A stretch of 64,000 nucleotides of DNA, taken from the NCBI GenBank assembly GCA_017860345.1, contig JAFNAV010000007.1:1-64000 (forward strand). Direction: 5' to 3'. The notes beneath the pieces were generated by a model. The model ran no database searches. It had not been told where the DNA came from and was given only the letters and a program-made list of their open reading frames with translations. Position 1 is the stretch's first letter, and each line of letters opens with the position of its first letter. The position numbers were made by a program, and so were the translations under genes. Below, piece by piece: positions 1-64,000 of this stretch. Source of the DNA: Bacteroidota bacterium (GTDB lineage: Bacteria > Bacteroidota > Bacteroidia > Bacteroidales > Paludibacteraceae).

Positions 1-318
1 ACTACAGTATTTATTGTTTTTGGTATATAAGTATAAGAAATGAAGATATTTTGATTTTAAATAGATATTTGAAGTTTGTCTAATTCTGTCTTCTAAGTAC
101 AATTTGACTTTTTCGTTATTCAAGCCAAAAACTATGTTGATATGTTCTGTATTAAATTTGAGTCGAACATTATACTCAACGGAGATAATAAATTGCAATT
201 CTGTTGAAGGAGAATTAATTAATGGAATAATTTTGGATTCGAATATCCCTATATTTGATATTTGTTCAAGATCTTGATAAAATTTATCCAAGACTGTTCT
301 TTCTTGTTCTAGCATCAT
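1..318 (-). CDS. Unknown protein, cut by the left window edge (N-terminal 106 residues)
   Basis: An open frame reads leftward from two adjacent ATG codons at 313-318 to the first base without a stop. The product begins MMLEQERTVLDKFYQDLEQ and is rich in Lys, Asn, Ile and Tyr, in keeping with the AT-rich DNA here. There is no signal peptide or membrane segment in the visible part, so it is probably cytosolic. I do not recognise the family. The codon use is more AT-rich than that of the core genes further right, which may mean an accessory origin. The frame stays open over 318 bases of AT-rich sequence, where stops are expected often, which is the main support for it being real. Confidence 0.6.
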   Translation of the reverse strand, partial: MMLEQERTVLDKFYQDLEQISNIGIFESKIIPLINSPSTELQFIISVEYNVRLKFNTEHINIVFGLNNEKVKLYLEDRIRQTSNIYLKSKYLHFLYLYTKNNKYCS

Positions 319-767
319 AGAATTCTAATATTCTGTTATTAAATTCGGTCAACATCAATCTTCCCTTTTTTTTCACTTACCGCTAACATCCATGTATGTA
401 CACCTATATCACCTATATTTGTTTGTATGAGTTATCTAATTTCCAGTAAATCAACTATTTGTCTTTAGATGCAAGAAATACTACAAATGCACATATCCAA
501 CCTGTTAATTCAAAATTATTCTTTGTATTTTGATTATTTCTTCGATCTTTTCCGGTGGTCTTGTCTTCCTTTTCCCGCTCCCCCGCTTTCCGGGTTTAAA
601 GTTCTTAATTTATGCTGTAAAGTTAATAAAGTTTTTTTACTGTGCAAGGTGTAGAAGTGGTTTTTTTGTTTGGATTGTGAATTCTTGCGTGGGGTGTATG
701 TGGTTTGTTGTCAGGGTGATGCGTTGTAGGTAGGGTGGATTACGAAAACGCCTGTGGCGCCGCGTGG

Positions 768-887
768 GTGAGGGATAGTAGCGGAAAGGACGCACGCGGA
801 GGTGTGGCTTGAGCCGCAGGCGAGAGCCATGCCGGAGCGGGTGGACTTGGAGCGGATAGCCCGACCCGACGAAGGAGGGGCACCCCC
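768..887 (+). ncRNA. Structured GC-rich element resembling the Flavo-1 RNA motif
   Basis: The block carries the spaced landmarks GGGATAGTAGCGGAAAGG at its left end, then GGAGCGGATAGCCCGACCC and a G/C-rich closing hairpin (GGAGGGGCACCCCC) at its right end. From memory this order of landmarks recurs in intergenic regions of Bacteroidetes genomes and agrees with the conserved Flavo-1 RNA motif, whose function is unknown. The middle (about 795-835) holds variable GC-rich sequence that can fold. It stands out strongly from the AT-rich flanks. It could also be read as a REP-like DNA repeat. The strand is given as plus because the landmarks read in the expected order on that strand. Confidence 0.5.
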
Positions 888-893
888 AAAATA

Positions 894-941
894 GTTATTA
901 GGTTATTGAGTTATTAGGTTATTGGGTTATTAGGTTATTGA
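894..941. repeat. Tandem repeat, 3 x 16 bp
   Basis: Three head-to-tail copies of GTTATTAGGTTATTGA, the second ending in G instead of A, with a partial inner periodicity (GTTATTAG/GTTATTG). It lies directly after the structured GC-rich block. No coding potential. Confidence 0.85.
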
Positions 942-1077
942 AATGAAGGGATTGAAGGAATGTGGCTGGTTATGGTTCGCTTGGTGAGGGTGTTTACATT
1001 ATAAAAAAATAACTACCTTTATGCAACAAAATGCTCTGATGGGGCATCAATATAAATAAATACTTTGGCTTGGAATT

Positions 1078-1488
1078 ATGAAAAAATTTTTGTTATTGAT
1101 TGCTGTTTCGATTGTGCTTAGCTCGTGCTCTATGAGGTATTACTACAAGCAAAGCATGGATAATTCTATCGGGGGGAAAGCTGTAATTATTCCGACTTCG
1201 CCGACTAAACGTACGTATGTAATGCTTAATGATTCGCTGATTCTTACGAAGGTGTATCTGAAGTCGCTGACGCTGGAAAACCTGCCGGATGGTGAATATA
1301 AGGTTAATTTTCAGAGCTATAACCCGGCTTATACGCAAAAACTGAACGAAACGTTGCTTATCAGGATTGAAAATGGGGGGACGAGTACCTCGCTGATAGC
1401 GGTACCTCCTAAATCGAAGGCTTCGTGGATAGCTAAAGGGGTGATTACGTCGGCTGCGATTGTTTTTCTGCTTAATCCATTGTACTAA
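1078..1488 (+). CDS. Putative lipoprotein of unknown function
   Basis: A 136-residue protein with a lipoprotein signal: MKK, a hydrophobic helix, then LSSCS with the lipidated Cys near residue 17. The mature part is mostly predicted beta strand and ends in a short hydrophobic segment (about residues 119-134) just before the stop, which might be a membrane or barrel-closing strand. I do not recognise the family. It is the first of three small lipoprotein genes on the same strand (next starts at 1515), so a shared envelope role is plausible. The ATG at 1078 is well placed for the signal peptide. A weak promoter-like TACCTTTA lies near 1013-1020. Confidence 0.75.
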   Translation: MKKFLLLIAVSIVLSSCSMRYYYKQSMDNSIGGKAVIIPTSPTKRTYVMLNDSLILTKVYLKSLTLENLPDGEYKVNFQSYNPAYTQKLNETLLIRIENGGTSTSLIAVPPKSKASWIAKGVITSAAIVFLLNPLY

Positions 1489-1514
1489 CTGCTGTATATG
1501 TAAAGTTATTGAAT

Positions 1515-1943
1515 ATGAAAGTGAGTGTTAAGTTTTTGGGGGTAATAATGGTGGCAGGGCTAATGGCTGCGTGTACGGGCGAAACGTATTATCCGTCGGT
1601 GTCGGAAATTATTTGTTTTGCGAATAATACTAAGGATACGATACAGATAAGCTATCCGGATGAAACAAACCGGATGCGAACTATAAGTGTGCTGCCTGAA
1701 AACCGGTACAACTATTATATTGACCCGGGCGACGAATTGTTTGTTACGGAGGCTGAGTTCAACAGCCATGTTGCGCGCCTGCTGATATTCCGGGTGAATG
1801 CGCCCAACGATACTTCGTTTGTGGATGCGAAATACTACGACACGAAGCAGGACTGGAATCATCAGATAAACGAAGAACAAGATTTGGGCCGGTTCGTATA
1901 TAGCTTGAATACGTTAGAAATAACGGATAATATGTTTGAATAA
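1515..1943 (+). CDS. Putative lipoprotein of unknown function
   Basis: A 142-residue protein starting MKVSVKFLG, with a hydrophobic helix and the lipobox-like MAACTGE (lipidated Cys near residue 20). A TTG two codons upstream (1509) is in frame, but the ATG at 1515 gives a normal signal peptide and is preferred. The mature domain is short and hydrophilic, without Cys clusters or recognisable catalytic motifs; the text FANNTKDTIQISYPDE suggests a beta-sandwich. It follows the upstream lipoprotein gene after 26 bases and is likely co-transcribed. Function unknown; the localisation (outer or inner membrane lipoprotein) is inferred from the signal only. Confidence 0.75.
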   Translation: MKVSVKFLGVIMVAGLMAACTGETYYPSVSEIICFANNTKDTIQISYPDETNRMRTISVLPENRYNYYIDPGDELFVTEAEFNSHVARLLIFRVNAPNDTSFVDAKYYDTKQDWNHQINEEQDLGRFVYSLNTLEITDNMFE

Positions 1944-2049
1944 AAGAAAAACTGATTGTGAAATATACATGAAATCAGACACTTACTAAGGAACAGAAAA
2001 ATATAACTGGCAAACTACATGCAAGTTTTAAAAAACCAAATATTTAAGT

Positions 2050-2817
2050 ATGAAAACGCTGAAATCTGTGCTGACAGGGATGGTGGTGCTAACCACCGCA
2101 TGTACGTCTAACTACTACCTGCCTACTAAACAAAACGTTATGACTTTCGAGAAAAAAGGCGATGCCACGGTGTCGGTATCGGCAAGCTCGTTCAGCACGC
2201 AGATGGGTATAGAGGCCGGTTATGCTTTTACCGACCATGTAGGGCTTGTAAGCAGTTTATCGCAGTTTGATATTTCGTACTATGGGCCTACAAAATTGCT
2301 AAAGGATTATATCTGGAACAACGAAATTATTCTGTACAAGCAGTTTAACTTTGGGGTGTACACCGGACTTAACCTGGGCTATGCTCATGGTGGGTTTAAT
2401 ACCGGCAACCCCTACTACAAACTAAGTATGAACCGATTATCGGTGCAACCGGGTGCAGGCTATTTTTTTTCGAATACGTTTTACATGGCGGGCTCGGTTC
2501 GTTTTTCTAAATTAAACTATAATCTGACGGTTTTGCAGTCTAATCAATATTCCGATTATGACAAACAAGTATTCCGGGCGCTATTCAACTTAAACAAGAT
2601 AGATGATAATACTTTTGTGTTTGCCGAACCGGCATTTACTTTCGGGTTCAGAACGAGCTATTTCGACCTGCAGCTACAATACGTTATTGCTCAGAATAAC
2701 ACAAAAAAATATATTCCTTATCGTTCTCAGGATCTGATAGTAGCGTGGACATGGAACCTCGACAGGACTTTTTTTCATCCGGCTTCCAAAACAAAAAAAC
2801 TCCGTTGGACGTTTTAA
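2050..2817 (+). CDS. Outer-membrane beta-barrel-like lipoprotein, unknown function
   Basis: A 255-residue protein with a lipoprotein signal (VVLTTACTSNYY, Cys near residue 18). The rest alternates aromatic and polar residues in the way of an eight- or ten-stranded outer-membrane barrel: repeated short stretches such as FGVYTGLNLGYAHGG and YMAGSVRFSKLNYN with polar turns. It has no recognisable enzyme motif. The family is common in Bacteroidetes as small barrel-type surface proteins of unknown role. Third in a row of lipoprotein genes, separated from the second by 106 bases. Start: ATG at 2050 directly before the signal helix. Confidence 0.75.
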   Translation: MKTLKSVLTGMVVLTTACTSNYYLPTKQNVMTFEKKGDATVSVSASSFSTQMGIEAGYAFTDHVGLVSSLSQFDISYYGPTKLLKDYIWNNEIILYKQFNFGVYTGLNLGYAHGGFNTGNPYYKLSMNRLSVQPGAGYFFSNTFYMAGSVRFSKLNYNLTVLQSNQYSDYDKQVFRALFNLNKIDDNTFVFAEPAFTFGFRTSYFDLQLQYVIAQNNTKKYIPYRSQDLIVAWTWNLDRTFFHPASKTKKLRWTF

Positions 2818-2871
2818 CGTAAATTACTTATTAATATGTGCCTGTAAAGTAATATCAATCATAAATTTGAT

Positions 2872-2879
2872 TACTTTTG
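2872..2879 (+). promoter_or_regulatory. Promoter -7 box for the polyprenyl synthase gene
   Basis: TACTTTTG fits the Bacteroidetes TAnnTTTG -7 element, 31 bases before the ATG at 2911. No clear -33 TTTG at the right distance. Confidence 0.45.
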
Positions 2880-2910
2880 CAAATTAATTTTTTACGGTAA
2901 AAAAAACTCC

Positions 2911-3888
2911 ATGAGTTTAATTGACGAAATAAGACAGCCCATTTTAGCTGAAATGCAGATATTTAAAAGAATATTTGCTGATGCCTTAAAAACAGACAAC
3001 CCGTTACTTTCGAGTATCAACGAGTATATACTTCAGGGTAGTGGCAAACAGTTGCGGCCTATTCTTACTATCCTGTCGGCCAGGTTATGCGGCGATACGA
3101 TAACTGAGGCCACATACAACGGTGCGCTCTCGCTGGAACTGCTGCACAACGCCAGCCTGATACACGACGATGTGGTGGACGATACGCCCGAACGACGTGG
3201 ACGACGGTCGATCAATGCACGCTGGACGAATAAAATTGCAGTGCTCTCGGGCGACTACATGCTTTCGAATGCTTTAGTAAGCGCCGCCAAAACAGAGAAT
3301 ATTGATATTCTTTATGCGGTATCGCGCATAGGGATGGAACTCTCGGACGGTGAACTGATACAGCTTACCAACACGCAAAGAGCCAGAATAACTGAGGAGG
3401 ATTACTTTAAGGTAATTCGTAAAAAAACGGCTCTGCTCTTTGCCACATGTACTGAGGTGGGGGCTTTGTCGGTAAATACGGTTAAAGAGAAAATAGAAAG
3501 CCTGCAAAAATTTGGTGAGTATATGGGTATTTGTTTCCAGATAAAAGATGATATTTTTGATTATTTTCAGGATATTGAAATTGGAAAGCCTACAGGCAAC
3601 GACCTCCGCGATGGCAAGGTAACGCTCCCGCTTATATACGCCCTGCAAAACTCAGTAAATGGCGAAAAGGAAAATATCATGTCGATAATTGACAGTAAGG
3701 ATTTTAGTCAGGAAAATATCGACTTTGTAATGAAATATGCGCGCGATAAGGGTGGTGTGGAATATGCTCAGCAACGTATGGATGAATTTCTGCAGAAAGC
3801 CAAAGATGCTTTAAGCGGATTTGCTGACAGTGAGGCGAAGCAGGCGTTGATTAAATGTGCTGAATTTGCTGCTGCCCGCAAAAACTAA
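2911..3888 (+). CDS. Trans-isoprenyl diphosphate synthase (polyprenyl synthetase)
   Basis: A 325-residue cytosolic enzyme that extends allylic diphosphates with isopentenyl diphosphate to give the long isoprenoid side chain of menaquinone. The first aspartate-rich motif is HDDVVDDTPERRG (about residues 85-97) and the second is QIKDDIFDY (about residues 208-216); both bind the Mg2+-diphosphate. The early GSGKQLRP stretch is the usual substrate-binding loop. Length fits octaprenyl/heptaprenyl/solanesyl synthases (IspB-type); the chain length cannot be read from sequence by eye. It has its own promoter match and is followed by a strong hairpin facing the convergent deoC. Confidence 0.93.
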   Translation: MSLIDEIRQPILAEMQIFKRIFADALKTDNPLLSSINEYILQGSGKQLRPILTILSARLCGDTITEATYNGALSLELLHNASLIHDDVVDDTPERRGRRSINARWTNKIAVLSGDYMLSNALVSAAKTENIDILYAVSRIGMELSDGELIQLTNTQRARITEEDYFKVIRKKTALLFATCTEVGALSVNTVKEKIESLQKFGEYMGICFQIKDDIFDYFQDIEIGKPTGNDLRDGKVTLPLIYALQNSVNGEKENIMSIIDSKDFSQENIDFVMKYARDKGGVEYAQQRMDEFLQKAKDALSGFADSEAKQALIKCAEFAAARKN

Positions 3889-3924
3889 CCGGCTTTATCC
3901 GCCAACATCGCTTTCTGAATATTT

Positions 3925-3970
3925 AAACCCATCCCCCGATGCCTCATACGCGCTTCGGAGGATGGGTTTT
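3925..3970. terminator. Hairpin terminator between polyprenyl synthase and deoC
   Basis: AAACCCATCC (3925-3934) pairs with GGATGGGTTT (3960-3969) and is followed by T on the plus strand; the A run at the other side lets it serve deoC in reverse too. Confidence 0.8.
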
Positions 3971-4010
3971 ATGTATCAAATCAGCAAATGCAAGTTACTT
4001 CGTTTGCTGC

Positions 4011-4889
4011 TTAAAAATACTTCAGGTCTTTGCCTTCGATAGAAGTAAGCAGGTTGTTGGCTAAGCGGCTTGCACCGATACGGAACATCTTGTTATTCAG
4101 CCAGTCTTCGCCCAGTATTTCTTTTACCAGAGTGTAGTGTTTTACAGCATCCTCGGTAGTTACTATACCTCCGGCAGGTTTATAGGCTATCTTTTCGCCG
4201 GTTTTGTCATACCAGTCTTTAATAGCCACACACATAATATAAGTGGCTTCGGGTGTAGCAGCTACCGGAATTTTACCTGTTGATGTTTTGATAAAATCGG
4301 CTCCGGCGGCCATGGCCAACACCGAGGCTTTGTAGATATTGGCTGCATTTTGCAAAGCTCCTGTTTCCAGAATTACCTTTAAATGAGCATCGCGGCACGA
4401 GGCTTTTATTTCGGTTAGTTCCTCGTATACTTCATCAAATTTGCCTTCGAGGAATTTCCCTACCGATATTACCACATCTATTTCAGTAGCTCCTTCGAGT
4501 ACGGCCATAGCAGTTTCGGCCACTTTTACCTCTATAAAGGTTTGCGAAGCCGGAAAGCCTGCTGCTACCGATGCTATGCCTATTTCCTGAGTGAGATACT
4601 GCTTTACCACCGGTACCAAAGCCGGATAAACGCAGATAGCTCCCACATTGGGCAAGTGCGGAAAAGCGGCCGGGAAGCCGTTGACTTTTTCTACCATGGT
4701 TTCAATTTCGCGGTGCGTATCAGTTCCATTCAACGATGTAAGATCTATCAGGCTAAGACATTTTTTATATACCTCGACGTGATTGTTGGATTCAAAGTTT
4801 TTGGAAACAATGGCGGCAACTTCAGCTTTTACCTGCTCGTCGGTAAGCTTAAAGTTATATTTTTTGAAAAGATCGTCGTATTTAGTCAT
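4011..4889 (-). CDS. deoC: Deoxyribose-phosphate aldolase
   Basis: A 292-residue class I aldolase that splits 2-deoxyribose 5-phosphate into glyceraldehyde 3-phosphate and acetaldehyde in deoxynucleoside breakdown. The Schiff-base lysine sits in DFIKTSTGK (Lys201), the second catalytic lysine in AYKPAGGI (Lys237), and the aspartate of ATEIDVVI is Asp138; the spacing is close to that of the E. coli enzyme (102/167/201). The N-terminus is some 30 residues longer than in E. coli, as in the longer DeoC group. Read leftward; a 98-base gap separates it from the MazG-like gene upstream (stop at 4987), so it may share that transcript. Confidence 0.95.
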   Translation of the reverse strand: MTKYDDLFKKYNFKLTDEQVKAEVAAIVSKNFESNNHVEVYKKCLSLIDLTSLNGTDTHREIETMVEKVNGFPAAFPHLPNVGAICVYPALVPVVKQYLTQEIGIASVAAGFPASQTFIEVKVAETAMAVLEGATEIDVVISVGKFLEGKFDEVYEELTEIKASCRDAHLKVILETGALQNAANIYKASVLAMAAGADFIKTSTGKIPVAATPEATYIMCVAIKDWYDKTGEKIAYKPAGGIVTTEDAVKHYTLVKEILGEDWLNNKMFRIGASRLANNLLTSIEGKDLKYF

Positions 4890-4986
4890 TTCGATGATTA
4901 TTGTTTTTTTATCAGGTTAGTAAAAATTAATTCGGATGGCTTATAACACGAAAAAAATGAAGTTCAAACATTTTCCCGTTTTTGTC

Positions 4987-5349
4987 TTATTTTTCGGTGT
5001 TTTCTGTGCCCTTAAGTTTTTCGTTATTCAGATGTCTGTCCTTGTCGCGACTTGTTTTTTTCTGCATATTATTTTCAAAAGCCACAGTAAGGTCTACTCC
5101 AGTTTGGTTAGCCAGACACATCAACACCCAAAGTACATCGGCCATTTCATCCGCCAGATTGTATTGCATGTCCGATTTTTTGAACGACTGGTCGCCGTAA
5201 GTGCGTGCTATCACCCGCGCCAGTTCACCCACCTCTTCGGTAAGTATGGCCATATTGGTAAGCTCACCAAAATACCGTACTCCGTAGGTTTTTATCCACT
5301 CATCTACCCTGCGCTGAGCATCTTCTATGGTTAGTTTATTGTCATTCAT
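4987..5349 (-). CDS. MazG-like nucleotide pyrophosphohydrolase
   Basis: A 120-residue all-alpha protein starting MNDNKLTIEDAQ. The metal-binding motifs of the MazG/dUTPase-like fold are visible: LTEEVGELARVI (about residues 39-50) and LADEMADVLWVLMCLA (about residues 72-87). Such enzymes hydrolyse NTPs or dNTPs to the monophosphate plus pyrophosphate and act in nucleotide-pool cleaning. The C-terminal 25 residues are charged and probably disordered. The chosen ATG (5347-5349) overlaps the psd stop by 8 bases, which indicates translational coupling; an upstream extension into psd would lack family similarity. Substrate is not predictable. Confidence 0.88.
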   Translation of the reverse strand: MNDNKLTIEDAQRRVDEWIKTYGVRYFGELTNMAILTEEVGELARVIARTYGDQSFKKSDMQYNLADEMADVLWVLMCLANQTGVDLTVAFENNMQKKTSRDKDRHLNNEKLKGTENTEK

Positions 5350-6010
5350 TGAGCCGTGCCAGAATAGTTTCGTTGCCGGTGGTTTTATCGCCCACCTGTA
5401 CAAATATCTCAGTATCCATAGGCAGATATAAATCAACCCGCGAACCGAATTTTATAAAGCCCAGATGCTCGTTCAGATGACAGGACTTGCCGGCATGTGC
5501 GTAAGTTACAATACGCCGTGCCAAAGCTCCAGCTACCTGACGTAGCAGTATTTGCGTTTTGGCCTCCGTTTCAATCACTACCGTTGAACGCTCATTTTCA
5601 TGACTTGATTTTGGAAGATATGCTCCTATGTGTCTGCCATCGTGATGCACTGTTTTTATTACCTTTCCGGCCACAGGGTACCAGTTGGCATGCACATTGA
5701 AAACCGACATAAAGATAGACACCTGTATTCTTTTATCGCCAAAGTACTCCAGCTCGTCAGTTGGCTCTACTACCACAATAGTACCATCGGCCGGTGCAAT
5801 AACCAGCCCCGTATCGTCAATCTCAACTACACGGGTAGGATTCCGGAAAAAATAAGCAAAGAAGCACAACACTCCTGCCGACACCGTTGTAGTAACTGCC
5901 AGCGCCAGATGCGGAAAGCGCAAGTAAATGAATAAGTTCAGTACAAATAATACAAATAACAACGACAACAGAATGATTCTGCCTTCTTTATGAATTTTTA
6001 TATATCTCAT
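5342..6010 (-). CDS. psd: Phosphatidylserine decarboxylase proenzyme
   Basis: A 222-residue membrane enzyme that makes phosphatidylethanolamine from phosphatidylserine. It is cleaved by itself to give an alpha chain with a pyruvoyl group: the site is the Gly189-Ser190 pair in IKFGSRVDLYLP. Two hydrophobic segments near the N-terminus (about residues 12-31 and 35-55) anchor it. The short length and the position of the cleavage site fit the archaeal/Bacteroidetes-type Psd rather than the long E. coli form. Conserved stretches FMSVFNVHANWYPVAG and HLGFIKFG are present. It overlaps the MazG-like gene by 8 bases and is read from a promoter shared back to back with purB. Confidence 0.93.
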   Translation of the reverse strand: MRYIKIHKEGRIILLSLLFVLFVLNLFIYLRFPHLALAVTTTVSAGVLCFFAYFFRNPTRVVEIDDTGLVIAPADGTIVVVEPTDELEYFGDKRIQVSIFMSVFNVHANWYPVAGKVIKTVHHDGRHIGAYLPKSSHENERSTVVIETEAKTQILLRQVAGALARRIVTYAHAGKSCHLNEHLGFIKFGSRVDLYLPMDTEIFVQVGDKTTGNETILARLNE

Positions 6011-6065
6011 TTTTTAATTTCTGTAAACCTTAAATTCCGGGTATCGAAACAGGACATAAACCGAG

Positions 6066-6096
6066 CAAAAATATATAAAAACTTTAAGCAATGCAA
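6066..6096 (-). promoter_or_regulatory. Promoter of psd operon
   Basis: On the minus strand TATTTTTG (6066-6073) is an exact TAnnTTTG -7 box, with TTG (6094-6096) 20 bases upstream. The psd ATG is 56 bases downstream. Confidence 0.6.
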
Positions 6097-6111
6097 GGAA
6101 TGTGAATAAAC

Positions 6112-6142
6112 TTTTTAAATCCATCGGAAATGATTAACTTTG
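6112..6142 (+). promoter_or_regulatory. Promoter of purB
   Basis: TAACTTTG (6135-6142) is an exact -7 box with a T-rich -33 region (around 6112-6115) about 19 bases upstream. The expected start of transcription is near 6149, which rules out the in-frame TTG at 6140 as the purB start and supports the ATG at 6212. Confidence 0.7.
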
Positions 6143-6211
6143 CACCTTAAATTCAAATCTTCTGAAGATAAATTCCAATTATTCTTTTTTCTTTATAATT
6201 ATCACATATTT

Positions 6212-7555
6212 ATGAGCTTGTCATTACTTACCGCAATTTCTCCGGTCGATGGCCGTTACCGTACAAAGTCAGAACCTTACGCAGCTTATTTTTCTGAATA
6301 TGCGCTCATTCGTTACAGAGTATTAGTGGAAGTAGAATACTTTATCGCCCTGTGCGAAATTCCTTTGAAACAACTATCATCTGTGCCTGCCGATGTGTTT
6401 CCCAAGCTCAGAGATGTGTACAAAAACTTTACCGAGGCCGATGCCCAAAAAATCAAGGATATAGAGAAAGTTACCAACCACGATGTAAAAGCGGTGGAAT
6501 ATTTCCTGAAAGAAAAATTTGACATCACAGGACTTGCGGCTTACAAAGAATTTATTCATTTCGGACTTACTTCGCAGGACATCAACAATACTTCTGTGCC
6601 TTTGTCGATAAAAGATGCTTTGCATCAGGTTTATCTCCCTGAAATGGATCAGCTCGTAAACACTCTTACGCACTTGGCCGACGAATGGCGCGATGTATCA
6701 ATGCTGGCCAAAACGCACGGACAACCCGCCTCGCCTACCCGACTGGGCAAAGAAATAATGGTTTACGTAAGCCGCCTGAACCAGCAACTGCAATTGCTGA
6801 AAAGCATACCGGTGTCGGCTAAGTTTGGCGGTGCTACCGGTAACTACAATGCGCATCATGTGGCTTATCCGGCTATCGACTGGAAAAGCTTCGGGAATAA
6901 ATTTGTGGCTGAAAAACTGGGACTTGAACGCGAACAATGGACCACACAAATATCGAACTACGACAATATGGCGGCACAGTTTGATGCCCTGAAAAGGATT
7001 AACACCGTACTGATTGACTTTTGTCGCGATGTGTGGACATACGTTTCGATGGAGTATTTCAAACAGAAAATTAAAGCGGGCGAAGTAGGCTCTTCGGCCA
7101 TGCCTCACAAGGTTAATCCTATCGATTTTGAAAATGCCGAAGGCAATCTGGGTATGGCCAATGCTATATTCGAATTTCTGGCAGCCAAGCTACCGGTGTC
7201 GCGCCTGCAACGCGACCTCACCGATAGCACCGTACTCCGCAATGCGGGTGTTCCGTTTGCACATACGCTTATTGCTACCCAAAGCATACTAAAAGGGCTC
7301 AACAAGCTGCTGCTTAACGAAACTGCTCTTTACCGCGACCTGGACAACACCTGGGCCGTAGTGGCCGAGGGGATACAAACGATACTGCGCCGCGAAAACT
7401 ATCCGCAGCCCTATGAAGCTCTGAAAGCGCTTACCCGTACTAACGAAAGCATTACGGCACAGTCTATCCGCGAGTTTATCGAAACCCTTAACGTAGACGA
7501 TACCGTAAAAGAAGAACTCAGACGTATCACTCCGCGAAATTATACCGGTATATAA
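6212..7555 (+). CDS. purB: Adenylosuccinate lyase
   Basis: A 447-residue cytosolic lyase of the fumarase/aspartase superfamily. It acts twice in purine synthesis, releasing fumarate from SAICAR and from adenylosuccinate. The superfamily signature GSSAMPHKVNP, which carries the mobile catalytic serine loop, is seen near residue 290, with the HFGLTSQDINNT and KTHGQPASPTRLGKE regions ahead of it. The N-terminus LTAISPVDGRY is typical. The ATG at 6212 is chosen because the promoter lies across the only longer in-frame start. The next gene, an ABC exporter, begins 78 bases downstream without an obvious terminator. Confidence 0.96.
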   Translation: MSLSLLTAISPVDGRYRTKSEPYAAYFSEYALIRYRVLVEVEYFIALCEIPLKQLSSVPADVFPKLRDVYKNFTEADAQKIKDIEKVTNHDVKAVEYFLKEKFDITGLAAYKEFIHFGLTSQDINNTSVPLSIKDALHQVYLPEMDQLVNTLTHLADEWRDVSMLAKTHGQPASPTRLGKEIMVYVSRLNQQLQLLKSIPVSAKFGGATGNYNAHHVAYPAIDWKSFGNKFVAEKLGLEREQWTTQISNYDNMAAQFDALKRINTVLIDFCRDVWTYVSMEYFKQKIKAGEVGSSAMPHKVNPIDFENAEGNLGMANAIFEFLAAKLPVSRLQRDLTDSTVLRNAGVPFAHTLIATQSILKGLNKLLLNETALYRDLDNTWAVVAEGIQTILRRENYPQPYEALKALTRTNESITAQSIREFIETLNVDDTVKEELRRITPRNYTGI

Positions 7556-7633
7556 TCTGACTGTCAGTGCATTTATGCCCCAAACCGGACAAAAAGCATT
7601 GGCCGGCGTTTTTAAAACTTACAAACAATCAAC

Positions 7634-9472
7634 ATGTTTAAATTCTTTGTATTACTCAAAAGATTTGTTCCGCCCTATAAAAAATATGTGGTGCTGAGTT
7701 TGGTATTCAACCTTATTTCTACCATTTTCAGCTTGTTTTCTTTTGCGGCCATTATTCCGGTGCTGCGCATTCTGTTTGGTCTGGAAAGTAGCACTGTTAC
7801 TTATCATGCATGGGTATGGAGCGATGGAATGCAGGCTATAATCTCCGCGCTTAAAAACAATTTATTCTTTGCCGTTGAGCAAATGATTAAAACCATAGGC
7901 CCCAACCTCTCGCTGTTGTATCTTGGTATTTTTCTGGTTATAATGACTGCGTTTAAAGTAAGCACATCGTATCTGGCGGCCTATTTCGTAATTCCCATAC
8001 GTACCGGCGTGGTACGCGACTTACGCAATACGCTTTATCACAAGATTATAAGTCTGCCTATCGGGTTCTTCAGCGAAGAGCGCAAAGGCGACATCATGTC
8101 ACGCATGATGGGCGATGTGAACGAGATTGAAAATTCCATTATCAGTTCACTCGAAATGATTTTCAAAAATCCTATCATGATTCTTATTTATCTGGTAGTA
8201 TTGTTTTACATGAGCTGGCAACTGTCTGTTTTCGTACTGGTGCTGCTCCCTGTAAGTGGCTGGTTGGTAGGCAAAATAGGGCGCTCACTCAAAGCCAAAT
8301 CCACCAAAGGGCAAGAGCAAAACGGAGAGTTATTGTCGCAACTTGAAGAAACCCTCGGAGGATTGCGCATCGTAAAAGCCTTCAATGCCGAAGCTAAAGT
8401 GGAACATCGCTTTTCGGAACTGAACGAACGCATTCGCCGTACATTTAGCTCGGTACACCGGAGGTACAACCTGGCACATCCTATCAGCGAACTTATCGGT
8501 ACGGCTGTTATTGCTGTACTGCTTTGGTTTGGTGGTACGCTTATAGTGGGCAACAACAGCTCCATAGGCCCCGAAGAGTTTATCTATTATCTCGTTATTT
8601 TCTATAGCATTATTGCTCCTGCAAAAGATTTATCGAAAGCATCATATAGTGTTCAAAAAGGATTGGCCTCGCTGGATAGGGTGGATAAAATACTGAAGAG
8701 CGAAAACACCATTGCCGAACCCGAAAAACCCGAAGTGATGAAACCGTTTGAAACCCAAATTGAGTTTCGCAATGTATATTTCAGATATCAAACCGATTGG
8801 GTGCTTCAAAACATCAACCTCATTATCCCCAAAGGCAAAACGGTAGCTCTTGTAGGACAGTCGGGCTCCGGAAAATCTACTCTCGTTGATCTTGTACCAC
8901 GTTACTACGATGTAGAAACCGGACAGATTTTAATAGATCACGTAGATATACGTCAGCTTAGAACCCATGATATACGCTCTCAGCTTGGTAATGTGAATCA
9001 GGAAGCAATTCTTTTCAACGATACTTTTTACAACAACATCACGTTCGGGGTAGAAAACGCAACCAAAGAACAAGTAATAGAAGCTGCAAAAATTGCGAAT
9101 GCACACGATTTTATCATGGCTACCGACGAAGGTTACCAAACCAACATTGGCGAACGGGGTGGTAAGCTTTCGGGCGGACAACGCCAGCGTATAAGCATAG
9201 CCCGGGCTATTCTTAAAAATCCACCCATACTTATTCTCGACGAAGCCACATCGGCTCTGGATACCGAATCGGAAAAACTGGTGCAGCAGGCTCTCGAAAA
9301 CCTGATGAAAAACCGGACAACTCTGGTGGTGGCACACCGTTTATCAACCATCAAACGGGCCGACGAAATATGCGTGCTGCACGAAGGACGTATCGTAGAA
9401 AGAGGCAGACACGAAGAACTGATTGAGCTGAATGGATATTACAAACGACTGGTAGACATGCAATCGTTTTGA
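7634..9472 (+). CDS. ABC-type exporter, MsbA-like (fused membrane and ATPase domains)
   Basis: A 612-residue half-transporter that works as a homodimer or heterodimer. The N-terminal 330 or so residues hold six membrane helices; the first is near residues 20-45. The ATPase domain shows Walker A GQSGSGKST, the ABC signature LSGGQRQRISIARA, Walker B ILILDEATSALD and the H-loop VVAHRLSTI. Related proteins flip lipid A-core or other lipids to the periplasmic face, and the outer-membrane biogenesis genes downstream fit such a role, but the substrate cannot be assigned from sequence. Start ATG 7634 leads into the first helix. Confidence 0.9.
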   Translation: MFKFFVLLKRFVPPYKKYVVLSLVFNLISTIFSLFSFAAIIPVLRILFGLESSTVTYHAWVWSDGMQAIISALKNNLFFAVEQMIKTIGPNLSLLYLGIFLVIMTAFKVSTSYLAAYFVIPIRTGVVRDLRNTLYHKIISLPIGFFSEERKGDIMSRMMGDVNEIENSIISSLEMIFKNPIMILIYLVVLFYMSWQLSVFVLVLLPVSGWLVGKIGRSLKAKSTKGQEQNGELLSQLEETLGGLRIVKAFNAEAKVEHRFSELNERIRRTFSSVHRRYNLAHPISELIGTAVIAVLLWFGGTLIVGNNSSIGPEEFIYYLVIFYSIIAPAKDLSKASYSVQKGLASLDRVDKILKSENTIAEPEKPEVMKPFETQIEFRNVYFRYQTDWVLQNINLIIPKGKTVALVGQSGSGKSTLVDLVPRYYDVETGQILIDHVDIRQLRTHDIRSQLGNVNQEAILFNDTFYNNITFGVENATKEQVIEAAKIANAHDFIMATDEGYQTNIGERGGKLSGGQRQRISIARAILKNPPILILDEATSALDTESEKLVQQALENLMKNRTTLVVAHRLSTIKRADEICVLHEGRIVERGRHEELIELNGYYKRLVDMQSF

Positions 9473-9581
9473 AAACAACCGATTGTAAACGTTCTGAATA
9501 AAAAATATTAAAAAAAATGCACGTTTTACGTAACATAATTGTATTTTTGAACGTTAGTTTTATACGGACACAACAACTGCT

Positions 9582-9613
9582 AAAGTTCAACTCCAAACGG
9601 GTTGAACTTTATT
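9582..9613 (+). terminator. Hairpin after the ABC exporter gene
   Basis: AAAGTTCAAC (9582-9591) pairs perfectly with GTTGAACTTT (9601-9610). The T run behind it is short, so it may be a weak terminator or, if transcription starts at the TATTTTTG -7 match at 9542-9549, a hairpin in the leader of the next gene. Confidence 0.55.
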
Positions 9614-9658
9614 TGCCTGTGTTCTGATAAATTTACATAAAATTTTACCCGATAACTT

Positions 9659-11602
9659 ATGAGATCACATGTTTTTTCATTTGTATTGCTGTTTCTTTTA
9701 GTTTCGCTTACCGCGCAATCAAAAGATCCTGTATTGATGACCATTAACGGGAACCCGGTAACCAAATCGGAGTTTGAGTATATCTACAATAAGAATAATT
9801 CAAATAACTCGCTGGACAAAAAAACGCTGTCCGAATATGTCGACTTATTCGTAAACTTCAAACTGAAAGTACAGGAAGCCAAAGCACAGGGACTTGACAC
9901 AACCAGCGCTTTTGTAAACGAACTGAGTGGATACAGAAGCCAGCTGACAAAGCCTTACCTGACCGACCAGAACGTGGACGAACAAATTCTTAGGGAAGCT
10001 TATAACCGAATGCAAGAAGATGTGGAAGTGAGCCATATACTTATTCGGGTTGCCCAAAACGCGAGCGCTGCCGATACTCTTACCGCCTGGAAAAAGATAA
10101 CATCCATAGCCAAACGTTTGGAAAAAGAAGATTTCAAAAAAGTAGCCAAAGAAACCTCTGAAGATCCGTCGGCCGAAAAGAACGGCGGATATATTGGTTG
10201 GATTTCGGCCTTTCATACCGTATATCCTTTTGAAACCACCGCTTACAACACACCGGTAGGTAACATATCAAAGCCATTCAGAACCGCCTTTGGATATCAT
10301 ATTCTGAAAGTGCAAAACCGCCGCAACTCTCTGGGCGAAATATTGGTTGCACATATCATGCGCTTCACTACCGAAGGTAATGACGATAAAAACAAGGATG
10401 CTAAAATTAAAATTGACTCGCTCTACAAAAGGGTGCAGGCCGGCGACGATTTCGGGAAATTAGCCTCGGAATATTCTGAAGACCGCGGTTCGGCATCACG
10501 CAATGGCGAATTACCCTGGTTTGGTACCGGCCGTATGATTCCCGAATTTGAGAATGCTGCCTTTGCGCTGCAAAACACTGGCGATGTATCAGCTCCCGTT
10601 AAATCGGGCTACGGATGGCACATTATCAAGTTGCTCGACAGAAAACCGATTGGTACTTACGAAAGTCTGAAACCAGAACTGGAAAGACGAATAAAACAGG
10701 ACGAGCGTGCCGGTTTAAGCCAGAAAGTCTTTGTTGAAAAACTAAAAAAAGAATACAACTTCAGCCTGAATACCGAAAGCGTACAGGAATTTGTAAAACT
10801 ACTGGGAACTAAAAACCTAAGCGACTCTGCTTTCCGCTCGCAGATATCGGTGTTGAATAAAACACTATTTACTTTTGCCGGAAAAACTTATCTGCAAAAT
10901 AATTTTTCGGATTATCTCGCCAAGAATAATCTTACCGACCGGAATAGTGCTCAGGAAATTATTGATGAAAAGCTGAATGCTTTTGCTGAACGGGAATTGC
11001 TTGCCTATGAAGACAGTCAGTTGGAAAATAAATACGAAGATTTTCGCTTTCTGATGCAGGAATACCACGACGGCATACTCCTTTTTGAAGTAAGCAACAA
11101 CGAAGTATGGGAAAAAGCCTCTAAAGATACCAAAGGGCTTGAAAACTATTTCAACACCCACAAAACGGATTACACCTGGGAAAAGCCACACTATAAAGGC
11201 AAAATTATTTATTGTAAAGACAAAGCAACCTACAATGCGGCTAAAACCATTATCAGAAAATTGAATACCGATTCTATCGAAAAATACCTGCCCCTGCGCC
11301 TGAACGATAGTATTCAGCATGTAAAAATCGAAAAAGGACTTTATGCTCAGGGCGACAACAAAGCCATCGACAAATATGGATTTAAAGTAAAAAATGCGGT
11401 TTACGAACCATCGGCGGAATATCCTTATATTATTGTTGTAGGTAAGAACCTGAAAAACAGCCCCGAAAACTATACCGATGTACGCGGATTAGTTACTGCC
11501 GACTATCAGGACTATCTTGAAAAAACATGGATTGCGGCTTTACGAGCCAAATATCCGGTAGTGATTGACCAAACTGTTCTTAAAACAATTAAGCAAAACT
11601 AA
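9659..11602 (+). CDS. Periplasmic peptidyl-prolyl isomerase/chaperone with two parvulin domains
   Basis: A 647-residue exported protein with a cleavable signal (hydrophobic helix then LTAQSKD). After a SurA-like alpha-helical N-part it has two parvulin (PpiC) domains: residues about 120-220 (start SHILIRVAQ, end FGYHILKVQNRR) and 225-335 (AHIMRFTTE to GYGWHIIKLLDRK). The C-terminal half is a second, poorly conserved helical region. The family folds and escorts outer-membrane proteins through the periplasm. It opens a cluster with two more folding proteins and an OstA-like protein. A hairpin terminator follows, so it is probably transcribed separately. Confidence 0.88.
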   Translation: MRSHVFSFVLLFLLVSLTAQSKDPVLMTINGNPVTKSEFEYIYNKNNSNNSLDKKTLSEYVDLFVNFKLKVQEAKAQGLDTTSAFVNELSGYRSQLTKPYLTDQNVDEQILREAYNRMQEDVEVSHILIRVAQNASAADTLTAWKKITSIAKRLEKEDFKKVAKETSEDPSAEKNGGYIGWISAFHTVYPFETTAYNTPVGNISKPFRTAFGYHILKVQNRRNSLGEILVAHIMRFTTEGNDDKNKDAKIKIDSLYKRVQAGDDFGKLASEYSEDRGSASRNGELPWFGTGRMIPEFENAAFALQNTGDVSAPVKSGYGWHIIKLLDRKPIGTYESLKPELERRIKQDERAGLSQKVFVEKLKKEYNFSLNTESVQEFVKLLGTKNLSDSAFRSQISVLNKTLFTFAGKTYLQNNFSDYLAKNNLTDRNSAQEIIDEKLNAFAERELLAYEDSQLENKYEDFRFLMQEYHDGILLFEVSNNEVWEKASKDTKGLENYFNTHKTDYTWEKPHYKGKIIYCKDKATYNAAKTIIRKLNTDSIEKYLPLRLNDSIQHVKIEKGLYAQGDNKAIDKYGFKVKNAVYEPSAEYPYIIVVGKNLKNSPENYTDVRGLVTADYQDYLEKTWIAALRAKYPVVIDQTVLKTIKQN

Positions 11603-11622
11603 AAATCGGATAAAAATATTGT

Positions 11623-11656
11623 AAAAAAACGGCTGCTTCCACGTAGCCGTTTTTTA
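11623..11656 (+). terminator. Intrinsic terminator
   Basis: AAAAACGGCTGC (from 11625) pairs with GTAGCCGTTTTTT (from 11644) with a short loop, ending in six T. Confidence 0.85.
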
Positions 11657-11726
11657 TGAAAAAGGTTCAAAACTGAAACTTCTCATTAAAAAACCTTTAT
11701 TCTGATTTAATATTCGTAATTTAGCA

Positions 11727-11755
11727 TTGTATTAATAAAACCAATATTATCTTTG
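11727..11755 (+). promoter_or_regulatory. Promoter of the 11764 lipoprotein gene
   Basis: TTG (11727-11729), 18 bases, then TATCTTTG (11748-11755). The ATG at 11764 is only 9 bases beyond the -7 box, so the transcript would be nearly leaderless. Confidence 0.6.
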
Positions 11756-11763
11756 CTTTTCGT

Positions 11764-12627
11764 ATGAAAACAAGCCGTTTACTGATACTTGTACTTAGTA
11801 CTGCCGTTCTGTGGTCCTGTTCACAGAAAACGGCCGAAGAGGGTCGTGTTCCCTTGCTTGAGGTAGAAGGACGGTTCTTATATCTTGATCAGGTTCAGGA
11901 TATTATACCTCCAAATGTAAATGCCAAGGACAGTACCGAAATTGCAGGCAACTTTATTCGCAAATGGATTACCGATGTATTGCTTTATGAAAATGCCAAA
12001 CGCAATATTACTAACAAACAGGAAATTGACCAGCTTCTCGAAGATTATAAAAAATCGCTCATCATTCATCAGTATCAGCAAAAAATGATTGAGCAGAGGG
12101 TACCGAAAGAACCGACCGAAGAAGATGTACGGCGCTTTTACGATCAGTACAAAGACCAATTGACACTGAAAGAAAACGTAGTAAAGGGACTACTTCTGGT
12201 AACGCCCGCTAATGCGCCTCAACTGGCCAATGTGCGTAGCTGGGTACAGTCGGGCAATGCCAATGCGCTTGAAAAAATTGAAAAATACAGCATCCAGAAT
12301 GCCATTAGCTACGACTACTTTGGCAACGAATGGACAACTTTTTCTGAAATACTGCGCAAACTTCCTTTGCAGGTGCAAGATGCGTCGGCGTTTGTTGCCG
12401 GACATCGTTTTTACGAAAGTTCTGACAGTTTGCGGCACTATTTTTTGCGTATCGAGGCTTACAAAACTTACGGGCAAACCGAACCTTACGAAATGGCCCG
12501 GCCCAAAATTGTAAACCTCATTCTCAACAAGCTAAAAGCGGAGTTTATTACCAATTTTGAAGACGAATTGTACAACGACGCCATAGAAAACGAGACGGTT
12601 AATTTTTTTGAACAAAAGAAAAAATAA
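11764..12627 (+). CDS. Lipoprotein related to SurA/PpiC folding factors, no clear isomerase domain
   Basis: A 287-residue lipoprotein (signal MKTSRLLILVLSTAVLWSCS, lipidated Cys19). The mature part is helical and opens with PLLEVEGRFLYLDQVQDIIPP, the usual pattern of a SurA-type N-domain, followed by KEPTEEDVRRFYDQYKDQL, as found before parvulin domains. A complete parvulin domain is not seen: the region after residue 135 is divergent, so it is probably a chaperone without isomerase activity. It lies between two genuine parvulin proteins and 29 bases before the next gene, which suggests an operon devoted to outer-membrane protein folding. Confidence 0.78.
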   Translation: MKTSRLLILVLSTAVLWSCSQKTAEEGRVPLLEVEGRFLYLDQVQDIIPPNVNAKDSTEIAGNFIRKWITDVLLYENAKRNITNKQEIDQLLEDYKKSLIIHQYQQKMIEQRVPKEPTEEDVRRFYDQYKDQLTLKENVVKGLLLVTPANAPQLANVRSWVQSGNANALEKIEKYSIQNAISYDYFGNEWTTFSEILRKLPLQVQDASAFVAGHRFYESSDSLRHYFLRIEAYKTYGQTEPYEMARPKIVNLILNKLKAEFITNFEDELYNDAIENETVNFFEQKKK

Positions 12628-12656
12628 AATACAGATATAATAACATTTTTTTCGTT

Positions 12657-14012
12657 ATGAAGAAACATATCTTTTTCCTTTTTACGCTTATAAGCCTTGT
12701 ATCAACCTCGCTTTCAGCCCAAAAAAACATTATTGACGAAGTAATCTGGATTGTGGGTGACGAAGCCATCCTACGGTCGGAGGTTGAAGAACAACGCCTC
12801 AGAGCGCAATATGACGGTACGCCCATACAAGGCGACCCTTATTGCGTAATTCCTGAGCAAATTGCTATCAACAAGCTTTTCCTGCATCAGGCTGTACTGG
12901 ATAGTATTCAGGTAAACGAAAGCTCAGTTACCAGTCAGGTTGAAAACCGGTTAAGTTTTTTCATTTCGCAGATAGGCTCTAAGGAAAAAATGGAAGAATA
13001 CTTCGGTAAAAATACCGTTCAGCTTCGCGAAGATTTGCGTACCTTGTTTCGTGAGCAGATGATTATTCACCAAATGCAACAAAAATTCGTGGGCGATATC
13101 AACTCGACTCCATCCGATGTACGCCGGTTTTTTACCGCGCTACCAGTGGATAGTATACCCACCGTACCCGCTCAGGTGGAGTTGCAGATAATCAGTTTTG
13201 AGCCACCCGTTCCGATTGAAGAAACAAACCGTATCAAAGAACGCCTGCGCCAGTTCACCGAAAGGGTCAACACCGGCGAAACCGAATTTTCGGTACTTGC
13301 CAGACTTTATTCGGAAGATACCGAAAGTGCAAAACGCGGTGGCGAACTTGGCTTTATGGGCCGCGGACAGCTTGTGCCGGAATTTGCAACCGTAGCTTTT
13401 AACCTTACCGATCCTAAAAAGGTATCGCGCATTGTTCAGTCTGAGTTTGGATACCATATCATACAGCTTATTGAAAAACGCGGCGACAGGCTCAACTGCC
13501 GTCATATATTGCTGAAACCTCATGTGTCGCAAATAGATAAACGCAAAGCCGAGCTAAAACTCGACTCTATTGCTAATCAGATTCGCTCCGGTAAAATATC
13601 TTTTGAACAGGGCGTAATCTACTTCTCGCAGGATAAAAGCTCAGCTATGAATGCCGGATTGATGCTCAACGAAAAAACGGGTACATCGAAATTTGAATAT
13701 CAGGATCTGCCTCAGGAAGTGGCCAAAGTGGTTTATAATATGAATGTGGGCGAAATATCGAAACCCTTCAGCATGATAAACCCTTCTACCAACAAAGAAG
13801 TGGTGGCTGTGGTAAAGCTGAAATCTAAAACAGAAAACCACAAGGCTAATATGAGCGATGATTTCCAGATGCTCAGATCTTATTATGAAAACAAAAAGAA
13901 GGAAGAATTTATTAAAGACTGGATTGTAAAAAAACAGAAAGAAACTTATATCAGTATTGACCCGGCATGGCAAAACTGTAACTTCCAGTACCCGGGATGG
14001 ATTAAAAAATAA
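12657..14012 (+). CDS. SurA-like periplasmic peptidyl-prolyl isomerase
   Basis: A 451-residue exported protein with a signal peptide ending near LSAQKN. Residues about 25-170 form the SurA N-domain (IIDEVIWIVGDEAILRSEVE). Two parvulin domains follow: about 175-280 (VELQIISFEPPVP through GYHIIQLIEKRGDR, with the typical GGELGFMGRGQLVPEF) and about 283-390 (NCRHILLKPHVSQ onward). Two parvulin modules and a helical C-tail match E. coli SurA in layout and length (428 residues). Role: escort of outer-membrane proteins. Preceded by a helper lipoprotein and followed after 33 bases by an OstA-like gene. Confidence 0.9.
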   Translation: MKKHIFFLFTLISLVSTSLSAQKNIIDEVIWIVGDEAILRSEVEEQRLRAQYDGTPIQGDPYCVIPEQIAINKLFLHQAVLDSIQVNESSVTSQVENRLSFFISQIGSKEKMEEYFGKNTVQLREDLRTLFREQMIIHQMQQKFVGDINSTPSDVRRFFTALPVDSIPTVPAQVELQIISFEPPVPIEETNRIKERLRQFTERVNTGETEFSVLARLYSEDTESAKRGGELGFMGRGQLVPEFATVAFNLTDPKKVSRIVQSEFGYHIIQLIEKRGDRLNCRHILLKPHVSQIDKRKAELKLDSIANQIRSGKISFEQGVIYFSQDKSSAMNAGLMLNEKTGTSKFEYQDLPQEVAKVVYNMNVGEISKPFSMINPSTNKEVVAVVKLKSKTENHKANMSDDFQMLRSYYENKKKEEFIKDWIVKKQKETYISIDPAWQNCNFQYPGWIKK

Positions 14013-14045
14013 TCCCGCAGCGAAAAATATTTCGAAAACCATTTC

Positions 14046-15926
14046 ATGAATCAGATTATAAAAAATATCTTTTTATTCAGGCACATCGCATTGTTCGGTG
14101 TGCTCTGTTTATTTATCGGGATACTCCATGCGCAGCAAATAAAACCACGCCAGTTGCGAAACGAGGTGCTGCAAAGCCAAAATCCGGTACAGAAAAGCCC
14201 GGCTAAAAAAAATGGCAAAAAAGTACGAACATTAAAACCTATGCCGGCACCCAAACCGCTGGCGCCTATTGTAAATCCGCTCAGCAACCGGAAAGCAACT
14301 ATCGTACTGCTCGAAAACACCGAGGAGCTTATTTACAACGAACAGCTAAACCCCGACATACAAGTACTTAAAGGAAACGTAAGGTTCAGGCATGACAATG
14401 CCTTACTTTATTGCGATAGCGCTTATTTTTACAAAAACGCAAACTCGCTCGATGCTTTCAGCAATGTGAAAATTGTGCAGGGAGATACGCTCTTTGTGTT
14501 TGGCGACTATTTATATTACGATGGCAACCAGAAACTGGCTCGCCTGCGTCATAACGTGCGCATGGAAAACCGCAAAACAACCCTCACTACCGACAGTATG
14601 AACTACGACCGGAATACAAATCTGGCCTATTACTTTACAGGTGGAAAAATTGCCGACAGCGAGAATACGCTTACTTCAATTTGGGGGCAATACTCCACTA
14701 CCACCAACGACGCCCTGTTCAAAAACAAAGTAAAATTGGTGAATAAAAACTTCACCATGGACTCGGACACCCTGAAGTACAACACCACAACAAAAATTGC
14801 CAACATAGTAGGACCTACGCACGTTAATTACAAAGATGAAACGGACATTTATTCCAACCTGGGCTGGTACAATACCGCCAACGAACAAATGATGCTGCTC
14901 AACCGGTCCAACGTTATCCATAAAGACGGAAAAACACTGACGGGAGATACCATTTTTTACGATAAAGCGAAAAATTTTGGCGAAGCATTTATCAACGTTA
15001 TACTCAATGATACGGTACAAAAATCGACCTTACACGGAGATTATGTATACTACAACGAGGATACCGATACAGGACTGGCAACCGACTCGGCCATGCTGAT
15101 AGACTGGTCGACGAAAGATACCCTGTGGATGCACGCCGACACCCTGCGTACATTCAAAGACTCCATATACAATGCGGCCAAAGGGCTAAACAACGTCCGC
15201 TTTTACCGTTACGACTTACAGGGAATAGCCGACTCGCTACTTTACAGTGCGCGCGACTCGGTAATTAACATGCATGGTGAACCCGTACTCTGGGCTGAAG
15301 AAAACCAGCTTTCGGGCGAATTTATTCAGGCATTCACCAAAAATCAAAAAGTGGAAAAAGTGCATATTCAGCGCGAAGCCATGGCTGCTCAAAAAGTAGA
15401 TTCGCTGTATTTTAATCAGCTATCGGGCAAAGAAATTATTGCTTACATCGATAGCGGACAGCTAAAACGAGTGAATGTGAACGGAAATGCTGAAACCATC
15501 TACTTTCCCATCGACGACAAAGACTCCACCATTATTGGTATTAATAAAACAGAAAGCAGTTTTGTGGTTATGCATCTCAAAAATAAGAAGGTTGAACGCA
15601 TAGTGATGACTGCCTCCAGCACGGGAATTATGTACCCCTTACCACAGCTGACAGGTGGCGATCTTTATCTGAAAAACTTCTTTTGGCTTCACAACCAACG
15701 ACCAACTAAAAGCTCGGATGTGTTAATTACTTATACAAAAGCTCCCCGCGAAAAAATTGGAACCAGTAGTTTAATGGGAAAAGGAGGCGGTAGCAGTGGA
15801 AGCGCTCCCGGTAATAAACCGGCCGGCAAAATCAATGAAAGCGGAAGCACGTACAGCTCCGGTTCTTCGCGCTCATCATCTACCAATACACTGAACACCG
15901 GCAGACAAAAAACATTGCAAAGATAA
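14046..15926 (+). CDS. OstA/LptA-like protein of lipopolysaccharide export
   Basis: A 626-residue exported protein (signal helix ending at LHAQQIK). From about residue 95 it is built of repeating beta strands in the OstA (LptA/LptD N-terminal) pattern: VLKGNVRFRHDNALLYCDSAYF, then repeated phrases such as NRKTTLTTDSMNYDRNTN and KTLTGDTIFYDKAKNF (each cut here to under 20 residues where longer). The beta-jellyroll stacks into a groove that carries LPS across the periplasm. The last 50 residues are Gly/Ser-rich (GKGGGSSGSAPGNK...) and probably unstructured. No C-terminal LptD barrel is present. Its position after SurA-like genes fits envelope assembly. Confidence 0.82.
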   Translation: MNQIIKNIFLFRHIALFGVLCLFIGILHAQQIKPRQLRNEVLQSQNPVQKSPAKKNGKKVRTLKPMPAPKPLAPIVNPLSNRKATIVLLENTEELIYNEQLNPDIQVLKGNVRFRHDNALLYCDSAYFYKNANSLDAFSNVKIVQGDTLFVFGDYLYYDGNQKLARLRHNVRMENRKTTLTTDSMNYDRNTNLAYYFTGGKIADSENTLTSIWGQYSTTTNDALFKNKVKLVNKNFTMDSDTLKYNTTTKIANIVGPTHVNYKDETDIYSNLGWYNTANEQMMLLNRSNVIHKDGKTLTGDTIFYDKAKNFGEAFINVILNDTVQKSTLHGDYVYYNEDTDTGLATDSAMLIDWSTKDTLWMHADTLRTFKDSIYNAAKGLNNVRFYRYDLQGIADSLLYSARDSVINMHGEPVLWAEENQLSGEFIQAFTKNQKVEKVHIQREAMAAQKVDSLYFNQLSGKEIIAYIDSGQLKRVNVNGNAETIYFPIDDKDSTIIGINKTESSFVVMHLKNKKVERIVMTASSTGIMYPLPQLTGGDLYLKNFFWLHNQRPTKSSDVLITYTKAPREKIGTSSLMGKGGGSSGSAPGNKPAGKINESGSTYSSGSSRSSSTNTLNTGRQKTLQR

Positions 15927-15934
15927 ATCATCGG

Positions 15935-15980
15935 GAGAATTGATTTCTTGTTTATATTACAAGGTCAATTCTCTTTTTTT
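15935..15980 (+). terminator. Intrinsic terminator of the envelope-biogenesis operon
   Basis: GAGAATTGA (15935-15943) pairs with TCAATTCTC (15965-15973), followed by seven T. Confidence 0.85.
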
Positions 15981-16009
15981 GTTTTTATAAAGTAAAAACA
16001 ATATATTTG
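15978..16009 (+). promoter_or_regulatory. Promoter of the unknown membrane protein gene
   Basis: TTTG (15978-15981), 20 bases, TATATTTG (16002-16009): a full match to the Bacteroidetes consensus. It begins inside the T run of the preceding terminator. Confidence 0.8.
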
Positions 16010-16056
16010 CTACTGAAAGAATTCCCTTTATAAACATTGTGACCTTTGTTAATAGC

Positions 16057-17523
16057 ATGATCAATATCCAGACTAAAATACACGACAAGTTTACGCTCGA
16101 ATTTAAAATAAGCTATAAAACAGGAAAACAAAAAACGATATACGACTTTGGGCTGAAAACCTGGGTGTTTGTTCCTAATAGCCTGGATATAAGTCCCAGA
16201 ACTTATAGTCGCGACGATTTTTATAAAGATATACACACCAATATCAGACTTATAACTCCTGTATATTTACTTCGCGATATTAGTAGCGGCGAGAAAAGTC
16301 CACTGGCAAAACTCACCCGAGCCATGAATGACATGGCCTCTGAACCTGCTGATAATCATGTATATGAATATGAATATCAGATTAAAATGTTTGCTGCTAT
16401 TTACAAAAGCTCTATTCGCGACCAATTGGCTTATATCCGACATGCGGGAGCCACTACCGACAGGCTTGCCATGCTGAAAAAGTGTATTGGCGAAGCCGAA
16501 GATATTCTGAAAAGATACCGGGATCTGAGCCACATTATCAAAACGCATACCGTCAGTAAAGAGCATTACAATTACTTTCTTTTTGGCGATGAGTTTATGC
16601 TTAATCTTACCGAAAAAGAGCTCTTCTCGTTTCTCGAAAAAATAAACATTCCTGAATTTTCGGACATTGAAAATGAGGCAAGTAAGCTCCTATGCGATTT
16701 TTTAGAAAAAGAAAAATGCCATAAAACAGCTCAGAATTATCAAACGGTAGATCCTGAAAATCCGGCCTCAAATTCGGAGCTTATTTTTCGGTTTGGCGCT
16801 CTCAAAAAGTATATCGAAAGTGATTTGTTTCTGAACGCAAATCAAAAGCGCGACGGAGTAATAGCCGAACAGGTTTACCTGAGTATGGCTGCCGGGCTGT
16901 CGATGGTATTTGCCACTGCTGTAGCTTTCTCGTTTCAGCAAACCTACGGCAACCTGACCATGCCGTTTTTCGTAGCTCTTGTGGTAAGTTATATGCTCAA
17001 AGACAGGATAAAAGAGCTGATGCGGTACTATTTTTCGCACAAAAGAACCGGAAAATACTTCGACCACAAAAGCACTTTCAGCATTAAGGATAATGAAATT
17101 GGCTGGAGCAAAGAGAGCTTTGATTTTATCCCGGAGATAAAAGTACCGGTAGAGGTACTCTCTGCACGCAATCGACTACCGCTTATTCAGGCAGATAACC
17201 GTCATTCAAAAGAAAAAATTATCCTGTTCAAGAAACTACTTCGCATCGACCGTAAATTATTGGAATACAGCTCCGATTACAATCTCGACGGTGTGGTGGA
17301 AATTGTACGCTTCAATGTATCATCGTTTATGAAAAAAATGGATAACCCCGAAGTGCCGCTTTACACCCTCGGCGAAAACCGGGACGTAAAGCGCATTATG
17401 GGCTCAAAAATTTATTACCTGAACATTGTATTCCAGTATACGCCTGCTAAAGAAGAGCATCTGGTGCGTTACCGTATAGCGTTCAATCGCGAAGGGATAA
17501 AAAGCATCAAACAGATGAACTAA
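16057..17523 (+). CDS. Unknown conserved membrane protein
   Basis: A 488-residue protein. Residues 1-270 are mostly helical and hydrophilic, with [18 protein letters not shown] near the start. Two hydrophobic segments lie at about 272-293 ([19 protein letters not shown]) and 300-318 ([15 protein letters not shown]), followed by a basic stretch ([11 protein letters not shown]) and a 170-residue C-domain that looks like a beta/alpha fold. So both large domains probably face the cytoplasm, joined by a hairpin in the membrane. No enzyme motif is recognised. A GTG at 16039 would add six residues; the ATG at 16057 is preferred. It has a good private promoter, and its stop overlaps the convergent gene by 4 bases. 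Confidence 0.72.
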
Positions 17524-19538
17524 TGCAACTCTTCGAGCAGTTGTAAAGCCTCTTCGGCAGTTTCTACAGGTATTTTACAAACTTTATTCTCACAGATGTA
17601 TATCAGGGTTTTCCCTGATACAATTCTATCGGTAAGCAAAGGCAGGTTTTCGGTAACACCGCCTGCATACAAACAGTCGGGTTGATATCTGCTTTGCAGC
17701 GCTGGCAGTATTTCACGGGCTTTTGTCCCGGTTATCACTATTTCTTTAGCTGCAAATACCAACCTCCCCAGCAATTGCGCCCAATTGGCGTAATACTGAC
17801 CGGACTCAACCGTTTCGGCAAGTACCGCCGTGAGCATGCTCCGGGCAATGGTTTCAAAATCTTCTCTTACATAAAATCCGGCTAAGCGGTAAAACACATG
17901 TGCCAATACCGATGCCGATGCCGGTATTACATTATCAGAATAATCTGTTTTTCGGGCTATCAATCCTTCGGATGTATCCGGAGTGTAGTAAAATACATCC
18001 ATCGTTTCGCCTGAAAAATGTGTTTGTACGTAGTTGGTCAGCCTGAGGGCTTTATCCAGCCAGTCTTTATTAAACGTAATTTCGTAAAGATCAATAAAGG
18101 CCGAAGCTGTAAGCGCATAATCATCCAAAAAAGCGCTTACCGATGCATGCCCGTCTTTGTAAACGCGCAACAGTGAGGCTTTGTCACTACTCATAAGTTG
18201 ATTGCTGATAAACAACGCCGTTCGTAAAGCTCCATCGCGGTATTTTTCCTTACCGGTGGCTCTGAATATATGCACGTAGGCCGTTACCATCAAAGCATTC
18301 CACGAACAAAGAATCTTATCATCGGTGGTTGGGCGCACTTTTTTAGTCCTGTATTCAAGCAACTTACGGTTGGCATCAGTCAGTATATTATCAAGCCCCG
18401 TAAGCGATATATTATACTTTCCGGCAAAAATAGCTTTATCAGCAGTGATATGCAGTATATTCTTTCCGTGTTCCCAGTTGCCCTGCTCGGTAACGTTATA
18501 AAAATCGGATACCAAAGCGGCATCGGTGCCACACACGCTATCTACTTCAGCCTTTGTCCATACATAAAACTTACCCTCTTCATGCTCACTATCGGCATCG
18601 ATAGAAGCATAAAAACCGCCACTTACGTCCAGCAATTCTCTCTCGGCAAATGCCACGGTTGCTTCGGCTGTTTCAATATAAAAAGAGTTTCCGGTTAGCT
18701 GAAAAGCTTTGGAATACAGGCTTATAAGCTGGGCATTATCATACAACATTTTTTCAAAATGCGGCACAAGCCATCGTTCGTCGGTAGAATAGCGGGCAAA
18801 ACCGCCGCCTATCTGATCATTCAGTCCACCACGGGCCATAGCATCGAGCGATGTAGTGACGGCGCGTAAAGCCTCGCTATCGGACGTAAAGTAATGGTAT
18901 TGCAGAAAAAACTCCAGCCCGGACGGCATCATAAACTTAGGAGCGTTACGGTAACCACCCAAACTAAAGTCGATGTTACGAACATGCAGATTGTATGCCC
19001 GCTGGTAATGTTCAGGCGTAAACTCACTTACCGGGGCAGCAGGGCTGAATGGCAAGGCAGCAATACCCCGCGTAATTGACTCGGCCGCACGAAGTACGCG
19101 TGGCAAATCGCCGGTATACACATCATGTAACTGGGTAAGAACATCCAGCCATTGGTAAGGAGGAAAATACGTAGCTGCATAAAACGGTTGTCCGTTGGGT
19201 AATGCCACAGCATTGAGAGGCCAGCCGCCACGACCACTTACTATATGTGCTGCATCCATGTAAATCTGGTCAATATCCGGTCGCTCTTCGCGATCTACCT
19301 TAACGCACACAAAGTGCTCGTTCATATAGCTGGCTATCTCCTGATCGGAGAAAGACTCCTGTGCCATGACATGACACCAATGGCATGCCGCATAACCTAT
19401 GCTCACAATAATGGGTTTGTTCTCCTGTCTGGCTCTTTGCAGTGCATCGTCACCCCATTCGTACCAATCTACGGGGTTGTCGGCATGTTGCCTGAGATAA
19501 GGACTACTGGCCCGGGCTAATCTGTTTTGATGTTTCAT
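17520..19538 (-). CDS. Thioredoxin-domain protein of the YyaL/SPATA20 type (DUF255)
   Basis: A 672-residue cytosolic protein starting [19 protein letters not shown]. Residues 1-160 are a thioredoxin-like domain with the active-site motif [13 protein letters not shown], typical for this family. The remainder is an (alpha/alpha) toroid like those of N-acylglucosamine epimerases and cellulases ([38 protein letters not shown]). The biochemical role is unproven; links to redox control have been proposed. The start lies 34 bases after the acr3 stop on the same strand with no terminator between, so it may be transcribed with the arsenic operon. A longer in-frame start at 19601 would run into acr3 and is rejected. 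Confidence 0.88.
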
Positions 19539-19572
19539 GCCCGTACAACAAAAAAACAAGGGTATTGGTTGC

Positions 19573-20631
19573 TTATTTATACCATTTCTTTTTAAATACA
19601 AAAGCTAAATTAACCAAAGCAATCATCACCGGTACTTCTACCAATGGTCCTATTACGGCTGCAAAAGCTTCGCCGGAGTTAATGCCAAATACAGCGATGG
19701 CTACAGCAATGGCCAGTTCAAAATTATTACTGGCAGCCGTAAACGACAGCGTAACAGACTGTTGGTAATTAGCTCCTGCTTTTTTACTCATCCAGAACGA
19801 ACCGATAAACATCACAATAAAATAGATAAGAAGCGGAATGGCAATCAGCAATACGTCTAAAGGAATGCTTACAATATAAGCCCCTTTCAGCGAAAACATA
19901 ACTACAATTGTGAAAAGCAAAGCAATAAGTGTGAGTGGACTTATCTTAGGAATAAATTTGGTGTGATACCATGTTTTGCTTTTTATCCTGATAAGAATAA
20001 AGCGCGTCAGAAAACCGGCAACAAACGGAATGCCCAGGTAGATAAACACACTCTCGGCAATTTGCCCGATGGTGATAGCTGCTACGGCATCGCTGGTAGG
20101 AATACCAAACCAGGCCGGCGCAACGGCTATAAAAAAATATGCGTACACCGAAAAGAAAAGTACCTGAAAAATGCTGTTAAACGCCACTAAGCCGGCAGCA
20201 TATTGCGTATCTCCTTTGGCTAAATCATTCCACACAATGACCATGGCTATACATCGCGCCAGTCCAATCATAATTATTCCATACACGTAAGGCAAATTGG
20301 CATTGTTTTCACCGGGAAAGAGTTTAAACAATGCAACCGCCAACGCAAACATCAGCACCGGACCAATTATCCAGTTTTGCAGGAGCGAGAGGCCAAGCAC
20401 TTTGGCGTTCTTAAATACCTGACTCAGTTCTTCGTATTTTACTTTTGCCAGTGGCGGATACATCATCACAATTAAACCAACAGCAATAGGGATATTGGTA
20501 GTACCTACCGACAAGCTACTCCAGAAATCAGCTATCCGGGGAAACAACCAACCTGACACTACGCCAACAAACATGGACAGGAAAATCCATAGCGTAAGAA
20601 ATCGATCCAAAAGTTTTAGTTTTGTTTTCAT
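19573..20631 (-). CDS. acr3: Arsenite efflux transporter, Acr3 family
   Basis: A 352-residue inner-membrane protein with about ten hydrophobic segments. It expels arsenite using the proton gradient. The family signature region is clear: [22 protein letters not shown] (the conserved Cys that is essential in studied Acr3 proteins lies in GLARCIAMV, shown here in part), with the later [18 protein letters not shown] and [12 protein letters not shown] stretches. Distinct from ArsB by length and helix number. The ATG at 20629-20631 is preferred over the TTG just before it. It lies 78 bases after arsN2 and is the main arsenite exit of the operon. Confidence 0.94.
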
Positions 20632-20709
20632 CAATAATAATTATTATACAATGGTTTAAAGTTTGCTAACATAAAGTTCGGCGTATAACTATTCCGCTGA
20701 ATGGCTGCA

Positions 20710-21303
20710 CTACAGCAATGCTTTGGTCATACATACGGCTGTGGACGGGCATACGGATGCAAATTCGCTTGACAAAGCGATTGTAGCGGGAACAGTAGCA
20801 CGCTCCGTGTTTTTCCATCCCTGTAGCGTGAAAAAACCGGCAGCCGTGGTAGTGAGCAGATACAGCCTGCTCAGACCGTTATTTACAGCCCAGTTTTCGG
20901 CTTCGCTCACTAATTTTTGTCCAATACCTCTGCCTCTGAAACCTGAGTCGACTGCCAGTGAGCGCAACAAGCCCCCATCAGCATAAATCTCAACTGCCAC
21001 ACAACCAATTACCTGCTCGTCGGCAAGCGCCACAAAAAACATGCGTTGCCCCGAGGCCAGATCGCTGACGGGCAGCTGACAAGTCCTGAGCAAATGCAGT
21101 ATTGCACTTACATCATCTTCGCGTGCGGGCAGATAACTGACATGAATCCCCGAATGTAAATGATCCGGCACTATCGGAACATAGGCGTCGGTTTCGTCTA
21201 TACCTGTAGCGTTTCCTCCACACGAATACTGAACTTTGATAAGGCTCTCCTTAGCCACATCAAGATATTTTTGGTGAAGAGATTTTTTTTCTTCCGAGGT
21301 CAT
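20710..21303 (-). CDS. arsN2: ArsN2-type GNAT acetyltransferase with an ArsM-like N-terminal piece
   Basis: A 197-residue protein. Residues about 55-190 are a GNAT domain: the acetyl-CoA loop is VDSGFRGRGIGQKLVSEAE, preceded by GGLLRSLAV and followed by LYLLTTTAAGFF, the pattern of arsenic-operon acetyltransferases called ArsN2. Residues 1-50 are foreign to GNATs: KKSLHQKYLDVAKESLI then YSCGGNATG resembles the start of arsenite methyltransferase ArsM (helix then Cys-rich SCCG-like motif). This looks like the leftover of an arsM gene joined to arsN2; the methyltransferase domain is missing. The start ATGA overlaps the arsC stop by 4 bases. Substrate unknown; the relative ArsN1 acetylates arsinothricin. 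Confidence 0.8.
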   Translation of the reverse strand: MTSEEKKSLHQKYLDVAKESLIKVQYSCGGNATGIDETDAYVPIVPDHLHSGIHVSYLPAREDDVSAILHLLRTCQLPVSDLASGQRMFFVALADEQVIGCVAVEIYADGGLLRSLAVDSGFRGRGIGQKLVSEAENWAVNNGLSRLYLLTTTAAGFFTLQGWKNTERATVPATIALSSEFASVCPSTAVCMTKALL

Positions 21304-21725
21304 AATTGTGGTTTGATTTGTTCTGTATAAAACTGGTAGAAGCCCTGTTTAATCTCGTCGCGAACACGTATAAATTCACTCCAAATATACTCATCGGTTC
21401 CTGTAACATGACTTGGATCGTCGTAACCCATGTGCAAGCGTTTTTTTACTTTGCCAAAAAATGCAGGACATTCTTCGTTAGCGCCTCCGCATACAGTAAT
21501 AACGTAATCCCATTCATCTTTCAGGTATTTTTCAACCGAATCGGAAGTATGATTACTAATATCGACACCGGCCTCTTTCATAACAGCCACTGCCTTTGGG
21601 TTTAGCTGGCCGGATGCTTGTGTGCCTGCCGAATATACCCCGATACGGCTATCGAACGATTGTAACCAACCGTGAGCCATTTGGCTACGACAGGAGTTTC
21701 CTGTGCATAAAATAAGTACTTTCAT
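21300..21725 (-). CDS. arsC: Arsenate reductase, thioredoxin-coupled
   Basis: A 141-residue enzyme of the low-molecular-weight phosphatase fold that reduces arsenate to arsenite for export. The P-loop is CTGNSCRSQ with the attacking Cys7; Cys79 (VCGG) and Cys86 (EECP) complete the relay, with the same 72- and 7-residue spacing as Cys10/Cys82/Cys89 of Staphylococcus aureus ArsC. The DDPSHVTGTD stretch holds the general-acid Asp. The enzyme uses thioredoxin, not glutaredoxin. Second gene of the operon, 65 bases after arsP, and coupled to arsN2 through a 4-base overlap. Confidence 0.96.
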   Translation of the reverse strand: MKVLILCTGNSCRSQMAHGWLQSFDSRIGVYSAGTQASGQLNPKAVAVMKEAGVDISNHTSDSVEKYLKDEWDYVITVCGGANEECPAFFGKVKKRLHMGYDDPSHVTGTDEYIWSEFIRVRDEIKQGFYQFYTEQIKPQL

Positions 21726-21790
21726 TTCTATTGTTTTTTTTAAATTTTTCTTGTGATTACACGCATAAAAGCAAGGTTGCGAGAACCCGC

Positions 21791-22834
21791 TCAGAGTAAA
21801 AAATTAAAAACATAGCCCAACGCTATAATAAATAACGTTATTGTTCCGAAAAATATTCCGATTAATTTCCATGTCATTACTTTTTTAAGCAATGTAGCTT
21901 CGGGTAGCGACAGGCCAACTACAGCCATCATAAACGCAATGGCCGTGCCCAGCGGAACTCCTTTGGCCACAAAAACCTGAATAACAGGCACTATACCTGC
22001 AGCATTGGCATACATTGGTACAGCCATTATTACTGCCAGCGGTACGGCATACCACTTATCGGCCGATAGCCACGCCGCAAAAAAATTCTCGGGTACATAG
22101 CCGTGCATTACCGCCCCAATGGCTATACCTATCAACACGTATATCAATACTTTGCGAACAATATTCCAACTGTCGGCCAAGATATAGGGCAGGCGCTCGA
22201 TGAAAGGCGTTTCCTCTTTTTCCCAAAATACTGATTCCTGACCGGCCTGCTCCTGAATTTCCCTGACCCACGGGCTCAGGTATCTCTCGAGCCTGAAGCA
22301 ACCCAATATGTAGCCGCCAACTGTACCCAGCAATACGCCGCTTATGGCGTATACCAAAGTGGCTTTTAAGCCAAACATACCCAAAAACATAGCTACCGCC
22401 ACCTCGTTAACTAAAGGCGATGTGATAAGAAATGCAAAAGTAACTCCCAATGGAATTCCACCTTTTACAAAACCGATAAAAAGAGGAATAGACGAACAGG
22501 AACAAAAAGGAGTTATCGCCCCAAAAAGCGACGCCGAGAGATATTGAAGGCCGTAAAGCTTATGACTGGTCAGAAAATTGCTTAAACGTTCAACCGGAAA
22601 ATAAGCATTCACCACACCCATCAACGAACTTATCAGAAACAACAGAATCAGAATTTTTATGGTATCGTAAAAAAAGAAATTGACTGATGCACCCAAACGT
22701 GAGTCGGGATTTAAGCCCAATAAATCATAGGTAAATATATCTGTAAGCTGTTGTAAAAAATAATACAACACCAACAGTACCGGCAAAACTGTAAATATTG
22801 TGAGTAACAACCTGATTTTTTTATTTTTTTCCAT
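21791..22834 (-). CDS. arsP: Permease of the ArsP/YraQ family (organoarsenical efflux)
   Basis: A 347-residue inner-membrane protein with about eight hydrophobic segments. The family motif TPFCSCSSIPLFIGF lies near residue 115, followed by a glycine- and proline-rich helix pair (GGIPLGVTFAFLITSPLVNE), and a second similar repeat near residue 275 (YANAAGIVPVIQVFVAKG, then GTAIAFMMAVVGLSLPEA). Members called ArsP expel trivalent methyl- and aromatic arsenicals; YraQ relatives have other or unknown roles, so the assignment rests on context. The ATG at 22834 is chosen since a longer frame (to 22894) would translate the ArsR-type operator and most of the leader. First gene of the second arsenic operon. 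Confidence 0.85.
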   Translation of the reverse strand: MEKNKKIRLLLTIFTVLPVLLVLYYFLQQLTDIFTYDLLGLNPDSRLGASVNFFFYDTIKILILLFLISSLMGVVNAYFPVERLSNFLTSHKLYGLQYLSASLFGAITPFCSCSSIPLFIGFVKGGIPLGVTFAFLITSPLVNEVAVAMFLGMFGLKATLVYAISGVLLGTVGGYILGCFRLERYLSPWVREIQEQAGQESVFWEKEETPFIERLPYILADSWNIVRKVLIYVLIGIAIGAVMHGYVPENFFAAWLSADKWYAVPLAVIMAVPMYANAAGIVPVIQVFVAKGVPLGTAIAFMMAVVGLSLPEATLLKKVMTWKLIGIFFGTITLFIIALGYVFNFLL

Positions 22835-22852
22835 TACAAAAATTTTATCTAT

Positions 22853-22870
22853 GTTCGTAATTTGACGAAC
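22853..22870. promoter_or_regulatory. ArsR-type operator in the leader of the arsP operon
   Basis: GTTCGTAATTTGACGAAC: 5-bp arms GTTCG/CGAAC around 8 bases. Nearly identical (16 of 18) to the site across the arsR promoter at 24814-24831. It lies between the -7 box (22903-22910) and the arsP start, so a bound repressor would act as a roadblock. Confidence 0.8.
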
Positions 22871-22902
22871 AATTAAACTTTTAAAAAACCACATTCTACT
22901 AA

Positions 22903-22910
22903 CAAAGCTA
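22903..22910 (-). promoter_or_regulatory. Promoter -7 box of the arsP-arsC-arsN2-acr3 operon
   Basis: On the minus strand TAGCTTTG, an exact TAnnTTTG match, 68 bases before the arsP ATG. No clear -33 element seen. Confidence 0.55.
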
Positions 22911-22961
22911 AATGTGGCTGTTTTATTTTTTATTCACCCTTTAGGGGGTTATGGGGCATAT

Positions 22962-23666
22962 TTATGATACAAAAAATATTACGATATAGTAAACTCCCAC
23001 CCCAATAAATACAACTGACACCACCCGGCGAAACCAAAGTTCAAATGTTTTAATTTGATTGTAAAGTTTCCCTACATTACCCACAGCATAGGCCAGTAGC
23101 CAGGCAAAAATAACAACAGGCAATCCGGTGGCTATTGCAAACAGCACCGGCAAATAAAGTCCGCTGGCACTGGCAACGGTTATGGGTATGAGCATTACAA
23201 AATACAGCACCCCGCTATACGGACAGAAAGCCAGAGCGAAAACCATTCCGAGCAATAAGGTGCTCCAGTAGCTACCTTTGCTTTTCTCCCCTATTTTATC
23301 CGTCAATACCGTCAGAGCCGGAAAATTCAGTTTAATGACATCAAGCATAAACAGCCCTATCAAAATCATCAGAGGACCTAACAGTTTTTCGCCCCAACCC
23401 TGAAACACCATGGATACATTCATTTTGCTGGCACCAAGAAAAATGATAACTGCCAAAGCCGTATAGCTAATGGCTCTACCCAGCGTATACACCAATCCGC
23501 TGATGAAAACACGTTTACTGTTTTTCAAATCGCGACTAATAAATCCGATAGCCGATATATTAGTTGCCAAAGGACACGGACTAATAGCAGTCATCAAGCC
23601 CAAAACGATAGCCGTAATAAATGAATATTGCGTATTATCAAGAATATTTTGTAGTATTTCCATCAT
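22962..23666 (-). CDS. arsG: ArsG-type permease (aromatic arsenical efflux), CcdA/DsbD-like fold
   Basis: A 234-residue inner-membrane protein of six or so helices with the CcdA/DsbD-transmembrane pattern. The first conserved Cys is in AISPCPLATNISAIGF, the second in ALAFCPYSGVLYF. In the arsEFG system described from Shewanella, the matching permease exports aminobenzyl-type arsenicals after a redox pair has reduced nitro-arsenicals. Here it directly follows the ArsF-like and thioredoxin-like genes, which supports that assignment over cytochrome c maturation. Start: adjacent Met codons at 23661-23666, leading into MEILQNILD. The gap to arsF is filled by short repeats (23700-23821). Confidence 0.85.
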   Translation of the reverse strand: MMEILQNILDNTQYSFITAIVLGLMTAISPCPLATNISAIGFISRDLKNSKRVFISGLVYTLGRAISYTALAVIIFLGASKMNVSMVFQGWGEKLLGPLMILIGLFMLDVIKLNFPALTVLTDKIGEKSKGSYWSTLLLGMVFALAFCPYSGVLYFVMLIPITVASASGLYLPVLFAIATGLPVVIFAWLLAYAVGNVGKLYNQIKTFELWFRRVVSVVFIGVGVYYIVIFFVS

Positions 23667-23699
23667 TATTTGATTAGCCAATATCCCAATAGCTAACAC

Positions 23700-23821
23700 C
23701 TCACCATTATCACACTAACACATTAATTCAAGGAATTATTGGCACATTAGCACATTAAAATATTAGCACATTGGCACATTGGCACATTAAATTATTGGCA
23801 TATTAAATTATTGGCACATTA
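23700..23821. repeat. Degenerate tandem repeat between arsF and arsG
   Basis: At least eight imperfect copies of an 8-16-base unit built on GGCACATTA/AGCACATTA, with a longer variant TTGGCACATTAAATTA. The last copy contains the arsF stop codon (TAA, read leftward at 23819-23821). No spacer structure as in CRISPR. Confidence 0.8.
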
Positions 23822-24196
23822 AAGAACAGCATCTACAGCCTGTTTAATGGCTTGTTTCAGCTTTTCGGGGTTGGAACGCGCATACATAAACCCTTCTTCA
23901 GTCAGATCGATGCGCTTATTGCCACTCATCACTAATAATGATTGCCCATCGGCCTTACATCTTTTAGCCGGGATTTTACTCTCTTTTTTGTCAAGGTTGA
24001 CGCTAAAAAATTTCACCTTTCCATTCTGAACCTCTTTAGCATACAACTGTTTAAGTGCTTTAATCGATTCGGTTTCCACTGCTTCGCAGGTTGCACAACG
24101 TCTGGTATAATGAAAATAATAAACCTCAACATTGCCACCTGCATAAAGTGCGGTACCTAACAGCAATATAGTTAATGTGAATAATACCTTTTTCAT
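23819..24196 (-). CDS. arsF: ArsF-family thioredoxin-like protein (nitroarsenical reductase subunit)
   Basis: A 125-residue exported or membrane-anchored protein: MKK, hydrophobic helix, LYAGGNVEV. The thioredoxin-like fold starts with VEVYYFHYTRRCATCEAVE, a CATC redox pair near residues 34-37; a further Cys is in PAKRCKADG. Proteins of this form are annotated as the ArsF subunit of a nitrophenyl/nitroarsenical reductase, found with ArsG. Signal and gene order place it at the periplasmic face next to the ArsG permease. The stop codon lies inside a short tandem repeat. Reaction inferred from family context only. Confidence 0.8.
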   Translation of the reverse strand: MKKVLFTLTILLLGTALYAGGNVEVYYFHYTRRCATCEAVETESIKALKQLYAKEVQNGKVKFFSVNLDKKESKIPAKRCKADGQSLLVMSGNKRIDLTEEGFMYARSNPEKLKQAIKQAVDAVL

Positions 24197-24198
24197 AA

Positions 24199-24432
24199 TT
24201 ATTTGTTTTTAAGCATGTTTATCAATTCTGTTTGCGAAGGCACACGCCCTTTAACCACTACCTTCCCGTCCACTACCAAAGCCGGGGTAGTCATTGTAAC
24301 TTGCATAATCCGGGTAATATCCTCCACTTTGGTTATCGTAGCATCGATATTACCTGCCAACACCGCTTCGCGCGTGGCATTTTCCAGCGCTTTGCATTTG
24401 GCACATCCTGTTCCTAATACTTGTATATCCAT
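24199..24432 (-). CDS. Small thioredoxin-like redox protein (possible ArsE)
   Basis: A 77-residue protein that is a complete mini-thioredoxin of the redox-active-disulfide-protein 2 type. MDIQVLGTGCAKCKALE carries the CAKC pair at residues 10-13; the TTPALVVDGKVVVKGRVPS stretch holds the cis-proline and the second half of the fold. No signal peptide, so cytosolic. It sits 2 bases before arsF on the same strand and 24 bases after arsR. In arsEFG clusters the first gene encodes a small thioredoxin-like subunit, so this may be ArsE; I give no symbol because such proteins also serve generic electron transfer. Confidence 0.85.
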   Translation of the reverse strand: MDIQVLGTGCAKCKALENATREAVLAGNIDATITKVEDITRIMQVTMTTPALVVDGKVVVKGRVPSQTELINMLKNK

Positions 24433-24456
24433 ACGAATTCTTATATAAAAAGTTTT

Positions 24457-24789
24457 TTATTTACAACATACTTTCGTTTCACTCATCGTATCAAAAAATT
24501 CGGCAAAGTAAGTCTTTGCTTTCTCCCAGTTTGCGCGGTTGATGCAGTATTTTACTTTCGGTGTTTCTATCTCTCCCTGAATAAGACCCGCCTCTTTCAA
24601 CTCCTTCAGATGTTGAGATACGGTGGCCTTGGCTATCGGCAGTTCATTATTTATATCACCAAAGTAGCAGCTATCCATCGAAGCCAGAAAACAGAGTATC
24701 TCTAACCGGGTTGGGTGTCCCATGGCCTTGGCAAAGCGTGCCAGCTGTTCTGCATCGATATTTGTATGCTTGTTTTCGCAGCAATTCAT
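24457..24789 (-). CDS. arsR: ArsR-family metal(loid)-responsive repressor
   Basis: A 110-residue winged-helix repressor. The recognition helix region is INNELPIAKATVSQHLKELKEAGL (residues 46-69, partial here). Cys residues that could bind arsenite lie at positions 3, 4, 33, 41, 82 and the C-terminal pair 108-109; the classical ELCVCDL motif of plasmid ArsR is absent, so the arsenic site must be formed by other cysteines, perhaps the N-terminal CC with Cys41 or the C-terminal CC. It heads the first arsenic operon and its own promoter contains the operator palindrome, so it represses itself and very likely the arsP operon. Confidence 0.93.
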   Translation of the reverse strand: MNCCENKHTNIDAEQLARFAKAMGHPTRLEILCFLASMDSCYFGDINNELPIAKATVSQHLKELKEAGLIQGEIETPKVKYCINRANWEKAKTYFAEFFDTMSETKVCCK

Positions 24790-24813
24790 AAGTTTAATTA
24801 TTTAATGTTTGTT

Positions 24814-24831
24814 GTTCGCAAAATTACGAAC
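24814..24831. promoter_or_regulatory. ArsR-type operator over the arsR promoter
   Basis: On the minus strand GTTCGTAATTTTGCGAAC. The 8-base centre (TAATTTTG) is itself the -7 box of the arsR promoter, so repressor binding would block polymerase directly. Confidence 0.85.
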
Positions 24832-24850
24832 AATATTTTTTTCAACCAAA
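24819..24850 (-). promoter_or_regulatory. Promoter of arsR operon
   Basis: Minus strand: TTTG (24847-24850), 20 bases, TAATTTTG (24819-24826). Full consensus match; 29 bases before the arsR ATG. Confidence 0.85.
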
Positions 24851-24984
24851 TATTCTATCAAAAAAAATTAATCTCTGAATAAAATATTTTTATACAAACG
24901 TATAATTCGCTTATTTTAAGCAATATACACCTAATTATATAAAAACAATCATCAAAAACAAATAAAAAAAATAATTTTTGATGT

Positions 24985-24992
24985 TATGTTTG
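24985..24992 (+). promoter_or_regulatory. Promoter -7 box of the ECF sigma operon
   Basis: TATGTTTG, exact TAnnTTTG match, 26 bases before the ATG at 25019; no clear -33 element. Confidence 0.5.
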
Positions 24993-25018
24993 TATTCATT
25001 AAAGCGTCATATAAATAA

Positions 25019-25519
25019 ATGAGTCAGGAACTATTCAAGGCAGAGATATTGCCAATACGCCATAAGCTGTTGCTCCATGCACAAAAAATTTTGCAGGACG
25101 AACAGGAATCGGAAGATGCCGTGCAGGAGGTACTTCTAAAACTATGGCGTTTGCGCGAGAATCTCTCGGGATACGACAATGTGGCGGCATTTGCTACAGC
25201 GGTAACAAAGAACCACTGCTTAGACAGACTCAAAGTAATGAGACGAACCGAACCGCTGGATAATAGCTATTACGCCAGAGCCGGAACCGACAATCCGTAC
25301 CTGCAAACGGAACGTAAAAACACCGAACTGGTTATACAAAGCATCATCGAAAGCCTTCCTCCACTACAGCAAGCCATTATTCGAATGAAAGATATGGAAG
25401 AATATGAAGTAGAGGAAATAGCGGAAATAACGGGCACAAAGCCCGACGCCGTCAGAGTAAATCTGTCGAGAGCACGAAAAAAGGTAAGAGAAGAATTTTT
25501 AAAATTGACAACAGTATGA
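25019..25519 (+). CDS. ECF-type RNA polymerase sigma factor
   Basis: A 166-residue sigma factor of the extracytoplasmic-function class. Region 2 (residues about 10-75) shows QDEQESEDAVQEVLLKLWR and the DNA-melting end AFATAVTKNHCLDRLKVM; region 4 (about 110-160) shows LPPLQQAIIRMKDMEEYEVEE and the helix-turn-helix AEITGTKPDAVRVNLSRAR (both cut). There is no region 1 or 3. The stop overlaps the start of the next gene (ATGA, 25516-25519), which codes for a membrane protein that is its probable anti-sigma partner. The target promoters cannot be told, but the outer-membrane genes behind it are likely members. Confidence 0.93.
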   Translation: MSQELFKAEILPIRHKLLLHAQKILQDEQESEDAVQEVLLKLWRLRENLSGYDNVAAFATAVTKNHCLDRLKVMRRTEPLDNSYYARAGTDNPYLQTERKNTELVIQSIIESLPPLQQAIIRMKDMEEYEVEEIAEITGTKPDAVRVNLSRARKKVREEFLKLTTV

Positions 25520-25986
25520 AACTGAAACCAAAATATACGATAACAACTGACGAAGCCGACAAGCTGATAGAAAACTATTACGAAGGGCTAACCACTGCCG
25601 AGGAAGAAAAGCGCCTGCATGCATTTCTGTCGCAACCGGGACTGCCCCAACGTTACGCTGCCGAGCAAGCTATTTTCGGCTACTTCAATGCTGGCAAGAG
25701 TAAGACCAAAGCATTCAGACTGAGGCCGTACCTAAGCTGGGCCGGTAGCGCTGCTGCCATTCTTGTTATCGCTGTTGGCATACAGTTTTTTGGCAATATA
25801 AATACTTCTTATGCCTACGTTGACGGGGTGAAGATAACCAACATCAATCAGGTAAAAGCTCAGGCAATAGCTTCGCTCAACCATGTGTCGGCCGACAATG
25901 ATGAGGTGAAACAATCCCTTGAAGCAGTGACCGGAAACGAAATAATTAAAGAACAACTCGATGTTTTTTCGGGTTTGGGAGAATAA
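25516..25986 (+). CDS. Membrane protein, probable anti-sigma factor
   Basis: A 156-residue protein. Residues 1-72 are acidic and helical (DEADKLIENYYEGLTTAEEE), one membrane helix follows at about 74-92 (WAGSAAAILVIAVGIQFFG), and about 60 residues lie outside. This is the layout of an anti-sigma factor: cytoplasmic sigma-binding part, one helix, short periplasmic sensor. It overlaps the sigma gene by 4 bases. It has neither the HxxxCxxC zinc motif nor a FecR domain, so it is an unusual or minimal version, recognised by context and topology. Confidence 0.75.
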   Translation: MKLKPKYTITTDEADKLIENYYEGLTTAEEEKRLHAFLSQPGLPQRYAAEQAIFGYFNAGKSKTKAFRLRPYLSWAGSAAAILVIAVGIQFFGNINTSYAYVDGVKITNINQVKAQAIASLNHVSADNDEVKQSLEAVTGNEIIKEQLDVFSGLGE

Positions 25987-26095
25987 AAAAAACAAACAAC
26001 ATGAAACCGGCATGAATACTGATTTTTCTACAAAAAAAGAACAAAATATGACATACGGGTTACATGTGACTTTTAAAAAAAACAATTATTTACAT

Positions 26096-26548
26096 ATGAA
26101 ATTACCTAAAAAGTTTTTATTCATACTGCTTGCAGCCTTATGGGGCGTAGCGCCGGGAATGATGTCCCAAAGCGACCTCCAGATAAGTAAAGTGTTTGAG
26201 CAGTACGGCGAACGAAAAGGAGCTGTAATGGTAGAACTTACCAACGAAGCACTGGATGGTTATGATTTCACGCTTTTCAAAAGCATTACCATTACTAACA
26301 ATCCTCAGGCTGCGGCCTTTATTCGTAAATGCCTTGAAAAGGACCAGGTGGGAGCCAAAAAAGTAAAACAGGTGGTTGCCAATGGCGTACCTACATCCGT
26401 TTACCTCCAACTTCCACGCAAAGGAAAAGTATTCAGGCTTGTTTTGTTCAACGAAGCATTCAGACCTGAACATAAGCTTATTTTAATCTATATCGAGTCC
26501 GAAAACGATTCGGATGATATTCTAAAACTGATTTTAAAGAAAAAATAA
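26096..26548 (+). CDS. Exported protein of the DUF6108 kind (sigma-operon associated)
   Basis: A 150-residue protein with a signal peptide (MKLPKKFLFILLAALWG, cleavage near MMSQSD). The mature domain has the stretch FTLFKSITITNNPQAAAFI followed by a helix with LEKDQVGAKKVKQ and a C-terminal LILIYIESENDSDDI. From memory, a Bacteroides family (DUF6108) carries the same LFRSLTLTG-PQAA pattern; function unknown. A longer frame begins at 25961 inside the anti-sigma gene, but only the ATG at 26096 gives a signal peptide. Probably in the periplasm or outer membrane and part of the sigma regulon. Confidence 0.75.
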   Translation: MKLPKKFLFILLAALWGVAPGMMSQSDLQISKVFEQYGERKGAVMVELTNEALDGYDFTLFKSITITNNPQAAAFIRKCLEKDQVGAKKVKQVVANGVPTSVYLQLPRKGKVFRLVLFNEAFRPEHKLILIYIESENDSDDILKLILKKK

Positions 26549-26577
26549 CCATTCATCTTTCATAAAAAATAAAAAAA

Positions 26578-27504
26578 ATGAAAAAGTATATTGCATTTGT
26601 TATCGGCGTAATAATCGCCATTTTTACTACTCGGGCTGCCGAAATTACTCCTAAAGATACTACAATACGCTTCAACCGAAAGGTGGTTCAGCTCGAAGAT
26701 AGTGTGGGACAAATTAAAGTTAAGGTTTACGACGAAAACTCTGAACCATTCAATAAAATTTACGAAGGAATATTTACCGACGACAAAAGCTACGAAAAAT
26801 GGACTGTGGCTCAGGACCTTGGTATACAACTCCCTTTTCTGAACAAAATTCAGAACAACAAAAAAAACAAAAACTATTCAATGGAACCTCACTGGGCCGG
26901 TATAGGCTGGGGATTTGCCAACATATCGGATGCCGAATACAATCTGAACAATATTGATGGTGTAACCCTTAAATCGGAAAAATCCAACGAATTTTATTTC
27001 AATTTTATTGAAAAAATCCTGCCCATATTTCGCAACAATATTGGTCTGACAAGCGGCTTTGGGATGAGTTGGCACAACTATTTTCTGGACAGGAACAAGC
27101 ACCTGTTGGAAGTAGATGATTTGACAGGAGTATACAATGCACCTACCGATGTGGTTTACGAATACAGCCGCCTGCGCGTGTTTCAGCTCAATGTACCCCT
27201 ACTGCTCGAATGGCAGCCTACCTTTGGCCGCAACCGTAAATTCTTTATCAGTGCAGGAGTAGTAGCCGGAGTTAATACATCGGCAACATATAAGGTGAAG
27301 TACAAAAACCCCGATACCGGCAAAACGGTAACTTCGGTAGAAAGTCGCGGACTGAATATCGCACCTTTATCGCTCGATTATATGGCTCAGATTGGGTACG
27401 GCAGCTGGAGCGTTTATGCTAAATACTCACCATTCAGCATGTTCCAGTCCGAAAAAGGACCAGATGTAAGAGCCGTATCGATGGGCGCCACCCTCAATTT
27501 CTGA
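26578..27504 (+). CDS. Outer-membrane beta-barrel protein of the sigma-factor operon
   Basis: A 308-residue exported protein (signal MKKYIAFVIGVIIAIFTTRAAE). The first 85 mature residues include FNRKVVQLEDSVGQIKVKVYDE, a short strand-rich domain seen in Bacteroidetes ECF operons. The rest, from about residue 105, alternates polar and aromatic residues as in a PorT-like barrel: WAGIGWGFANISDAEY, GLTSGFGMSWHNYF, LLLEWQPTFGRNRKFFISAG, ending SMGATLNF with the C-terminal Phe common in outer-membrane proteins. Gene order sigma, anti-sigma, exported protein, barrel suggests an envelope stress or maintenance module. Two hairpins follow. Confidence 0.78.
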   Translation: MKKYIAFVIGVIIAIFTTRAAEITPKDTTIRFNRKVVQLEDSVGQIKVKVYDENSEPFNKIYEGIFTDDKSYEKWTVAQDLGIQLPFLNKIQNNKKNKNYSMEPHWAGIGWGFANISDAEYNLNNIDGVTLKSEKSNEFYFNFIEKILPIFRNNIGLTSGFGMSWHNYFLDRNKHLLEVDDLTGVYNAPTDVVYEYSRLRVFQLNVPLLLEWQPTFGRNRKFFISAGVVAGVNTSATYKVKYKNPDTGKTVTSVESRGLNIAPLSLDYMAQIGYGSWSVYAKYSPFSMFQSEKGPDVRAVSMGATLNF

Positions 27505-27540
27505 TCAAAGCTACATCTATTATACAAACACAACCACAAA

Positions 27541-27620
27541 TGTTGCGCTAAGCCGAAATCAGCCCTGCGCAACGCTAACACACACCTCCATAAGCAATAC
27601 TGGAGGTGTGTGTTTATTTT
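27541..27620 (+). terminator. Two stacked hairpins, the second an intrinsic terminator
   Basis: First GTTGCGC (27542-27548)/GCGCAAC (27567-27573). Then ACACACCTCCA (27580-27590)/TGGAGGTGTGT (27601-27611), with a T-rich tail (GTTTATTTT). Confidence 0.8.
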
Positions 27621-27687
27621 AATGATTCTGAATGATTAATTAAACAAAAAAAGCCCTCCAATTATTCGTATTAATTAAAAAAAACCT

Positions 27688-27695
27688 TATATTTG
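27688..27695 (+). promoter_or_regulatory. Promoter -7 box of dnaN
   Basis: TATATTTG, exact match. The dnaN ATG is 139 bases downstream, so the leader is long and includes the short open frame at 27742. Confidence 0.6.
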
Positions 27696-27833
27696 TTGAT
27701 TAATTAGCAATAATACCCGAACACGTAAAACTGAATAAACTATGAAACGAACCCTGTGGACAAACATCAGTTACAAAGATGAATATCCGGGGTGAGTTCC
27801 ATACGCAAAAAGTATAAAAAATAATAATAACGT

Positions 27834-28973
27834 ATGAAATTCATTGTATCAAGCACCGAACTGTTGAGCCATTTGCAGGCTATAAGCCGCGTGATCAACA
27901 GCAAAAACTCTCTGCCGATTCTGGATAACTTTCTGCTCGACCTGAATGGTAACACCCTTACCATGACGGCCTCGGACATTGAAACTACGCTGATAACCTC
28001 TATGGAAGTTGACAGCGCTGATGGTAACGGTAAAGTGGCCGTGGCATCGCGTCTGCTGCTCGATACTTTGCGCGAATTTTCGGACCAGCCGCTTACTTTC
28101 ACCATCAACAACAGTAATCTGGCCATGGTGATAACTTCGGCCAACGGATCATACAACTTTATCGGACAAAACGGTGATGAATATCCCCGTTTACCTCTGC
28201 TTCAGGAAGATGCGCGCTTGCTTTCGCTCCCTGTATCGCAACTTTCGGCCGGCATTTCCAAAACGCTTTTTTGTACTGCCGACGATGAGCTGCGCCCTGT
28301 TATGAATGGTGTTTATTTTGATATATTGCAGGATGGTCTTATTCTGGTGGCTACCGATGCTCATAAACTGGTTCGCTACAAAACATCTTACACAACAGCT
28401 ACACTGGGCGAAGACGAAGAAAAAGTAAGCTTTATATTACCCAAAAAGCCGGCTACCATGCTTAAAAACATCCTCCCCAAAGAAAGCGGCGAGGTGGAAA
28501 TTAAGTTTGATGCCAAAAATGCTTATTTTAAACTATCGAACTATACGATGATATGCCGTCAGGTTGAAGGGCGTTTCCCTAACTACAATGGCGTAATCCC
28601 AAAATCGAACGCATACAAAATTATCATCGACCGCGTGTCGCTGCTCAACGCACTGAAACGCGTTTCGGTGTTTTCGAACCAGGCCAGCAATCTGGTAAAA
28701 CTGGACTTCAACGGCAACCTGATTCACATCTCGGCTCAGGATATCGATTTTTCTATTTCGGCCGAAGAAACTATCAATTGCCAGTTCGAGGGCGAAGCTA
28801 TTAAAATTGGCTTCAAATCATCTTTCCTTATCGAAATTCTGGGCAATATCAATTCGTCGGATGTGATTCTGGAACTGACCGACCCTTCGCGCGCAGGCAT
28901 TATTCTTCCGTTTGAAAACGAAGAAAATGAGGATATTCTGATGCTACTGATGCCCATGTTGCTGAATGATTAA
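27834..28973 (+). CDS. dnaN: DNA polymerase III sliding clamp, beta subunit
   Basis: A 379-residue protein made of three similar domains (about 1-125, 130-255, 256-379) that closes as a dimer around DNA and tethers the polymerase. It starts MKFIVSSTELLSHLQAIS, as usual, with LPILDNFLLDL, then ATDAHKLVRY in domain 2 and ends in the typical LLMPMLLND, near the peptide-binding pocket. Length matches the family. It is not next to dnaA here; instead a DnaQ-like exonuclease follows, separated by a hairpin. Such a dnaN-exonuclease pair is, as I recall, usual in Bacteroidales. Confidence 0.97.
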   Translation: MKFIVSSTELLSHLQAISRVINSKNSLPILDNFLLDLNGNTLTMTASDIETTLITSMEVDSADGNGKVAVASRLLLDTLREFSDQPLTFTINNSNLAMVITSANGSYNFIGQNGDEYPRLPLLQEDARLLSLPVSQLSAGISKTLFCTADDELRPVMNGVYFDILQDGLILVATDAHKLVRYKTSYTTATLGEDEEKVSFILPKKPATMLKNILPKESGEVEIKFDAKNAYFKLSNYTMICRQVEGRFPNYNGVIPKSNAYKIIIDRVSLLNALKRVSVFSNQASNLVKLDFNGNLIHISAQDIDFSISAEETINCQFEGEAIKIGFKSSFLIEILGNINSSDVILELTDPSRAGIILPFENEENEDILMLLMPMLLND

Positions 28974-29017
28974 ATAAAATCAAATAACAACTAATTGTTT
29001 ATTTCAGAAAAAACACA

Positions 29018-29054
29018 AAGGTCTGAAGCCCTTGGTCTTTAGACCTTGATTTTT
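29018..29054 (+). terminator. Intrinsic terminator of dnaN
   Basis: AAGGTCT (29018-29024) pairs with AGACCTT (29041-29047), followed by GATTTTTT. Confidence 0.75.
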
Positions 29055-29127
29055 TATATACACAGCAACAACAAGCAATAAATCAAGCAAATAGCTATAA
29101 ATCGTATTTTTCACCGTAAACGCATTC

Positions 29128-29895
29128 ATGAAACTCCAGTTAAAAAACCCTATCGTTTTTTTCGACCTCGAAACTACAGGAACAAACATAGTTACCGACC
29201 GCATTGTAGAAATTTCGTACCATAAGGTATCGCCTAATGGCAGAGAAGAAACCAAAACCATTCGTATCAATCCTGAGATGCCTATTCCGAAATCATCGTC
29301 GGATATACACGGGATTACCGATGCCGACGTGGCCGGATGTCCTACCTTCAAAGCTGTAGCCAAGGAAATTGCCCGCGATATTGAAGGTTGCGATTTGGCC
29401 GGATACAATTCCAACCGCTTTGACATACCGCTGTTGGCCGAAGAATTGCTGAGAGCTGAAACGGATATCGACCTGATGAAACGGAAATTTGTTGATGTAC
29501 AGGTTATTTTTCATAAAATGGAAGCCCGCACCCTGAGTGCCGCCTATAAGTTTTACTGCGAAAAAGATTTGGTAGGTGCTCACGGAGCCGAAGCCGATAC
29601 GCTGGCCACGTACGAAGTATTGATGGCGCAATTAGACAGATACCCGGAGCTGAAAAACGACATCGATTTTTTGTCGAAATTTACCACACAGAATAACAAT
29701 GTGGATTTTGCCGGCCGCATGATTTACAATGATAAAGGTGAGGAAATTATTAATTTTGGAAAATACAAAGGCCAAAAAGTAACCGACGTGTTGAAAAATG
29801 ATATTGGGTACTATGGCTGGATAATGAACAGCGATTTTTCGCTACATACCAAAAAGGTACTGACAAACATCAAGTTGCGCGACTTTAACAAGTAA
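29128..29895 (+). CDS. 3'-5' exonuclease, DnaQ/epsilon-like
   Basis: A 255-residue cytosolic nuclease of the DEDD superfamily. Exo I is FFDLETTGTNI (Asp and Glu bind the metals), Exo II NSNRFDIPLLAEEL, and Exo III HGAEADTLATYEV with the DEDDh-type His. After the catalytic domain (to about residue 180) comes a small C-terminal domain with IINFGKYKGQKVTDVLKND, found in related exonucleases and thought to bind nucleic acid. It may proofread for a replicative polymerase, or act in repair. It stands alone between two terminators, downstream of dnaN. Confidence 0.9.
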   Translation: MKLQLKNPIVFFDLETTGTNIVTDRIVEISYHKVSPNGREETKTIRINPEMPIPKSSSDIHGITDADVAGCPTFKAVAKEIARDIEGCDLAGYNSNRFDIPLLAEELLRAETDIDLMKRKFVDVQVIFHKMEARTLSAAYKFYCEKDLVGAHGAEADTLATYEVLMAQLDRYPELKNDIDFLSKFTTQNNNVDFAGRMIYNDKGEEIINFGKYKGQKVTDVLKNDIGYYGWIMNSDFSLHTKKVLTNIKLRDFNK

Positions 29896-29921
29896 AGTCA
29901 CACACGCATTTATATTATACC

Positions 29922-29977
29922 AAAAGAGGGTGCGCGGAACCAACAACCGGTTTCTGCAACACCCTCTTTCGTTTTTT
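29922..29977. terminator. Terminator between the exonuclease and the tubby-like gene
   Basis: AAAGAGGGTG (29923-29932) pairs with CACCCTCTTT (29960-29969), then CGTTTTTT. The A run on the left lets it work for the convergent gene too. Confidence 0.8.
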
Positions 29978-29992
29978 CTGTATCTGAAGTGT

Positions 29993-30589
29993 TTATCCTC
30001 TTGAGCGTTCGAGGAGCAAAAGCATCATCAGCCCAAGTACAATGCGTTCTTCTTCTCCGGTCTCAAATTCGGCCAGTTTATCTATGGTGAATCGCCTTCC
30101 AAAAAAAGAAGCTTCCTTTTTAAGTCGAACCACCTGGGTGCCGTCGGGGCGCGTCAGTATATAAGCCGGATTGAAAAAATACCCGGTTAACATCCCTATT
30201 ACGGGCAGCTCGCCCAGCATAGAGTCAAATACCTTAGTCCAGGGATTTTCCTCCCTGATAATGAGGTCGGTATTGTGATGCTCGTCAAGAATTTCGTAAT
30301 GAGCTTTCCAAAGCGAAGCCCAGCCTTTACGCACAATTTTTCCCACCTCGTAACCCTGACGGTTGGTAAATGTGTAGGTGGCAGTAAAATCGAGCCAGCG
30401 ATCGGCCTTAATGGTATACTGAAGCTCGGAGCGGCTTTCGTTGTTAAAAACCTGAACTTCTTCAACCAGTTTGAGCATTTTTTGGCGTACATAGGCAATG
30501 GTGTTGCCCTGAGCATCCTGAGCTTCAAAGTCGTTACTCAGCGTGGTAATTCTGAACTTAAGTTGCAATGGGAAATTGAGTGCATTCAT
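29993..30589 (-). CDS. LURP-one/scramblase-like (tubby fold) protein
   Basis: A 198-residue cytosolic protein with the tubby-like beta-barrel pattern seen in LURP-one and phospholipid-scramblase-related proteins. FRITTLSNDFEAQDAQGNTIAYVRQK opens the fold (cut), followed by VQVFNNESRSELQYTIKAD and DFTATYTFTNRQGYEVGKI with the typical paired strands. The C-terminus (IVLGLMMLLLLERSRG) is a hydrophobic helix that would fill the barrel. Bacterial members have no proven role. It stands alone; 53 bases separate it from the M23 peptidase gene upstream on the same strand. Confidence 0.75.
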   Translation of the reverse strand: MNALNFPLQLKFRITTLSNDFEAQDAQGNTIAYVRQKMLKLVEEVQVFNNESRSELQYTIKADRWLDFTATYTFTNRQGYEVGKIVRKGWASLWKAHYEILDEHHNTDLIIREENPWTKVFDSMLGELPVIGMLTGYFFNPAYILTRPDGTQVVRLKKEASFFGRRFTIDKLAEFETGEEERIVLGLMMLLLLERSRG

Positions 30590-30642
30590 CTGATTTTTTT
30601 AGTTTTCAAGGGTTAATATAGATAGGTTGTTTGTTTACAGGT

Positions 30643-31506
30643 TTATTTTACGCGTAAGCGTTGCCCCAGTTGCAATTTTTTGTTGGTTTTTATACCATTG
30701 AGCCGGCAGAGTGCTTTTACACTTGTACCGTTACGGGCAGCTATTTCGCTGAGCGTATCGCCCTTACGTACTTTGTAGTATTTATTAGCCTGCTGCACCC
30801 GCACCTCGCGCTGATAATAAAACGATTTTCGCTTGGCAATTGTATAAACATCGTTATGAACCTTTCCTGTATGAAAGTTTATAATACTGGCCGGATTAAT
30901 GGCATTGCCAAGATAACGGGTTTCAAAATGCAGATGAGGCCCGGTAGACCGTCCGGTATTTCCGCCTAAGGCAATAATCTGCCCCGACTTAACTACCTGA
31001 TTCAAAACCACAAGCACCAGCGACAAGTGTGCATACACTGTTTCAAGCCCGTTGTCGTGCCTTATTACCACATAATGACCGTAGCCACGCGCCTCATAGT
31101 CGATAATACGTACCTTTCCCGAAAAAGCAGCGCGAACGGTATCGCCCACACTCAGGCGCAAATCCGTACCGTAGTGGTATCTGTAGCGTCGTGGCCCAAA
31201 GTCGGAAGTAACCATGCCCGGCACTGGTATACAAAAATTCCTGCAATCAACTTTAACAGTATCAGGCAGGCTGTCAATAGGAACTTTATATGGATTTATT
31301 TTATCACTTGTCCAGATATTGTTGTAAATATCGTCGGCAGGATGGTTTTCCATCAAGTCGTCCGATTTATCGTTCAACATCTGATGATAAATATTAACGG
31401 TGTCCTTTTTAGGAATGAGGTTGTAACCTGAATGCTGAGCTTTTAAACCCAAAACAGAAATAGAAAACAAGAATATCAAAAAAAACTTTTGGGAAAAAAA
31501 CTGCAT
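30643..31506 (-). CDS. M23-family murein peptidase with a C-terminal LysM domain
   Basis: A 287-residue exported protein (signal ending near LGLKAQHSG). The M23 (LytM-like) domain spans about residues 95-215: FGPRRYRYHYGTDLRLSVGD contains the first zinc ligands (His and Asp) and GPHLHFETRY the HxH pair, so the active site is complete. LysM (YYKVRKGDTLSEIAARNG) covers residues about 242-286 and binds peptidoglycan glycan strands. It probably cleaves stem-peptide cross-links in the periplasm or activates amidases. In most relatives LysM precedes the peptidase; here it follows. Confidence 0.92.
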   Translation of the reverse strand: MQFFSQKFFLIFLFSISVLGLKAQHSGYNLIPKKDTVNIYHQMLNDKSDDLMENHPADDIYNNIWTSDKINPYKVPIDSLPDTVKVDCRNFCIPVPGMVTSDFGPRRYRYHYGTDLRLSVGDTVRAAFSGKVRIIDYEARGYGHYVVIRHDNGLETVYAHLSLVLVVLNQVVKSGQIIALGGNTGRSTGPHLHFETRYLGNAINPASIINFHTGKVHNDVYTIAKRKSFYYQREVRVQQANKYYKVRKGDTLSEIAARNGTSVKALCRLNGIKTNKKLQLGQRLRVK

Positions 31507-31592
31507 TTTACATCTTTTTTATCTGTATGAATAATATGTTTCACTTTGGTTCAACAAATCCTGGATAGTGTTCTGTAATAGGTTATTGTTAT

Positions 31593-31633
31593 AAAAAACC
31601 ATACAGACAGGATTCACATCTGCCTGTACGGTT
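31593..31633 (-). terminator. Terminator of ndk
   Basis: On the minus strand AACCGTACAGGCAG pairs (two G-U) with CTGTCTGTATGGTT and runs into TTTTTT. Confidence 0.75.
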
Positions 31634-31642
31634 CTGTTTTAT

Positions 31643-32104
31643 TTATATTTCATCGCTTGCATAAAGAAAGTCGAGATTCGATTGCTTGTAATCAAAGATT
31701 TCATCTTCTTTAAAGAATCTTGCCAACTCGTCCTGTGCTGTTTTTATGGTATCGGAAGTATGAATAATATTCTCCTGAATACTCATACTGAAGTCGCCCC
31801 GGATAGTTCCCTGTTGCGCTTCGCGGCCATTGGTTGCTCCGGCCATTTTGTGTACTAAATGTACAGCATTCATCCCTTTAAAGCAACATACGACTACCGG
31901 AGTGGCTGTCATAGCGGTTTTAATACGTCCGAAAAAAGGTTTTTCAACTAAGTGTGCATAGTGCGCCATCAGAATCTCTTCGTTAAGCTGAATCATTTTC
32001 ATGCCACACAACTGTAACCCTTTTTGTTCAAAACGTTTGATTACCTCTCCGATTAATCCCCTTTGAATAGCTCCGGGTTTAATAATAACTAGTGTTTTTT
32101 CCAT
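31643..32104 (-). CDS. ndk: Nucleoside diphosphate kinase
   Basis: A 153-residue enzyme that passes the gamma phosphate from ATP to NDPs through a phosphohistidine. It starts EKTLVIIKPGAIQRGLIGE; the catalytic His is in SIQENIIHTSDT, with the preceding GTIRGDFSM loop. Length and layout are typical. Transcribed from its own consensus promoter (32149-32179), 90 bases after the end of recG, and closed by a terminator. Confidence 0.96.
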   Translation of the reverse strand: MEKTLVIIKPGAIQRGLIGEVIKRFEQKGLQLCGMKMIQLNEEILMAHYAHLVEKPFFGRIKTAMTATPVVVCCFKGMNAVHLVHKMAGATNGREAQQGTIRGDFSMSIQENIIHTSDTIKTAQDELARFFKEDEIFDYKQSNLDFLYASDEI

Positions 32105-32148
32105 GTGTAAAATAGTATATAATTAGATTTGTAAGGTCAAACTTTGTC

Positions 32149-32179
32149 CAAAAATAAGAAAATAGTAGAAATTGTCAAA
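32149..32179 (-). promoter_or_regulatory. Promoter of ndk
   Basis: Minus strand: TTTG (32176-32179), 19 bases, TATTTTTG (32149-32156); 44 bases before the ATG. Confidence 0.75.
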
Positions 32180-32194
32180 GAGGATTCTGATATT

Positions 32195-34291
32195 TTAACT
32201 GATTACTCCCCAATTTATTGCATTTGTATTCATTTTTTTTAATTGTAGAGACAATATATTATGTTCCTGCTTTGAGAGTGTGGGGTCATCTTCCAGTATT
32301 TCCATGGCAGTACGGCGGGCTATTTCAAGCATTTTTCCGTCCTGAGCCAGATTGGCTATTTTTAGCTCAAAGGGCAATCCGCTTTGCTGCGTTCCCTCCA
32401 GGTCGCCCGGCCCACGGAGCTGCAGGTCGGCCTCAGATATTTCAAACCCATCGTTGGTACGTACCATGATATCCATGCGCTTACGAGTGTCGGAGGCCAG
32501 CTTAAATCCGGTAAGCAGTATACAAAACGACTGCTCGGCGCCACGCCCTACCCTGCCCCGGAGCTGGTGAAGCTGAGCCAGCCCGAAACGCTCTGCATTT
32601 TCAATAATCATCACCGATGCGTTGGGAACATTAACGCCCACCTCTATCACCGTAGTGGCAACCATAATCTGTGTTTCGCCGGATACAAACTTCTGCATCT
32701 GATAATCTTTTTCGGCAGCTTTAAGTTTGCCGTGTACTTTGCTCACCTTGTACTGCGGAAAAGTTTCGCAGATATAATTATAGCCATTTTCCAAATCCTG
32801 CAAATCCATTTTTTCGGATTCCTGAATAAGCGGATAAACGATGTAAACCTGACGACCCACATTGACTTGCTTTGCAATAAATTTATTCAGTTCCTGACGC
32901 TTATTCTGGTAATAATGATAGGTTTGGATGGGTTTACGCCCGGGCGGCAACTCGTCGATTACCGACACACTCAAATCGCCATAAAGTGTCATAGCCAGCG
33001 TGCGTGGTATGGGAGTGGCTGTCATTACCAGTATATGCGGCGGCTGTATGTTCTTTTTCCAAAGCCGGGAGCGTTGCTCTACTCCAAAGCGATGCTGCTC
33101 GTCAATAACTACCATCCCTAAATTAGCAAACTGCACCGTATCTTCTATCAATGCGTGTGTGCCTATCAGTATTTTGAGCTCGCCATTGCGCAGCCGTTCA
33201 TGAAGTTCTTCCCTGGCTTTTGAGCGGGTAGACCCGGTAAGCAGAGCCACTTCTACACCCAGATTGCCCAACATGCCGCGGATGGTTTCAAAATGCTGAT
33301 TGGCCAGAATTTCAGTGGGAGCCATCAGGGCTGTTTGAAAGCCATTGTCAACAGCCATCAGCATCGACATCAGCGCCACAAGCGTTTTTCCGCTACCCAC
33401 ATCGCCTTGCAACAGACGGTTCATTTGCTTGCCGCTACCTACATCGGTACGAATTTCGCGCAACACCCTTTTTTGAGCGCCAGTTAGTTCAAACGGCAAA
33501 TAATCTTTATAAAATGTATTGAAATAATGACCAATTTGCCCAAAAATGAATCCGCGAAAATTTTGCTCGCGCCATTTGGTCTGACGCAAAATGCTGAGCT
33601 GAATATAGAAAAGCTCCTCAAACTTTAACCTCTGGCGAGCCTTGTTCAGCGCATGAGCATTTTTGGGAAAATGTACATTGATAAGCGACTCGGTTAAGTT
33701 CATCAGCGCATATCGTTTCAGCAGAATGGCCGGCAAAGTTTCGGGTACGCCGTTTTTAAGCGTCTGTAGCAGTGGAAAAATAATTTTCTGAATAGCCTTG
33801 GAATTCAAAAAACCACTCTTCATTTTCTCGGTAGTATTGTAAAACGGTTGCAGGCCTAACTGGCCGCTGGCAGCCTGTTGCGTAAGAGGATCTATTTCAG
33901 GGTGCAGAATATTGTGCCGCCCGTTGTACGATGTCGGCTTACCAAACACAACATAGTCAACTCCTGTTTTATATTTTTCGAGCACATATTTGATGCCCTG
34001 AAACCACACCAAATCTATCGTTTCGCGCCCATCGGTAAATATGGCCGACAAGCGCTGATTACGCCCCTCGCCTATTTTATCGAACTTCAGGATTTGGCCT
34101 TTTACCTGAATATAAGGCATATTCTCGGTTATCTCATGCAGGTAATAAAACCGGCTACGATCTACATATTTATACGGATAATGGCGCAGCAAATCTTCCA
34201 CCGAACTGATACCCAGCTCCGAGGCAAACAGCGCAGCCTTTTTGGGGCCTACACCGGGAAGATATTTTATGTCCTGCATAGAAAAATCCAT
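32195..34291 (-). CDS. recG: ATP-dependent DNA helicase RecG
   Basis: A 698-residue superfamily 2 helicase that remodels stalled replication forks and Holliday junctions. The N-terminal wedge (OB-fold) domain includes VGPKKAALFASELGI and QVKGQILKFDKIGEG. Helicase motifs: Walker A QGDVGSGKTLVAL, DEQHRFGVEQR (DExH box), MTATPIPRTLAMTLYGD (motif III), VATTVIEVGVNVPNA (motif V) and LHQLRGRVGRG (motif VI). C-terminal TRIP-like region with DLQLRGPGDLEGTQQSG. Length normal for the family. Read leftward behind ispD and the acyltransferase. Confidence 0.97.
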   Translation of the reverse strand: MDFSMQDIKYLPGVGPKKAALFASELGISSVEDLLRHYPYKYVDRSRFYYLHEITENMPYIQVKGQILKFDKIGEGRNQRLSAIFTDGRETIDLVWFQGIKYVLEKYKTGVDYVVFGKPTSYNGRHNILHPEIDPLTQQAASGQLGLQPFYNTTEKMKSGFLNSKAIQKIIFPLLQTLKNGVPETLPAILLKRYALMNLTESLINVHFPKNAHALNKARQRLKFEELFYIQLSILRQTKWREQNFRGFIFGQIGHYFNTFYKDYLPFELTGAQKRVLREIRTDVGSGKQMNRLLQGDVGSGKTLVALMSMLMAVDNGFQTALMAPTEILANQHFETIRGMLGNLGVEVALLTGSTRSKAREELHERLRNGELKILIGTHALIEDTVQFANLGMVVIDEQHRFGVEQRSRLWKKNIQPPHILVMTATPIPRTLAMTLYGDLSVSVIDELPPGRKPIQTYHYYQNKRQELNKFIAKQVNVGRQVYIVYPLIQESEKMDLQDLENGYNYICETFPQYKVSKVHGKLKAAEKDYQMQKFVSGETQIMVATTVIEVGVNVPNASVMIIENAERFGLAQLHQLRGRVGRGAEQSFCILLTGFKLASDTRKRMDIMVRTNDGFEISEADLQLRGPGDLEGTQQSGLPFELKIANLAQDGKMLEIARRTAMEILEDDPTLSKQEHNILSLQLKKMNTNAINWGVIS

Positions 34292-34364
34292 TTTTTCAGA
34301 ATAACCGATTATATGTTATGAACTAAAAAAAATCGCTTATTATTAATTTATAACGGCCTGCACA

Positions 34365-35417
34365 TCAGCCAGCCACATACCTGCCCCCGGGAATTTTTCG
34401 GATCAGATATATAATCCCGAACGAAAGTGTAGTTACCCCAACTGTAAGTACAGGTATAGAAACTACCGGATGAGCAAACGACCAGTAGATGCCATAATGA
34501 AACAAAACTCCGATTACCATAATGTGTACCAGATAGATACCGTAACTGTAAGCGCTGAGGGTATTAACTATCTTTTGCACATGGCTATTGGTTATTACCG
34601 TATCTTTCAACAACAAAAATAACGAAACCGATTGAAGAATCGTATTCAGTGTAAGATTGCCATACAAACTTAAGTTCATTTTCGGACCACTTAGCAGGCG
34701 TGTACCCACAGCAGCCACCAAAACAGTACAAGCGAAAACAGCCACCGAAACAGGCCTGATTTTATATCGTTGTGTATCTATCGTAGTAAGAAAATAGCCA
34801 AGCAGTAAATAGCCGGAATAAGTCAGGTAACACAAAAGCTTACTGCCGTAATCGCCAGTCCACCGATATGTATTGAACGGAATTTTTTGTACAAAAAACA
34901 ACGCTACCACCCACAACGCTATCGCAACCAGAAGGTATCGTTTATTTACGCGGCGCAAGTATTTTCCCACAAATGGCAAAAAAAGATATATAAACAATAT
35001 CATGTAAACATACCAGAAATGTTTGGAAATTCCTTCGTTCAGAAATAAATCGACAGCCCAACCCATAATACCTGTAAAGTCGGATGGGCGAACGGCTGGT
35101 TTAAGCATCAACCACCTGAAAACCCAATAAGCAAGCATCCAGAAAACAAATGGTACCAAAACCCGCAACAGGCGCCGCTTATAATAATCTTTCAGTACAT
35201 ACTCCCTGCCCAGCATGGTTGCGCCGCTCAGCATCAGAAATACGGGCACCGAAAACCGCACCAGCGACTCCACCACATTGCCTACCCACCAATAAGGCAT
35301 ATTCTTAATCCAGGTCATATTGAGCAGTGCCGAGGTCAGGTGAATAACCACTACGCCTACCGCAGCCATAGCCCGCAAGGTATCCAGATACTGTATCTTG
35401 TCGCCTCCGTTGCTCAT
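34365..35417 (-). CDS. Membrane acyltransferase, family 3 (OafA-like)
   Basis: A 350-residue inner-membrane protein of about ten helices. The family hallmark IQYLDTLRAMAAVGVVVIH opens it, with the catalytic-type His at residue 26; the RFSVPVFLMLSG motif follows near residue 54. Such proteins O-acylate surface glycans, lipid A sugars or exopolysaccharide. The acceptor cannot be predicted. Its start overlaps the ispD stop by 4 bases (35414-35417), so it is translationally coupled to an isoprenoid gene, perhaps by chance of operon building. Confidence 0.87.
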   Translation of the reverse strand: MSNGGDKIQYLDTLRAMAAVGVVVIHLTSALLNMTWIKNMPYWWVGNVVESLVRFSVPVFLMLSGATMLGREYVLKDYYKRRLLRVLVPFVFWMLAYWVFRWLMLKPAVRPSDFTGIMGWAVDLFLNEGISKHFWYVYMILFIYLFLPFVGKYLRRVNKRYLLVAIALWVVALFFVQKIPFNTYRWTGDYGSKLLCYLTYSGYLLLGYFLTTIDTQRYKIRPVSVAVFACTVLVAAVGTRLLSGPKMNLSLYGNLTLNTILQSVSLFLLLKDTVITNSHVQKIVNTLSAYSYGIYLVHIMVIGVLFHYGIYWSFAHPVVSIPVLTVGVTTLSFGIIYLIRKIPGGRYVAG

Positions 35418-36094
35418 CTGTTTAGTACCGGTAGCAGCATTTCTGCTATTTGTAAATCTATAGCTGTAGTTATTTTGATATTTTCGCTATTACCTTCCAC
35501 CAGCGTTACTTGCTTTCCATAAGCTTCTACCACCGAAGCATCGTCGGTAAAAAAGGGCGAAAAATCCTGTTTATATGCTTTTGTAAGTAATTCGCCGTCA
35601 AACACCTGTGGCGTTTGCACGGTTTTAATTCTGGTTCTATCCAGTGCCTTACTCCCGTTTTCATCCACCTGCCTTATGCTTTCTACCACATCCATTACCG
35701 GAATGGCTGCATCGTAAGCATCGGCAGCACCAAAACACCGTTCTATGGTACGGGAGCTTACCAGTGGCCTCACACCATCGTGTACAGCTACCAGAGCCGG
35801 CAATTGCACTACGGAAAGACCCTGCTTTACCGACTGAAACCGGTTATCGCCTCCGGCTACAACGGTATGCCCAATGGTAAAGGCATGTTTTTTGCACAAC
35901 TCTTCCCAGTAGGATATTTGAGCCGATGGCAGCACTACAACAAGAGGCATACTGTTGTTAAAACGATGAAACGCTTCGATAGTGTGCATTAATATAGGCC
36001 TGCCTCCCAGTAAAAGGAACTGCTTGGGTATGTTGGCGTTCATTCGTTCACCTCTGCCTCCGGCAACAATAATTACAGCTTCGGGTTTTGCCAT
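35414..36094 (-). CDS. ispD: 2-C-methyl-D-erythritol 4-phosphate cytidylyltransferase
   Basis: A 226-residue enzyme, third step of the non-mevalonate isoprenoid pathway. The nucleotide-binding start is VIIVAGGRGERMNANIPKQF, with the conserved Arg and Lys, then LVAVHDGVRPLVS and a C-terminal TDDASVVEAYGKQVTLVEGN (cut to fit). Length is typical. Its product feeds the polyprenyl synthase encoded far to the left in the same window. A promoter match lies at 36120-36152; the acyltransferase and recG follow in the same direction. Confidence 0.95.
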   Translation of the reverse strand: MAKPEAVIIVAGGRGERMNANIPKQFLLLGGRPILMHTIEAFHRFNNSMPLVVVLPSAQISYWEELCKKHAFTIGHTVVAGGDNRFQSVKQGLSVVQLPALVAVHDGVRPLVSSRTIERCFGAADAYDAAIPVMDVVESIRQVDENGSKALDRTRIKTVQTPQVFDGELLTKAYKQDFSPFFTDDASVVEAYGKQVTLVEGNSENIKITTAIDLQIAEMLLPVLNR

Positions 36095-36119
36095 GCTTAA
36101 AAAAAATTATATTTATGAA

Positions 36120-36152
36120 CAAAGATAAACATTTCGGAACAAAATAGCCAAA
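36120..36152 (-). promoter_or_regulatory. Promoter of ispD operon
   Basis: Minus strand: TTTG (36149-36152), 21 bases, TATCTTTG (36120-36127); the ATG is 25 bases downstream. Confidence 0.7.
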
Positions 36153-36276
36153 CAATCCTTTCATAACATTTCGCACAGCATTGATTATTAAGAACGTACA
36201 ATAAAAATATGTTTGCTACAGGCTACTTTATTCCAAGTAATTCAACGAAATACACAATTAAACCATCAACATTTTA

Positions 36277-36284
36277 TAACTTTG
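36277..36284 (+). promoter_or_regulatory. Promoter -7 box of the SPOR-folE operon
   Basis: TAACTTTG, exact match, 21 bases before the ATG at 36306. Confidence 0.6.
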
Positions 36285-36305
36285 CACACAAAATATAAAC
36301 AAATC

Positions 36306-36767
36306 ATGAAACGATATTCTTTAGTCACTTTTTTGATTATAAGCACTCTCCTTATTTTTGCTCAGGATGGTGCCAAAAAGAAGAACATCTTCGAAGCTAT
36401 GCAAACCACCGATTCTACCTCGGGAGCATTTGTAAAAATTCATCAGGACGAACGAATTGAAAAGGTGGTGTCAGGGACGAAAAGCGGATTGAAAACGGGG
36501 GGTACTGCCAATGGTTATCGCGTACAGGTTTTCTCAAGCAATGTACAGCGCGTTGCAAAAACCGAGGCTTTCAGAATTGAGCGTGAATTGCGCAGCGCTT
36601 TTCCCGATCAGGAGATTTATGTCAACTACACTTCGCCTTTCTGGAAAGTACGGATAGGTGATTTCAAAACTTTGCAGGAAGCTCAGGCTTTCAGAGAAGA
36701 ACTTATCAACGAATTTCCTTCGCTAAAAAAAGAAACTTATACCGTTAAGGATAAGATTAACATATAA
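36306..36767 (+). CDS. SPOR-domain periplasmic protein
   Basis: A 153-residue exported protein (signal MKRYSLVTFLIISTLLIFAQ). Residues about 72-153 are a SPOR domain (GYRVQVFSSNVQRVAKTEAF, then YVNYTSPFWKVRIGDFKTL), which binds glycan strands stripped of peptides at the division site. A 50-residue linker joins it to the signal. There is no enzyme domain, so it may simply mark the septum or aid outer-membrane constriction. The ATG at 36306 is chosen because it starts the signal peptide and follows the promoter match. folE follows after 27 bases. Confidence 0.9.
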   Translation: MKRYSLVTFLIISTLLIFAQDGAKKKNIFEAMQTTDSTSGAFVKIHQDERIEKVVSGTKSGLKTGGTANGYRVQVFSSNVQRVAKTEAFRIERELRSAFPDQEIYVNYTSPFWKVRIGDFKTLQEAQAFREELINEFPSLKKETYTVKDKINI

Positions 36768-36794
36768 AAAAGACACTCAACATACATATCAGGG

Positions 36795-37391
36795 ATGGAT
36801 TTCAATATCAACCAACCAGTGCCATTTAATCAGGATAAAACAGATAAAATAGCTTATCACTATCACGAAATAATTAAGCTTTTGGGCGAAGATACTTCGC
36901 GCGAAGGACTGCTCAAAACACCCGAAAGAGTTTCTAAAGCCATGCAGTTTTTGATGAATGGCTACGAACAAAGCCCCGAGGAGATTATTCAGTCGGCCAT
37001 GTTTACCGAAAATTATCGTCAGATGGTTATCGTAAAAGACATTGACTTCTATTCTATGTGCGAGCATCATATGTTGCCCTTTTTCGGGAAAGCGCATATT
37101 GCCTACATTCCCAACCATAAAATTACCGGATTGAGCAAAATTGCCCGAATTGTAGATGTTTTTGCCCGCAGACTACAAGTACAGGAACGCATGACTACCC
37201 AAATCAAGGAATGTATCCAGAACACGCTCAACCCGCTTGGAGTTATGGTAATTCTGGAAGCGCAACACTTGTGTATGCAAATGCGTGGTGTGCAAAAACA
37301 GCACTCTATCACCACTACATCGGACTTTACAGGCGTTTTTCAGCAAGCTAAAACGCGTGAGGAATTTATGAATCTTATCAACAAAAAATAA
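36795..37391 (+). CDS. folE: GTP cyclohydrolase I
   Basis: A 198-residue homodecameric zinc enzyme that turns GTP into dihydroneopterin triphosphate, first step to folate. [17 protein letters not shown] is the N-terminal signature; the zinc and catalytic site is [18 protein letters not shown] (Cys, His, His), and the second zinc Cys is in [26 protein letters not shown] completes the site. Length is typical. It ends 15 bases before the convergent porZ stop, with no room for a classical terminator. Confidence 0.97.
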
Positions 37392-37405
37392 CGGGGAGTC
37401 TGCGA

Positions 37406-39715
37406 TTAATTTATCACCATTATTTTGGTGACTATGCTTTCGGTACCATCTTCGTTGACACAAAGTGCCAGATAAATTCCGGTGCTTACTTTTCTGCCAC
37501 GTGAGTTTTTCACGTCCCATACAGCCACGCCACCGTTCGATTTGGTCTCAAAAATAAGGTTGCCATTCAGGTCGGTAATTTTCACCTGTGTGTTTTTTAC
37601 CAAACCGGTAATTGTAACTACTCCTGTGTAGTTTTCGCGTACGGGGTTAGGGTACGCATGCACATCATCAAACGACTCTCCACTGGTTGTGGCATCAGCC
37701 TGATACGATATCAATCCTTTAGAAGTACCGAAAAACACTTCTCCTGTTTTGGGATTGATGCTGATAGACATGATGCTGTTGGACAACAACGGGCTGTTAT
37801 CGGCCGTGAAATGTTTAATGGTTGTTTGTCCATCGGCCGACATCAGATAAACGCCCGAACCATCTGTCCCTATCCATTTCCGGTTTGCGCCATCTATGGC
37901 TATACTTTTTATCGCTTCGCTTTGCAGAAGATAATCGGCCTGATTGGTGCCATCGTTTCGGGCTATTTTTACCCGGGTGCAGGTATATCCGCTATCAAAC
38001 ACTTTGGATGTATTGTAAAAAAGCAATGGCCCCTGATCCGTTCCTACCCAGATTACCCCGTCAGCATCCTGCGTAATGCAGTAAAAATACGATGGCGAAA
38101 TAGCCGAACCTCCATCAGCATCGGCAAAGGATGTAAAGAAAATTGATTTATCATCGCTCTGATCTTTGATAGTGCCATTGTCGGAAAACACTAATAATCC
38201 GCCGGGAGCCCGTGTTGAAAGCACCCACTTCTGGTTTGGGTCATTATCCGAAATCAGTATTTTTGAAATGGTGTATAAATTGGCATTCGGGTAGGCCAGT
38301 TGCACCCACTCGCCGGTATTGAGCAACACCTTGATTGATTTCTGCATCTCGGTATTTGTAAAAAAAAGATTGCCAGCCTTGTCGAATACGGCGCCATCTA
38401 CACGCATATACCTGTAAGGATTGGATTGAAGAATTGTTTCCACGGCACTATTCTGATAAGTGTGCCATTTTACAAGAGACTCATTTCTGAACTCATACAA
38501 ACCAGTACCATACGATGTGATAAAATAGTGTTTACTGTCGGCCGGGTCAAAAGCAATATTCATAAAGTCGTAGGGCTTATATCCGGTTACAGCCTCTATT
38601 TCATCTGACTTGATATTAGTCCATGCATTGTTTTCGTACATCATTATATGTCCCGGTCTGGCATAATCGGCTGCCCAACGGCCTCCCTGCAACACATAAA
38701 GCTTTTGGTTGGAAAAAGCCATAAACCAGGGCATATTCGTCAATGGCCCCGTAGGCATATAAGAGCGTATATCCTGATCAGCGCCGGTACATGAAATTAC
38801 GCCTTTGGCTTTGCCCGCAAACCATAAACGATTGTTTGCACCATCGTATATGGCATCAGCCACCTCGCCAATATTGGCAAGAGTGGTTTTGTTCAGGTTC
38901 TCATCCACCAGATAGGTGGTTGTAGCGTTACTGTATACAAACATTTTTTCGCCGGAAGTAAAAACTTCGCTAATGCTTGTGTCTGTCAAAACCTGAGACC
39001 AGACTCCATCGCTCAGCATAAACAAACTACCTCCACGTTGCAAAAAAAGCTTATTGTTGTAAACCAGCGCCTTACGGAACACCCCCGACCCGGGAAGATT
39101 CGTCAGCGATGTCCAGCTGGCATAATTTACCAACGACGAAGAATTTATGTCGGCGCGATAAACAGCATCGGCCGTCACAGCATAGATCATACCGGCATGC
39201 ACCACCGTATTTAACACCGTCACTTCGGTACTGTTATTGCCAATATAATAAGTTTCGGATATTTCTTTTTTCTTTAAATTAAATACCAAAATACCAAAAT
39301 TGCAGGCCAGATAAGCATTGTTGTTGTAAATACAAATATCATTAACCGCCTTATTTACGGTAAGTTGCTTATTCATATAATCCGGGATATTTACGACACC
39401 TGCTTCGGTAAGCAAGTCGATATTGCCATTGCTGTAAACAAGAAGTAACTGCTTATTTACCTGATCCATCTCTATGGCCGATACATCATTATCGCTCAAT
39501 CCGGATATTTTCGTGTATTCGTCAAGAGACTCGTCGGCACGGGATACCGTGAAAATTGCACCCTCGCTCAGGGCAAACACCTTATTGTCGGACAGCGCTA
39601 TCTGATTCACCTGACTATAAGCCAGATGAGTACGCCACTTACCCATGGCCAACTGCGCATGTAGTGATACCGAAAAACACAAAACTACAAGAATAATAAA
39701 ACAACTCCGCTTCAT
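37406..39715 (-). CDS. porZ: Type IX secretion system protein PorZ
   Basis: A 769-residue exported protein (signal ending VSLHAQLAMGKW). It is made of many short beta-propeller blades: repeated phrases such as NQIALSDNKVFALSEGAIF and IYNNNAYLACNFGILVF, with VNKQLLLVYSNGNIDLL between, as in Porphyromonas PorZ (about 780 residues). The last 90 residues are the type IX C-terminal signal domain (AYPNPVRENYTGVVTITGL, ending SIVTKIMVIN). PorZ is part of the surface complex that finishes type IX cargo and attaches it to A-LPS. No other por genes are in this window, which is normal because they are scattered in Bacteroidetes. Confidence 0.88.
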   Translation of the reverse strand: MKRSCFIILVVLCFSVSLHAQLAMGKWRTHLAYSQVNQIALSDNKVFALSEGAIFTVSRADESLDEYTKISGLSDNDVSAIEMDQVNKQLLLVYSNGNIDLLTEAGVVNIPDYMNKQLTVNKAVNDICIYNNNAYLACNFGILVFNLKKKEISETYYIGNNSTEVTVLNTVVHAGMIYAVTADAVYRADINSSSLVNYASWTSLTNLPGSGVFRKALVYNNKLFLQRGGSLFMLSDGVWSQVLTDTSISEVFTSGEKMFVYSNATTTYLVDENLNKTTLANIGEVADAIYDGANNRLWFAGKAKGVISCTGADQDIRSYMPTGPLTNMPWFMAFSNQKLYVLQGGRWAADYARPGHIMMYENNAWTNIKSDEIEAVTGYKPYDFMNIAFDPADSKHYFITSYGTGLYEFRNESLVKWHTYQNSAVETILQSNPYRYMRVDGAVFDKAGNLFFTNTEMQKSIKVLLNTGEWVQLAYPNANLYTISKILISDNDPNQKWVLSTRAPGGLLVFSDNGTIKDQSDDKSIFFTSFADADGGSAISPSYFYCITQDADGVIWVGTDQGPLLFYNTSKVFDSGYTCTRVKIARNDGTNQADYLLQSEAIKSIAIDGANRKWIGTDGSGVYLMSADGQTTIKHFTADNSPLLSNSIMSISINPKTGEVFFGTSKGLISYQADATTSGESFDDVHAYPNPVRENYTGVVTITGLVKNTQVKITDLNGNLIFETKSNGGVAVWDVKNSRGRKVSTGIYLALCVNEDGTESIVTKIMVIN

Positions 39716-39804
39716 TGACTAATGATTTTTTACTAATTGTCTGAGTTTTATCTAAAATAACTCCGGCAAACACATTTTATTTTACCTGACGACCGAAAAT
39801 CAAT

Positions 39805-40389
39805 TTATTGAGCTGATAAATATGCCACCAGCTTTTGTACCGCCAGGGCACGGTGACTGATTTTATTCTTAATATCGGCACCCAGTTCGGCAAAAGTCTG
39901 ATTAAAACCATCGGGCACAAAAACCGGATCGTAACCAAAACCCGTATCGCCAGATGGCTCTGTGGTAATAACGCCGTCGATACGGCCTTCGAAATAGCGA
40001 ACTTCACCCTGCTCAATCAACGCAATAACCGTACGAAAACAAGCCTTCCGGTTGGTTGCGTTACCAAGATTGGCCAAAAGTTTTTTCATATTGTTCTGTG
40101 CGTTATGATCTTCGCCGGCATAGCGGGCCGAATACACTCCGGGCGCTCCACCCAAAACCTCAACTTCTAAGCCGGTATCATCGGCAAAGCAGTCGAGTCC
40201 AAACCGCTCATACACATAACTGGCTTTAATCAGGGCATTTCCTTCAAGCGTTTCGGCCGTTTCTGGTATATCATCAAAGCATCCTATGCCGGCCAGACTT
40301 TCAATTTCGGCATCGGGAAGCATGGCCGTTACCTCCGATAGTTTGTGTGCATTGTTGGTAGCAAACACTAATTTTTTTATTCTTTGCAT
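39805..40389 (-). CDS. rdgB: XTP/dITP pyrophosphatase (Ham1/RdgB)
   Basis: A 194-residue enzyme that removes deaminated purine nucleotides (ITP, XTP). [14 protein letters not shown] holds the first nucleotide-binding residues, [20 protein letters not shown] the catalytic Asp region, [10 protein letters not shown] and [13 protein letters not shown] the base-recognition loops, and [10 protein letters not shown] the closing SHR motif. Length normal. An exact -7 box (TATCTTTG, minus strand, 40418-40425) lies 28 bases upstream. porZ follows 89 bases downstream on the same strand and could share the transcript. Confidence 0.96.
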
Positions 40390-40417
40390 CTTACTTTTTT
40401 ATTCAATCTGTAAAGCA

Positions 40418-40425
40418 CAAAGATA
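40418..40425 (-). promoter_or_regulatory. Promoter -7 box of rdgB
   Basis: TATCTTTG on the minus strand; no clear -33 element. Confidence 0.5.
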
Positions 40426-40484
40426 ATGATTTTCGGAAGAAGGGAGAAAAGGAAGGAAAGGATAAGCAAACAGAAGAATCCAAA

Positions 40485-41555
40485 TTACGAATTTGTAATC
40501 TTTTCCAAATGACAACAAAGGAGATTGCCGGTTTGCTCATCCCGCAAATGAAGCCCGTTGCCCTGACAGTATTTATATGATTTACACGAAGCACATTTTC
40601 CTGTTCGTGTCCAGCTCCGATTGCGCATTATCTGATACCGTTCATTCCATACGGTCATAAAATCGTCCTGATAAATATTGCCCTGAATATAATCGCCCCG
40701 TAGACTTGGGCAGGCGCTGATAGAGCCATCCACAAGAACTGATCCTATGTGAATTCCGGCCTGACAGAAAAATGGTTTATCGCGTACTTCCATTTCATAA
40801 TTGCCCAGAAAGCCTTCGCAGCCGAACGACGTTTTGATTTTTCCATCGGCACGTGTTTCTTTTATAAAATCCAAAAGGCGGACAAATTGAAGGTGAGATA
40901 ATATCAATTCGGGATGCGACGCTGCACGTCCTTTTGGGAAAATCATAAAAAGCCGCCAGTGTTTTATCCCCCTGTCAATTAGCAAAGCGCGAATTGCTTC
41001 CAAATCATCAATATTCCGTTGATTGACACAGGTAACCACATCGTAAACCAAACCCGGAGTAGTAGCCACCAAAGTGGCAGCATCGATGGCCTTTGTCCAT
41101 GAACCCTGTATACCGCGCATCCAGTCATGTGTTTCAGCATTCAGCCCGTCTATACTTACGGTTACCGAGCGAAGTCCTGCGGCAAGCAATTGATTCAGTT
41201 TAGTTCGGGTAAGTGCATAACCATTGGTTACCATTCCCCAAGGGAAACCTCGTTTATAAATTTCCATTCCGCATGCTGCCAAATCCTTGCGTAGCAAAGG
41301 CTCACCTCCTGTAAGTACAATCATGGTTTTATGAGGATTCACATACGGTTTAATATCATCGAGCACTTTCATGAAATCTTCGCCGGGCATATCAGGTACA
41401 AGCGCATCCGAGGTACAGTCACTCCCGCAATGAATGCATTTCAGGTTGCAACGCAGAGTACACTCCCAAAACAGGTAAGTGAGTTCGTGCAACTTAGCCT
41501 GATTTTTTTTATGCTGATTATAAAGTGATAGTACTAAGCTCTTTTTCAGACTCAT
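40485..41555 (-). CDS. Radical SAM/SPASM enzyme of the rSAM/lipoprotein system
   Basis: A 356-residue cytosolic enzyme. The radical SAM cluster motif is CNLKCIHC (CX3CX2C, Cys36/40/43) near the N-terminus, followed by LTGGEPLL and VSIDGLNAETHDW. The C-terminal SPASM domain (about 265-350) has Cys in KPFFCQAGI, ISACPSL and GKCASCKSYKYCQGNG, enough for one or two extra 4Fe-4S clusters. SPASM enzymes mostly modify peptides. From memory, this one belongs to a family (TIGR04133) that occurs only next to a small lipoprotein, as here; the reaction is unknown. Its start overlaps the lipoprotein stop by 4 bases. Confidence 0.88.
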   Translation of the reverse strand: MSLKKSLVLSLYNQHKKNQAKLHELTYLFWECTLRCNLKCIHCGSDCTSDALVPDMPGEDFMKVLDDIKPYVNPHKTMIVLTGGEPLLRKDLAACGMEIYKRGFPWGMVTNGYALTRTKLNQLLAAGLRSVTVSIDGLNAETHDWMRGIQGSWTKAIDAATLVATTPGLVYDVVTCVNQRNIDDLEAIRALLIDRGIKHWRLFMIFPKGRAASHPELILSHLQFVRLLDFIKETRADGKIKTSFGCEGFLGNYEMEVRDKPFFCQAGIHIGSVLVDGSISACPSLRGDYIQGNIYQDDFMTVWNERYQIMRNRSWTRTGKCASCKSYKYCQGNGLHLRDEQTGNLLCCHLEKITNS

Positions 41556-42007
41556 TTAGGTTTCATTTTTATATCCACTATTTTCACTGCCTTACCTTCG
41601 TACCAATCACCCTGACTTTTATTTACCCAATCTGTCGAAGTAATGGTCACACTTTTCTCTTGAGCTTCAAACTCTCCTCCATTATTTACTCCGTCAATAT
41701 CCTCTATTTTAAGCGTAAATTCAGTATATGCAAAGTCATTGAATTCTATTTTGTATGTACCGTCAGCACCAGTGTAAACAGTGTCAATCGCACCATAAAG
41801 CGGATTTTCTTTGCTTCGGGAAATAACGCGAATATTTTTCAATGGGCTACCCAGAACACTGTCGGTTATCGTTCCGTTAAACTGATAGTCGGCGTTTGGA
41901 GTACCATATTCAGCCGGTTCGTTGACATCGCACGAACCTAATCCCATGAATGCTAAAATAAAAATAAGTAGCTTATCCAGTAGTTTGAGTCCTTTTCTTA
42001 TAATCAT
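41552..42007 (-). CDS. Radical SAM-associated putative lipoprotein
   Basis: A 151-residue lipoprotein (MIIRKGLKLLDKLLIF, then MGLGSCDVNEP, lipidated Cys near residue 26). Just after the Cys comes the short motif PAEYGTPNADYQFNG, then a carboxypeptidase-regulatory-like beta-sandwich (GTITDSVLGSPLKNIRVIS to the end). From memory this is the partner family (TIGR04134) of the adjacent radical SAM enzyme; the conserved YGTPxA motif is the obvious place for a modification, which is inference. It is translationally coupled on both sides (4-base overlaps at 41552-41555 and 42004-42007). Confidence 0.85.
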   Translation of the reverse strand: MIIRKGLKLLDKLLIFILAFMGLGSCDVNEPAEYGTPNADYQFNGTITDSVLGSPLKNIRVISRSKENPLYGAIDTVYTGADGTYKIEFNDFAYTEFTLKIEDIDGVNNGGEFEAQEKSVTITSTDWVNKSQGDWYEGKAVKIVDIKMKPK

Positions 42008-42189
42008 TGTATCTTGTTTTGAGTATCAATCTGAGCTGTTGGCGTGCCATACATAGGCTGTACCCCATACTCCGGAACAGGCTGGGAAGGCTCCGGGTCG
42101 TCGCAGGCCGTAAAAAACGAGAAAAGAGCGATAACAATTAATTTATCGTAAAACCGAATTAGAAAGTGATTTTTTCGTTTATTTTTCAT
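42004..42189 (-). CDS. Mini-lipoprotein with the YGTPTA motif (second partner of the radical SAM enzyme)
   Basis: A 61-residue product from ATG 42187-42189 (a second ATG at 42202-42204 would add five residues). It has the same N-terminal design as the next gene: basic start, NHFLIRFYDKLIVIALF, FFTACDDPEP with lipidated Cys near 29, then PEYGVQPMYGTPTAQID. It stops directly after this motif, so it lacks the beta-sandwich of its neighbour. It therefore looks like a bare leader plus motif, the form expected of a modified peptide. Its stop overlaps the next start by 4 bases. It might instead be the decayed remains of a duplicate. Confidence 0.7.
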   Translation of the reverse strand: MKNKRKNHFLIRFYDKLIVIALFSFFTACDDPEPSQPVPEYGVQPMYGTPTAQIDTQNKIQ

Positions 42190-42281
42190 AAAATGAAAAT
42201 ACATTTAATCTAATAGATGCAAAAAAACTTATTTTCGTTGCTAATATGCTCCCTTAATTAACGGAAATCTTTTTTTTCGAC

Positions 42282-42289
42282 TATTTTTG
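42282..42289 (+). promoter_or_regulatory. Promoter -7 box of the 42318 operon
   Basis: TATTTTTG, exact match, 28 bases before the ATG. Confidence 0.5.
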
Positions 42290-42317
42290 TAACTGTAAAG
42301 ATTTACACCAAAACATA

Positions 42318-43157
42318 ATGCGTAAAACAACCATATATTTATTATTAATGTTGTCGGCCTGCATGCAGGCTCAAACCGACAAGTTGTATCCACTTATTAC
42401 AGCTGCCGACCAAATAGGACTATCCTCCATACAATTGCGCGATCCCTACCTTTCGCCACTCTATTACAATGGCGCAGGACTCAAATATGTGCATACCCAG
42501 CAACGATTTTTCAACCCGGAAAACAACACCCTGTCCATGGAGTCGAAGGCCTCGGCGTTGGTAGGATATACCGTAAACGAACCGTACTCAGCTGCCATTA
42601 TGTATGTTGGAGGCGATTATCGCTGGGGGGCATTTTATCATTTCAGGCTACAACCCCGCTTGCAGTTGCTGGCCGGAGGAAATATCAATGCCGGCTTTGG
42701 ATACAAATATAATTCGCGCAATGTAAACAATCCGGTAAACGTAGATGTGGCCGTCAACCTGAATTTGGCCGGAAAGCTCAGGTACGACGCTCAAATATTT
42801 AAACGCACTGTACGCCTTACTTACGCTTTCGACAGTCCGCTGGCCGGATGTATGTATGTGCCTTTGGTGGATGCTTCGTACTACGAAATGTTTGGACTGG
42901 GCAATATGACCGACGCTGTACATTTTAGTTCGCTGCATAACAAGCAGGGACTTAATTCTGAATTTACAATGGATGTTCCCTTTAACCGCTCGGTTTTGCG
43001 CGTAGGGCTTCATGTTAATAATCTGAAGTATCAGGCCAACGATATTATTTTTAAATTTCAGGAAGTTGGCTTTACTCTGGGTTGGAAGTATAATTTTTAT
43101 GTTTTCTCGGGACGTAAAAATCAGGCGCCGAAAAATTTTATCAGCACCGAAGAATGA
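42318..43157 (+). CDS. Outer-membrane protein, DUF3316-like
   Basis: A 279-residue exported protein (signal ending MQAQTDK). After IGLSSIQLRDPYLSPLYYNG it shows about ten amphipathic strands, for example AIMYVGGDYRWGAFYHFRL and LLAGGNINAGFGYKYNSR, in keeping with a beta barrel. The LSSIQLRDPYLSPL...G phrase agrees with my memory of DUF3316 of Bacteroidetes; function unknown. It is separated by 25 bases from the S41 peptidase gene, so the two envelope proteins are probably made together. Confidence 0.72.
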   Translation: MRKTTIYLLLMLSACMQAQTDKLYPLITAADQIGLSSIQLRDPYLSPLYYNGAGLKYVHTQQRFFNPENNTLSMESKASALVGYTVNEPYSAAIMYVGGDYRWGAFYHFRLQPRLQLLAGGNINAGFGYKYNSRNVNNPVNVDVAVNLNLAGKLRYDAQIFKRTVRLTYAFDSPLAGCMYVPLVDASYYEMFGLGNMTDAVHFSSLHNKQGLNSEFTMDVPFNRSVLRVGLHVNNLKYQANDIIFKFQEVGFTLGWKYNFYVFSGRKNQAPKNFISTEE

Positions 43158-43182
43158 TTTTTTTAAAACGAATACAAGCTTC

Positions 43183-44196
43183 ATGAAAAAAATTTTGCTC
43201 AGCATAGTATCCGCCTGTACATTGTTCTGGTTCAGCTCCTGCATAGATGAACCCGAAATTTATGCCAACGACAATCAGGGCAATTTTGAAGCTCTGTGGG
43301 ATATTATTGACACCAGATACTGTTATCTCAGTTACAAAAACATCAACTGGGACTCTATACATACTGCTTATGCTCAAAAGTTTAATAAAAATACTTCTGA
43401 GCAGGATATGTTTAATATACTGGGCGAAATGCTGGCCGAACTCAAAGACGGACACGTAAACCTATACTCCGACTTCGACCGTAGCCGATACTGGAAATGG
43501 TTTACCGACTACCCCGACAACTTCAACCCCGACCTGATATATACCGACCGTTACCTGAGCGACGATTATCAAATTGCCGGCGGTATGCGTTATGCCAAAA
43601 TTGCCAACGGTAAAGTAGGGTACATTTATTACGGCGATTTCTCAAGCTATTTTACCGATGCAAACATCAGCTATATACTCAATTCATTCAGAGATTGCAA
43701 CGGACTCATAATCGATGTGCGTGGTAATGGCGGAGGGTATCTGAGTCTGGCAGGACAATTGGCTTCTTACTTTTTCAGCAAAGAAACTCTGACCGGATAC
43801 ATGCAACACAAAAACGGCAATGGACACGACGATTTCTCGAAACCGGTAGAACTGAAGACTTCTGCTCACAAAACCATACAGTGGCAACGCCCTGTGATTA
43901 TCCTATCCAACAGGCATGCTTACAGCGCCACCAATTCATTTATAAGCAGAATGAAACTGGCTCCCTACGCCCTGATTGTAGGCGACAAATCCGGAGGAGG
44001 TGGAGGTATGCCCCTATCGAGCGAACTACCCAATGGCTGGATGGTACGCTTTTCGTCGAGCCCTATGTTCGATGCCGGCATGAACCACATCGAATGGGGT
44101 ATCGACCCCGATGTAAAGGTAGATATGAGCAGCGAAGATCAGACCAACGGATACGATACCATCATTGAAAAAGCAGTGCAAATTCTTACACGATGA
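43183..44196 (+). CDS. S41-family (C-terminal processing type) peptidase, lipoprotein
   Basis: A 337-residue protein with a lipoprotein signal (MKKILLSIVSA, FWFSSCIDEP, Cys near residue 20). The helical N-part has LWDIIDTRYCYLSYKNINWD; a divergent PDZ-like part follows; the catalytic domain shows IDVRGNGGGYLSLAGQ, then ILSNRHAYSATNSFISRMK with the nucleophile Ser, and GDKSGGGGGMPLSSELPNG. A lysine partner normally 25 residues after the Ser is met by Lys in DKSGG. The mode of action is presumably degradation of mis-sorted envelope proteins or peptides. The ATG at 43183 starts the signal; the longer frame runs back into the previous gene. Confidence 0.87.
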   Translation: MKKILLSIVSACTLFWFSSCIDEPEIYANDNQGNFEALWDIIDTRYCYLSYKNINWDSIHTAYAQKFNKNTSEQDMFNILGEMLAELKDGHVNLYSDFDRSRYWKWFTDYPDNFNPDLIYTDRYLSDDYQIAGGMRYAKIANGKVGYIYYGDFSSYFTDANISYILNSFRDCNGLIIDVRGNGGGYLSLAGQLASYFFSKETLTGYMQHKNGNGHDDFSKPVELKTSAHKTIQWQRPVIILSNRHAYSATNSFISRMKLAPYALIVGDKSGGGGGMPLSSELPNGWMVRFSSSPMFDAGMNHIEWGIDPDVKVDMSSEDQTNGYDTIIEKAVQILTR

Positions 44197-44732
44197 AAAA
44201 ACTTAAAATTACCGAGATGAACCGGCTCAGTCCGGAACAGTTTAAAGAAAAAGATAAAACCCCATTGGTAGTGGTGCTCGATAATGTACGCAGTCTCCAC
44301 AATGTTGGTTCGGTTTTTCGTACTGCCGATGCTTTTCTGATACAGGCTGTGTACCTTTGCGGCATTACCAGCACGCCGCCCCATGCCGAAATACACAAAA
44401 CGGCTCTTGGCGCCGAAAACTCTGTAGACTGGAAATACTTTGACGACACACACGAGGCGCTGGCGCAACTGAAAAAGGCCGGATATATCCTGCTGGCCAT
44501 TGAACAAGCCGAAGGCAGTACAATGCTGCCCAACCTGCAACTGGCTACGGATAAAAAATATGCCGTAGTATTGGGTAACGAAGTTAAAGGCGTACAACAA
44601 ACCGTAGTAGATGCTTGCCACGGCTGTGTGGAAATACCTCAGTTCGGCACCAAACATTCTCTCAACGTAAGCGTTACAGGGGGGATTATTATTTGGGAAT
44701 TTTTCAGAAAACTAACCACAAAAAACATATAA
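44193..44732 (+). CDS. TrmH/SpoU-family RNA 2'-O-methyltransferase
   Basis: A 179-residue SPOUT methyltransferase with the trefoil-knot motifs: motif 1 LDNVRSLHNVGSVFRTADAF (Asn and Arg), motif 2 VVLGNEVKGVQQ and motif 3 EIPQFGTKHSLNVSVTGGI (Ser/Asn, SAM pocket). It lacks an N-terminal substrate-binding domain, so it is the short TrmL/TrmH-like type that probably methylates a tRNA ribose; position unknown. Its ATGA overlaps the stop of the S41 gene by 4 bases, so the two are coupled even though they are functionally unrelated. Confidence 0.92.
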   Translation: MKKLKITEMNRLSPEQFKEKDKTPLVVVLDNVRSLHNVGSVFRTADAFLIQAVYLCGITSTPPHAEIHKTALGAENSVDWKYFDDTHEALAQLKKAGYILLAIEQAEGSTMLPNLQLATDKKYAVVLGNEVKGVQQTVVDACHGCVEIPQFGTKHSLNVSVTGGIIIWEFFRKLTTKNI

Positions 44733-44740
44733 CCAAACTT

Positions 44741-45073
44741 ATGGACTGGAGAGATAAACTGAGCGGCCTGAAAGCCGACCTGCCCGAGGGAGACGAAACA
44801 CCCACCCCTCAAACAACAGAAAAAAACATAGGCCAAAAAGACCCTCTACGAGTAGAATTAGACAAGCGAAACGGCAAACCCGCTACGCTTATCACTGAAT
44901 TTCGGGGCACCGATAACGAGCTGAAAGAATTAGCCAAAACGCTAAAAGTAAAATGTGGCGCCGGAGGCTCATCGCGCGACGGCGAAATACTGATTCAGGG
45001 CGATTTCAGAGTAAAAGTGTGCGAAATACTCACCAGCATGGGTTTTAAAGTCAGGAAGATAAATTTTAAATAA
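44741..45073 (+). CDS. eIF1/SUI1-like protein (YciH family)
   Basis: A 110-residue protein: a charged first 35 residues, then an SUI1 fold (VELDKRNGKPATLITEFRG, LAKTLKVKCGAGGSSRDGEI, IQGDFRVKVCEILTSMGFKV). The KCGAGGS loop corresponds to the basic loop by which eIF1 monitors start-codon pairing. In E. coli the relative YciH influences start-codon fidelity and stress translation. Starts 8 bases after the methyltransferase stop, which suggests a small translation-linked operon. A GC-rich hairpin (45081-45115) follows. Confidence 0.92.
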   Translation: MDWRDKLSGLKADLPEGDETPTPQTTEKNIGQKDPLRVELDKRNGKPATLITEFRGTDNELKELAKTLKVKCGAGGSSRDGEILIQGDFRVKVCEILTSMGFKVRKINFK

Positions 45074-45080
45074 TAACTAA

Positions 45081-45115
45081 GCAGCGGCCTCCAGAACCTA
45101 AACGTCACCCGCTGC
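45081..45115. terminator. Hairpin between the eIF1-like and GNAT genes
   Basis: GCAGCGG (45081-45087) pairs with CCGCTGC (45109-45115); only a weak T/A-rich tail, so a modest terminator for the two convergent genes. Confidence 0.45.
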
Positions 45116-45190
45116 GGTAATAAAAAAACATTCTCCGCAAAATTACTGATAATATTCACGGGAGTGTTTCAGCTTTTGCTGTAAGCGCAC

Positions 45191-45709
45191 TTATGCTTCC
45201 TCAGGATTCAGGGGGGTGTCAAGCATGAGTTGCATAAAAGCGGCATCCAGCCAGCGGCCAAATTTATAGCCTACCTGCTTAAATGTACCCACGGTTTGGA
45301 AACCATACTTCTGATGCAAGGCTACGCTCAGCGTATTCTCAGCGTCGATTACGGCCACGATGCAATGAAAATTCTGCTCACGGGCACTGTTTATAATTTG
45401 CTCCAGCAGTATTTTGCCCAAGCCTCTCCCCCGAAAATCGCGATGTACGTATAGCGAATTTTCTATCGTGTATTTGTAGGCCGGCCGTACCCTGAACATC
45501 CCATACGACCCGAAGCCCATCAGACGCCCATCCTCGTCGATAAGTCCAATTACCGGAAAACCATGTTCCGCTTTGGTCGCAAACCATACCTTCATCGTGT
45601 CCATAGTCCACGGTTTGTAGTCGTAAAGTGCAGTTGTGTTCAGTATGGCATCGTTGAATATTTCCAGTATCTGCGGTGCATATTCGGGAGTGCATTGAAT
45701 TATCTTCAT
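45191..45709 (-). CDS. GNAT acetyltransferase, phosphinothricin-acetyltransferase-like
   Basis: A 172-residue cytosolic enzyme starting MKIIQCTPEYAPQILEIFND. The pattern ILNTTALYDYKPWTMDTMKVW and the acetyl-CoA loop SLYVHRDFRGRGLGKILLEQ, then HCIVAVIDAENTLSVALHQKYGF with the closing GTFKQVGYKFGRWLDAAFMQL, is that of the Pat/Bar/YncA-type N-acetyltransferases (segments cut). Substrate could be methionine sulfone-like compounds or phosphinothricin-like amino acids; not predictable. The ATG at 45707-45709 is chosen because upstream codons to 45868 do not fit the family. Confidence 0.88.
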   Translation of the reverse strand: MKIIQCTPEYAPQILEIFNDAILNTTALYDYKPWTMDTMKVWFATKAEHGFPVIGLIDEDGRLMGFGSYGMFRVRPAYKYTIENSLYVHRDFRGRGLGKILLEQIINSAREQNFHCIVAVIDAENTLSVALHQKYGFQTVGTFKQVGYKFGRWLDAAFMQLMLDTPLNPEEA

Positions 45710-45987
45710 TTGATTATAATTGTTTTTTATGAACCTTACATAAAGCAGCCCGAAAGTTTTGGGATACTTTCCTTGGCGAAACACTGTCTTTATGCTCGTT
45801 TCATGGTTTGTTTCTTTTGAAATGCAATGATAGTAAAATTTTTGTTGGTAAAGAGAGTATGCCCCCAATAAATTTCAACAAAAAGAGCTGTTATTGCTAT
45901 TACCATCTGTAATAATCACTTGTCTGCTCAAACAGCTCAGATTGTCATAAAAACTATAATATTTGACATATTATCAAATATTTACAT

Positions 45988-46015
45988 GAAATTGCAATGT
46001 GGACATTGCAATTTC
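45988..46015. promoter_or_regulatory. Perfect palindrome over the -33 region of the pta promoter (operator)
   Basis: GAAATTGCAATG (45988-45999), four bases TGGA, then CATTGCAATTTC (46004-46015): 12-base arms with no mismatch. The right arm covers the -33 TTG at 46006-46008, so a dimeric regulator bound here could block or assist polymerase. Not followed by a T run and placed upstream of the transcription start, so not a terminator. Confidence 0.85.
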
Positions 46016-46035
46016 GCAAAAAACCCATATCTTTG
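46006..46035 (+). promoter_or_regulatory. Promoter of the pta operon
   Basis: TTG (46006-46008), 19 bases, TATCTTTG (46028-46035); the start of transcription is expected near 46041 and the ATG is at 46104. Confidence 0.85.
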
Positions 46036-46103
46036 TAGTGTTTTTCAGCCCGTAGAAACACTCTCTCGCCGAATATCACAACTTACTTTATATTTCTCTA
46101 CAA

Positions 46104-47105
46104 ATGAACTTATTAGAACAAATCATGGAGCGTGCCAAGGCTAACTTACAACGTATAGTTTTGCCCGAAGGTACTGAAATCCGCACCCTGAAAGCGGCGG
46201 ATATTATTTTGAAAGAAAAAGCGGCTAAACTGATTCTGATTGGAGATGAAGCTGAAATAGCTAAACTGGCTGCCGAAAACAACCTGACCAACATCAAAGA
46301 TGCAACTATCGTAAATCCGGCTACAGATCCTAAAATGGAAACTTATGCCAACCTGCTTTACGACATTCGCAAAAGCAAAGGCATGACACCTGAGCAAGCG
46401 CTGGCTTTGGCCAAAGACCCCTTGTACCTGGGATGCCTGATGATAAAAAATGGTGATGCCGACGGGGAATTGGCCGGGGCACAAAATACAACCGGTAACG
46501 TATTGCGTCCGGCTTTCCAGATTATTAAAACAAAACCGGGTATCAGCGTGGTTTCTGGAGCTCTGCTGATGTTTACACCTACCAAACAGTATGGCGAAGA
46601 GGGATTGCTCATATTTGCCGACTGCGCTGTAAACCCCAACCCGAATGCAAAGGAACTGGCCGAAATTGCAGTTTCGACTGCCGATACGGCTCGCGTGATA
46701 GCTGGCTTTGAACCCAAGGTGGCAATGCTGAGCTTCTCAACCAAAGGAAGTGCCAAACACGAACTGGTGGACAAGGTAGTAGAAGCTACCCGTCTGGCCA
46801 AAGAAATGAGACCCGACCTGCTTATCGAAGGAGAACTACAGGCCGATGCGGCACTTGTACCGTCGGTAGGACAAAGCAAAGCTCCCGGCAGTGCTATTGC
46901 CGGACATGCCAACGTGCTTGTGTTTCCGGACCTGCAAGCCGGAAACATCGGCTATAAAATGGTGGAACGATTCTCGGGCGCTCAGGCCGTAGGACCAATA
47001 CTTCAGGGTATTGCTGCACCTATCAACGACCTCTCGCGCGGATGTTCGGTAGATGATATTGTACGGATGATTACAATCACCGCCAATCAGGCTATGGGAA
47101 AATGA
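46104..47105 (+). CDS. pta: Phosphate acetyltransferase
   Basis: A 333-residue enzyme that exchanges CoA for phosphate on acetyl-CoA, giving acetyl phosphate. It is the short form with only the catalytic domain: RIVLPEGTEIRTLKAADII at the start, then GALAGA-type stretch DGELAGAQNTTGNVLRPAFQ (cut), VAMLSFSTKGSAKHELVDKV and NVLVFPDLQAGNIGYKMVERF with the conserved catalytic region near the end. Together with ackA it makes ATP from acetyl-CoA during fermentation. Strong promoter with a palindromic operator. Unusually, the partner ackA is not next but one gene further. Confidence 0.96.
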   Translation: MNLLEQIMERAKANLQRIVLPEGTEIRTLKAADIILKEKAAKLILIGDEAEIAKLAAENNLTNIKDATIVNPATDPKMETYANLLYDIRKSKGMTPEQALALAKDPLYLGCLMIKNGDADGELAGAQNTTGNVLRPAFQIIKTKPGISVVSGALLMFTPTKQYGEEGLLIFADCAVNPNPNAKELAEIAVSTADTARVIAGFEPKVAMLSFSTKGSAKHELVDKVVEATRLAKEMRPDLLIEGELQADAALVPSVGQSKAPGSAIAGHANVLVFPDLQAGNIGYKMVERFSGAQAVGPILQGIAAPINDLSRGCSVDDIVRMITITANQAMGK

Positions 47106-47106
47106 T

Positions 47107-47192
47107 TCTAAATTCGCAATGTATAATTTATATATAAAATAAGCATTGCGAAGTTGGAATTCTGCATTATGAATTATAAATTAGGCATTAAA
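47107..47192. repeat. AT-rich repeat-like spacer with an inverted repeat, between pta and the dehydrogenase gene
   Basis: TTCGCAATG (47113-47121) pairs with CATTGCGAA (47144-47152). Then ATTCTGCATTATGAATTATAA and AATTAGGCATTA-type text, of the simple kind that recurs between genes in Bacteroidetes. Without a T run it is not a clear terminator. Confidence 0.55.
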
Positions 47193-47199
47193 TAAAATT

Positions 47200-48156
47200 A
47201 TGGCAGAAGAAATGATTGAAGCGATTGAGCGCTACGGCCTCAGCAAGCGTAACAGAAAGCGTACCTTGTTTTCGCGAATTGGAGTGGTAGGCTGCGGCAA
47301 AGAAGGAAGCGTAATTGCCACTACAGCTGCACTCAAAGGTATTGAAGTGGTTTTTTTTGAACCAAACGAAGAGCGCATTGAAAACGCTTACAAACGTATT
47401 GAGGAAAAATTAGACAAAAAAATACAAAACTGGGGCTTAACTCTTAACGAGAAAAAAGCCATTCTGGGACGTATCCAGGGTACTTCAAAATACGAAGATT
47501 TCGGTGGATGCGATTTCGTTATTGAAGCCATTCGCTACGACGATAATACGGGCGAACGCCGCGTGGTACAGCGCAAAGATGTTTTCAAACAACTGGAATC
47601 GGTACTTTCGCCCAAAGCAATTATTGCTTCCAATGTATCGACCGTAGTGGTTACCGAACTGGCTGCCGAACTCGAACATCAGGATCGTTGCATCGGACTT
47701 CACTTCCTTTCGAACATTCCCGACTCACAGATTATCGAAATAGTTCGTGGACTCAATACTTCGGACGAAACTTTCAATAAAGTTTGCCTTTTTGCTAAAC
47801 TTATCAACCATGAGTATGTATCGGTTGTTGAGTCGGCCGGGCTTATCAGCATTCGCCTGTTCCTTATCCAGCTCAACGAGGCCTGCTCTATGCTGATGGA
47901 AGGCATTGCCACGGTAGAAGATATTGACCGCGTAATGACCGTAGGTTTTGGTCACCGTCAGGGCGTTTTCCGTACTGCCGACCAAATGGGTATCGAGAAA
48001 ATTGTAAAACTGCTCGAAAACCTGTACGATGAATATGGCCACGTGAAATACAAACCCTCACCTGTATTGCTTCGTCTGTCGCGCGCAAAACATTTGGGAA
48101 TCAGTAAAAACAAAGGTTTTTACAACTATGACGAATCTGGTAATATAATCAAATAA
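47200..48156 (+). CDS. 3-hydroxyacyl-CoA dehydrogenase family protein
   Basis: A 318-residue two-domain protein. Residues about 25-210 form a Rossmann fold: the NAD-binding loop is IGVVGCGKEGSVIATTAAL, VVFFEPNEERIENA the second strand, CDFVIEAI and SNVSTVVVTELA the typical later strands. The C-domain (VGFGHRQGVFRTADQMG, KNKGFYNYDE at the end) is that of 3-hydroxybutyryl-CoA dehydrogenase. The catalytic His is kept in GLHFLSNIPDSQIIEIV, but the usual HFFNPxPxM is altered and the SPGFxxNR motif reads ESAGLISIR, so activity or substrate may differ. Between pta and ackA, it suggests a link of acyl-CoA redox to acetate formation. Confidence 0.85.
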   Translation: MAEEMIEAIERYGLSKRNRKRTLFSRIGVVGCGKEGSVIATTAALKGIEVVFFEPNEERIENAYKRIEEKLDKKIQNWGLTLNEKKAILGRIQGTSKYEDFGGCDFVIEAIRYDDNTGERRVVQRKDVFKQLESVLSPKAIIASNVSTVVVTELAAELEHQDRCIGLHFLSNIPDSQIIEIVRGLNTSDETFNKVCLFAKLINHEYVSVVESAGLISIRLFLIQLNEACSMLMEGIATVEDIDRVMTVGFGHRQGVFRTADQMGIEKIVKLLENLYDEYGHVKYKPSPVLLRLSRAKHLGISKNKGFYNYDESGNIIK

Positions 48157-48163
48157 GAGGAGG
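48157..48163 (+). promoter_or_regulatory. Strong Shine-Dalgarno sequence of ackA
   Basis: GAGGAGG, 9 bases before the ATG at 48173. Such a near-perfect anti-16S match is unusual in this phylum, where most genes here have none. Confidence 0.75.
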
Positions 48164-48172
48164 AACGACAAC

Positions 48173-49375
48173 ATGAAGATATTAGTTTTAAACTGCGGAA
48201 GCTCGTCGGTAAAATACAAATTACTCGACATGGAAACCAATGAAGAATTAGGTTCAGGCGGAGTAGAAAAAATCGGGATGAAAGGCTCGTTCCTGAAACA
48301 CAAGCGTCAGGACGGACAAAAAGTAGTGCTCAAGGGCGAAATTCTTGAACACCAAACTGCCGTTGAGTACATCCTGGGGGTACTCACCAGCCAGAAACAT
48401 GGCGCTGTGAGTTCGCTCGACGAAATTAATGCCGTAGGACACCGCGTAGTACACGGAGGAGAAAAATTTAACTCAAGTGTACTTATTACCGACGAGGTTA
48501 TCCAGAAAATTGTTGAATGTATCGACATAGCTCCGCTACACAATCCACCTAATTTGGCCGGTATCAACGCTATCAGCGAATTGCTGCCCAACGTGCCTCA
48601 GGTGGCTGTGTTCGACACCGCTTTTCATCAAACCATGCCCGACTACGCCTATATGTACGGCATCCCATACTCTCTTTACAAAAAATATGGTATCCGTCGC
48701 TATGGTTTTCATGGTACAAGCCACCGCTATGTTTCACGTCGCGCTTGCGAATTTCTTGGACTGGATTACGAAAACACCAAGCTAATTTCGGCACATATTG
48801 GTAATGGCGCATCGGTGACGGCTATCGAAAACGGGAAATCAGTGGATACCTCCATGGGCTTTACTCCTATCGAAGGCTTGATGATGGGAACCCGCTCGGG
48901 CGATGTGGATTTGGGTGTAGTTACATTCCTGATGGAAAAAGAAATGCTCGGTTCGTCAACCGTATCTACCCTGTTCAACAAACACAGTGGTGTGCTTGGA
49001 GTATCAGGACTTTCGTCGGACATGCGCGACATTGAAAATGCCATGGCCGAAGGAAACGAACGTGCTATACTGGCAATGAAAATGTACGACTACCGTATTA
49101 AAAAATATATCGGTTCGTATATAGCCGCTCTGAATGGTGTAGATGTACTTATATTTACCGGTGGTGTAGGCGAAAATCAGGTTAGCACCCGTCAGATTGT
49201 TTGCGATGGACTATCTTTTATGGGCGTTAAAATAGACAAAGAGCTGAATGCGGTATCACGTGGTAAAGAGGTATTGCTGAGCACTCCCGATTCTACTGTA
49301 AAGGTAGTGGTAATACCTACCGACGAAGAATTTATGATTGCTTCGGATACGCTTCACATCGTCACTGAAGGCTGA
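48173..49375 (+). CDS. ackA: Acetate kinase
   Basis: A 400-residue enzyme of the ASKHA superfamily that makes ATP and acetate from acetyl phosphate and ADP. The start MKILVLNCGSSSVKYKL is the phosphate-1 loop (Asn and Ser), GHRVVHGGEKF has the conserved Arg and His, VFDTAFHQTMPDYAYMY the catalytic Asp, RRYGFHGTSHRYV the His loop, and GNGASVTAIENGKSVDTSMGF the phosphate-2 region (cut). Length is typical. Preceded by an unusually strong ribosome-binding site and by the dehydrogenase gene 16 bases upstream; two hairpins follow. Confidence 0.97.
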   Translation: MKILVLNCGSSSVKYKLLDMETNEELGSGGVEKIGMKGSFLKHKRQDGQKVVLKGEILEHQTAVEYILGVLTSQKHGAVSSLDEINAVGHRVVHGGEKFNSSVLITDEVIQKIVECIDIAPLHNPPNLAGINAISELLPNVPQVAVFDTAFHQTMPDYAYMYGIPYSLYKKYGIRRYGFHGTSHRYVSRRACEFLGLDYENTKLISAHIGNGASVTAIENGKSVDTSMGFTPIEGLMMGTRSGDVDLGVVTFLMEKEMLGSSTVSTLFNKHSGVLGVSGLSSDMRDIENAMAEGNERAILAMKMYDYRIKKYIGSYIAALNGVDVLIFTGGVGENQVSTRQIVCDGLSFMGVKIDKELNAVSRGKEVLLSTPDSTVKVVVIPTDEEFMIASDTLHIVTEG

Positions 49376-49420
49376 TTGTTTTTTTAAACGTAAAGGTAAA
49401 TCAAGCCTGTAATATAAGCT

Positions 49421-49506
49421 AAAAGGTTGTTTCAAAAAAAATTGAGACAACCTTTTGCGTTTATATAAAAAAAGTAGAAGCCGTTCGCATTATTCTGCAA
49501 ACGGCT
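49421..49506 (+). terminator. Two successive hairpins after ackA
   Basis: AAAAGGTTGTTTCA (49421-49434) pairs with TGAGACAACCTTTT (49443-49456): a strong terminator. A second stem AGCCGTT (49479-49485)/AACGGCT (49500-49506) follows without a T run. Confidence 0.8.
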
Positions 49507-49956
49507 CAACTACAATTACACTGAATCAAAACTTTAACTGAAAATTTTCTCAGAGAACCTTCATTTAGATTAAACTGGGTTTGTAAACAAAATTTCTTTT
49601 TTTGACTATCACTATCACTAAAAAAAGTTTACACCCTTATAACCGATTAATACCATAGACGGTTCATTTAAAAATTCATTATTCCTGAATGCTTTTTATT
49701 AAAACACAAAAAAACAAACCTGACTAACGACCATGCAAAGATAATGATTTATCTTATATAAACAATATAACTAATATAAAATAATTTACGATTATATATT
49801 TATTTGCCTGTTTATTAGTCAGTTTAAAACTTTTAAACAATATTGCTTGGCTAAAATAATTTAATTTAAAAACACTAAAAAACAAAAAAAGACAGGAAAA
49901 CTCATTCCGGTCTTTGCTGTTATTTGCGTTTTTAAGCAGTCTGAAAATATCTTTTT
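49507..49956. other. AT-rich intergenic region
   Basis: Strongly AT-rich. A 71-codon frame (49754-49969, minus) overlaps the end of the TetR-type gene and consists of low-complexity Phe/Asn/Lys text; not called. I see no promoter or RNA here. Confidence 0.5.
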
Positions 49957-50661
49957 TTATTGCAGGCATTTCCTGATTATCTCATCCGATACACCCTCGG
50001 CTCGTAGCCGGGCTGCAATTTCATCATTCCGTTTGGTTTGTTCCAAATTTGCAAAAAGCATGGTAATAAGCTGTTCAACGGCCTGTTCAAGTCGTTCTTT
50101 GCCATGCTTTGTACTGAAGTCAACATCACAAAAACGAGACCTTTTGCGGTGCAATATCAGGTAATACACACCCGAAATTATGATGGCCGAAATGGTATTA
50201 ATATCCAAATCCGTATCTTTAAATGTATTTTCGAGCATTCTGATAACCGGCTCGTTCACAAGCTCACGCATGCCGGCTGTCCTACGCGTTACCGGATTGT
50301 CATCAGATAATTCCCAGATTATGAGCTGCTGCATTCCCTTGCTTTTGGAAAATGCTTTGATAAGGTTACTCATTATCAGCCTGAATATCTCTTCTTCCTT
50401 TAGATTTTCGGGCAAGGACTCGGTCAAATTGCCTAACCAGTAATCATATTGCTGCGTATACTTATCAAATAGCACATCCAAGCTGGCATAGCGCCGGTAA
50501 AACACTGCCGGTTCAATCTTTGCCCTCTCGGCAACACCCGTAAGTGTGACGTTGGCATAACCAACCTCCTCTATCAGACTGCCAACAGCCTGAAAAACAT
50601 CGCGTTCGATGGCTATGCGGGTACGCCTGCTTCTTTTCTTTATTTCTTTTTCTTCGGGCAT
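49957..50661 (-). CDS. TetR/AcrR-family transcriptional regulator
   Basis: A 234-residue protein. Residues about 12-65 are the TetR DNA-binding domain: RIAIERDVFQAVGSLIEEVG, YANVTLTGVAERAKIEPAVFYRRYASLDVLFDKY (cut) with the helix-turn-helix and the Tyr-Arg pair. The ligand and dimer domain follows, with LIIWELSDDNPVTRRTAGMRE, typical of a Bacteroidetes subgroup. The C-terminal 30 residues (NDEIAARLRAEGVSDEIIRKCLQ, cut) are a short helical tail that may pair. It stands alone, flanked by about 450 and 640 bases without genes, so its targets and ligand are unknown. Confidence 0.88.
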   Translation of the reverse strand: MPEEKEIKKRSRRTRIAIERDVFQAVGSLIEEVGYANVTLTGVAERAKIEPAVFYRRYASLDVLFDKYTQQYDYWLGNLTESLPENLKEEEIFRLIMSNLIKAFSKSKGMQQLIIWELSDDNPVTRRTAGMRELVNEPVIRMLENTFKDTDLDINTISAIIISGVYYLILHRKRSRFCDVDFSTKHGKERLEQAVEQLITMLFANLEQTKRNDEIAARLRAEGVSDEIIRKCLQ

Positions 50662-50701
50662 GACTGAAACAAAAATCTATTCAATAAAAATATTCAATTA
50701 G

Positions 50702-50709
50702 CAAAGATA
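50702..50709 (-). promoter_or_regulatory. Promoter -7 box of the TetR-type gene
   Basis: TATCTTTG on the minus strand, 41 bases before the ATG; -33 element not clear. Confidence 0.5.
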
Positions 50710-51238
50710 AAGCTTTTTTTATTATTTATGCCCATCTATTGTAATCATTCTTAATCTCTTTGTAATGAAATACATTACTTCGTTGTAAAACAATATTGCA
50801 CGAGCAATTTCTCCCTTGTAAAAAAGTACGATACATCATCAGGAAAAACTCCCGTAAAATACAAATATGCAACGGGAGAATAGGACCAATGATTCTGAGA
50901 AACCACATAAACTTTTTATAAAACGTTTTGTTTGTTTATTTTGTTTAAATTTATAAAAGTTATAATACTCCGGTTTAAACTCCCGATTGATTCGCTACAA
51001 TGTATAAAAACGGGAAATGGACAATAAAAAACCATAGCCTGCCTTTGAATAATTGCTACAGTCTGCCGAATGCTATATCAAATGGCGATAATAACTGTAA
51101 ATGAAGCAACTCGGCCATTTTAACAGAAAAGCCAAATCCGGGGAATATTCTTTCTTTTATAAACAAAATGATGCTTTCATCTGTTATTTCGGTACATTAT
51201 CAATTACAAAATGGTACGGCAACGTGCTTTTTTTTTCG

Positions 51239-51246
51239 TATTTTTG
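51239..51246 (+). promoter_or_regulatory. Promoter -7 box of the suf operon
   Basis: TATTTTTG, exact match, about 55 bases before the sufB ATG at 51301. It excludes the in-frame start at 51211. Confidence 0.6.
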
Positions 51247-51300
51247 CACCATGTTCGGGCTGATGCTTTGAAGCCTGAAAATGAAAAACTGAAAACAAAT

Positions 51301-52737
51301 ATGGCAGAAGATATATTACACGAAGTAACCCAGGGCGAATACAAATACGGCTTTACCACCGATATCGAAACAGATATTATTCCCATTGGGCTGAACGAAG
51401 ATGTAGTGCGGTTGATCTCGGCAAAAAAAAACGAGCCTGAATGGATGCTCGAATACCGCCTGAAGGCTTACCGCCAATGGACTACAATGAAAATGCCCCA
51501 ATGGGCACATCTGGACATCCCGGATATTAATTACCAAAGTATATCCTATTACGCAGCTCCTAAAAAAAACTCACCCAAAAGTTTGGATGAGGTTGACCCG
51601 GAGCTTTTAAGTACTTTCAATAAACTGGGCATTCCGCTCGAAGAACAAATGGCGCTATCGGGGATAGCCGTAGATGCTGTAATGGATAGCGTATCGGTAA
51701 AAACTACGTTTAAAGAAACACTGGCCGAAAAGGGAATTATTTTCTGCTCGTTCAGCGAAGCGGTAGAACATCATCCGGATTTAGTAAAGAAATACATGAG
51801 TTCGGTAGTGCCTGTGAGCGATAACTTTTTTGCTGCGCTGAATTCGGCTGTTTTCAGCGACGGATCGTTCGTGTACATTCCCAAAGGGGTTCGTTGTCCC
51901 ATGGAATTGTCCACTTACTTCCGCATCAACGCATCGAATACCGGACAGTTTGAACGCACATTGATTGTGGCCGACGAAGACAGCTACGTATCGTACCTCG
52001 AAGGTTGTACCGCTCCTATGCGCGATGAAAACCAGCTTCACGCAGCCATCGTTGAAATAATTGTACATAAAAATGCTGAAGTAAAATACTCGACGGTACA
52101 AAACTGGTATCCGGGCGACAAAAACGGAAGTGGCGGTGTATACAACTTTGTTACCAAACGGGGCATATGCAAAGGCGATAACTCAAAACTATCGTGGACG
52201 CAGGTAGAAACCGGCTCAGCCATCACCTGGAAATATCCCAGTTGCGTACTGCAGGGCGATAACTCCTCGGCCGAATTTTACTCGGTGGCAGTAACCAACC
52301 ACCACCAACAGGCCGATACGGGAACCAAAATGATTCATTTGGGCAAAAACACCCGCAGTCATATCCTTTCAAAAGGGATTTCGGCAGGAGTGAGCAACAA
52401 CAGTTATCGTGGTTTGGTACGTGTGAGTCCGAATGCTGAAAATGCCCGCAACTTCTCGCAATGCGATAGCCTTTTGCTGGGCGACAAATGTGGCGCCCAT
52501 ACATTTCCATACATGGATGTGAATAATGATTCGGCCATTGTGGAACACGAAGCCACGACATCGAAAATCAGCGAAGATCAGATTTTCTATTGCAATCAGC
52601 GCGGTATTTCTACCGAAGATGCCGTAGGATTAATCGTGAATGGATATGCCAAAGAAGTAATCAACAAGTTGCCCATGGAATTTGCTGTGGAGGCGCAAAA
52701 ATTATTGCAAATAACGCTGGAAGGATCGGTGGGATAG
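51301..52737 (+). CDS. sufB: Fe-S cluster assembly scaffold protein SufB
   Basis: A 478-residue cytosolic subunit of the SufBC2D complex, on which sulfur and iron are assembled. Visible: [19 protein letters not shown] at the start, then the beta-helix core with [60 protein letters not shown] and the C-terminal [20 protein letters not shown] (each cut), which has the Cys and the Glu/His residues linked with cluster formation. Length normal. The [11 protein letters not shown] start is chosen over a longer frame because the promoter lies between. It is split from sufC by an inserted cassette. Confidence 0.97.
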
Positions 52738-52745
52738 TTGCTTGG

Positions 52746-53309
52746 ACACAATAGTTCACATAGTTTTTTGAATATAAAACAAAGACTTAGAACACATAGC
52801 TTAAAAACGATAAATCGTTTTTTATGATAACTCAGAAATTTTTAGATCAACTTTCCAAAGAAATTCTTGGATGTGCAATTGAGGTCCATAAAGAATTTGG
52901 CCCAGGTATGTTGGAAAAAACATATGAGAAAGCACTATTGATGTTATTGGAAGAAAAGGGATTCAAAGTACAAAGCCAGTTGGATATTCCGGTTATTTTC
53001 AGAGGAACTGTAATTGACAACGCTTATAGATTGGATTTATTAGTAGAAGATTTAATTATTGTAGAACTTAAAGTAGTTGAAAATTTGCTTCCGATACATG
53101 AAGCCCAATTGCTTACCTATTTGAAATTAGCAAAAAAACCAAAAGGAATTTTAATAAATTTTTATAGTACAAATATATTTTACAACGGACAAAAAACTTA
53201 CGTAACTGATGAGTATTCTAAGTTACCGAAAGAATAAAAATGACATAGTCATTTTTGACTATGTGTTCTTAAATCTTTGAGTTTTTAAAACTATTGTGAA
53301 CTATGTGAC
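52746..53309. mobile_element. Inverted-repeat-bounded cassette carrying a GxxExxY gene, inside the suf operon
   Basis: The left end (52746-52799) and the complement of the right end (53259-53309) match over about 50 bases: both contain CACA(A)TAGTTCACA(A)TAGTTTT, then CAAAGA-TTA-GAACACATAG. Two small hairpins lie just inside: AAAAACGA/TCGTTTTT (52803-52822), ending directly at the start codon, and AAAAATGA/TCATTTTT (53236-53256), after the stop. Only one gene lies inside and no transposase. No clear target-site duplication is seen. The sufBCD genes are normally contiguous, so this is an insertion. Confidence 0.7.
52824..53237 (+). CDS. GxxExxY protein (PD-(D/E)XK-like fold)
   Basis: A 137-residue cytosolic protein. 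The name-giving motif is FGPGMLEKTYEKAL (residues about 29-42). The nuclease-like core follows: YRLDLLVEDLIIVELKVVE with Asp and the E-x-K pair (about 73-91), then HEAQLLTYLKLAKKPKGILINF. The residues needed for metal binding are therefore present, but no activity is established for the family. Its codon use is more AT-rich than that of sufB and sufC, and it is bounded by long inverted repeats, so it was acquired. A hairpin ends directly at its ATG and may limit translation. Confidence 0.88.
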   Translation: MITQKFLDQLSKEILGCAIEVHKEFGPGMLEKTYEKALLMLLEEKGFKVQSQLDIPVIFRGTVIDNAYRLDLLVEDLIIVELKVVENLLPIHEAQLLTYLKLAKKPKGILINFYSTNIFYNGQKTYVTDEYSKLPKE

Positions 53310-53321
53310 AAACAAAAATAT

Positions 53322-54080
53322 ATGTTAGAAATTAAAAACTTACATGCCAATATCAACGGCAAAGAAATATTAAAAGGGCTGAGCTTGTCGGTTCGTCCGG
53401 GTGAAATTCACGCCATTATGGGTCCTAACGGAGCAGGTAAATCTACTTTATCATCCGTACTTACAGGTAATCCTGCTTTTGAAGTTACACAAGGTAAAAT
53501 CACTTTCATGGGGAAAGACCTGCTGGAACTGGCACCCGAAGAGCGTGCCAACGAGGGTATTTTTCTGAGCTTTCAGTATCCGGTGGAGATTCCCGGTGTA
53601 AGCATGGTGAATTTTATGCGTACAGCCATCAACGAACAGCGTAAATATCGTGGTTTGGAGCCGATTGCCGCCACCGATTTCCTTCGCCTGATGCGCGAAA
53701 AGAAAGAATTGGTAGAAATGGACAATAAACTTACCAACCGTTCGGTGAATGAAGGATTCTCGGGAGGAGAAAAAAAACGTAACGAAATTTTCCAAATGGC
53801 CATGCTCGAACCCCGATTGGCTATCCTCGATGAAACCGACTCGGGTCTGGACATTGATGCCCTGCGTATTGTAGCCAATGGTGTCAACAAATTAAAATCG
53901 CCGGATAATGCCAGTATCGTGATTACTCACTACCAGCGTTTGCTCGACTATATCGTACCTGACTTTGTTCATGTGCTTTACGATGGGCGCATTGTTAAAT
54001 CAGGAACTAAAGAGCTGGCTCTTGAACTTGAGGAAAAAGGCTACGACTGGATTAAGAAGGAAGTAGAAAAAGCCCCCTAA
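53322..54080 (+). CDS. sufC: Fe-S cluster assembly ATPase SufC
   Basis: A 252-residue ABC-type ATPase that powers the SufBCD scaffold. Walker A is [15 protein letters not shown], the signature [18 protein letters not shown], Walker [17 protein letters not shown] and the H-loop [12 protein letters not shown]. Length typical. Distinct from transporter ATPases by the [11 protein letters not shown] sequence. The last residues (EKAP) and the stop are supplied by a short GC-rich repeat (54069-54101), so the normal C-terminus may be slightly altered. Confidence 0.97.
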
Positions 54081-54101
54081 ATCCCCCACAGGGGGACTTG
54101 A
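54069..54101. repeat. Short GC-rich repeat at the end of sufC
   Basis: AGCCCCCTAAATCCCCCACA followed by GGGGGACTTGAAG: a hairpin CCCCC/GGGGG. This text is, as I recall, a widespread intergenic repeat in Bacteroidetes. It contains the sufC stop codon. Confidence 0.65.
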
Positions 54102-54133
54102 AGACAAATATATTCTCTTAAGAAATAACTTAG

Positions 54134-55528
54134 ATGAAAGAAATAAATAACGAAGCTAACTTCAATTCCTCCCTTGTGGGGAGGTTAGGAGGGGTTGAAT
54201 ATATCAATTTATATAAGCAATACAACGAAGATATTAAAGCGCATTCGGCTTCAGTGCTGAATGCCGGCAGAGATGCTTCGTTTGAATTGTTCGAGGAACT
54301 CGGGTTTCCAACATCGAAACTTGAGAATTATAAATATACCGACCTCACCGAGCCGCTTTCGGTGGATTATGGCTTAAACATTAATCGGGTGAAAATTCCG
54401 GTTAATCCGTATGAAGTATTTAAATGCGACGTACCGGGCATACATTCATACCTGTATTTTGTGCTCAACGATGGCTTTTACCCTGTACATGATGAGCGTA
54501 ACGACGAGCTTCCGCAGGGTGTTATCATTGGTAGCTTGAGTGAAATATCGAAATCGCACCCGGAGCTGGTGGAAAAATACTACGGAAAACTCAGCGCCAA
54601 ACAAAAAGACGGTTTGGTAGCTTTTAACGGAGCCTTTGCTCAGGACGGTTTTTTTATGTACGTACCCGAAAATGTACAGATGGATCGACCGGTACAGTTA
54701 GTCAATATCATGCGCTCCGATGTGGATTTTATGGCAAACAGCCACAATCTGGTAATTGTAGAGAAAGGGGCTAAAGCCCAGCTACTTGTATGCGATCATA
54801 CCATGGATGACGTACGATTCATATCCAACCGCGTCACCGAAGTTTTTGTTGATGAAAACGCTTCGTATGAGCATTATAAACTCGAAAACACGCATACCAG
54901 AACCACCAATCTCTCCACCCTGCTTATCGAGCAGAAAGAATCGTCATCTGTATTGGCCAATGTAATTACCTTGCACAACGGCATTACCCGCAATACGATA
55001 GAAATAGATGTAAACGGCGAACATTGCGAAACATTGCTGTGCGGTATGGTGATAGGCGACAAAAAACAACAGGTTGATAACTTTACATCCGTAATTCACA
55101 GTAAGCCAAATTGCCATAGTACCGAACTGTTTAAATATGTATTGGACGATGTGGCCAAAGGCGGATTTACCGGTAAGCTTTATGTGGCCCGGGATGCACA
55201 AAAAACGCAGGCCTACCAAACCAATAAAAATATCCTGCTCAACCGCACGGCAAAAATGCGTACCAAGCCGCAGCTTGAGATTTATGCCGACGATGTGAAA
55301 TGCTCGCACGGAGCAACCATCGGGCAGCTCGACGAATCGGCCTTGTTCTATATACGGCAGCGCGGGATTCCTGAAAAAGAAGCACGACTGCTTCTGATGT
55401 TCGCCTTTACGGCCGACGTGATTGAAAACATACGTATAGACGCCCTTCAGGATCGCATCAAAATGCTGGTGGAAAAACGATTACGCGGTGAGCTATCGAA
55501 ATGCGAAGGTTGCGTAATTTGTCAGTAA
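54134..55528 (+). CDS. sufD: Fe-S cluster assembly protein SufD
   Basis: A 464-residue partner of SufB and SufC. The family region begins at about residue 22 (VEYINLYKQYNEDIKAHSA), then LGFPTSKLENYKYTDLTEP, and a beta-helix core with FSGFTGKLYVARDAQKTQAY and the C-terminal VKCSHGATIGQLDESALFYIRQRGI (cut), with the conserved Cys/His and RQRGIP. The first 21 residues include NSSLVGRLGG, read from a GC-rich repeat (54155-54185); relatives lack this piece, so the repeat seems to have been added to the N-terminus or the true start is later. Two hairpins follow; no sufS or sufE is next to it. Confidence 0.95.
   Translation: MKEINNEANFNSSLVGRLGGVEYINLYKQYNEDIKAHSASVLNAGRDASFELFEELGFPTSKLENYKYTDLTEPLSVDYGLNINRVKIPVNPYEVFKCDVPGIHSYLYFVLNDGFYPVHDERNDELPQGVIIGSLSEISKSHPELVEKYYGKLSAKQKDGLVAFNGAFAQDGFFMYVPENVQMDRPVQLVNIMRSDVDFMANSHNLVIVEKGAKAQLLVCDHTMDDVRFISNRVTEVFVDENASYEHYKLENTHTRTTNLSTLLIEQKESSSVLANVITLHNGITRNTIEIDVNGEHCETLLCGMVIGDKKQQVDNFTSVIHSKPNCHSTELFKYVLDDVAKGGFTGKLYVARDAQKTQAYQTNKNILLNRTAKMRTKPQLEIYADDVKCSHGATIGQLDESALFYIRQRGIPEKEARLLLMFAFTADVIENIRIDALQDRIKMLVEKRLRGELSKCEGCVICQ
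54155..54197. repeat. Short GC-rich repeat at the start of sufD
   Basis: TCCTCCCTTGTGGGGAGG, then TTAGGAGGGGTT: a hairpin CCTCCC/GGGAGG of the type scattered in many Bacteroidetes genomes. It lies in frame inside sufD and codes for SSLVGRLGGV. Confidence 0.65.
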
Positions 55529-55569
55529 TGATGTAAAAACTAAAACAATCCGTTTTATTAAATACACAA

Positions 55570-55685
55570 ACAGAGGGTATCTTTTTTCAAAGATACCCTC
55601 TGTTGCTTAAATCTGAACCTGAATTTCGCATTAGCAGGTTAAGTACACGGCGAAGCTGTTTTTGTTTGAACAGCCTCGCCGTTAT
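55570..55685. terminator. Two hairpins between sufD and the convergent susD
   Basis: ACAGAGGGTATCTT (55570-55583) pairs with AAGATACCCTCTGT (55590-55603). CGGCGAAGCTGTT (55648-55660) pairs, with one mismatch, with AACAGCCTCGCCG (55669-55681), followed by T-rich sequence on the plus strand. Confidence 0.8.
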
Positions 55686-55687
55686 TT

Positions 55688-57097
55688 TTATTTATATGCC
55701 TCGTTTTGGGTAATTACGCCCGGGTTTTGGGTAATCACTTCCAAAGGTATAGGCAGCAATAACTGTCCTTCAGTGAGCGTGATGTTTTTAGAACTGTTCT
55801 TGATTACAGATATGGCTCTACCGGTACGAACCAGGTCGAACCAACGGTGAAATTCCATAGCCAGTTCCACTTGTCTTTCGTGCTCGCAGGCCAGAGCCAC
55901 CGTGTTGTAAGCAGCCGGATATCCAACCGCGCCATACAAAGGCAAACCGGCACGGGTTCTTACTTCATTCAGGTATTTGGCATCGCCGGTAGCCTCGGTA
56001 AGCATAAGCAGTACATCAGCATATCTAAGTACAATAAAGTTATTGTCGGCAGCTTCGCGCAGTCCATCTACTTCGGCAGCAGTATCTTTCCATTTAACGG
56101 TAAACTTAACGCTTACGGGAGTTCCGTTGGCTGTAGTATAACCATTTTGTATCGAAAGGTCGCGACGCGGATCGCCTGTTTCGTAAGCATTCCACAAGTC
56201 GTTGGTTACCTGATTCATACCACCACCCCAGGCAGTTACTATGCGATTGTCGAGCGGAGTAAACATGGCCCAATACAAGCTGTATGGATTTGATTTACCG
56301 CCTTTGTACTGAATTTCAAATATCGACTCAGCGCCATTTTTCTTACCCTTATTCCAAAGATCGGCATAATCCACAAGAGAAAACTTGCCATAAACCTTTA
56401 GCAAAGCTTCTTTAGCCAGATTTTTTTCGCCCATTGTCAGATATACTTTGCCAAGAAGCGCATTGGCTGCTTCCTGAGTAGCTGCACCTACAAAGCGCTG
56501 ACTGGCTTTTACAGGCAAATTGGCTACTGCAAATTCAAGATCCCGGACAATTTGGTCGTACACCTGAGCCACCGGAGTACGGCCAGCCTTGTAAGCCTGA
56601 TCAACAGTAACCGGCTCTGTAATAAGTGGTATATCGCCCCAGGCACGTACCATGTCAAAATAGAACAGAGCGCGCAGAAAGCGGGCTTCGGCCACCAGAG
56701 GCTCTTTGCCACTAAAAGTTGCACCCGAACTTTTATAAATGATATTATTGACAATAAAAATGGAGTTGTAATAATTGTTCCAATAACCCAGCACCAAAGT
56801 ATTGTTTTCGTTCATGGTGTGATTTTCAAATGCTTCGTAATCCTGTACCGAACCGGCTGTATTGTCGTTATAAGCATTGTCCGACATCAACTCGCCATAG
56901 AACGAGGGCAAACCTTCGGGCCCGTACAAAGTATATAAGCGGTTATAGGCCGACCATAATGCTGTGGTAAAATCTTTTTGAGATTTATAAAAGTCCAAAT
57001 CATACATGTTTGAAATCGGGCTTCGATCGAGGAAACTATCTCCGCATCCAACGAGAGATAAAATCAATGCGACTAATATATATTGAATTTTTTTCAT
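55688..57097 (-). CDS. SusD/RagB-family nutrient-binding outer-membrane lipoprotein
   Basis: A 469-residue surface lipoprotein (MKKIQYILVALILSLVGCGD, lipidated Cys18) that forms the lid of the SusC channel. The alpha-helical TPR-like scaffold is seen in DLDFYKSQKDFTTALWSAYN and VAEARFLRALFYFDMVRAWG (typical), with YFEQ-type region IFEIQYKGGKSNPYSLYWAM and the C-terminal NEVRTRAGL, ELAMEFHRWFDLVRTGRAIS and LLPIPLEVITQNPGVITQN, all landmarks of the family. The ligand cannot be predicted; no glycosidase is nearby. It begins 47 bases after the SusC stop on the same strand. Confidence 0.95.
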   Translation of the reverse strand: MKKIQYILVALILSLVGCGDSFLDRSPISNMYDLDFYKSQKDFTTALWSAYNRLYTLYGPEGLPSFYGELMSDNAYNDNTAGSVQDYEAFENHTMNENNTLVLGYWNNYYNSIFIVNNIIYKSSGATFSGKEPLVAEARFLRALFYFDMVRAWGDIPLITEPVTVDQAYKAGRTPVAQVYDQIVRDLEFAVANLPVKASQRFVGAATQEAANALLGKVYLTMGEKNLAKEALLKVYGKFSLVDYADLWNKGKKNGAESIFEIQYKGGKSNPYSLYWAMFTPLDNRIVTAWGGGMNQVTNDLWNAYETGDPRRDLSIQNGYTTANGTPVSVKFTVKWKDTAAEVDGLREAADNNFIVLRYADVLLMLTEATGDAKYLNEVRTRAGLPLYGAVGYPAAYNTVALACEHERQVELAMEFHRWFDLVRTGRAISVIKNSSKNITLTEGQLLLPIPLEVITQNPGVITQNEAYK

Positions 57098-57144
57098 ATG
57101 AATTTAATTTTAATCATTTATATTGATAATAATCATTCATCCAA

Positions 57145-60100
57145 TCAGAGGTTTACGCTGATTCCTACAGTAGCCACAAATGGATTGGGGTATGCGCCAT
57201 AGTCGAAACCAAGTAATGAACCCGACTGGTAAGTACTTCCTTCAGGATCGTAGTTGGAGTATTTTGAGAACACATAAACATTTTCCATGTTTACATATAT
57301 TTTAGCTCCGGATATTTTGATTTTCTTAACCAGATTGGAGGCCAGATTATATCCCAGACGGATGTTTTTTATCCTTACAAACGACCCATCTTCAACCCAA
57401 TACGAAGAGCTTTGAGCCTGAACAGTGTTTTGAATTACTCTGGGCTTGTTGATTTTTCCATTACCCGGATCAGAATCTGATTTCCAATAATTTGTAACAT
57501 ACTGATAAGCATTTCTGTCGCCGTTGAACGATTTGAGGAAACGGGCCTGCTGGTTCATGACTTCAGCACCCTGTACGCCATTTAACATTATCGATAATTC
57601 AACGCCTTTGTACCCAAAGGTATTAGTCATACCCCATGTAAAATCAGGCTGATAGTTACCAAGGGTAGTTCGGTCGTTGGCGTCAATTTTTTTGTCGCCG
57701 TTCACATCGCGCACTTTAGGGTCGCCCGGTTCGCTACCCGGCCATACAGGATAATCACCGCTATCCAGTTCATCCTGACTCATGATTACGCCATCAAAAA
57801 TATATCCGTAGTAATTACCAATTGGTTGTCCTACTTCGGTTTTAGAAATAGCATCGTTTACAGTAAGTAATATCGGAGCGTTGTTCGGACCAAGTTTCAG
57901 CACTTTATTGCGGTTAGCCGAGATGTTGAAATCTGTCGACCAGGTAAATTTCCCGGTAAGGTTTCTGGTATTCACCGAAAACTCAATACCTTTATTTTCG
58001 AGCTCACCAATGTTGGTAAGTGTAGATGTAAATCCTGTAAGCACAGGAATTGGCACATTCAGCAAGAGGTCTTTTGTTCTTGAATAATAAACATCGAAAG
58101 CCAGATTTACTCTCTGATCAAGCAACGACGCATCTAAACCAAGGTTCGTTTGTCCGGTTTTTTCCCATTTCAGGTTCCTGTCGGCGAGAGTATTGGTATA
58201 AATGCCCTGAACTACCGAATTGGAACTTACATACGAAGAATAACCCAACAATCCTACCGATCCGTAGTTAGTTATTTGATTATTACCTGTTTCGCCATAG
58301 CTCAGGCGCAGTTTCGAGCTGTTGACCCAATTCAGATCCTGCATAAACGATTCTTCAGAAAATCTCCAGGCAATAGAAGCAGAAGGGAAATATCCCCACC
58401 GATTGTTTTCGCCAAATCTTGAGCATCCATCGGCACGAATAGCTGCGGTAGCAAGGTATTTGTCCTTGTATGCGTAAGTGGCGCGTGCCAGATACGACAG
58501 CAACGACCATTCGGCAGCCGAAGTGCTTCCCGATGTTACTTTACCGGCATTCAGCGTTTTTACCATATCGTTAGGGAACGAGCCCGATTTCATGTTGCTA
58601 TAATCATAGCGCTGTTCCTGAGCGGTATACCCTATCAGCCCAGTTACTGCGTGGTCTTTGTTAAACACCCGGTTAAAGTTCAGGGTATTTTCCCAAACCC
58701 AGTTGAACGATTGCATGGTTATAAAATTACCTTCGGCGTTTACCCAACCGGAGTATCCCCAGTTCTGACCTTCGTTCCAATACGATGAGTAGAAAGAATT
58801 TTCGATATTGGCATTCATGGCTGTTTTAAAGGTAAGGCCTTTCATGATATTCCATTCAGCATAAGAATTGGCTGTGGTGGTATTGGTAATTTTCTTTTTG
58901 GTCATTTCGCGGGTTAGCGAGTATGGGTGCCAGAGCTGGAAACCATATTTCACAAAAGTATTCCAGATAGAAGTAGGATCCTTAAATCCGAGGCTTCCGG
59001 TTTCAACATACAGAGGAAAAATTGGGTCGCTCTGAAGCGTTAAACTTACGGCGTCAGATTTACCAGCAGTTCCGAATGAAGCGTCGTTGCTTCTGGTAAG
59101 GCCAATGTTTACACCCAACGTAATTTTATCGCCTACTTTATGTTTTGCATTGGAACGAAGCGAAATACGGTCGTATTCGTTTTGGTCAACAACCCCCTGA
59201 GAGTTGAGGTAACCGCCCGAAATCATAAACTGAGTTTTTTCGTTACCTCCCGAGGCCGACAGCTGCACATTGTGCGAAAAAGCTGTTCTGAGCAACACGT
59301 CTTCCCAGTCGGTACCATTACCAATTCGGGCAAGCCACTCCGGATCAGAAAATTCTGTTGGTATTTTTGTATTGTTACCACGCACTGCACTCGGGTTATT
59401 TTTAAGAATGGTAGCCCAGGAATTATTACGGGCAGCTATTTCAAATGCAATCCATTCTTTGGCATCCATCATTTCAATACCGCGGTTGACGTTTGAAATT
59501 CCGAACTCATAACTTGCTTCAATTTTTGTTTTACCCGACTTACCCTGTTTGGTGGTAACAATGACTACGCCATTGGCGCCGCGCGAACCATAGATGGCAG
59601 CCGACGAAGCATCTTTGAGAATTTCAATTGATTCAATGTCGTTCGGATTGATGTTGTTCAGCGGGTTGCGGTTGAATTCCATATTGCTCGATGAACTACT
59701 TCCGTCGCCTGAGCGTACGGTGTTGTCTTCCAGCGGAATTCCATCAATAACATAAAGTGGTGTAGTGCCGGCATTGATTGACGATGCACCACGAACCTTG
59801 ATAGAAGGTGCCATACCGGGTGCTCCCTGCGACTGAGTAATTTGTACCCCGGACACCTGGCCGGCAAGCGATTGCAAAGCATTACCGTAAGGGCGGTCTT
59901 TCAGTTTTTCAGCACCTACCGAAACAACTGAGCCTGTAAGGTCTTTCTTGCGTATCTGACCGTAGCCAACTACCACAACCTCTTCCAGACTTTTGGTGTC
60001 TTCGGCAAGCACCACGTCAATAACCGTACGACCATTGACATTTTGCAGATTTACAGTGAAACCTACGTAATTAAATTTCAGCTGAGCATTAGGTGCTGTG

Positions 60101-60357
60101 GCAATTTCGTACTTGCCATCTAAGTTGGTGATAGTTCCCGTTTGCGTACCCGGAACTGTAACATTAACACCCATCAAAGGAATTCCTTTCTCATCAGTTA
60201 CTTTACCGGTAACTCTGATTTGTGCAGCCACAAGCTGAACGCTAAAAATCAGAATACAAGTGAAAAAAAACTTCAGGCTCTTTTTCCTGTAATCCTGAGC
60301 AGGCATCGAAGCGCGGCAATTCTGAGCACTTCGATAATTCATTGTGCTTTTTTTCAT
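57145..60357 (-). CDS. SusC/RagA-family TonB-linked outer-membrane transporter
   Basis: A 1070-residue TonB-dependent channel. A signal helix (LKFFFTCILIFSVQLVAAQ) follows a basic N-terminal region of 27 residues; a later ATG at 60342 is also possible. Residues about 48-120 are the carboxypeptidase-D-like domain (VTGKVTDEKGIPLMGVNVTV). The TonB box area is SLEEVVVVGYGQIRKKDLTG, then the plug with GVQITQSQGAPGMAPSIKV and DASSAAIYGSRGANGVVIVTT (cut). The barrel extends to the end (FVATVGISVNL). Pair with SusD downstream. Nutrient unknown. No anti-sigma or hybrid two-component regulator adjoins, so control is by the promoter at 60437-60466 or a distant factor. Confidence 0.96.
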   Translation of the reverse strand: MKKSTMNYRSAQNCRASMPAQDYRKKSLKFFFTCILIFSVQLVAAQIRVTGKVTDEKGIPLMGVNVTVPGTQTGTITNLDGKYEIATAPNAQLKFNYVGFTVNLQNVNGRTVIDVVLAEDTKSLEEVVVVGYGQIRKKDLTGSVVSVGAEKLKDRPYGNALQSLAGQVSGVQITQSQGAPGMAPSIKVRGASSINAGTTPLYVIDGIPLEDNTVRSGDGSSSSSNMEFNRNPLNNINPNDIESIEILKDASSAAIYGSRGANGVVIVTTKQGKSGKTKIEASYEFGISNVNRGIEMMDAKEWIAFEIAARNNSWATILKNNPSAVRGNNTKIPTEFSDPEWLARIGNGTDWEDVLLRTAFSHNVQLSASGGNEKTQFMISGGYLNSQGVVDQNEYDRISLRSNAKHKVGDKITLGVNIGLTRSNDASFGTAGKSDAVSLTLQSDPIFPLYVETGSLGFKDPTSIWNTFVKYGFQLWHPYSLTREMTKKKITNTTTANSYAEWNIMKGLTFKTAMNANIENSFYSSYWNEGQNWGYSGWVNAEGNFITMQSFNWVWENTLNFNRVFNKDHAVTGLIGYTAQEQRYDYSNMKSGSFPNDMVKTLNAGKVTSGSTSAAEWSLLSYLARATYAYKDKYLATAAIRADGCSRFGENNRWGYFPSASIAWRFSEESFMQDLNWVNSSKLRLSYGETGNNQITNYGSVGLLGYSSYVSSNSVVQGIYTNTLADRNLKWEKTGQTNLGLDASLLDQRVNLAFDVYYSRTKDLLLNVPIPVLTGFTSTLTNIGELENKGIEFSVNTRNLTGKFTWSTDFNISANRNKVLKLGPNNAPILLTVNDAISKTEVGQPIGNYYGYIFDGVIMSQDELDSGDYPVWPGSEPGDPKVRDVNGDKKIDANDRTTLGNYQPDFTWGMTNTFGYKGVELSIMLNGVQGAEVMNQQARFLKSFNGDRNAYQYVTNYWKSDSDPGNGKINKPRVIQNTVQAQSSSYWVEDGSFVRIKNIRLGYNLASNLVKKIKISGAKIYVNMENVYVFSKYSNYDPEGSTYQSGSLLGFDYGAYPNPFVATVGISVNL

Positions 60358-60436
60358 AAAAAATTGGACTTTTTTTGAATTAGATTATTTGGTTAATAAA
60401 ATGCTTCTTCATCACGAAAAAAACATTTACTGCTGG

Positions 60437-60466
60437 CAAATGTACATTATTTTATTATTCAACAAA
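60437..60466 (-). promoter_or_regulatory. Promoter of susC-susD
   Basis: Minus strand: TTTG (60463-60466), 18 bases, TACATTTG (60437-60444). Leader about 75 bases. Confidence 0.75.
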
Positions 60467-61236
60467 TATTAGCCTTTTAGAGATTACAATAAAAATACAC
60501 ACATCTAATTATCAGTAAAATACACAAAAAAGTGTTATTTTTTAATGTTTGTCCATTTGTTTTTGGCTCATTCATCTTATTGTAATTTATAAAAAATAAA
60601 AATGTTGAATATAATAATAAATTAAAAGAGCTGTGAACCTAGGTTGATTTTAAATTTAAATATTTGTAATAAAATGAATTAAACTGAAACTAAAGCTCTA
60701 AAAATGACAAATAGAATATTGCAATATAAAAATATTTACAAATGTAGTTATTGTAATTATTTGTATATTTTAGTTGAATATATTTGAATTTATAAAAAAC
60801 AAATAGATTAACACAATAAGTCAAAAATCTGAATTAAAAAATCATTATCATAATGATTCTTTGAACAGGCTCTAATCATGTTTAGCCATAACTGATAAAA
60901 CGAACCTGACAAATTCGTGGATATAACTATTTATTTACTTAAAAAAAAGGCATTGCTTTCTGTTTCAATAAGCTTTGAAATGGAGTGACAAAAAATCAAT
61001 TCTAAAACAGCATTTTTATTGCACTTCGTAGCAAACGAAAACCGGCTATCTACGTTTCTTTGATAAGTAAATGGAAACATACCGTAAAACACTATCTGTA
61101 AACTACAAACAAATACAATAACAGTATCATGAAAAAAAGGAATAAAAAGAATGCAGCTGACCAGGGAAAGCACATCTTGGGAGCAAACCGGCTTTTTATA
61201 ATTTGTTTTATTGGCTTTTTCACACTGTATTAACAC

Positions 61237-61244
61237 TATATTTG
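61237..61244 (+). promoter_or_regulatory. Promoter -7 box of the Nudix gene
   Basis: TATATTTG, exact match, with TTG (61211-61213) 23 bases upstream; leader about 95 bases. The palindrome at 61312-61325 lies in that leader. Confidence 0.5.
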
Positions 61245-61343
61245 CTCCGGTTTTAGTACTTTAGAACTTTATTACAGTAAAACAAGATGCAGTATTGTAT
61301 TGTATCTGTTTTTTGATTAATCAAATATACTTATCTATATTAA

Positions 61344-61994
61344 ATGAATATATCAGCCACAGAAATTCGCAATAAATTAAACAAACCTCTGCCGGGAATA
61401 CAGTCGCACCTAAAGCTGGCACCGGAGCATAGGGCGGCGCAATTGGCCGCAGCAACCGACCTTAGCCGGGCTAAAAAAAGTGCGGTGATGATACTGCTTT
61501 TTCATCGCAACGAAAAGCTCTGGATAATCTACATCCGACGTAGTTTTTATGTAGGCATACATGCCGGACAAATTGCATTTCCGGGTGGGCGTTACGAAGA
61601 TGCCGACCTGAATATACGCACCACTGCTCTGCGCGAAGTGGAGGAAGAAATCGGCATTAGCCCCGACAAAATAGAGATTCTGGGGCAAATGACTGATATA
61701 TATGTACCGCCCAGCAATTTTCTGATCAGCATATTTGTCGGGTATTTGTCGGCTCAACCGGAATATAAGCCCGACAGCAGAGAGGTGGCCGAAATAATTG
61801 AAGTAGATATTGATGATTTGCTGGCCGAAGAGGTGATACAAGAAAAGAACTTCAACGTTCCATCGGAAGGCGCCTCGGTTAAAGCTCTTTATTACAACGC
61901 ACCAAATGCCGAAATATGGGGCGCAAGCGCTATGGTAACGGCTGAATTTCTGGATGTATTGCGCGGAGAAAATATTGATAAAAAAAATAGTTGA
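61344..61994 (+). CDS. Nudix hydrolase, CoA-pyrophosphatase type (NudL-like)
   Basis: A 216-residue cytosolic hydrolase. The Nudix box runs from GGRYEDADLNIRTTALREV to EEEIG (residues about 82-106) with the REVEEEIG core complete, so it should bind Mg2+ and cleave a nucleoside diphosphate-X bond. The preceding HAGQIAFPGGRYE is the UPF0035-like pattern of CoA pyrophosphatases (NudL, PCD1), and PPSNFLISIFVGYL after the box is also typical. Substrate: probably CoA or oxidised CoA. It starts MNISATEIRNKL and stands alone, convergent with the M48 protease gene. Confidence 0.9.
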   Translation: MNISATEIRNKLNKPLPGIQSHLKLAPEHRAAQLAAATDLSRAKKSAVMILLFHRNEKLWIIYIRRSFYVGIHAGQIAFPGGRYEDADLNIRTTALREVEEEIGISPDKIEILGQMTDIYVPPSNFLISIFVGYLSAQPEYKPDSREVAEIIEVDIDDLLAEEVIQEKNFNVPSEGASVKALYYNAPNAEIWGASAMVTAEFLDVLRGENIDKKNS

Positions 61995-62072
61995 TTGGAC
62001 TGTACAGTTTGCTAAATCAGCAAAAACCCGGTAGGCCCAATCAACTAATTCTGGTTTTATAAATTTCCGTTA

Positions 62073-62864
62073 TTATTTTTTATAATACTTCAGAGCTTCG
62101 GGTAAGAAGTCTTTCATTTTCTGAATACGGTTTTCGTCCGATGGGTGAGTGCTCATTATTTCCGGTGTTTTCCCTGAACTGACAGCGGCCATTCGTTCCC
62201 AAAAAGCAACCGACTCCGAAGGATCGTATCCGGCCATAGCCATAAAGATAACTCCCAGATGGTCAGCTTCGTATTCGTGCTTACGCGAGTAAGGCAGTAC
62301 CACTCCTACCTGAGCGCCGATACCATATAAAGTATTTACCGTTTGGCGGGTAGCTGCACTTTTGTTGGACAACATCAGGTCGGTAAAAGCTGCTCCATAC
62401 TGCGTGAGCAATTGTTGGCTCATACGCTCGTTGCTGTGTTTGGCAATGGCGTGAGCTACTTCATGACCCATCACTACGGCCATTCCGGCTTCGGTTTTAG
62501 TTACCGGCAAGATGCCTTCGAAGAATACCACCTTACCACCGGGCATACAAAATGCGTTTACAGCATCGTCTTTTATCAGGTTAAACTCCCAGGCGTAATT
62601 GGCCGTATCGGCCGCATTTCCGTTGGCTTTCATATAATCAAATACGGCTCGGGCTATCTTTTTTCCTACTTTTTTTACCAATGCTGTGTTTGCTGCATCT
62701 TTTGATGCCGGCATACTATCTACAAACTGCTTGTATGATGTGGCGCTCATCGATACAACATCCGATTCGGGAACTAAAAGAAGTTGCTTGCGTCCGGTAA
62801 TCATAACACTGGAACATGATACAAATACAATCGCTAATAGAGTGATAATTAATGTCTTTTTCAT
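62073..62864 (-). CDS. M48-family metallopeptidase, lipoprotein
   Basis: A 263-residue envelope protease (signal MKKTLIITLLAIVFVSCSS, lipidated Cys17). The zinc motif is VMGHEVAHAIAKHSNERM (HExxH), with the third ligand Glu in HEYEADHLGVIFMA, so the site is complete. GRKQLLLVPESDVVSMSATSY and CMPGGKVVFFEGIL are usual for the YcaL/LoiP/BepA group, which cleaves mis-assembled outer-membrane proteins; the TPR part of BepA is missing, so it is LoiP-like. The ATG at 62864 is chosen for the signal peptide; a longer frame to 62972 would run through the promoter. Confidence 0.93.
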   Translation of the reverse strand: MKKTLIITLLAIVFVSCSSVMITGRKQLLLVPESDVVSMSATSYKQFVDSMPASKDAANTALVKKVGKKIARAVFDYMKANGNAADTANYAWEFNLIKDDAVNAFCMPGGKVVFFEGILPVTKTEAGMAVVMGHEVAHAIAKHSNERMSQQLLTQYGAAFTDLMLSNKSAATRQTVNTLYGIGAQVGVVLPYSRKHEYEADHLGVIFMAMAGYDPSESVAFWERMAAVSSGKTPEIMSTHPSDENRIQKMKDFLPEALKYYKK

Positions 62865-62961
62865 ATTTATGCTTTTTAAATTGTGTGTTTTCTGCTTATT
62901 TATATTTTTATTTAGTGGCTTAATCTTTGATTTATTCAAGCGTTTTAACCAATCAAAAATA

Positions 62962-62977
62962 TATCTTTGCAAAGATA
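62962..62977. promoter_or_regulatory. Back-to-back -7 boxes forming a perfect palindrome
   Basis: TATCTTTGCAAAGATA is two TAnnTTTG elements head to head. The minus copy (62970-62977) serves the M48 gene with a leader of about 100 bases; the plus copy (62962-62969) could serve the VanZ gene at 63091. Confidence 0.7.
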
Positions 62978-63090
62978 AATATTCTTTCTTGTTTTTAAAT
63001 AAATATGGTTTATAAAAATTTCGGTTCTGTAACCATTACAACAAGCAGATAATACGGTGTAGAGGTTCAGATGTATTAAACCTTAGTAAT

Positions 63091-63474
63091 ATGCTAACAA
63101 AGTATTTAAAACATTACTGGAAGTCAATTGTAGTTGCTGTTGTTATTCTGGTATTATCTTTCATAAAAACGCCGTCGCTGGGTGAGTTACCTACTATAAA
63201 GTTTGGCGATAAATATGTACATCTGTGTATGTATTTGTTTTTCAGCATGGTGCTGTTTTTCGATGCTCATAGCCGAAATCCGAAACGAACACTGTTTGCT
63301 GTGAGCGTTGTTTTGCCGGTTGTACTGGGCGGTCTGGTTGAGATTTTACAGGGCACTTTGTTTAAACCCCGCTCAGCTGAATGGCTCGACTGGACCAGCG
63401 ACATATTAGGCTCGCTGACAGGCTATGCTATTATGTATTGTATTTTACGAAAAAAAATCAACCTAAAACCGTAG
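63091..63474 (+). CDS. VanZ-family membrane protein
   Basis: A 127-residue protein with four membrane helices (about 10-27, 42-62, 70-90 and 103-122). The VanZ-like hallmarks are FGDKYVHLCMYLFFSMVLFF near residue 38 and VLGGLVEILQGTLFKPRSAEWLDWTSDILGSLTGY (cut) in the C-terminal half, with the Glu in LVEILQ and the WxD in LDWTSD conserved. VanZ confers slight teicoplanin tolerance in enterococci; the role of most relatives is unknown. It is 83 bases before dprA and probably in the same transcript. Confidence 0.88.
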   Translation: MLTKYLKHYWKSIVVAVVILVLSFIKTPSLGELPTIKFGDKYVHLCMYLFFSMVLFFDAHSRNPKRTLFAVSVVLPVVLGGLVEILQGTLFKPRSAEWLDWTSDILGSLTGYAIMYCILRKKINLKP

Positions 63475-63557
63475 AAATCATCTTTTGTCAGGCTGTTTAC
63501 CTACCATGAATTTCAATAATAAACAAACCTGCTTGCTATAACTACAAAACCTTTATT

Positions 63558-64000
63558 ATGATAACCGAAAATCTGAGATACCGGATAGCTATCACCCTGA
63601 TAAAAGGCATCGGAAATAATTTAGCCAAAAATCTGATTGCTTACTTAGGCAGCGAACAAGCTGTTTTTAGTGAAAAAGAACAGACTTTAGCCAAAATACC
63701 GGGAATTGGCAGCGTACTTTCGCACGAAATTGTAAGCCAGGATGTACTGAAAAGAGCCGACGATGAAATTGAGTTTATCCTGAAAAATAAGATTGAACCG
63801 CTTTATTATACCGACCGCGACTATCCTTTCCGGCTTAAAGAGTGTAACGACTCCCCTATCATGATTTACACCAGAGGTAATTGCAACCTGAATGCCGGAA
63901 AGTTTATTGCCATAGTAGGTACACGAAATGCCACCGAAACCGGCCGCGAGAACTGTAGGAAACTTATTGCCGACCTGAGCGTAATGCAGCCCAATGCGGT
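63558..64000 (+). CDS. dprA: DNA-processing protein DprA, cut by the right window edge
   Basis: The visible 147 codons begin MITENLRYRIAITLIKGIGN. Residues 1-80 hold a helical SAM-like region with IPGIGSVLSHEIV (helix-hairpin-helix type), then YYTDRDYPFRLKECNDSPIM and MIYTRGNCNLN, and the start of the Rossmann-like DprA domain with FIAIVGTRNATETGRENCRK. This agrees with DprA (Smf), which loads RecA onto incoming single-stranded DNA in transformation and protects it. The rest lies beyond 64000. The full gene should be about 1.1 kb. Confidence 0.93.
   Translation, partial: MITENLRYRIAITLIKGIGNNLAKNLIAYLGSEQAVFSEKEQTLAKIPGIGSVLSHEIVSQDVLKRADDEIEFILKNKIEPLYYTDRDYPFRLKECNDSPIMIYTRGNCNLNAGKFIAIVGTRNATETGRENCRKLIADLSVMQPNA

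Follow-up and report, generated by a model that had tools for sequence, protein, structure and literature searches.

The window, a 64,000-nucleotide stretch of DNA from a Bacteroidales bacterium, carries on its minus strand a cassette of three genes, which encode a mini-lipoprotein, a 151-residue lipoprotein and a radical SAM/SPASM enzyme. Its features are:

42004..42204, minus strand: mini-lipoprotein gene, 66 amino acids from the outer ATG; signal peptide with the lipobox FTAC, mature form of 33 residues (CDDPEPSQPVPEYGVQPMYGTPTAQIDTQNKIQ)
42004..42007, minus strand: ATGA overlap of the mini-lipoprotein stop codon with the start of the 151-residue lipoprotein gene
41552..42007, minus strand: gene for the 151-residue lipoprotein (TIGR04134), with the lipobox LGSC and the motif EYGTPNADY
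41552..41555, minus strand: ATGA overlap of the stop codon of the 151-residue lipoprotein gene with the start of the enzyme gene
40485..41555, minus strand: gene for the radical SAM/SPASM enzyme (TIGR04133), 356 amino acids

The preliminary description of this DNA had recognized three overlapping genes, among them those of a 151-residue lipoprotein with EYGTPNADY and a SPASM enzyme, and all of this holds, with ATGA overlaps at both junctions. The enzyme is a member of TIGR04133 (548.6 bits, curated cut-off 425) and the 151-residue protein a member of TIGR04134 (114.5 bits, curated cut-off 39.8). The enzyme has a CX3CX2C motif (CNLKCIHCGSDC), an EGFLGNYE signature and a SPASM domain (PF13186) with a partial set of SPASM cysteines. 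The mini-lipoprotein matched no NCBIfam or Pfam family, TIGR04134 included, at E values up to 1. The length of 61 residues given for it earlier applies from an inner ATG at 42189. It does not end right after MYGTPTAQID, as had been stated, since six more residues (TQNKIQ) are present. The YGTPxA motif described in it is there, but it is one of two X-Tyr-Gly motifs in the mature form, EYG and MYG, which stand in tandem (EYGVQPMYGTP). Both lie within PEYGVQPMYGTP, and we propose EYGVQPMYGTPTAQ as a candidate substrate peptide for the TIGR04133 enzyme.

Past the 3′ end of the cassette lies a Ham1-family gene (39805-40389), which adjoins a gene for a PorZ-like protein of the type IX secretion system (37406-39715, minus strand; PF21544, 139 bits). 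A DUF3316 gene (42318-43157) is located between the cassette and a divergent gene, about 1 kb from the cassette, for a predicted lipoprotein peptidase of family S41 with a Tricorn C1 domain (43066-44196, plus strand). At the gathering score, Rfam matched no element of the window, and a scan of the window for consensus promoters and terminators was uninformative, with results below those of shuffles.

A gene as short as that of the mini-lipoprotein, with no family model and adjoining an intact TIGR04134 gene, could be a decayed and functionless copy of the larger lipoprotein, and 10 of the 16 enzyme loci that we sampled from the genus (the window and a second copy in its own genome counted) are without it. 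It is found at the other six, namely the window and L001, L168, L172, L173 and L212, and is short at all of them. The five relatives encode lipoproteins of 63-83 residues that have the tandem pattern Y-G-h-x-P-[ML]-Y-G and are positioned two genes before the enzyme, or three in L168. A Bacteroidetes genome that is less closely related (L003) has a similar 67-residue mini-lipoprotein, encoded by a gene overlapping that of the lipoprotein. The case that would have told against the gene, a disrupted copy with intact orthologues in relatives, was not encountered, and we rejected the disrupted-copy reading because the genus orthologues are uniformly short and carry the tandem motif. Given also that lipoproteins with a Tyr-Gly (YG) motif and no recognizable domain accompany 45 of 183 enzyme loci (43 by the detector described below, and L079 and L204 by eye), and that this label requires 26 changes on the enzyme tree, the decayed copy is, by sequence comparison, hardly tenable and extremely improbable. 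The frequency of the short copy, a question raised in the preliminary description, is 6 of 16 sampled loci in the genus; across TIGR04133, 45 of 183 loci have a domainless YG lipoprotein. The acidic residues just after the lipid cysteine of the genus mini-lipoproteins presumably resemble the surface-export signals of Bacteroidota.

TIGR04133 enzymes (E up to 1e-60) were found in 91 of 200 sampled genomes of the family and in about a quarter (97 of 393) of those sampled from the order. Of 296 genomes sampled across the phylum, only that of the window and one other had such an enzyme. The second copy in the window's own genome (L084, 3191-4600 of contig C39; 482.8 bits) is paired with a 119-residue lipoprotein in which the motif comes straight after the lipid cysteine (CYGTPQDF). 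A TIGR04133/TIGR04134 pair, the lipoprotein of which reads CYGMPENYY, also occurs on a plasmid of the spirochaete Treponema saccharophilum (L290, 2601-4077), probably by horizontal transfer.

Loci were fetched with low scorers (e.g., G082, G186, G275 and G329) and repeats of some genera left out. The 215 distinct enzyme copies were reduced to 198 by collapsing near-duplicates and to 183 by leaving out 15 with less than 1 kb of upstream sequence. An apparently exported protein with a YG motif is encoded at 175 of the 183 loci. A detector that accepts YG at any position of the mature protein found 159 of these, and the other 16 were recognized by eye among the 24 loci that the strict detector missed; at the remaining eight (L012, L016, L096, L101, L127, L164, L201 and L217) no such protein was seen by eye. 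According to the detector, 133 loci have a TIGR04134-like YG lipoprotein, 43 a domainless one and 17 both. YG is present in 164 of the 169 TIGR04134-like lipoproteins encoded in cis (154 of them near the mature start) and YG.P in 148; five lack YG and 16 more lack YG.P. A motif-less TIGR04134-like lipoprotein is encoded directly before the enzyme in L168 (genome G583) and in L165 (genome G492).

The sharing of the motif in the cassette is more than chance. Of 72 short ORFs that resemble lipoproteins, have no recognizable domain and lie in cis to TIGR04133, 44 contain YG.P and 58 contain YG, as compared to means of 0.8 (maximum 6) and 7.4 (maximum 16), respectively, in 1000 residue shuffles of the same ORFs, and to 1 and 6 of 50 control ORFs on the opposite strand. 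Within the window, 16 ORFs passed a lipobox filter; in the first 70 mature residues, five have YG and two have YG.P, the latter being the mini-lipoprotein and the 151-residue lipoprotein.

The YGTPxA motif of the preliminary description can be refined. Its core is YG, which is fixed in our motif set because YG was the selection criterion. Pro is frequent at position 4 (83% of 171 N-terminal motifs of domain proteins and 66% of 90 motifs of mini-lipoproteins), an aromatic residue occupies position 8 in 61% and 38%, respectively, and the Ala is not general. The residue X before Tyr is K29 M18 L7 E2 C2 A1 V1 at 60 mini-lipoprotein sites and E70 C27 M20 A11 K9 L6 V4, with rare others, at 154 domain-protein sites; such variability is as expected of a splice site. 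At least two YG motifs are present in 24 of 59 YG-bearing mini-lipoproteins and at least two YG.P motifs in 11 of the 59, with up to four in one chain, like the repeated cores of multi-core precursors.

The scaffolds that carry the motif differ. In the model of the 151-residue protein, a transthyretin/CnaB-like beta sandwich (pLDDT 86.5), the first beta strand opens at residue 38 and EYGTPNADY sits where it begins, the motif being residues 34-41. A PDB sequence search with this protein returned one insignificant match. Elsewhere the motif is found on short tethers and on lipoproteins the sequences of which look helical (L086, L104 and L108). It had been described as tied to the lipid anchor, a link that did not survive the survey, as motif proteins in L097, L107, L190, L193, L260, L261 and L307 have no lipid cysteine. 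In L097, L107 and L117, a downstream non-lipoprotein of about 240-280 residues has the motif after an apparent type I signal peptide (AQYGAP/AQYGSW). Substrate type follows enzyme clade: the separation of rows with Cys-Tyr-Gly (CYG) from those with mini-lipoproteins needs 5 changes on the enzyme tree and 31 in shuffles, the 90 other rows not being counted, and over all 183 rows CYG needs 11 changes, with near-copies adding to such clustering.

Two candidate modifications were set aside. The lipid cysteine was rejected as the modified residue in general because YG lies 1 to 80 residues past it in mini-lipoproteins and several motif proteins do not have it. Sactipeptide or ranthipeptide thioethers were rejected, as the motif has no conserved cysteine.

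Unlinked TIGR04134 homologues offer a natural comparison between genomes with the enzyme and genomes in which it was not found. YG.P is kept in 20 of 22 such homologues from TIGR04133-positive genomes, the motif-less exceptions being one of two in L265 and the one in L272; L254, counted as unlinked, has its enzyme no more than about 3.5 kb away. Where the enzyme was not found (E up to 1e-15), YG.P is kept in two of nine, L258 (from a genome 76% complete) and L289 (at a contig start), and lost in L255, L256, L257, L275, L276, L277 and L281. The difference is significant when kinship is ignored (Fisher p 4.2e-4). Part of the listed matches was taken for this test, and motifs were called yes or no by eye. 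Left out were L278 and L279, which adjoin enzyme fragments, and, as weak or multidomain, L280 and L282-L288 (L285 and L287 being without the motif). L259 was removed because its orthologue in G583 (63% identity), a paralogue that adjoins the enzyme there, has no motif either; its removal weakens the test only slightly, the counts being 2 of 10 and p 1.6e-4 if it is taken as a loss. L259 survives in G531, a genome in which the enzyme was not found. In G022, a CYGTPQDF lipoprotein (L279) is encoded next to an enzyme gene of which the SPASM end alone was found, which looks like recent loss or misassembly.

These data also bear on the possibility that YGxP is merely a docking or recognition element, for the enzyme or for an envelope partner, with the modified residue elsewhere or absent. 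Neither the Pro nor the aromatic residue at position 8 is invariant, although both are conserved, a pattern that recognition elements often show. However, the mini-lipoproteins share little else, and their motifs are repeated within single chains. Moreover, two homologues from genomes in which the enzyme was not found have lost the Tyr while neighbouring motif letters stay (NGSPYAKF in L275 and NKTPHADY in L276); in L277, YG is kept, and Pro and the lipid cysteine are absent. We therefore consider pure docking improbable. By comparison it is very probable that the enzyme targets the YG motif, as first proposed, with the qualifications that the Ala is not general and that the lipid anchor is dispensable. 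The proposal that the mini-lipoprotein may be a minimal substrate is likewise well supported by these comparisons.

What the enzyme does at this site may be suggested by its kinship. After TIGR04133, the profiles that best match the window enzyme are TIGR04053, AhbD and NirJ2, followed by TIGR04103 (nif11-class maturase 3), which we take to be the PlpX family (IPR026482). The TIGR04103 score of 123 bits places the enzyme far below the cut-off of that family (725), and given that TIGR04053, AhbD and NirJ2 score slightly above it, PlpX is not set apart by the profile scores. A tree of 21 rows separates TIGR04133 together with TIGR04103/TIGR03913 from MftC, TIGR04053 and AhbD-like rows with support of 100/98, and a wider tree of 30 rows recovers the same grouping at 90/77; both trees are unrooted and small, and their rows exclude PlpX itself. 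With at most one exception allowed in each group, the columns common to TIGR04133 and TIGR04103/TIGR03913 and rare elsewhere are G44, S45 (HCGS), W200, A211, G248 and E254. The region of the last two reads EGFLGNYE in the window enzyme and IGYYGPYE in Nostoc. The CX2CX5CX3C stretch of the SPASM region ends in a Cys that the TIGR04103/TIGR03913 rows have and TIGR04133 lacks. TIGR04103 itself gave one related match below cut-off among 267 Bacteroidota genomes. The sequence comparisons show that a motif common to differing scaffolds follows the enzyme, and that the enzyme groups with TIGR04103/TIGR03913 in these small trees.

PlpX is a SPASM radical SAM enzyme that works together with PlpY, an RRE protein; tyramine is cut out of Xaa-Tyr-Gly, and the two ends are joined again as an alpha-keto amide (PMC11002830). 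The natural PlpXY sites are MYG and LYG, the leader is dispensable, the tags tried include GPIRPLYGLPI, and most placements in FtsZ were unmodified (PMC10533398). Several splicing events per precursor and products that inhibit proteases are also reported (PMC10373908, PMC11117315).

We read one precursor of a TIGR04103 enzyme that scores above the cut-off. At this Nostoc plasmid locus (enzyme 853 bits), a small gene follows the enzyme and a Nif11 precursor precedes it, the C-terminal end of which is RGSIALYGLPPELF (ALYGLPPELF). The ending GGRGSIALYGLPPELF conforms to YGxPPxxF and may be compared to the mini-lipoprotein cores MYGVPPARF (L010) and LYGPPPARY (L067). In an Agathobacter relative, the enzyme of which is the best by E value (7e-37) outside TIGR04133 among the plasmid matches listed, an unannotated upstream ORF ends in VMYGTGVRM. 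Matches to the Nostoc enzyme were also found on viral contigs (20 loci, with 26-38% identity over short parts).

The cassette and the PlpX/PlpY spliceases have in common a radical SAM/SPASM enzyme with the HCGS and G..G..E signature and an X-Tyr-Gly site, which is present in both cassette partners (EYG and MYG in the mini-lipoprotein, EYG in the 151-residue protein), and LYGLP occurs both in the tags tried with PlpX and in the Nostoc TIGR04103 precursor. Unlike splicease precursors, the partners of TIGR04133 are exported and mostly lipid-anchored; NCBIfam and Pfam identified no Nif11 or nitrile-hydratase-like (NHLP) leader in them, and lipoprotein signal peptides take its place. The cassette enzyme also differs in its score far below the TIGR04103 cut-off and in the one missing SPASM cysteine. 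The TIGR03913 GDL-motif system is similar in that its enzyme belongs to the same tree group and is preceded by short peptides with Y[GAM] near the N-terminus, whereas these partners are annotated as DUF1843 peptides, have no lipobox that we could see, and have YG near the start in four of the eight read. We know of no reaction for this system. On a plasmid of Tropicibacter oceani (L296), a TIGR03913/04103-like radical SAM gene lies in a run with trypsin-like and M23 peptidase genes.

The enzyme might instead perform other chemistry at the YG motif, such as closing a three-residue cyclophane or altering the backbone at Gly or Pro. Like TIGR04133, the triceptide (3-CyFE) maturases are SPASM enzymes, and they are able to use Tyr in a short motif; the links made by SPASM enzymes include that of Tyr to the C-beta of residue i+2 (PMC11002830), which is the cyclophane meant. 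The peptide cyclase SuiB also ranks first among solved structures in a fold search with the enzyme model, which is of moderate quality (pLDDT 67.9). However, residue i+2 is very variable in the 90 mini-lipoprotein motifs, with Pro in 24% and Gly in 3% (e.g., KYGGPPVDY). The other motifs offer a C-beta at i+2, but Gly has none, so that YGGP in TIGR04133 mini-lipoproteins disfavours the cyclophane. Given also that the tree and the motif indicate PlpX-like enzymes, we regard other chemistry as unlikely.

By analogy, tyramine excision of the PlpX kind is the reaction we favour for TIGR04133, although with reservations. It would probably show as a mass shift of -135.0757 Da at X-Tyr-Gly. We accordingly lean towards viewing the cassette as encoding a PlpX-like radical SAM splicease together with two exported protein substrates. 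In this scenario, TIGR04133 would recognize X-Tyr-Gly-x-Pro stretches in the cytoplasm, ahead of export, and X-Tyr-Gly would lose tyramine, leaving an alpha-keto-beta-amino residue in the lipoprotein. After export and lipidation, the edited site would be presented in the envelope, carried by a beta sandwich in the case of the 151-residue protein and by little beyond a tether in that of the mini-lipoprotein, which would offer two sites, with X being Glu and Met. A splicease-like activity that introduces alpha-keto-beta-amino residues into lipoproteins is our inference, as are the moment at which it would act and the purpose that it would serve, namely ketoamide display and perhaps protease inhibition.

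Several observations speak against tyramine excision. PlpX works with PlpY, yet no PlpY/RRE-like gene is present among the three cassette genes, the neighbours being PorZ, Ham1, DUF3316 and S41 genes. The lipid-anchor cysteine itself takes the place of X in the CYG class, where splicing should interfere with lipoprotein processing. Motif-less paralogues adjoin the enzyme in G583 and G492. Finally, two motif-less unlinked proteins coexist with the enzyme, and two motif-bearing ones occur where it was not found.

The orphan radical SAM/lipoprotein pair and splicease chemistry for peptides and engineered proteins are already known; to the preliminary description this analysis adds the match of X-Tyr-Gly to the PlpX-type splicease site. 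Both larger cassette genes score far above the cut-offs of their TIGR04133 and TIGR04134 models, which are hypothetical equivalogs with neither reaction nor site, and the mini-lipoprotein is outside all NCBIfam and Pfam models. The literature searched had no mention of TIGR04133, TIGR04103 or TIGR04134 (IPR026482 was found), and none of the combination of a splicease with lipoproteins, the mini-lipoprotein class or the motif loss; Scott et al. 2022 was outside this search. The title of that paper (Chem 8:2659) is said to cover proteins, and it may already include TIGR04133 splicing.

Since the cassette motif is the site spliced by a known and apparently related enzyme, the two lipoproteins may be edited chemically and then held at the membrane, perhaps as inhibitors of proteases. 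It is conceivable, if doubtful, that TIGR04133 cassettes produce envelope-tethered alpha-ketoamide proteins in which X-Tyr-Gly becomes an electrophilic warhead and X, as P1, sets the target protease, with multi-site mini-lipoproteins, among them that of the window (X being Glu and Met), as membrane-anchored multi-warhead inhibitors. Alpha-ketoamides able to inhibit proteases with X as P1 are a similarly tentative suggestion, which the spectrum of X (K, M, L, E and A) would fit. For the TIGR04133/TIGR04134 pair, an orphan enzyme and lipoprotein, we can thus propose in concrete terms a reaction, the site at which it would occur and the expected change in mass (-135.08 Da). If true, the 33-residue mini-lipoprotein would be a natural substrate for mechanistic work, and surface-displayed ketoamide inhibitors with variable P1 would become available for consideration. 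Protein backbone splicing would then be more than a route to peptide natural products; it would take in lipoproteins of the envelope and be a common way to arm those of Bacteroidales.
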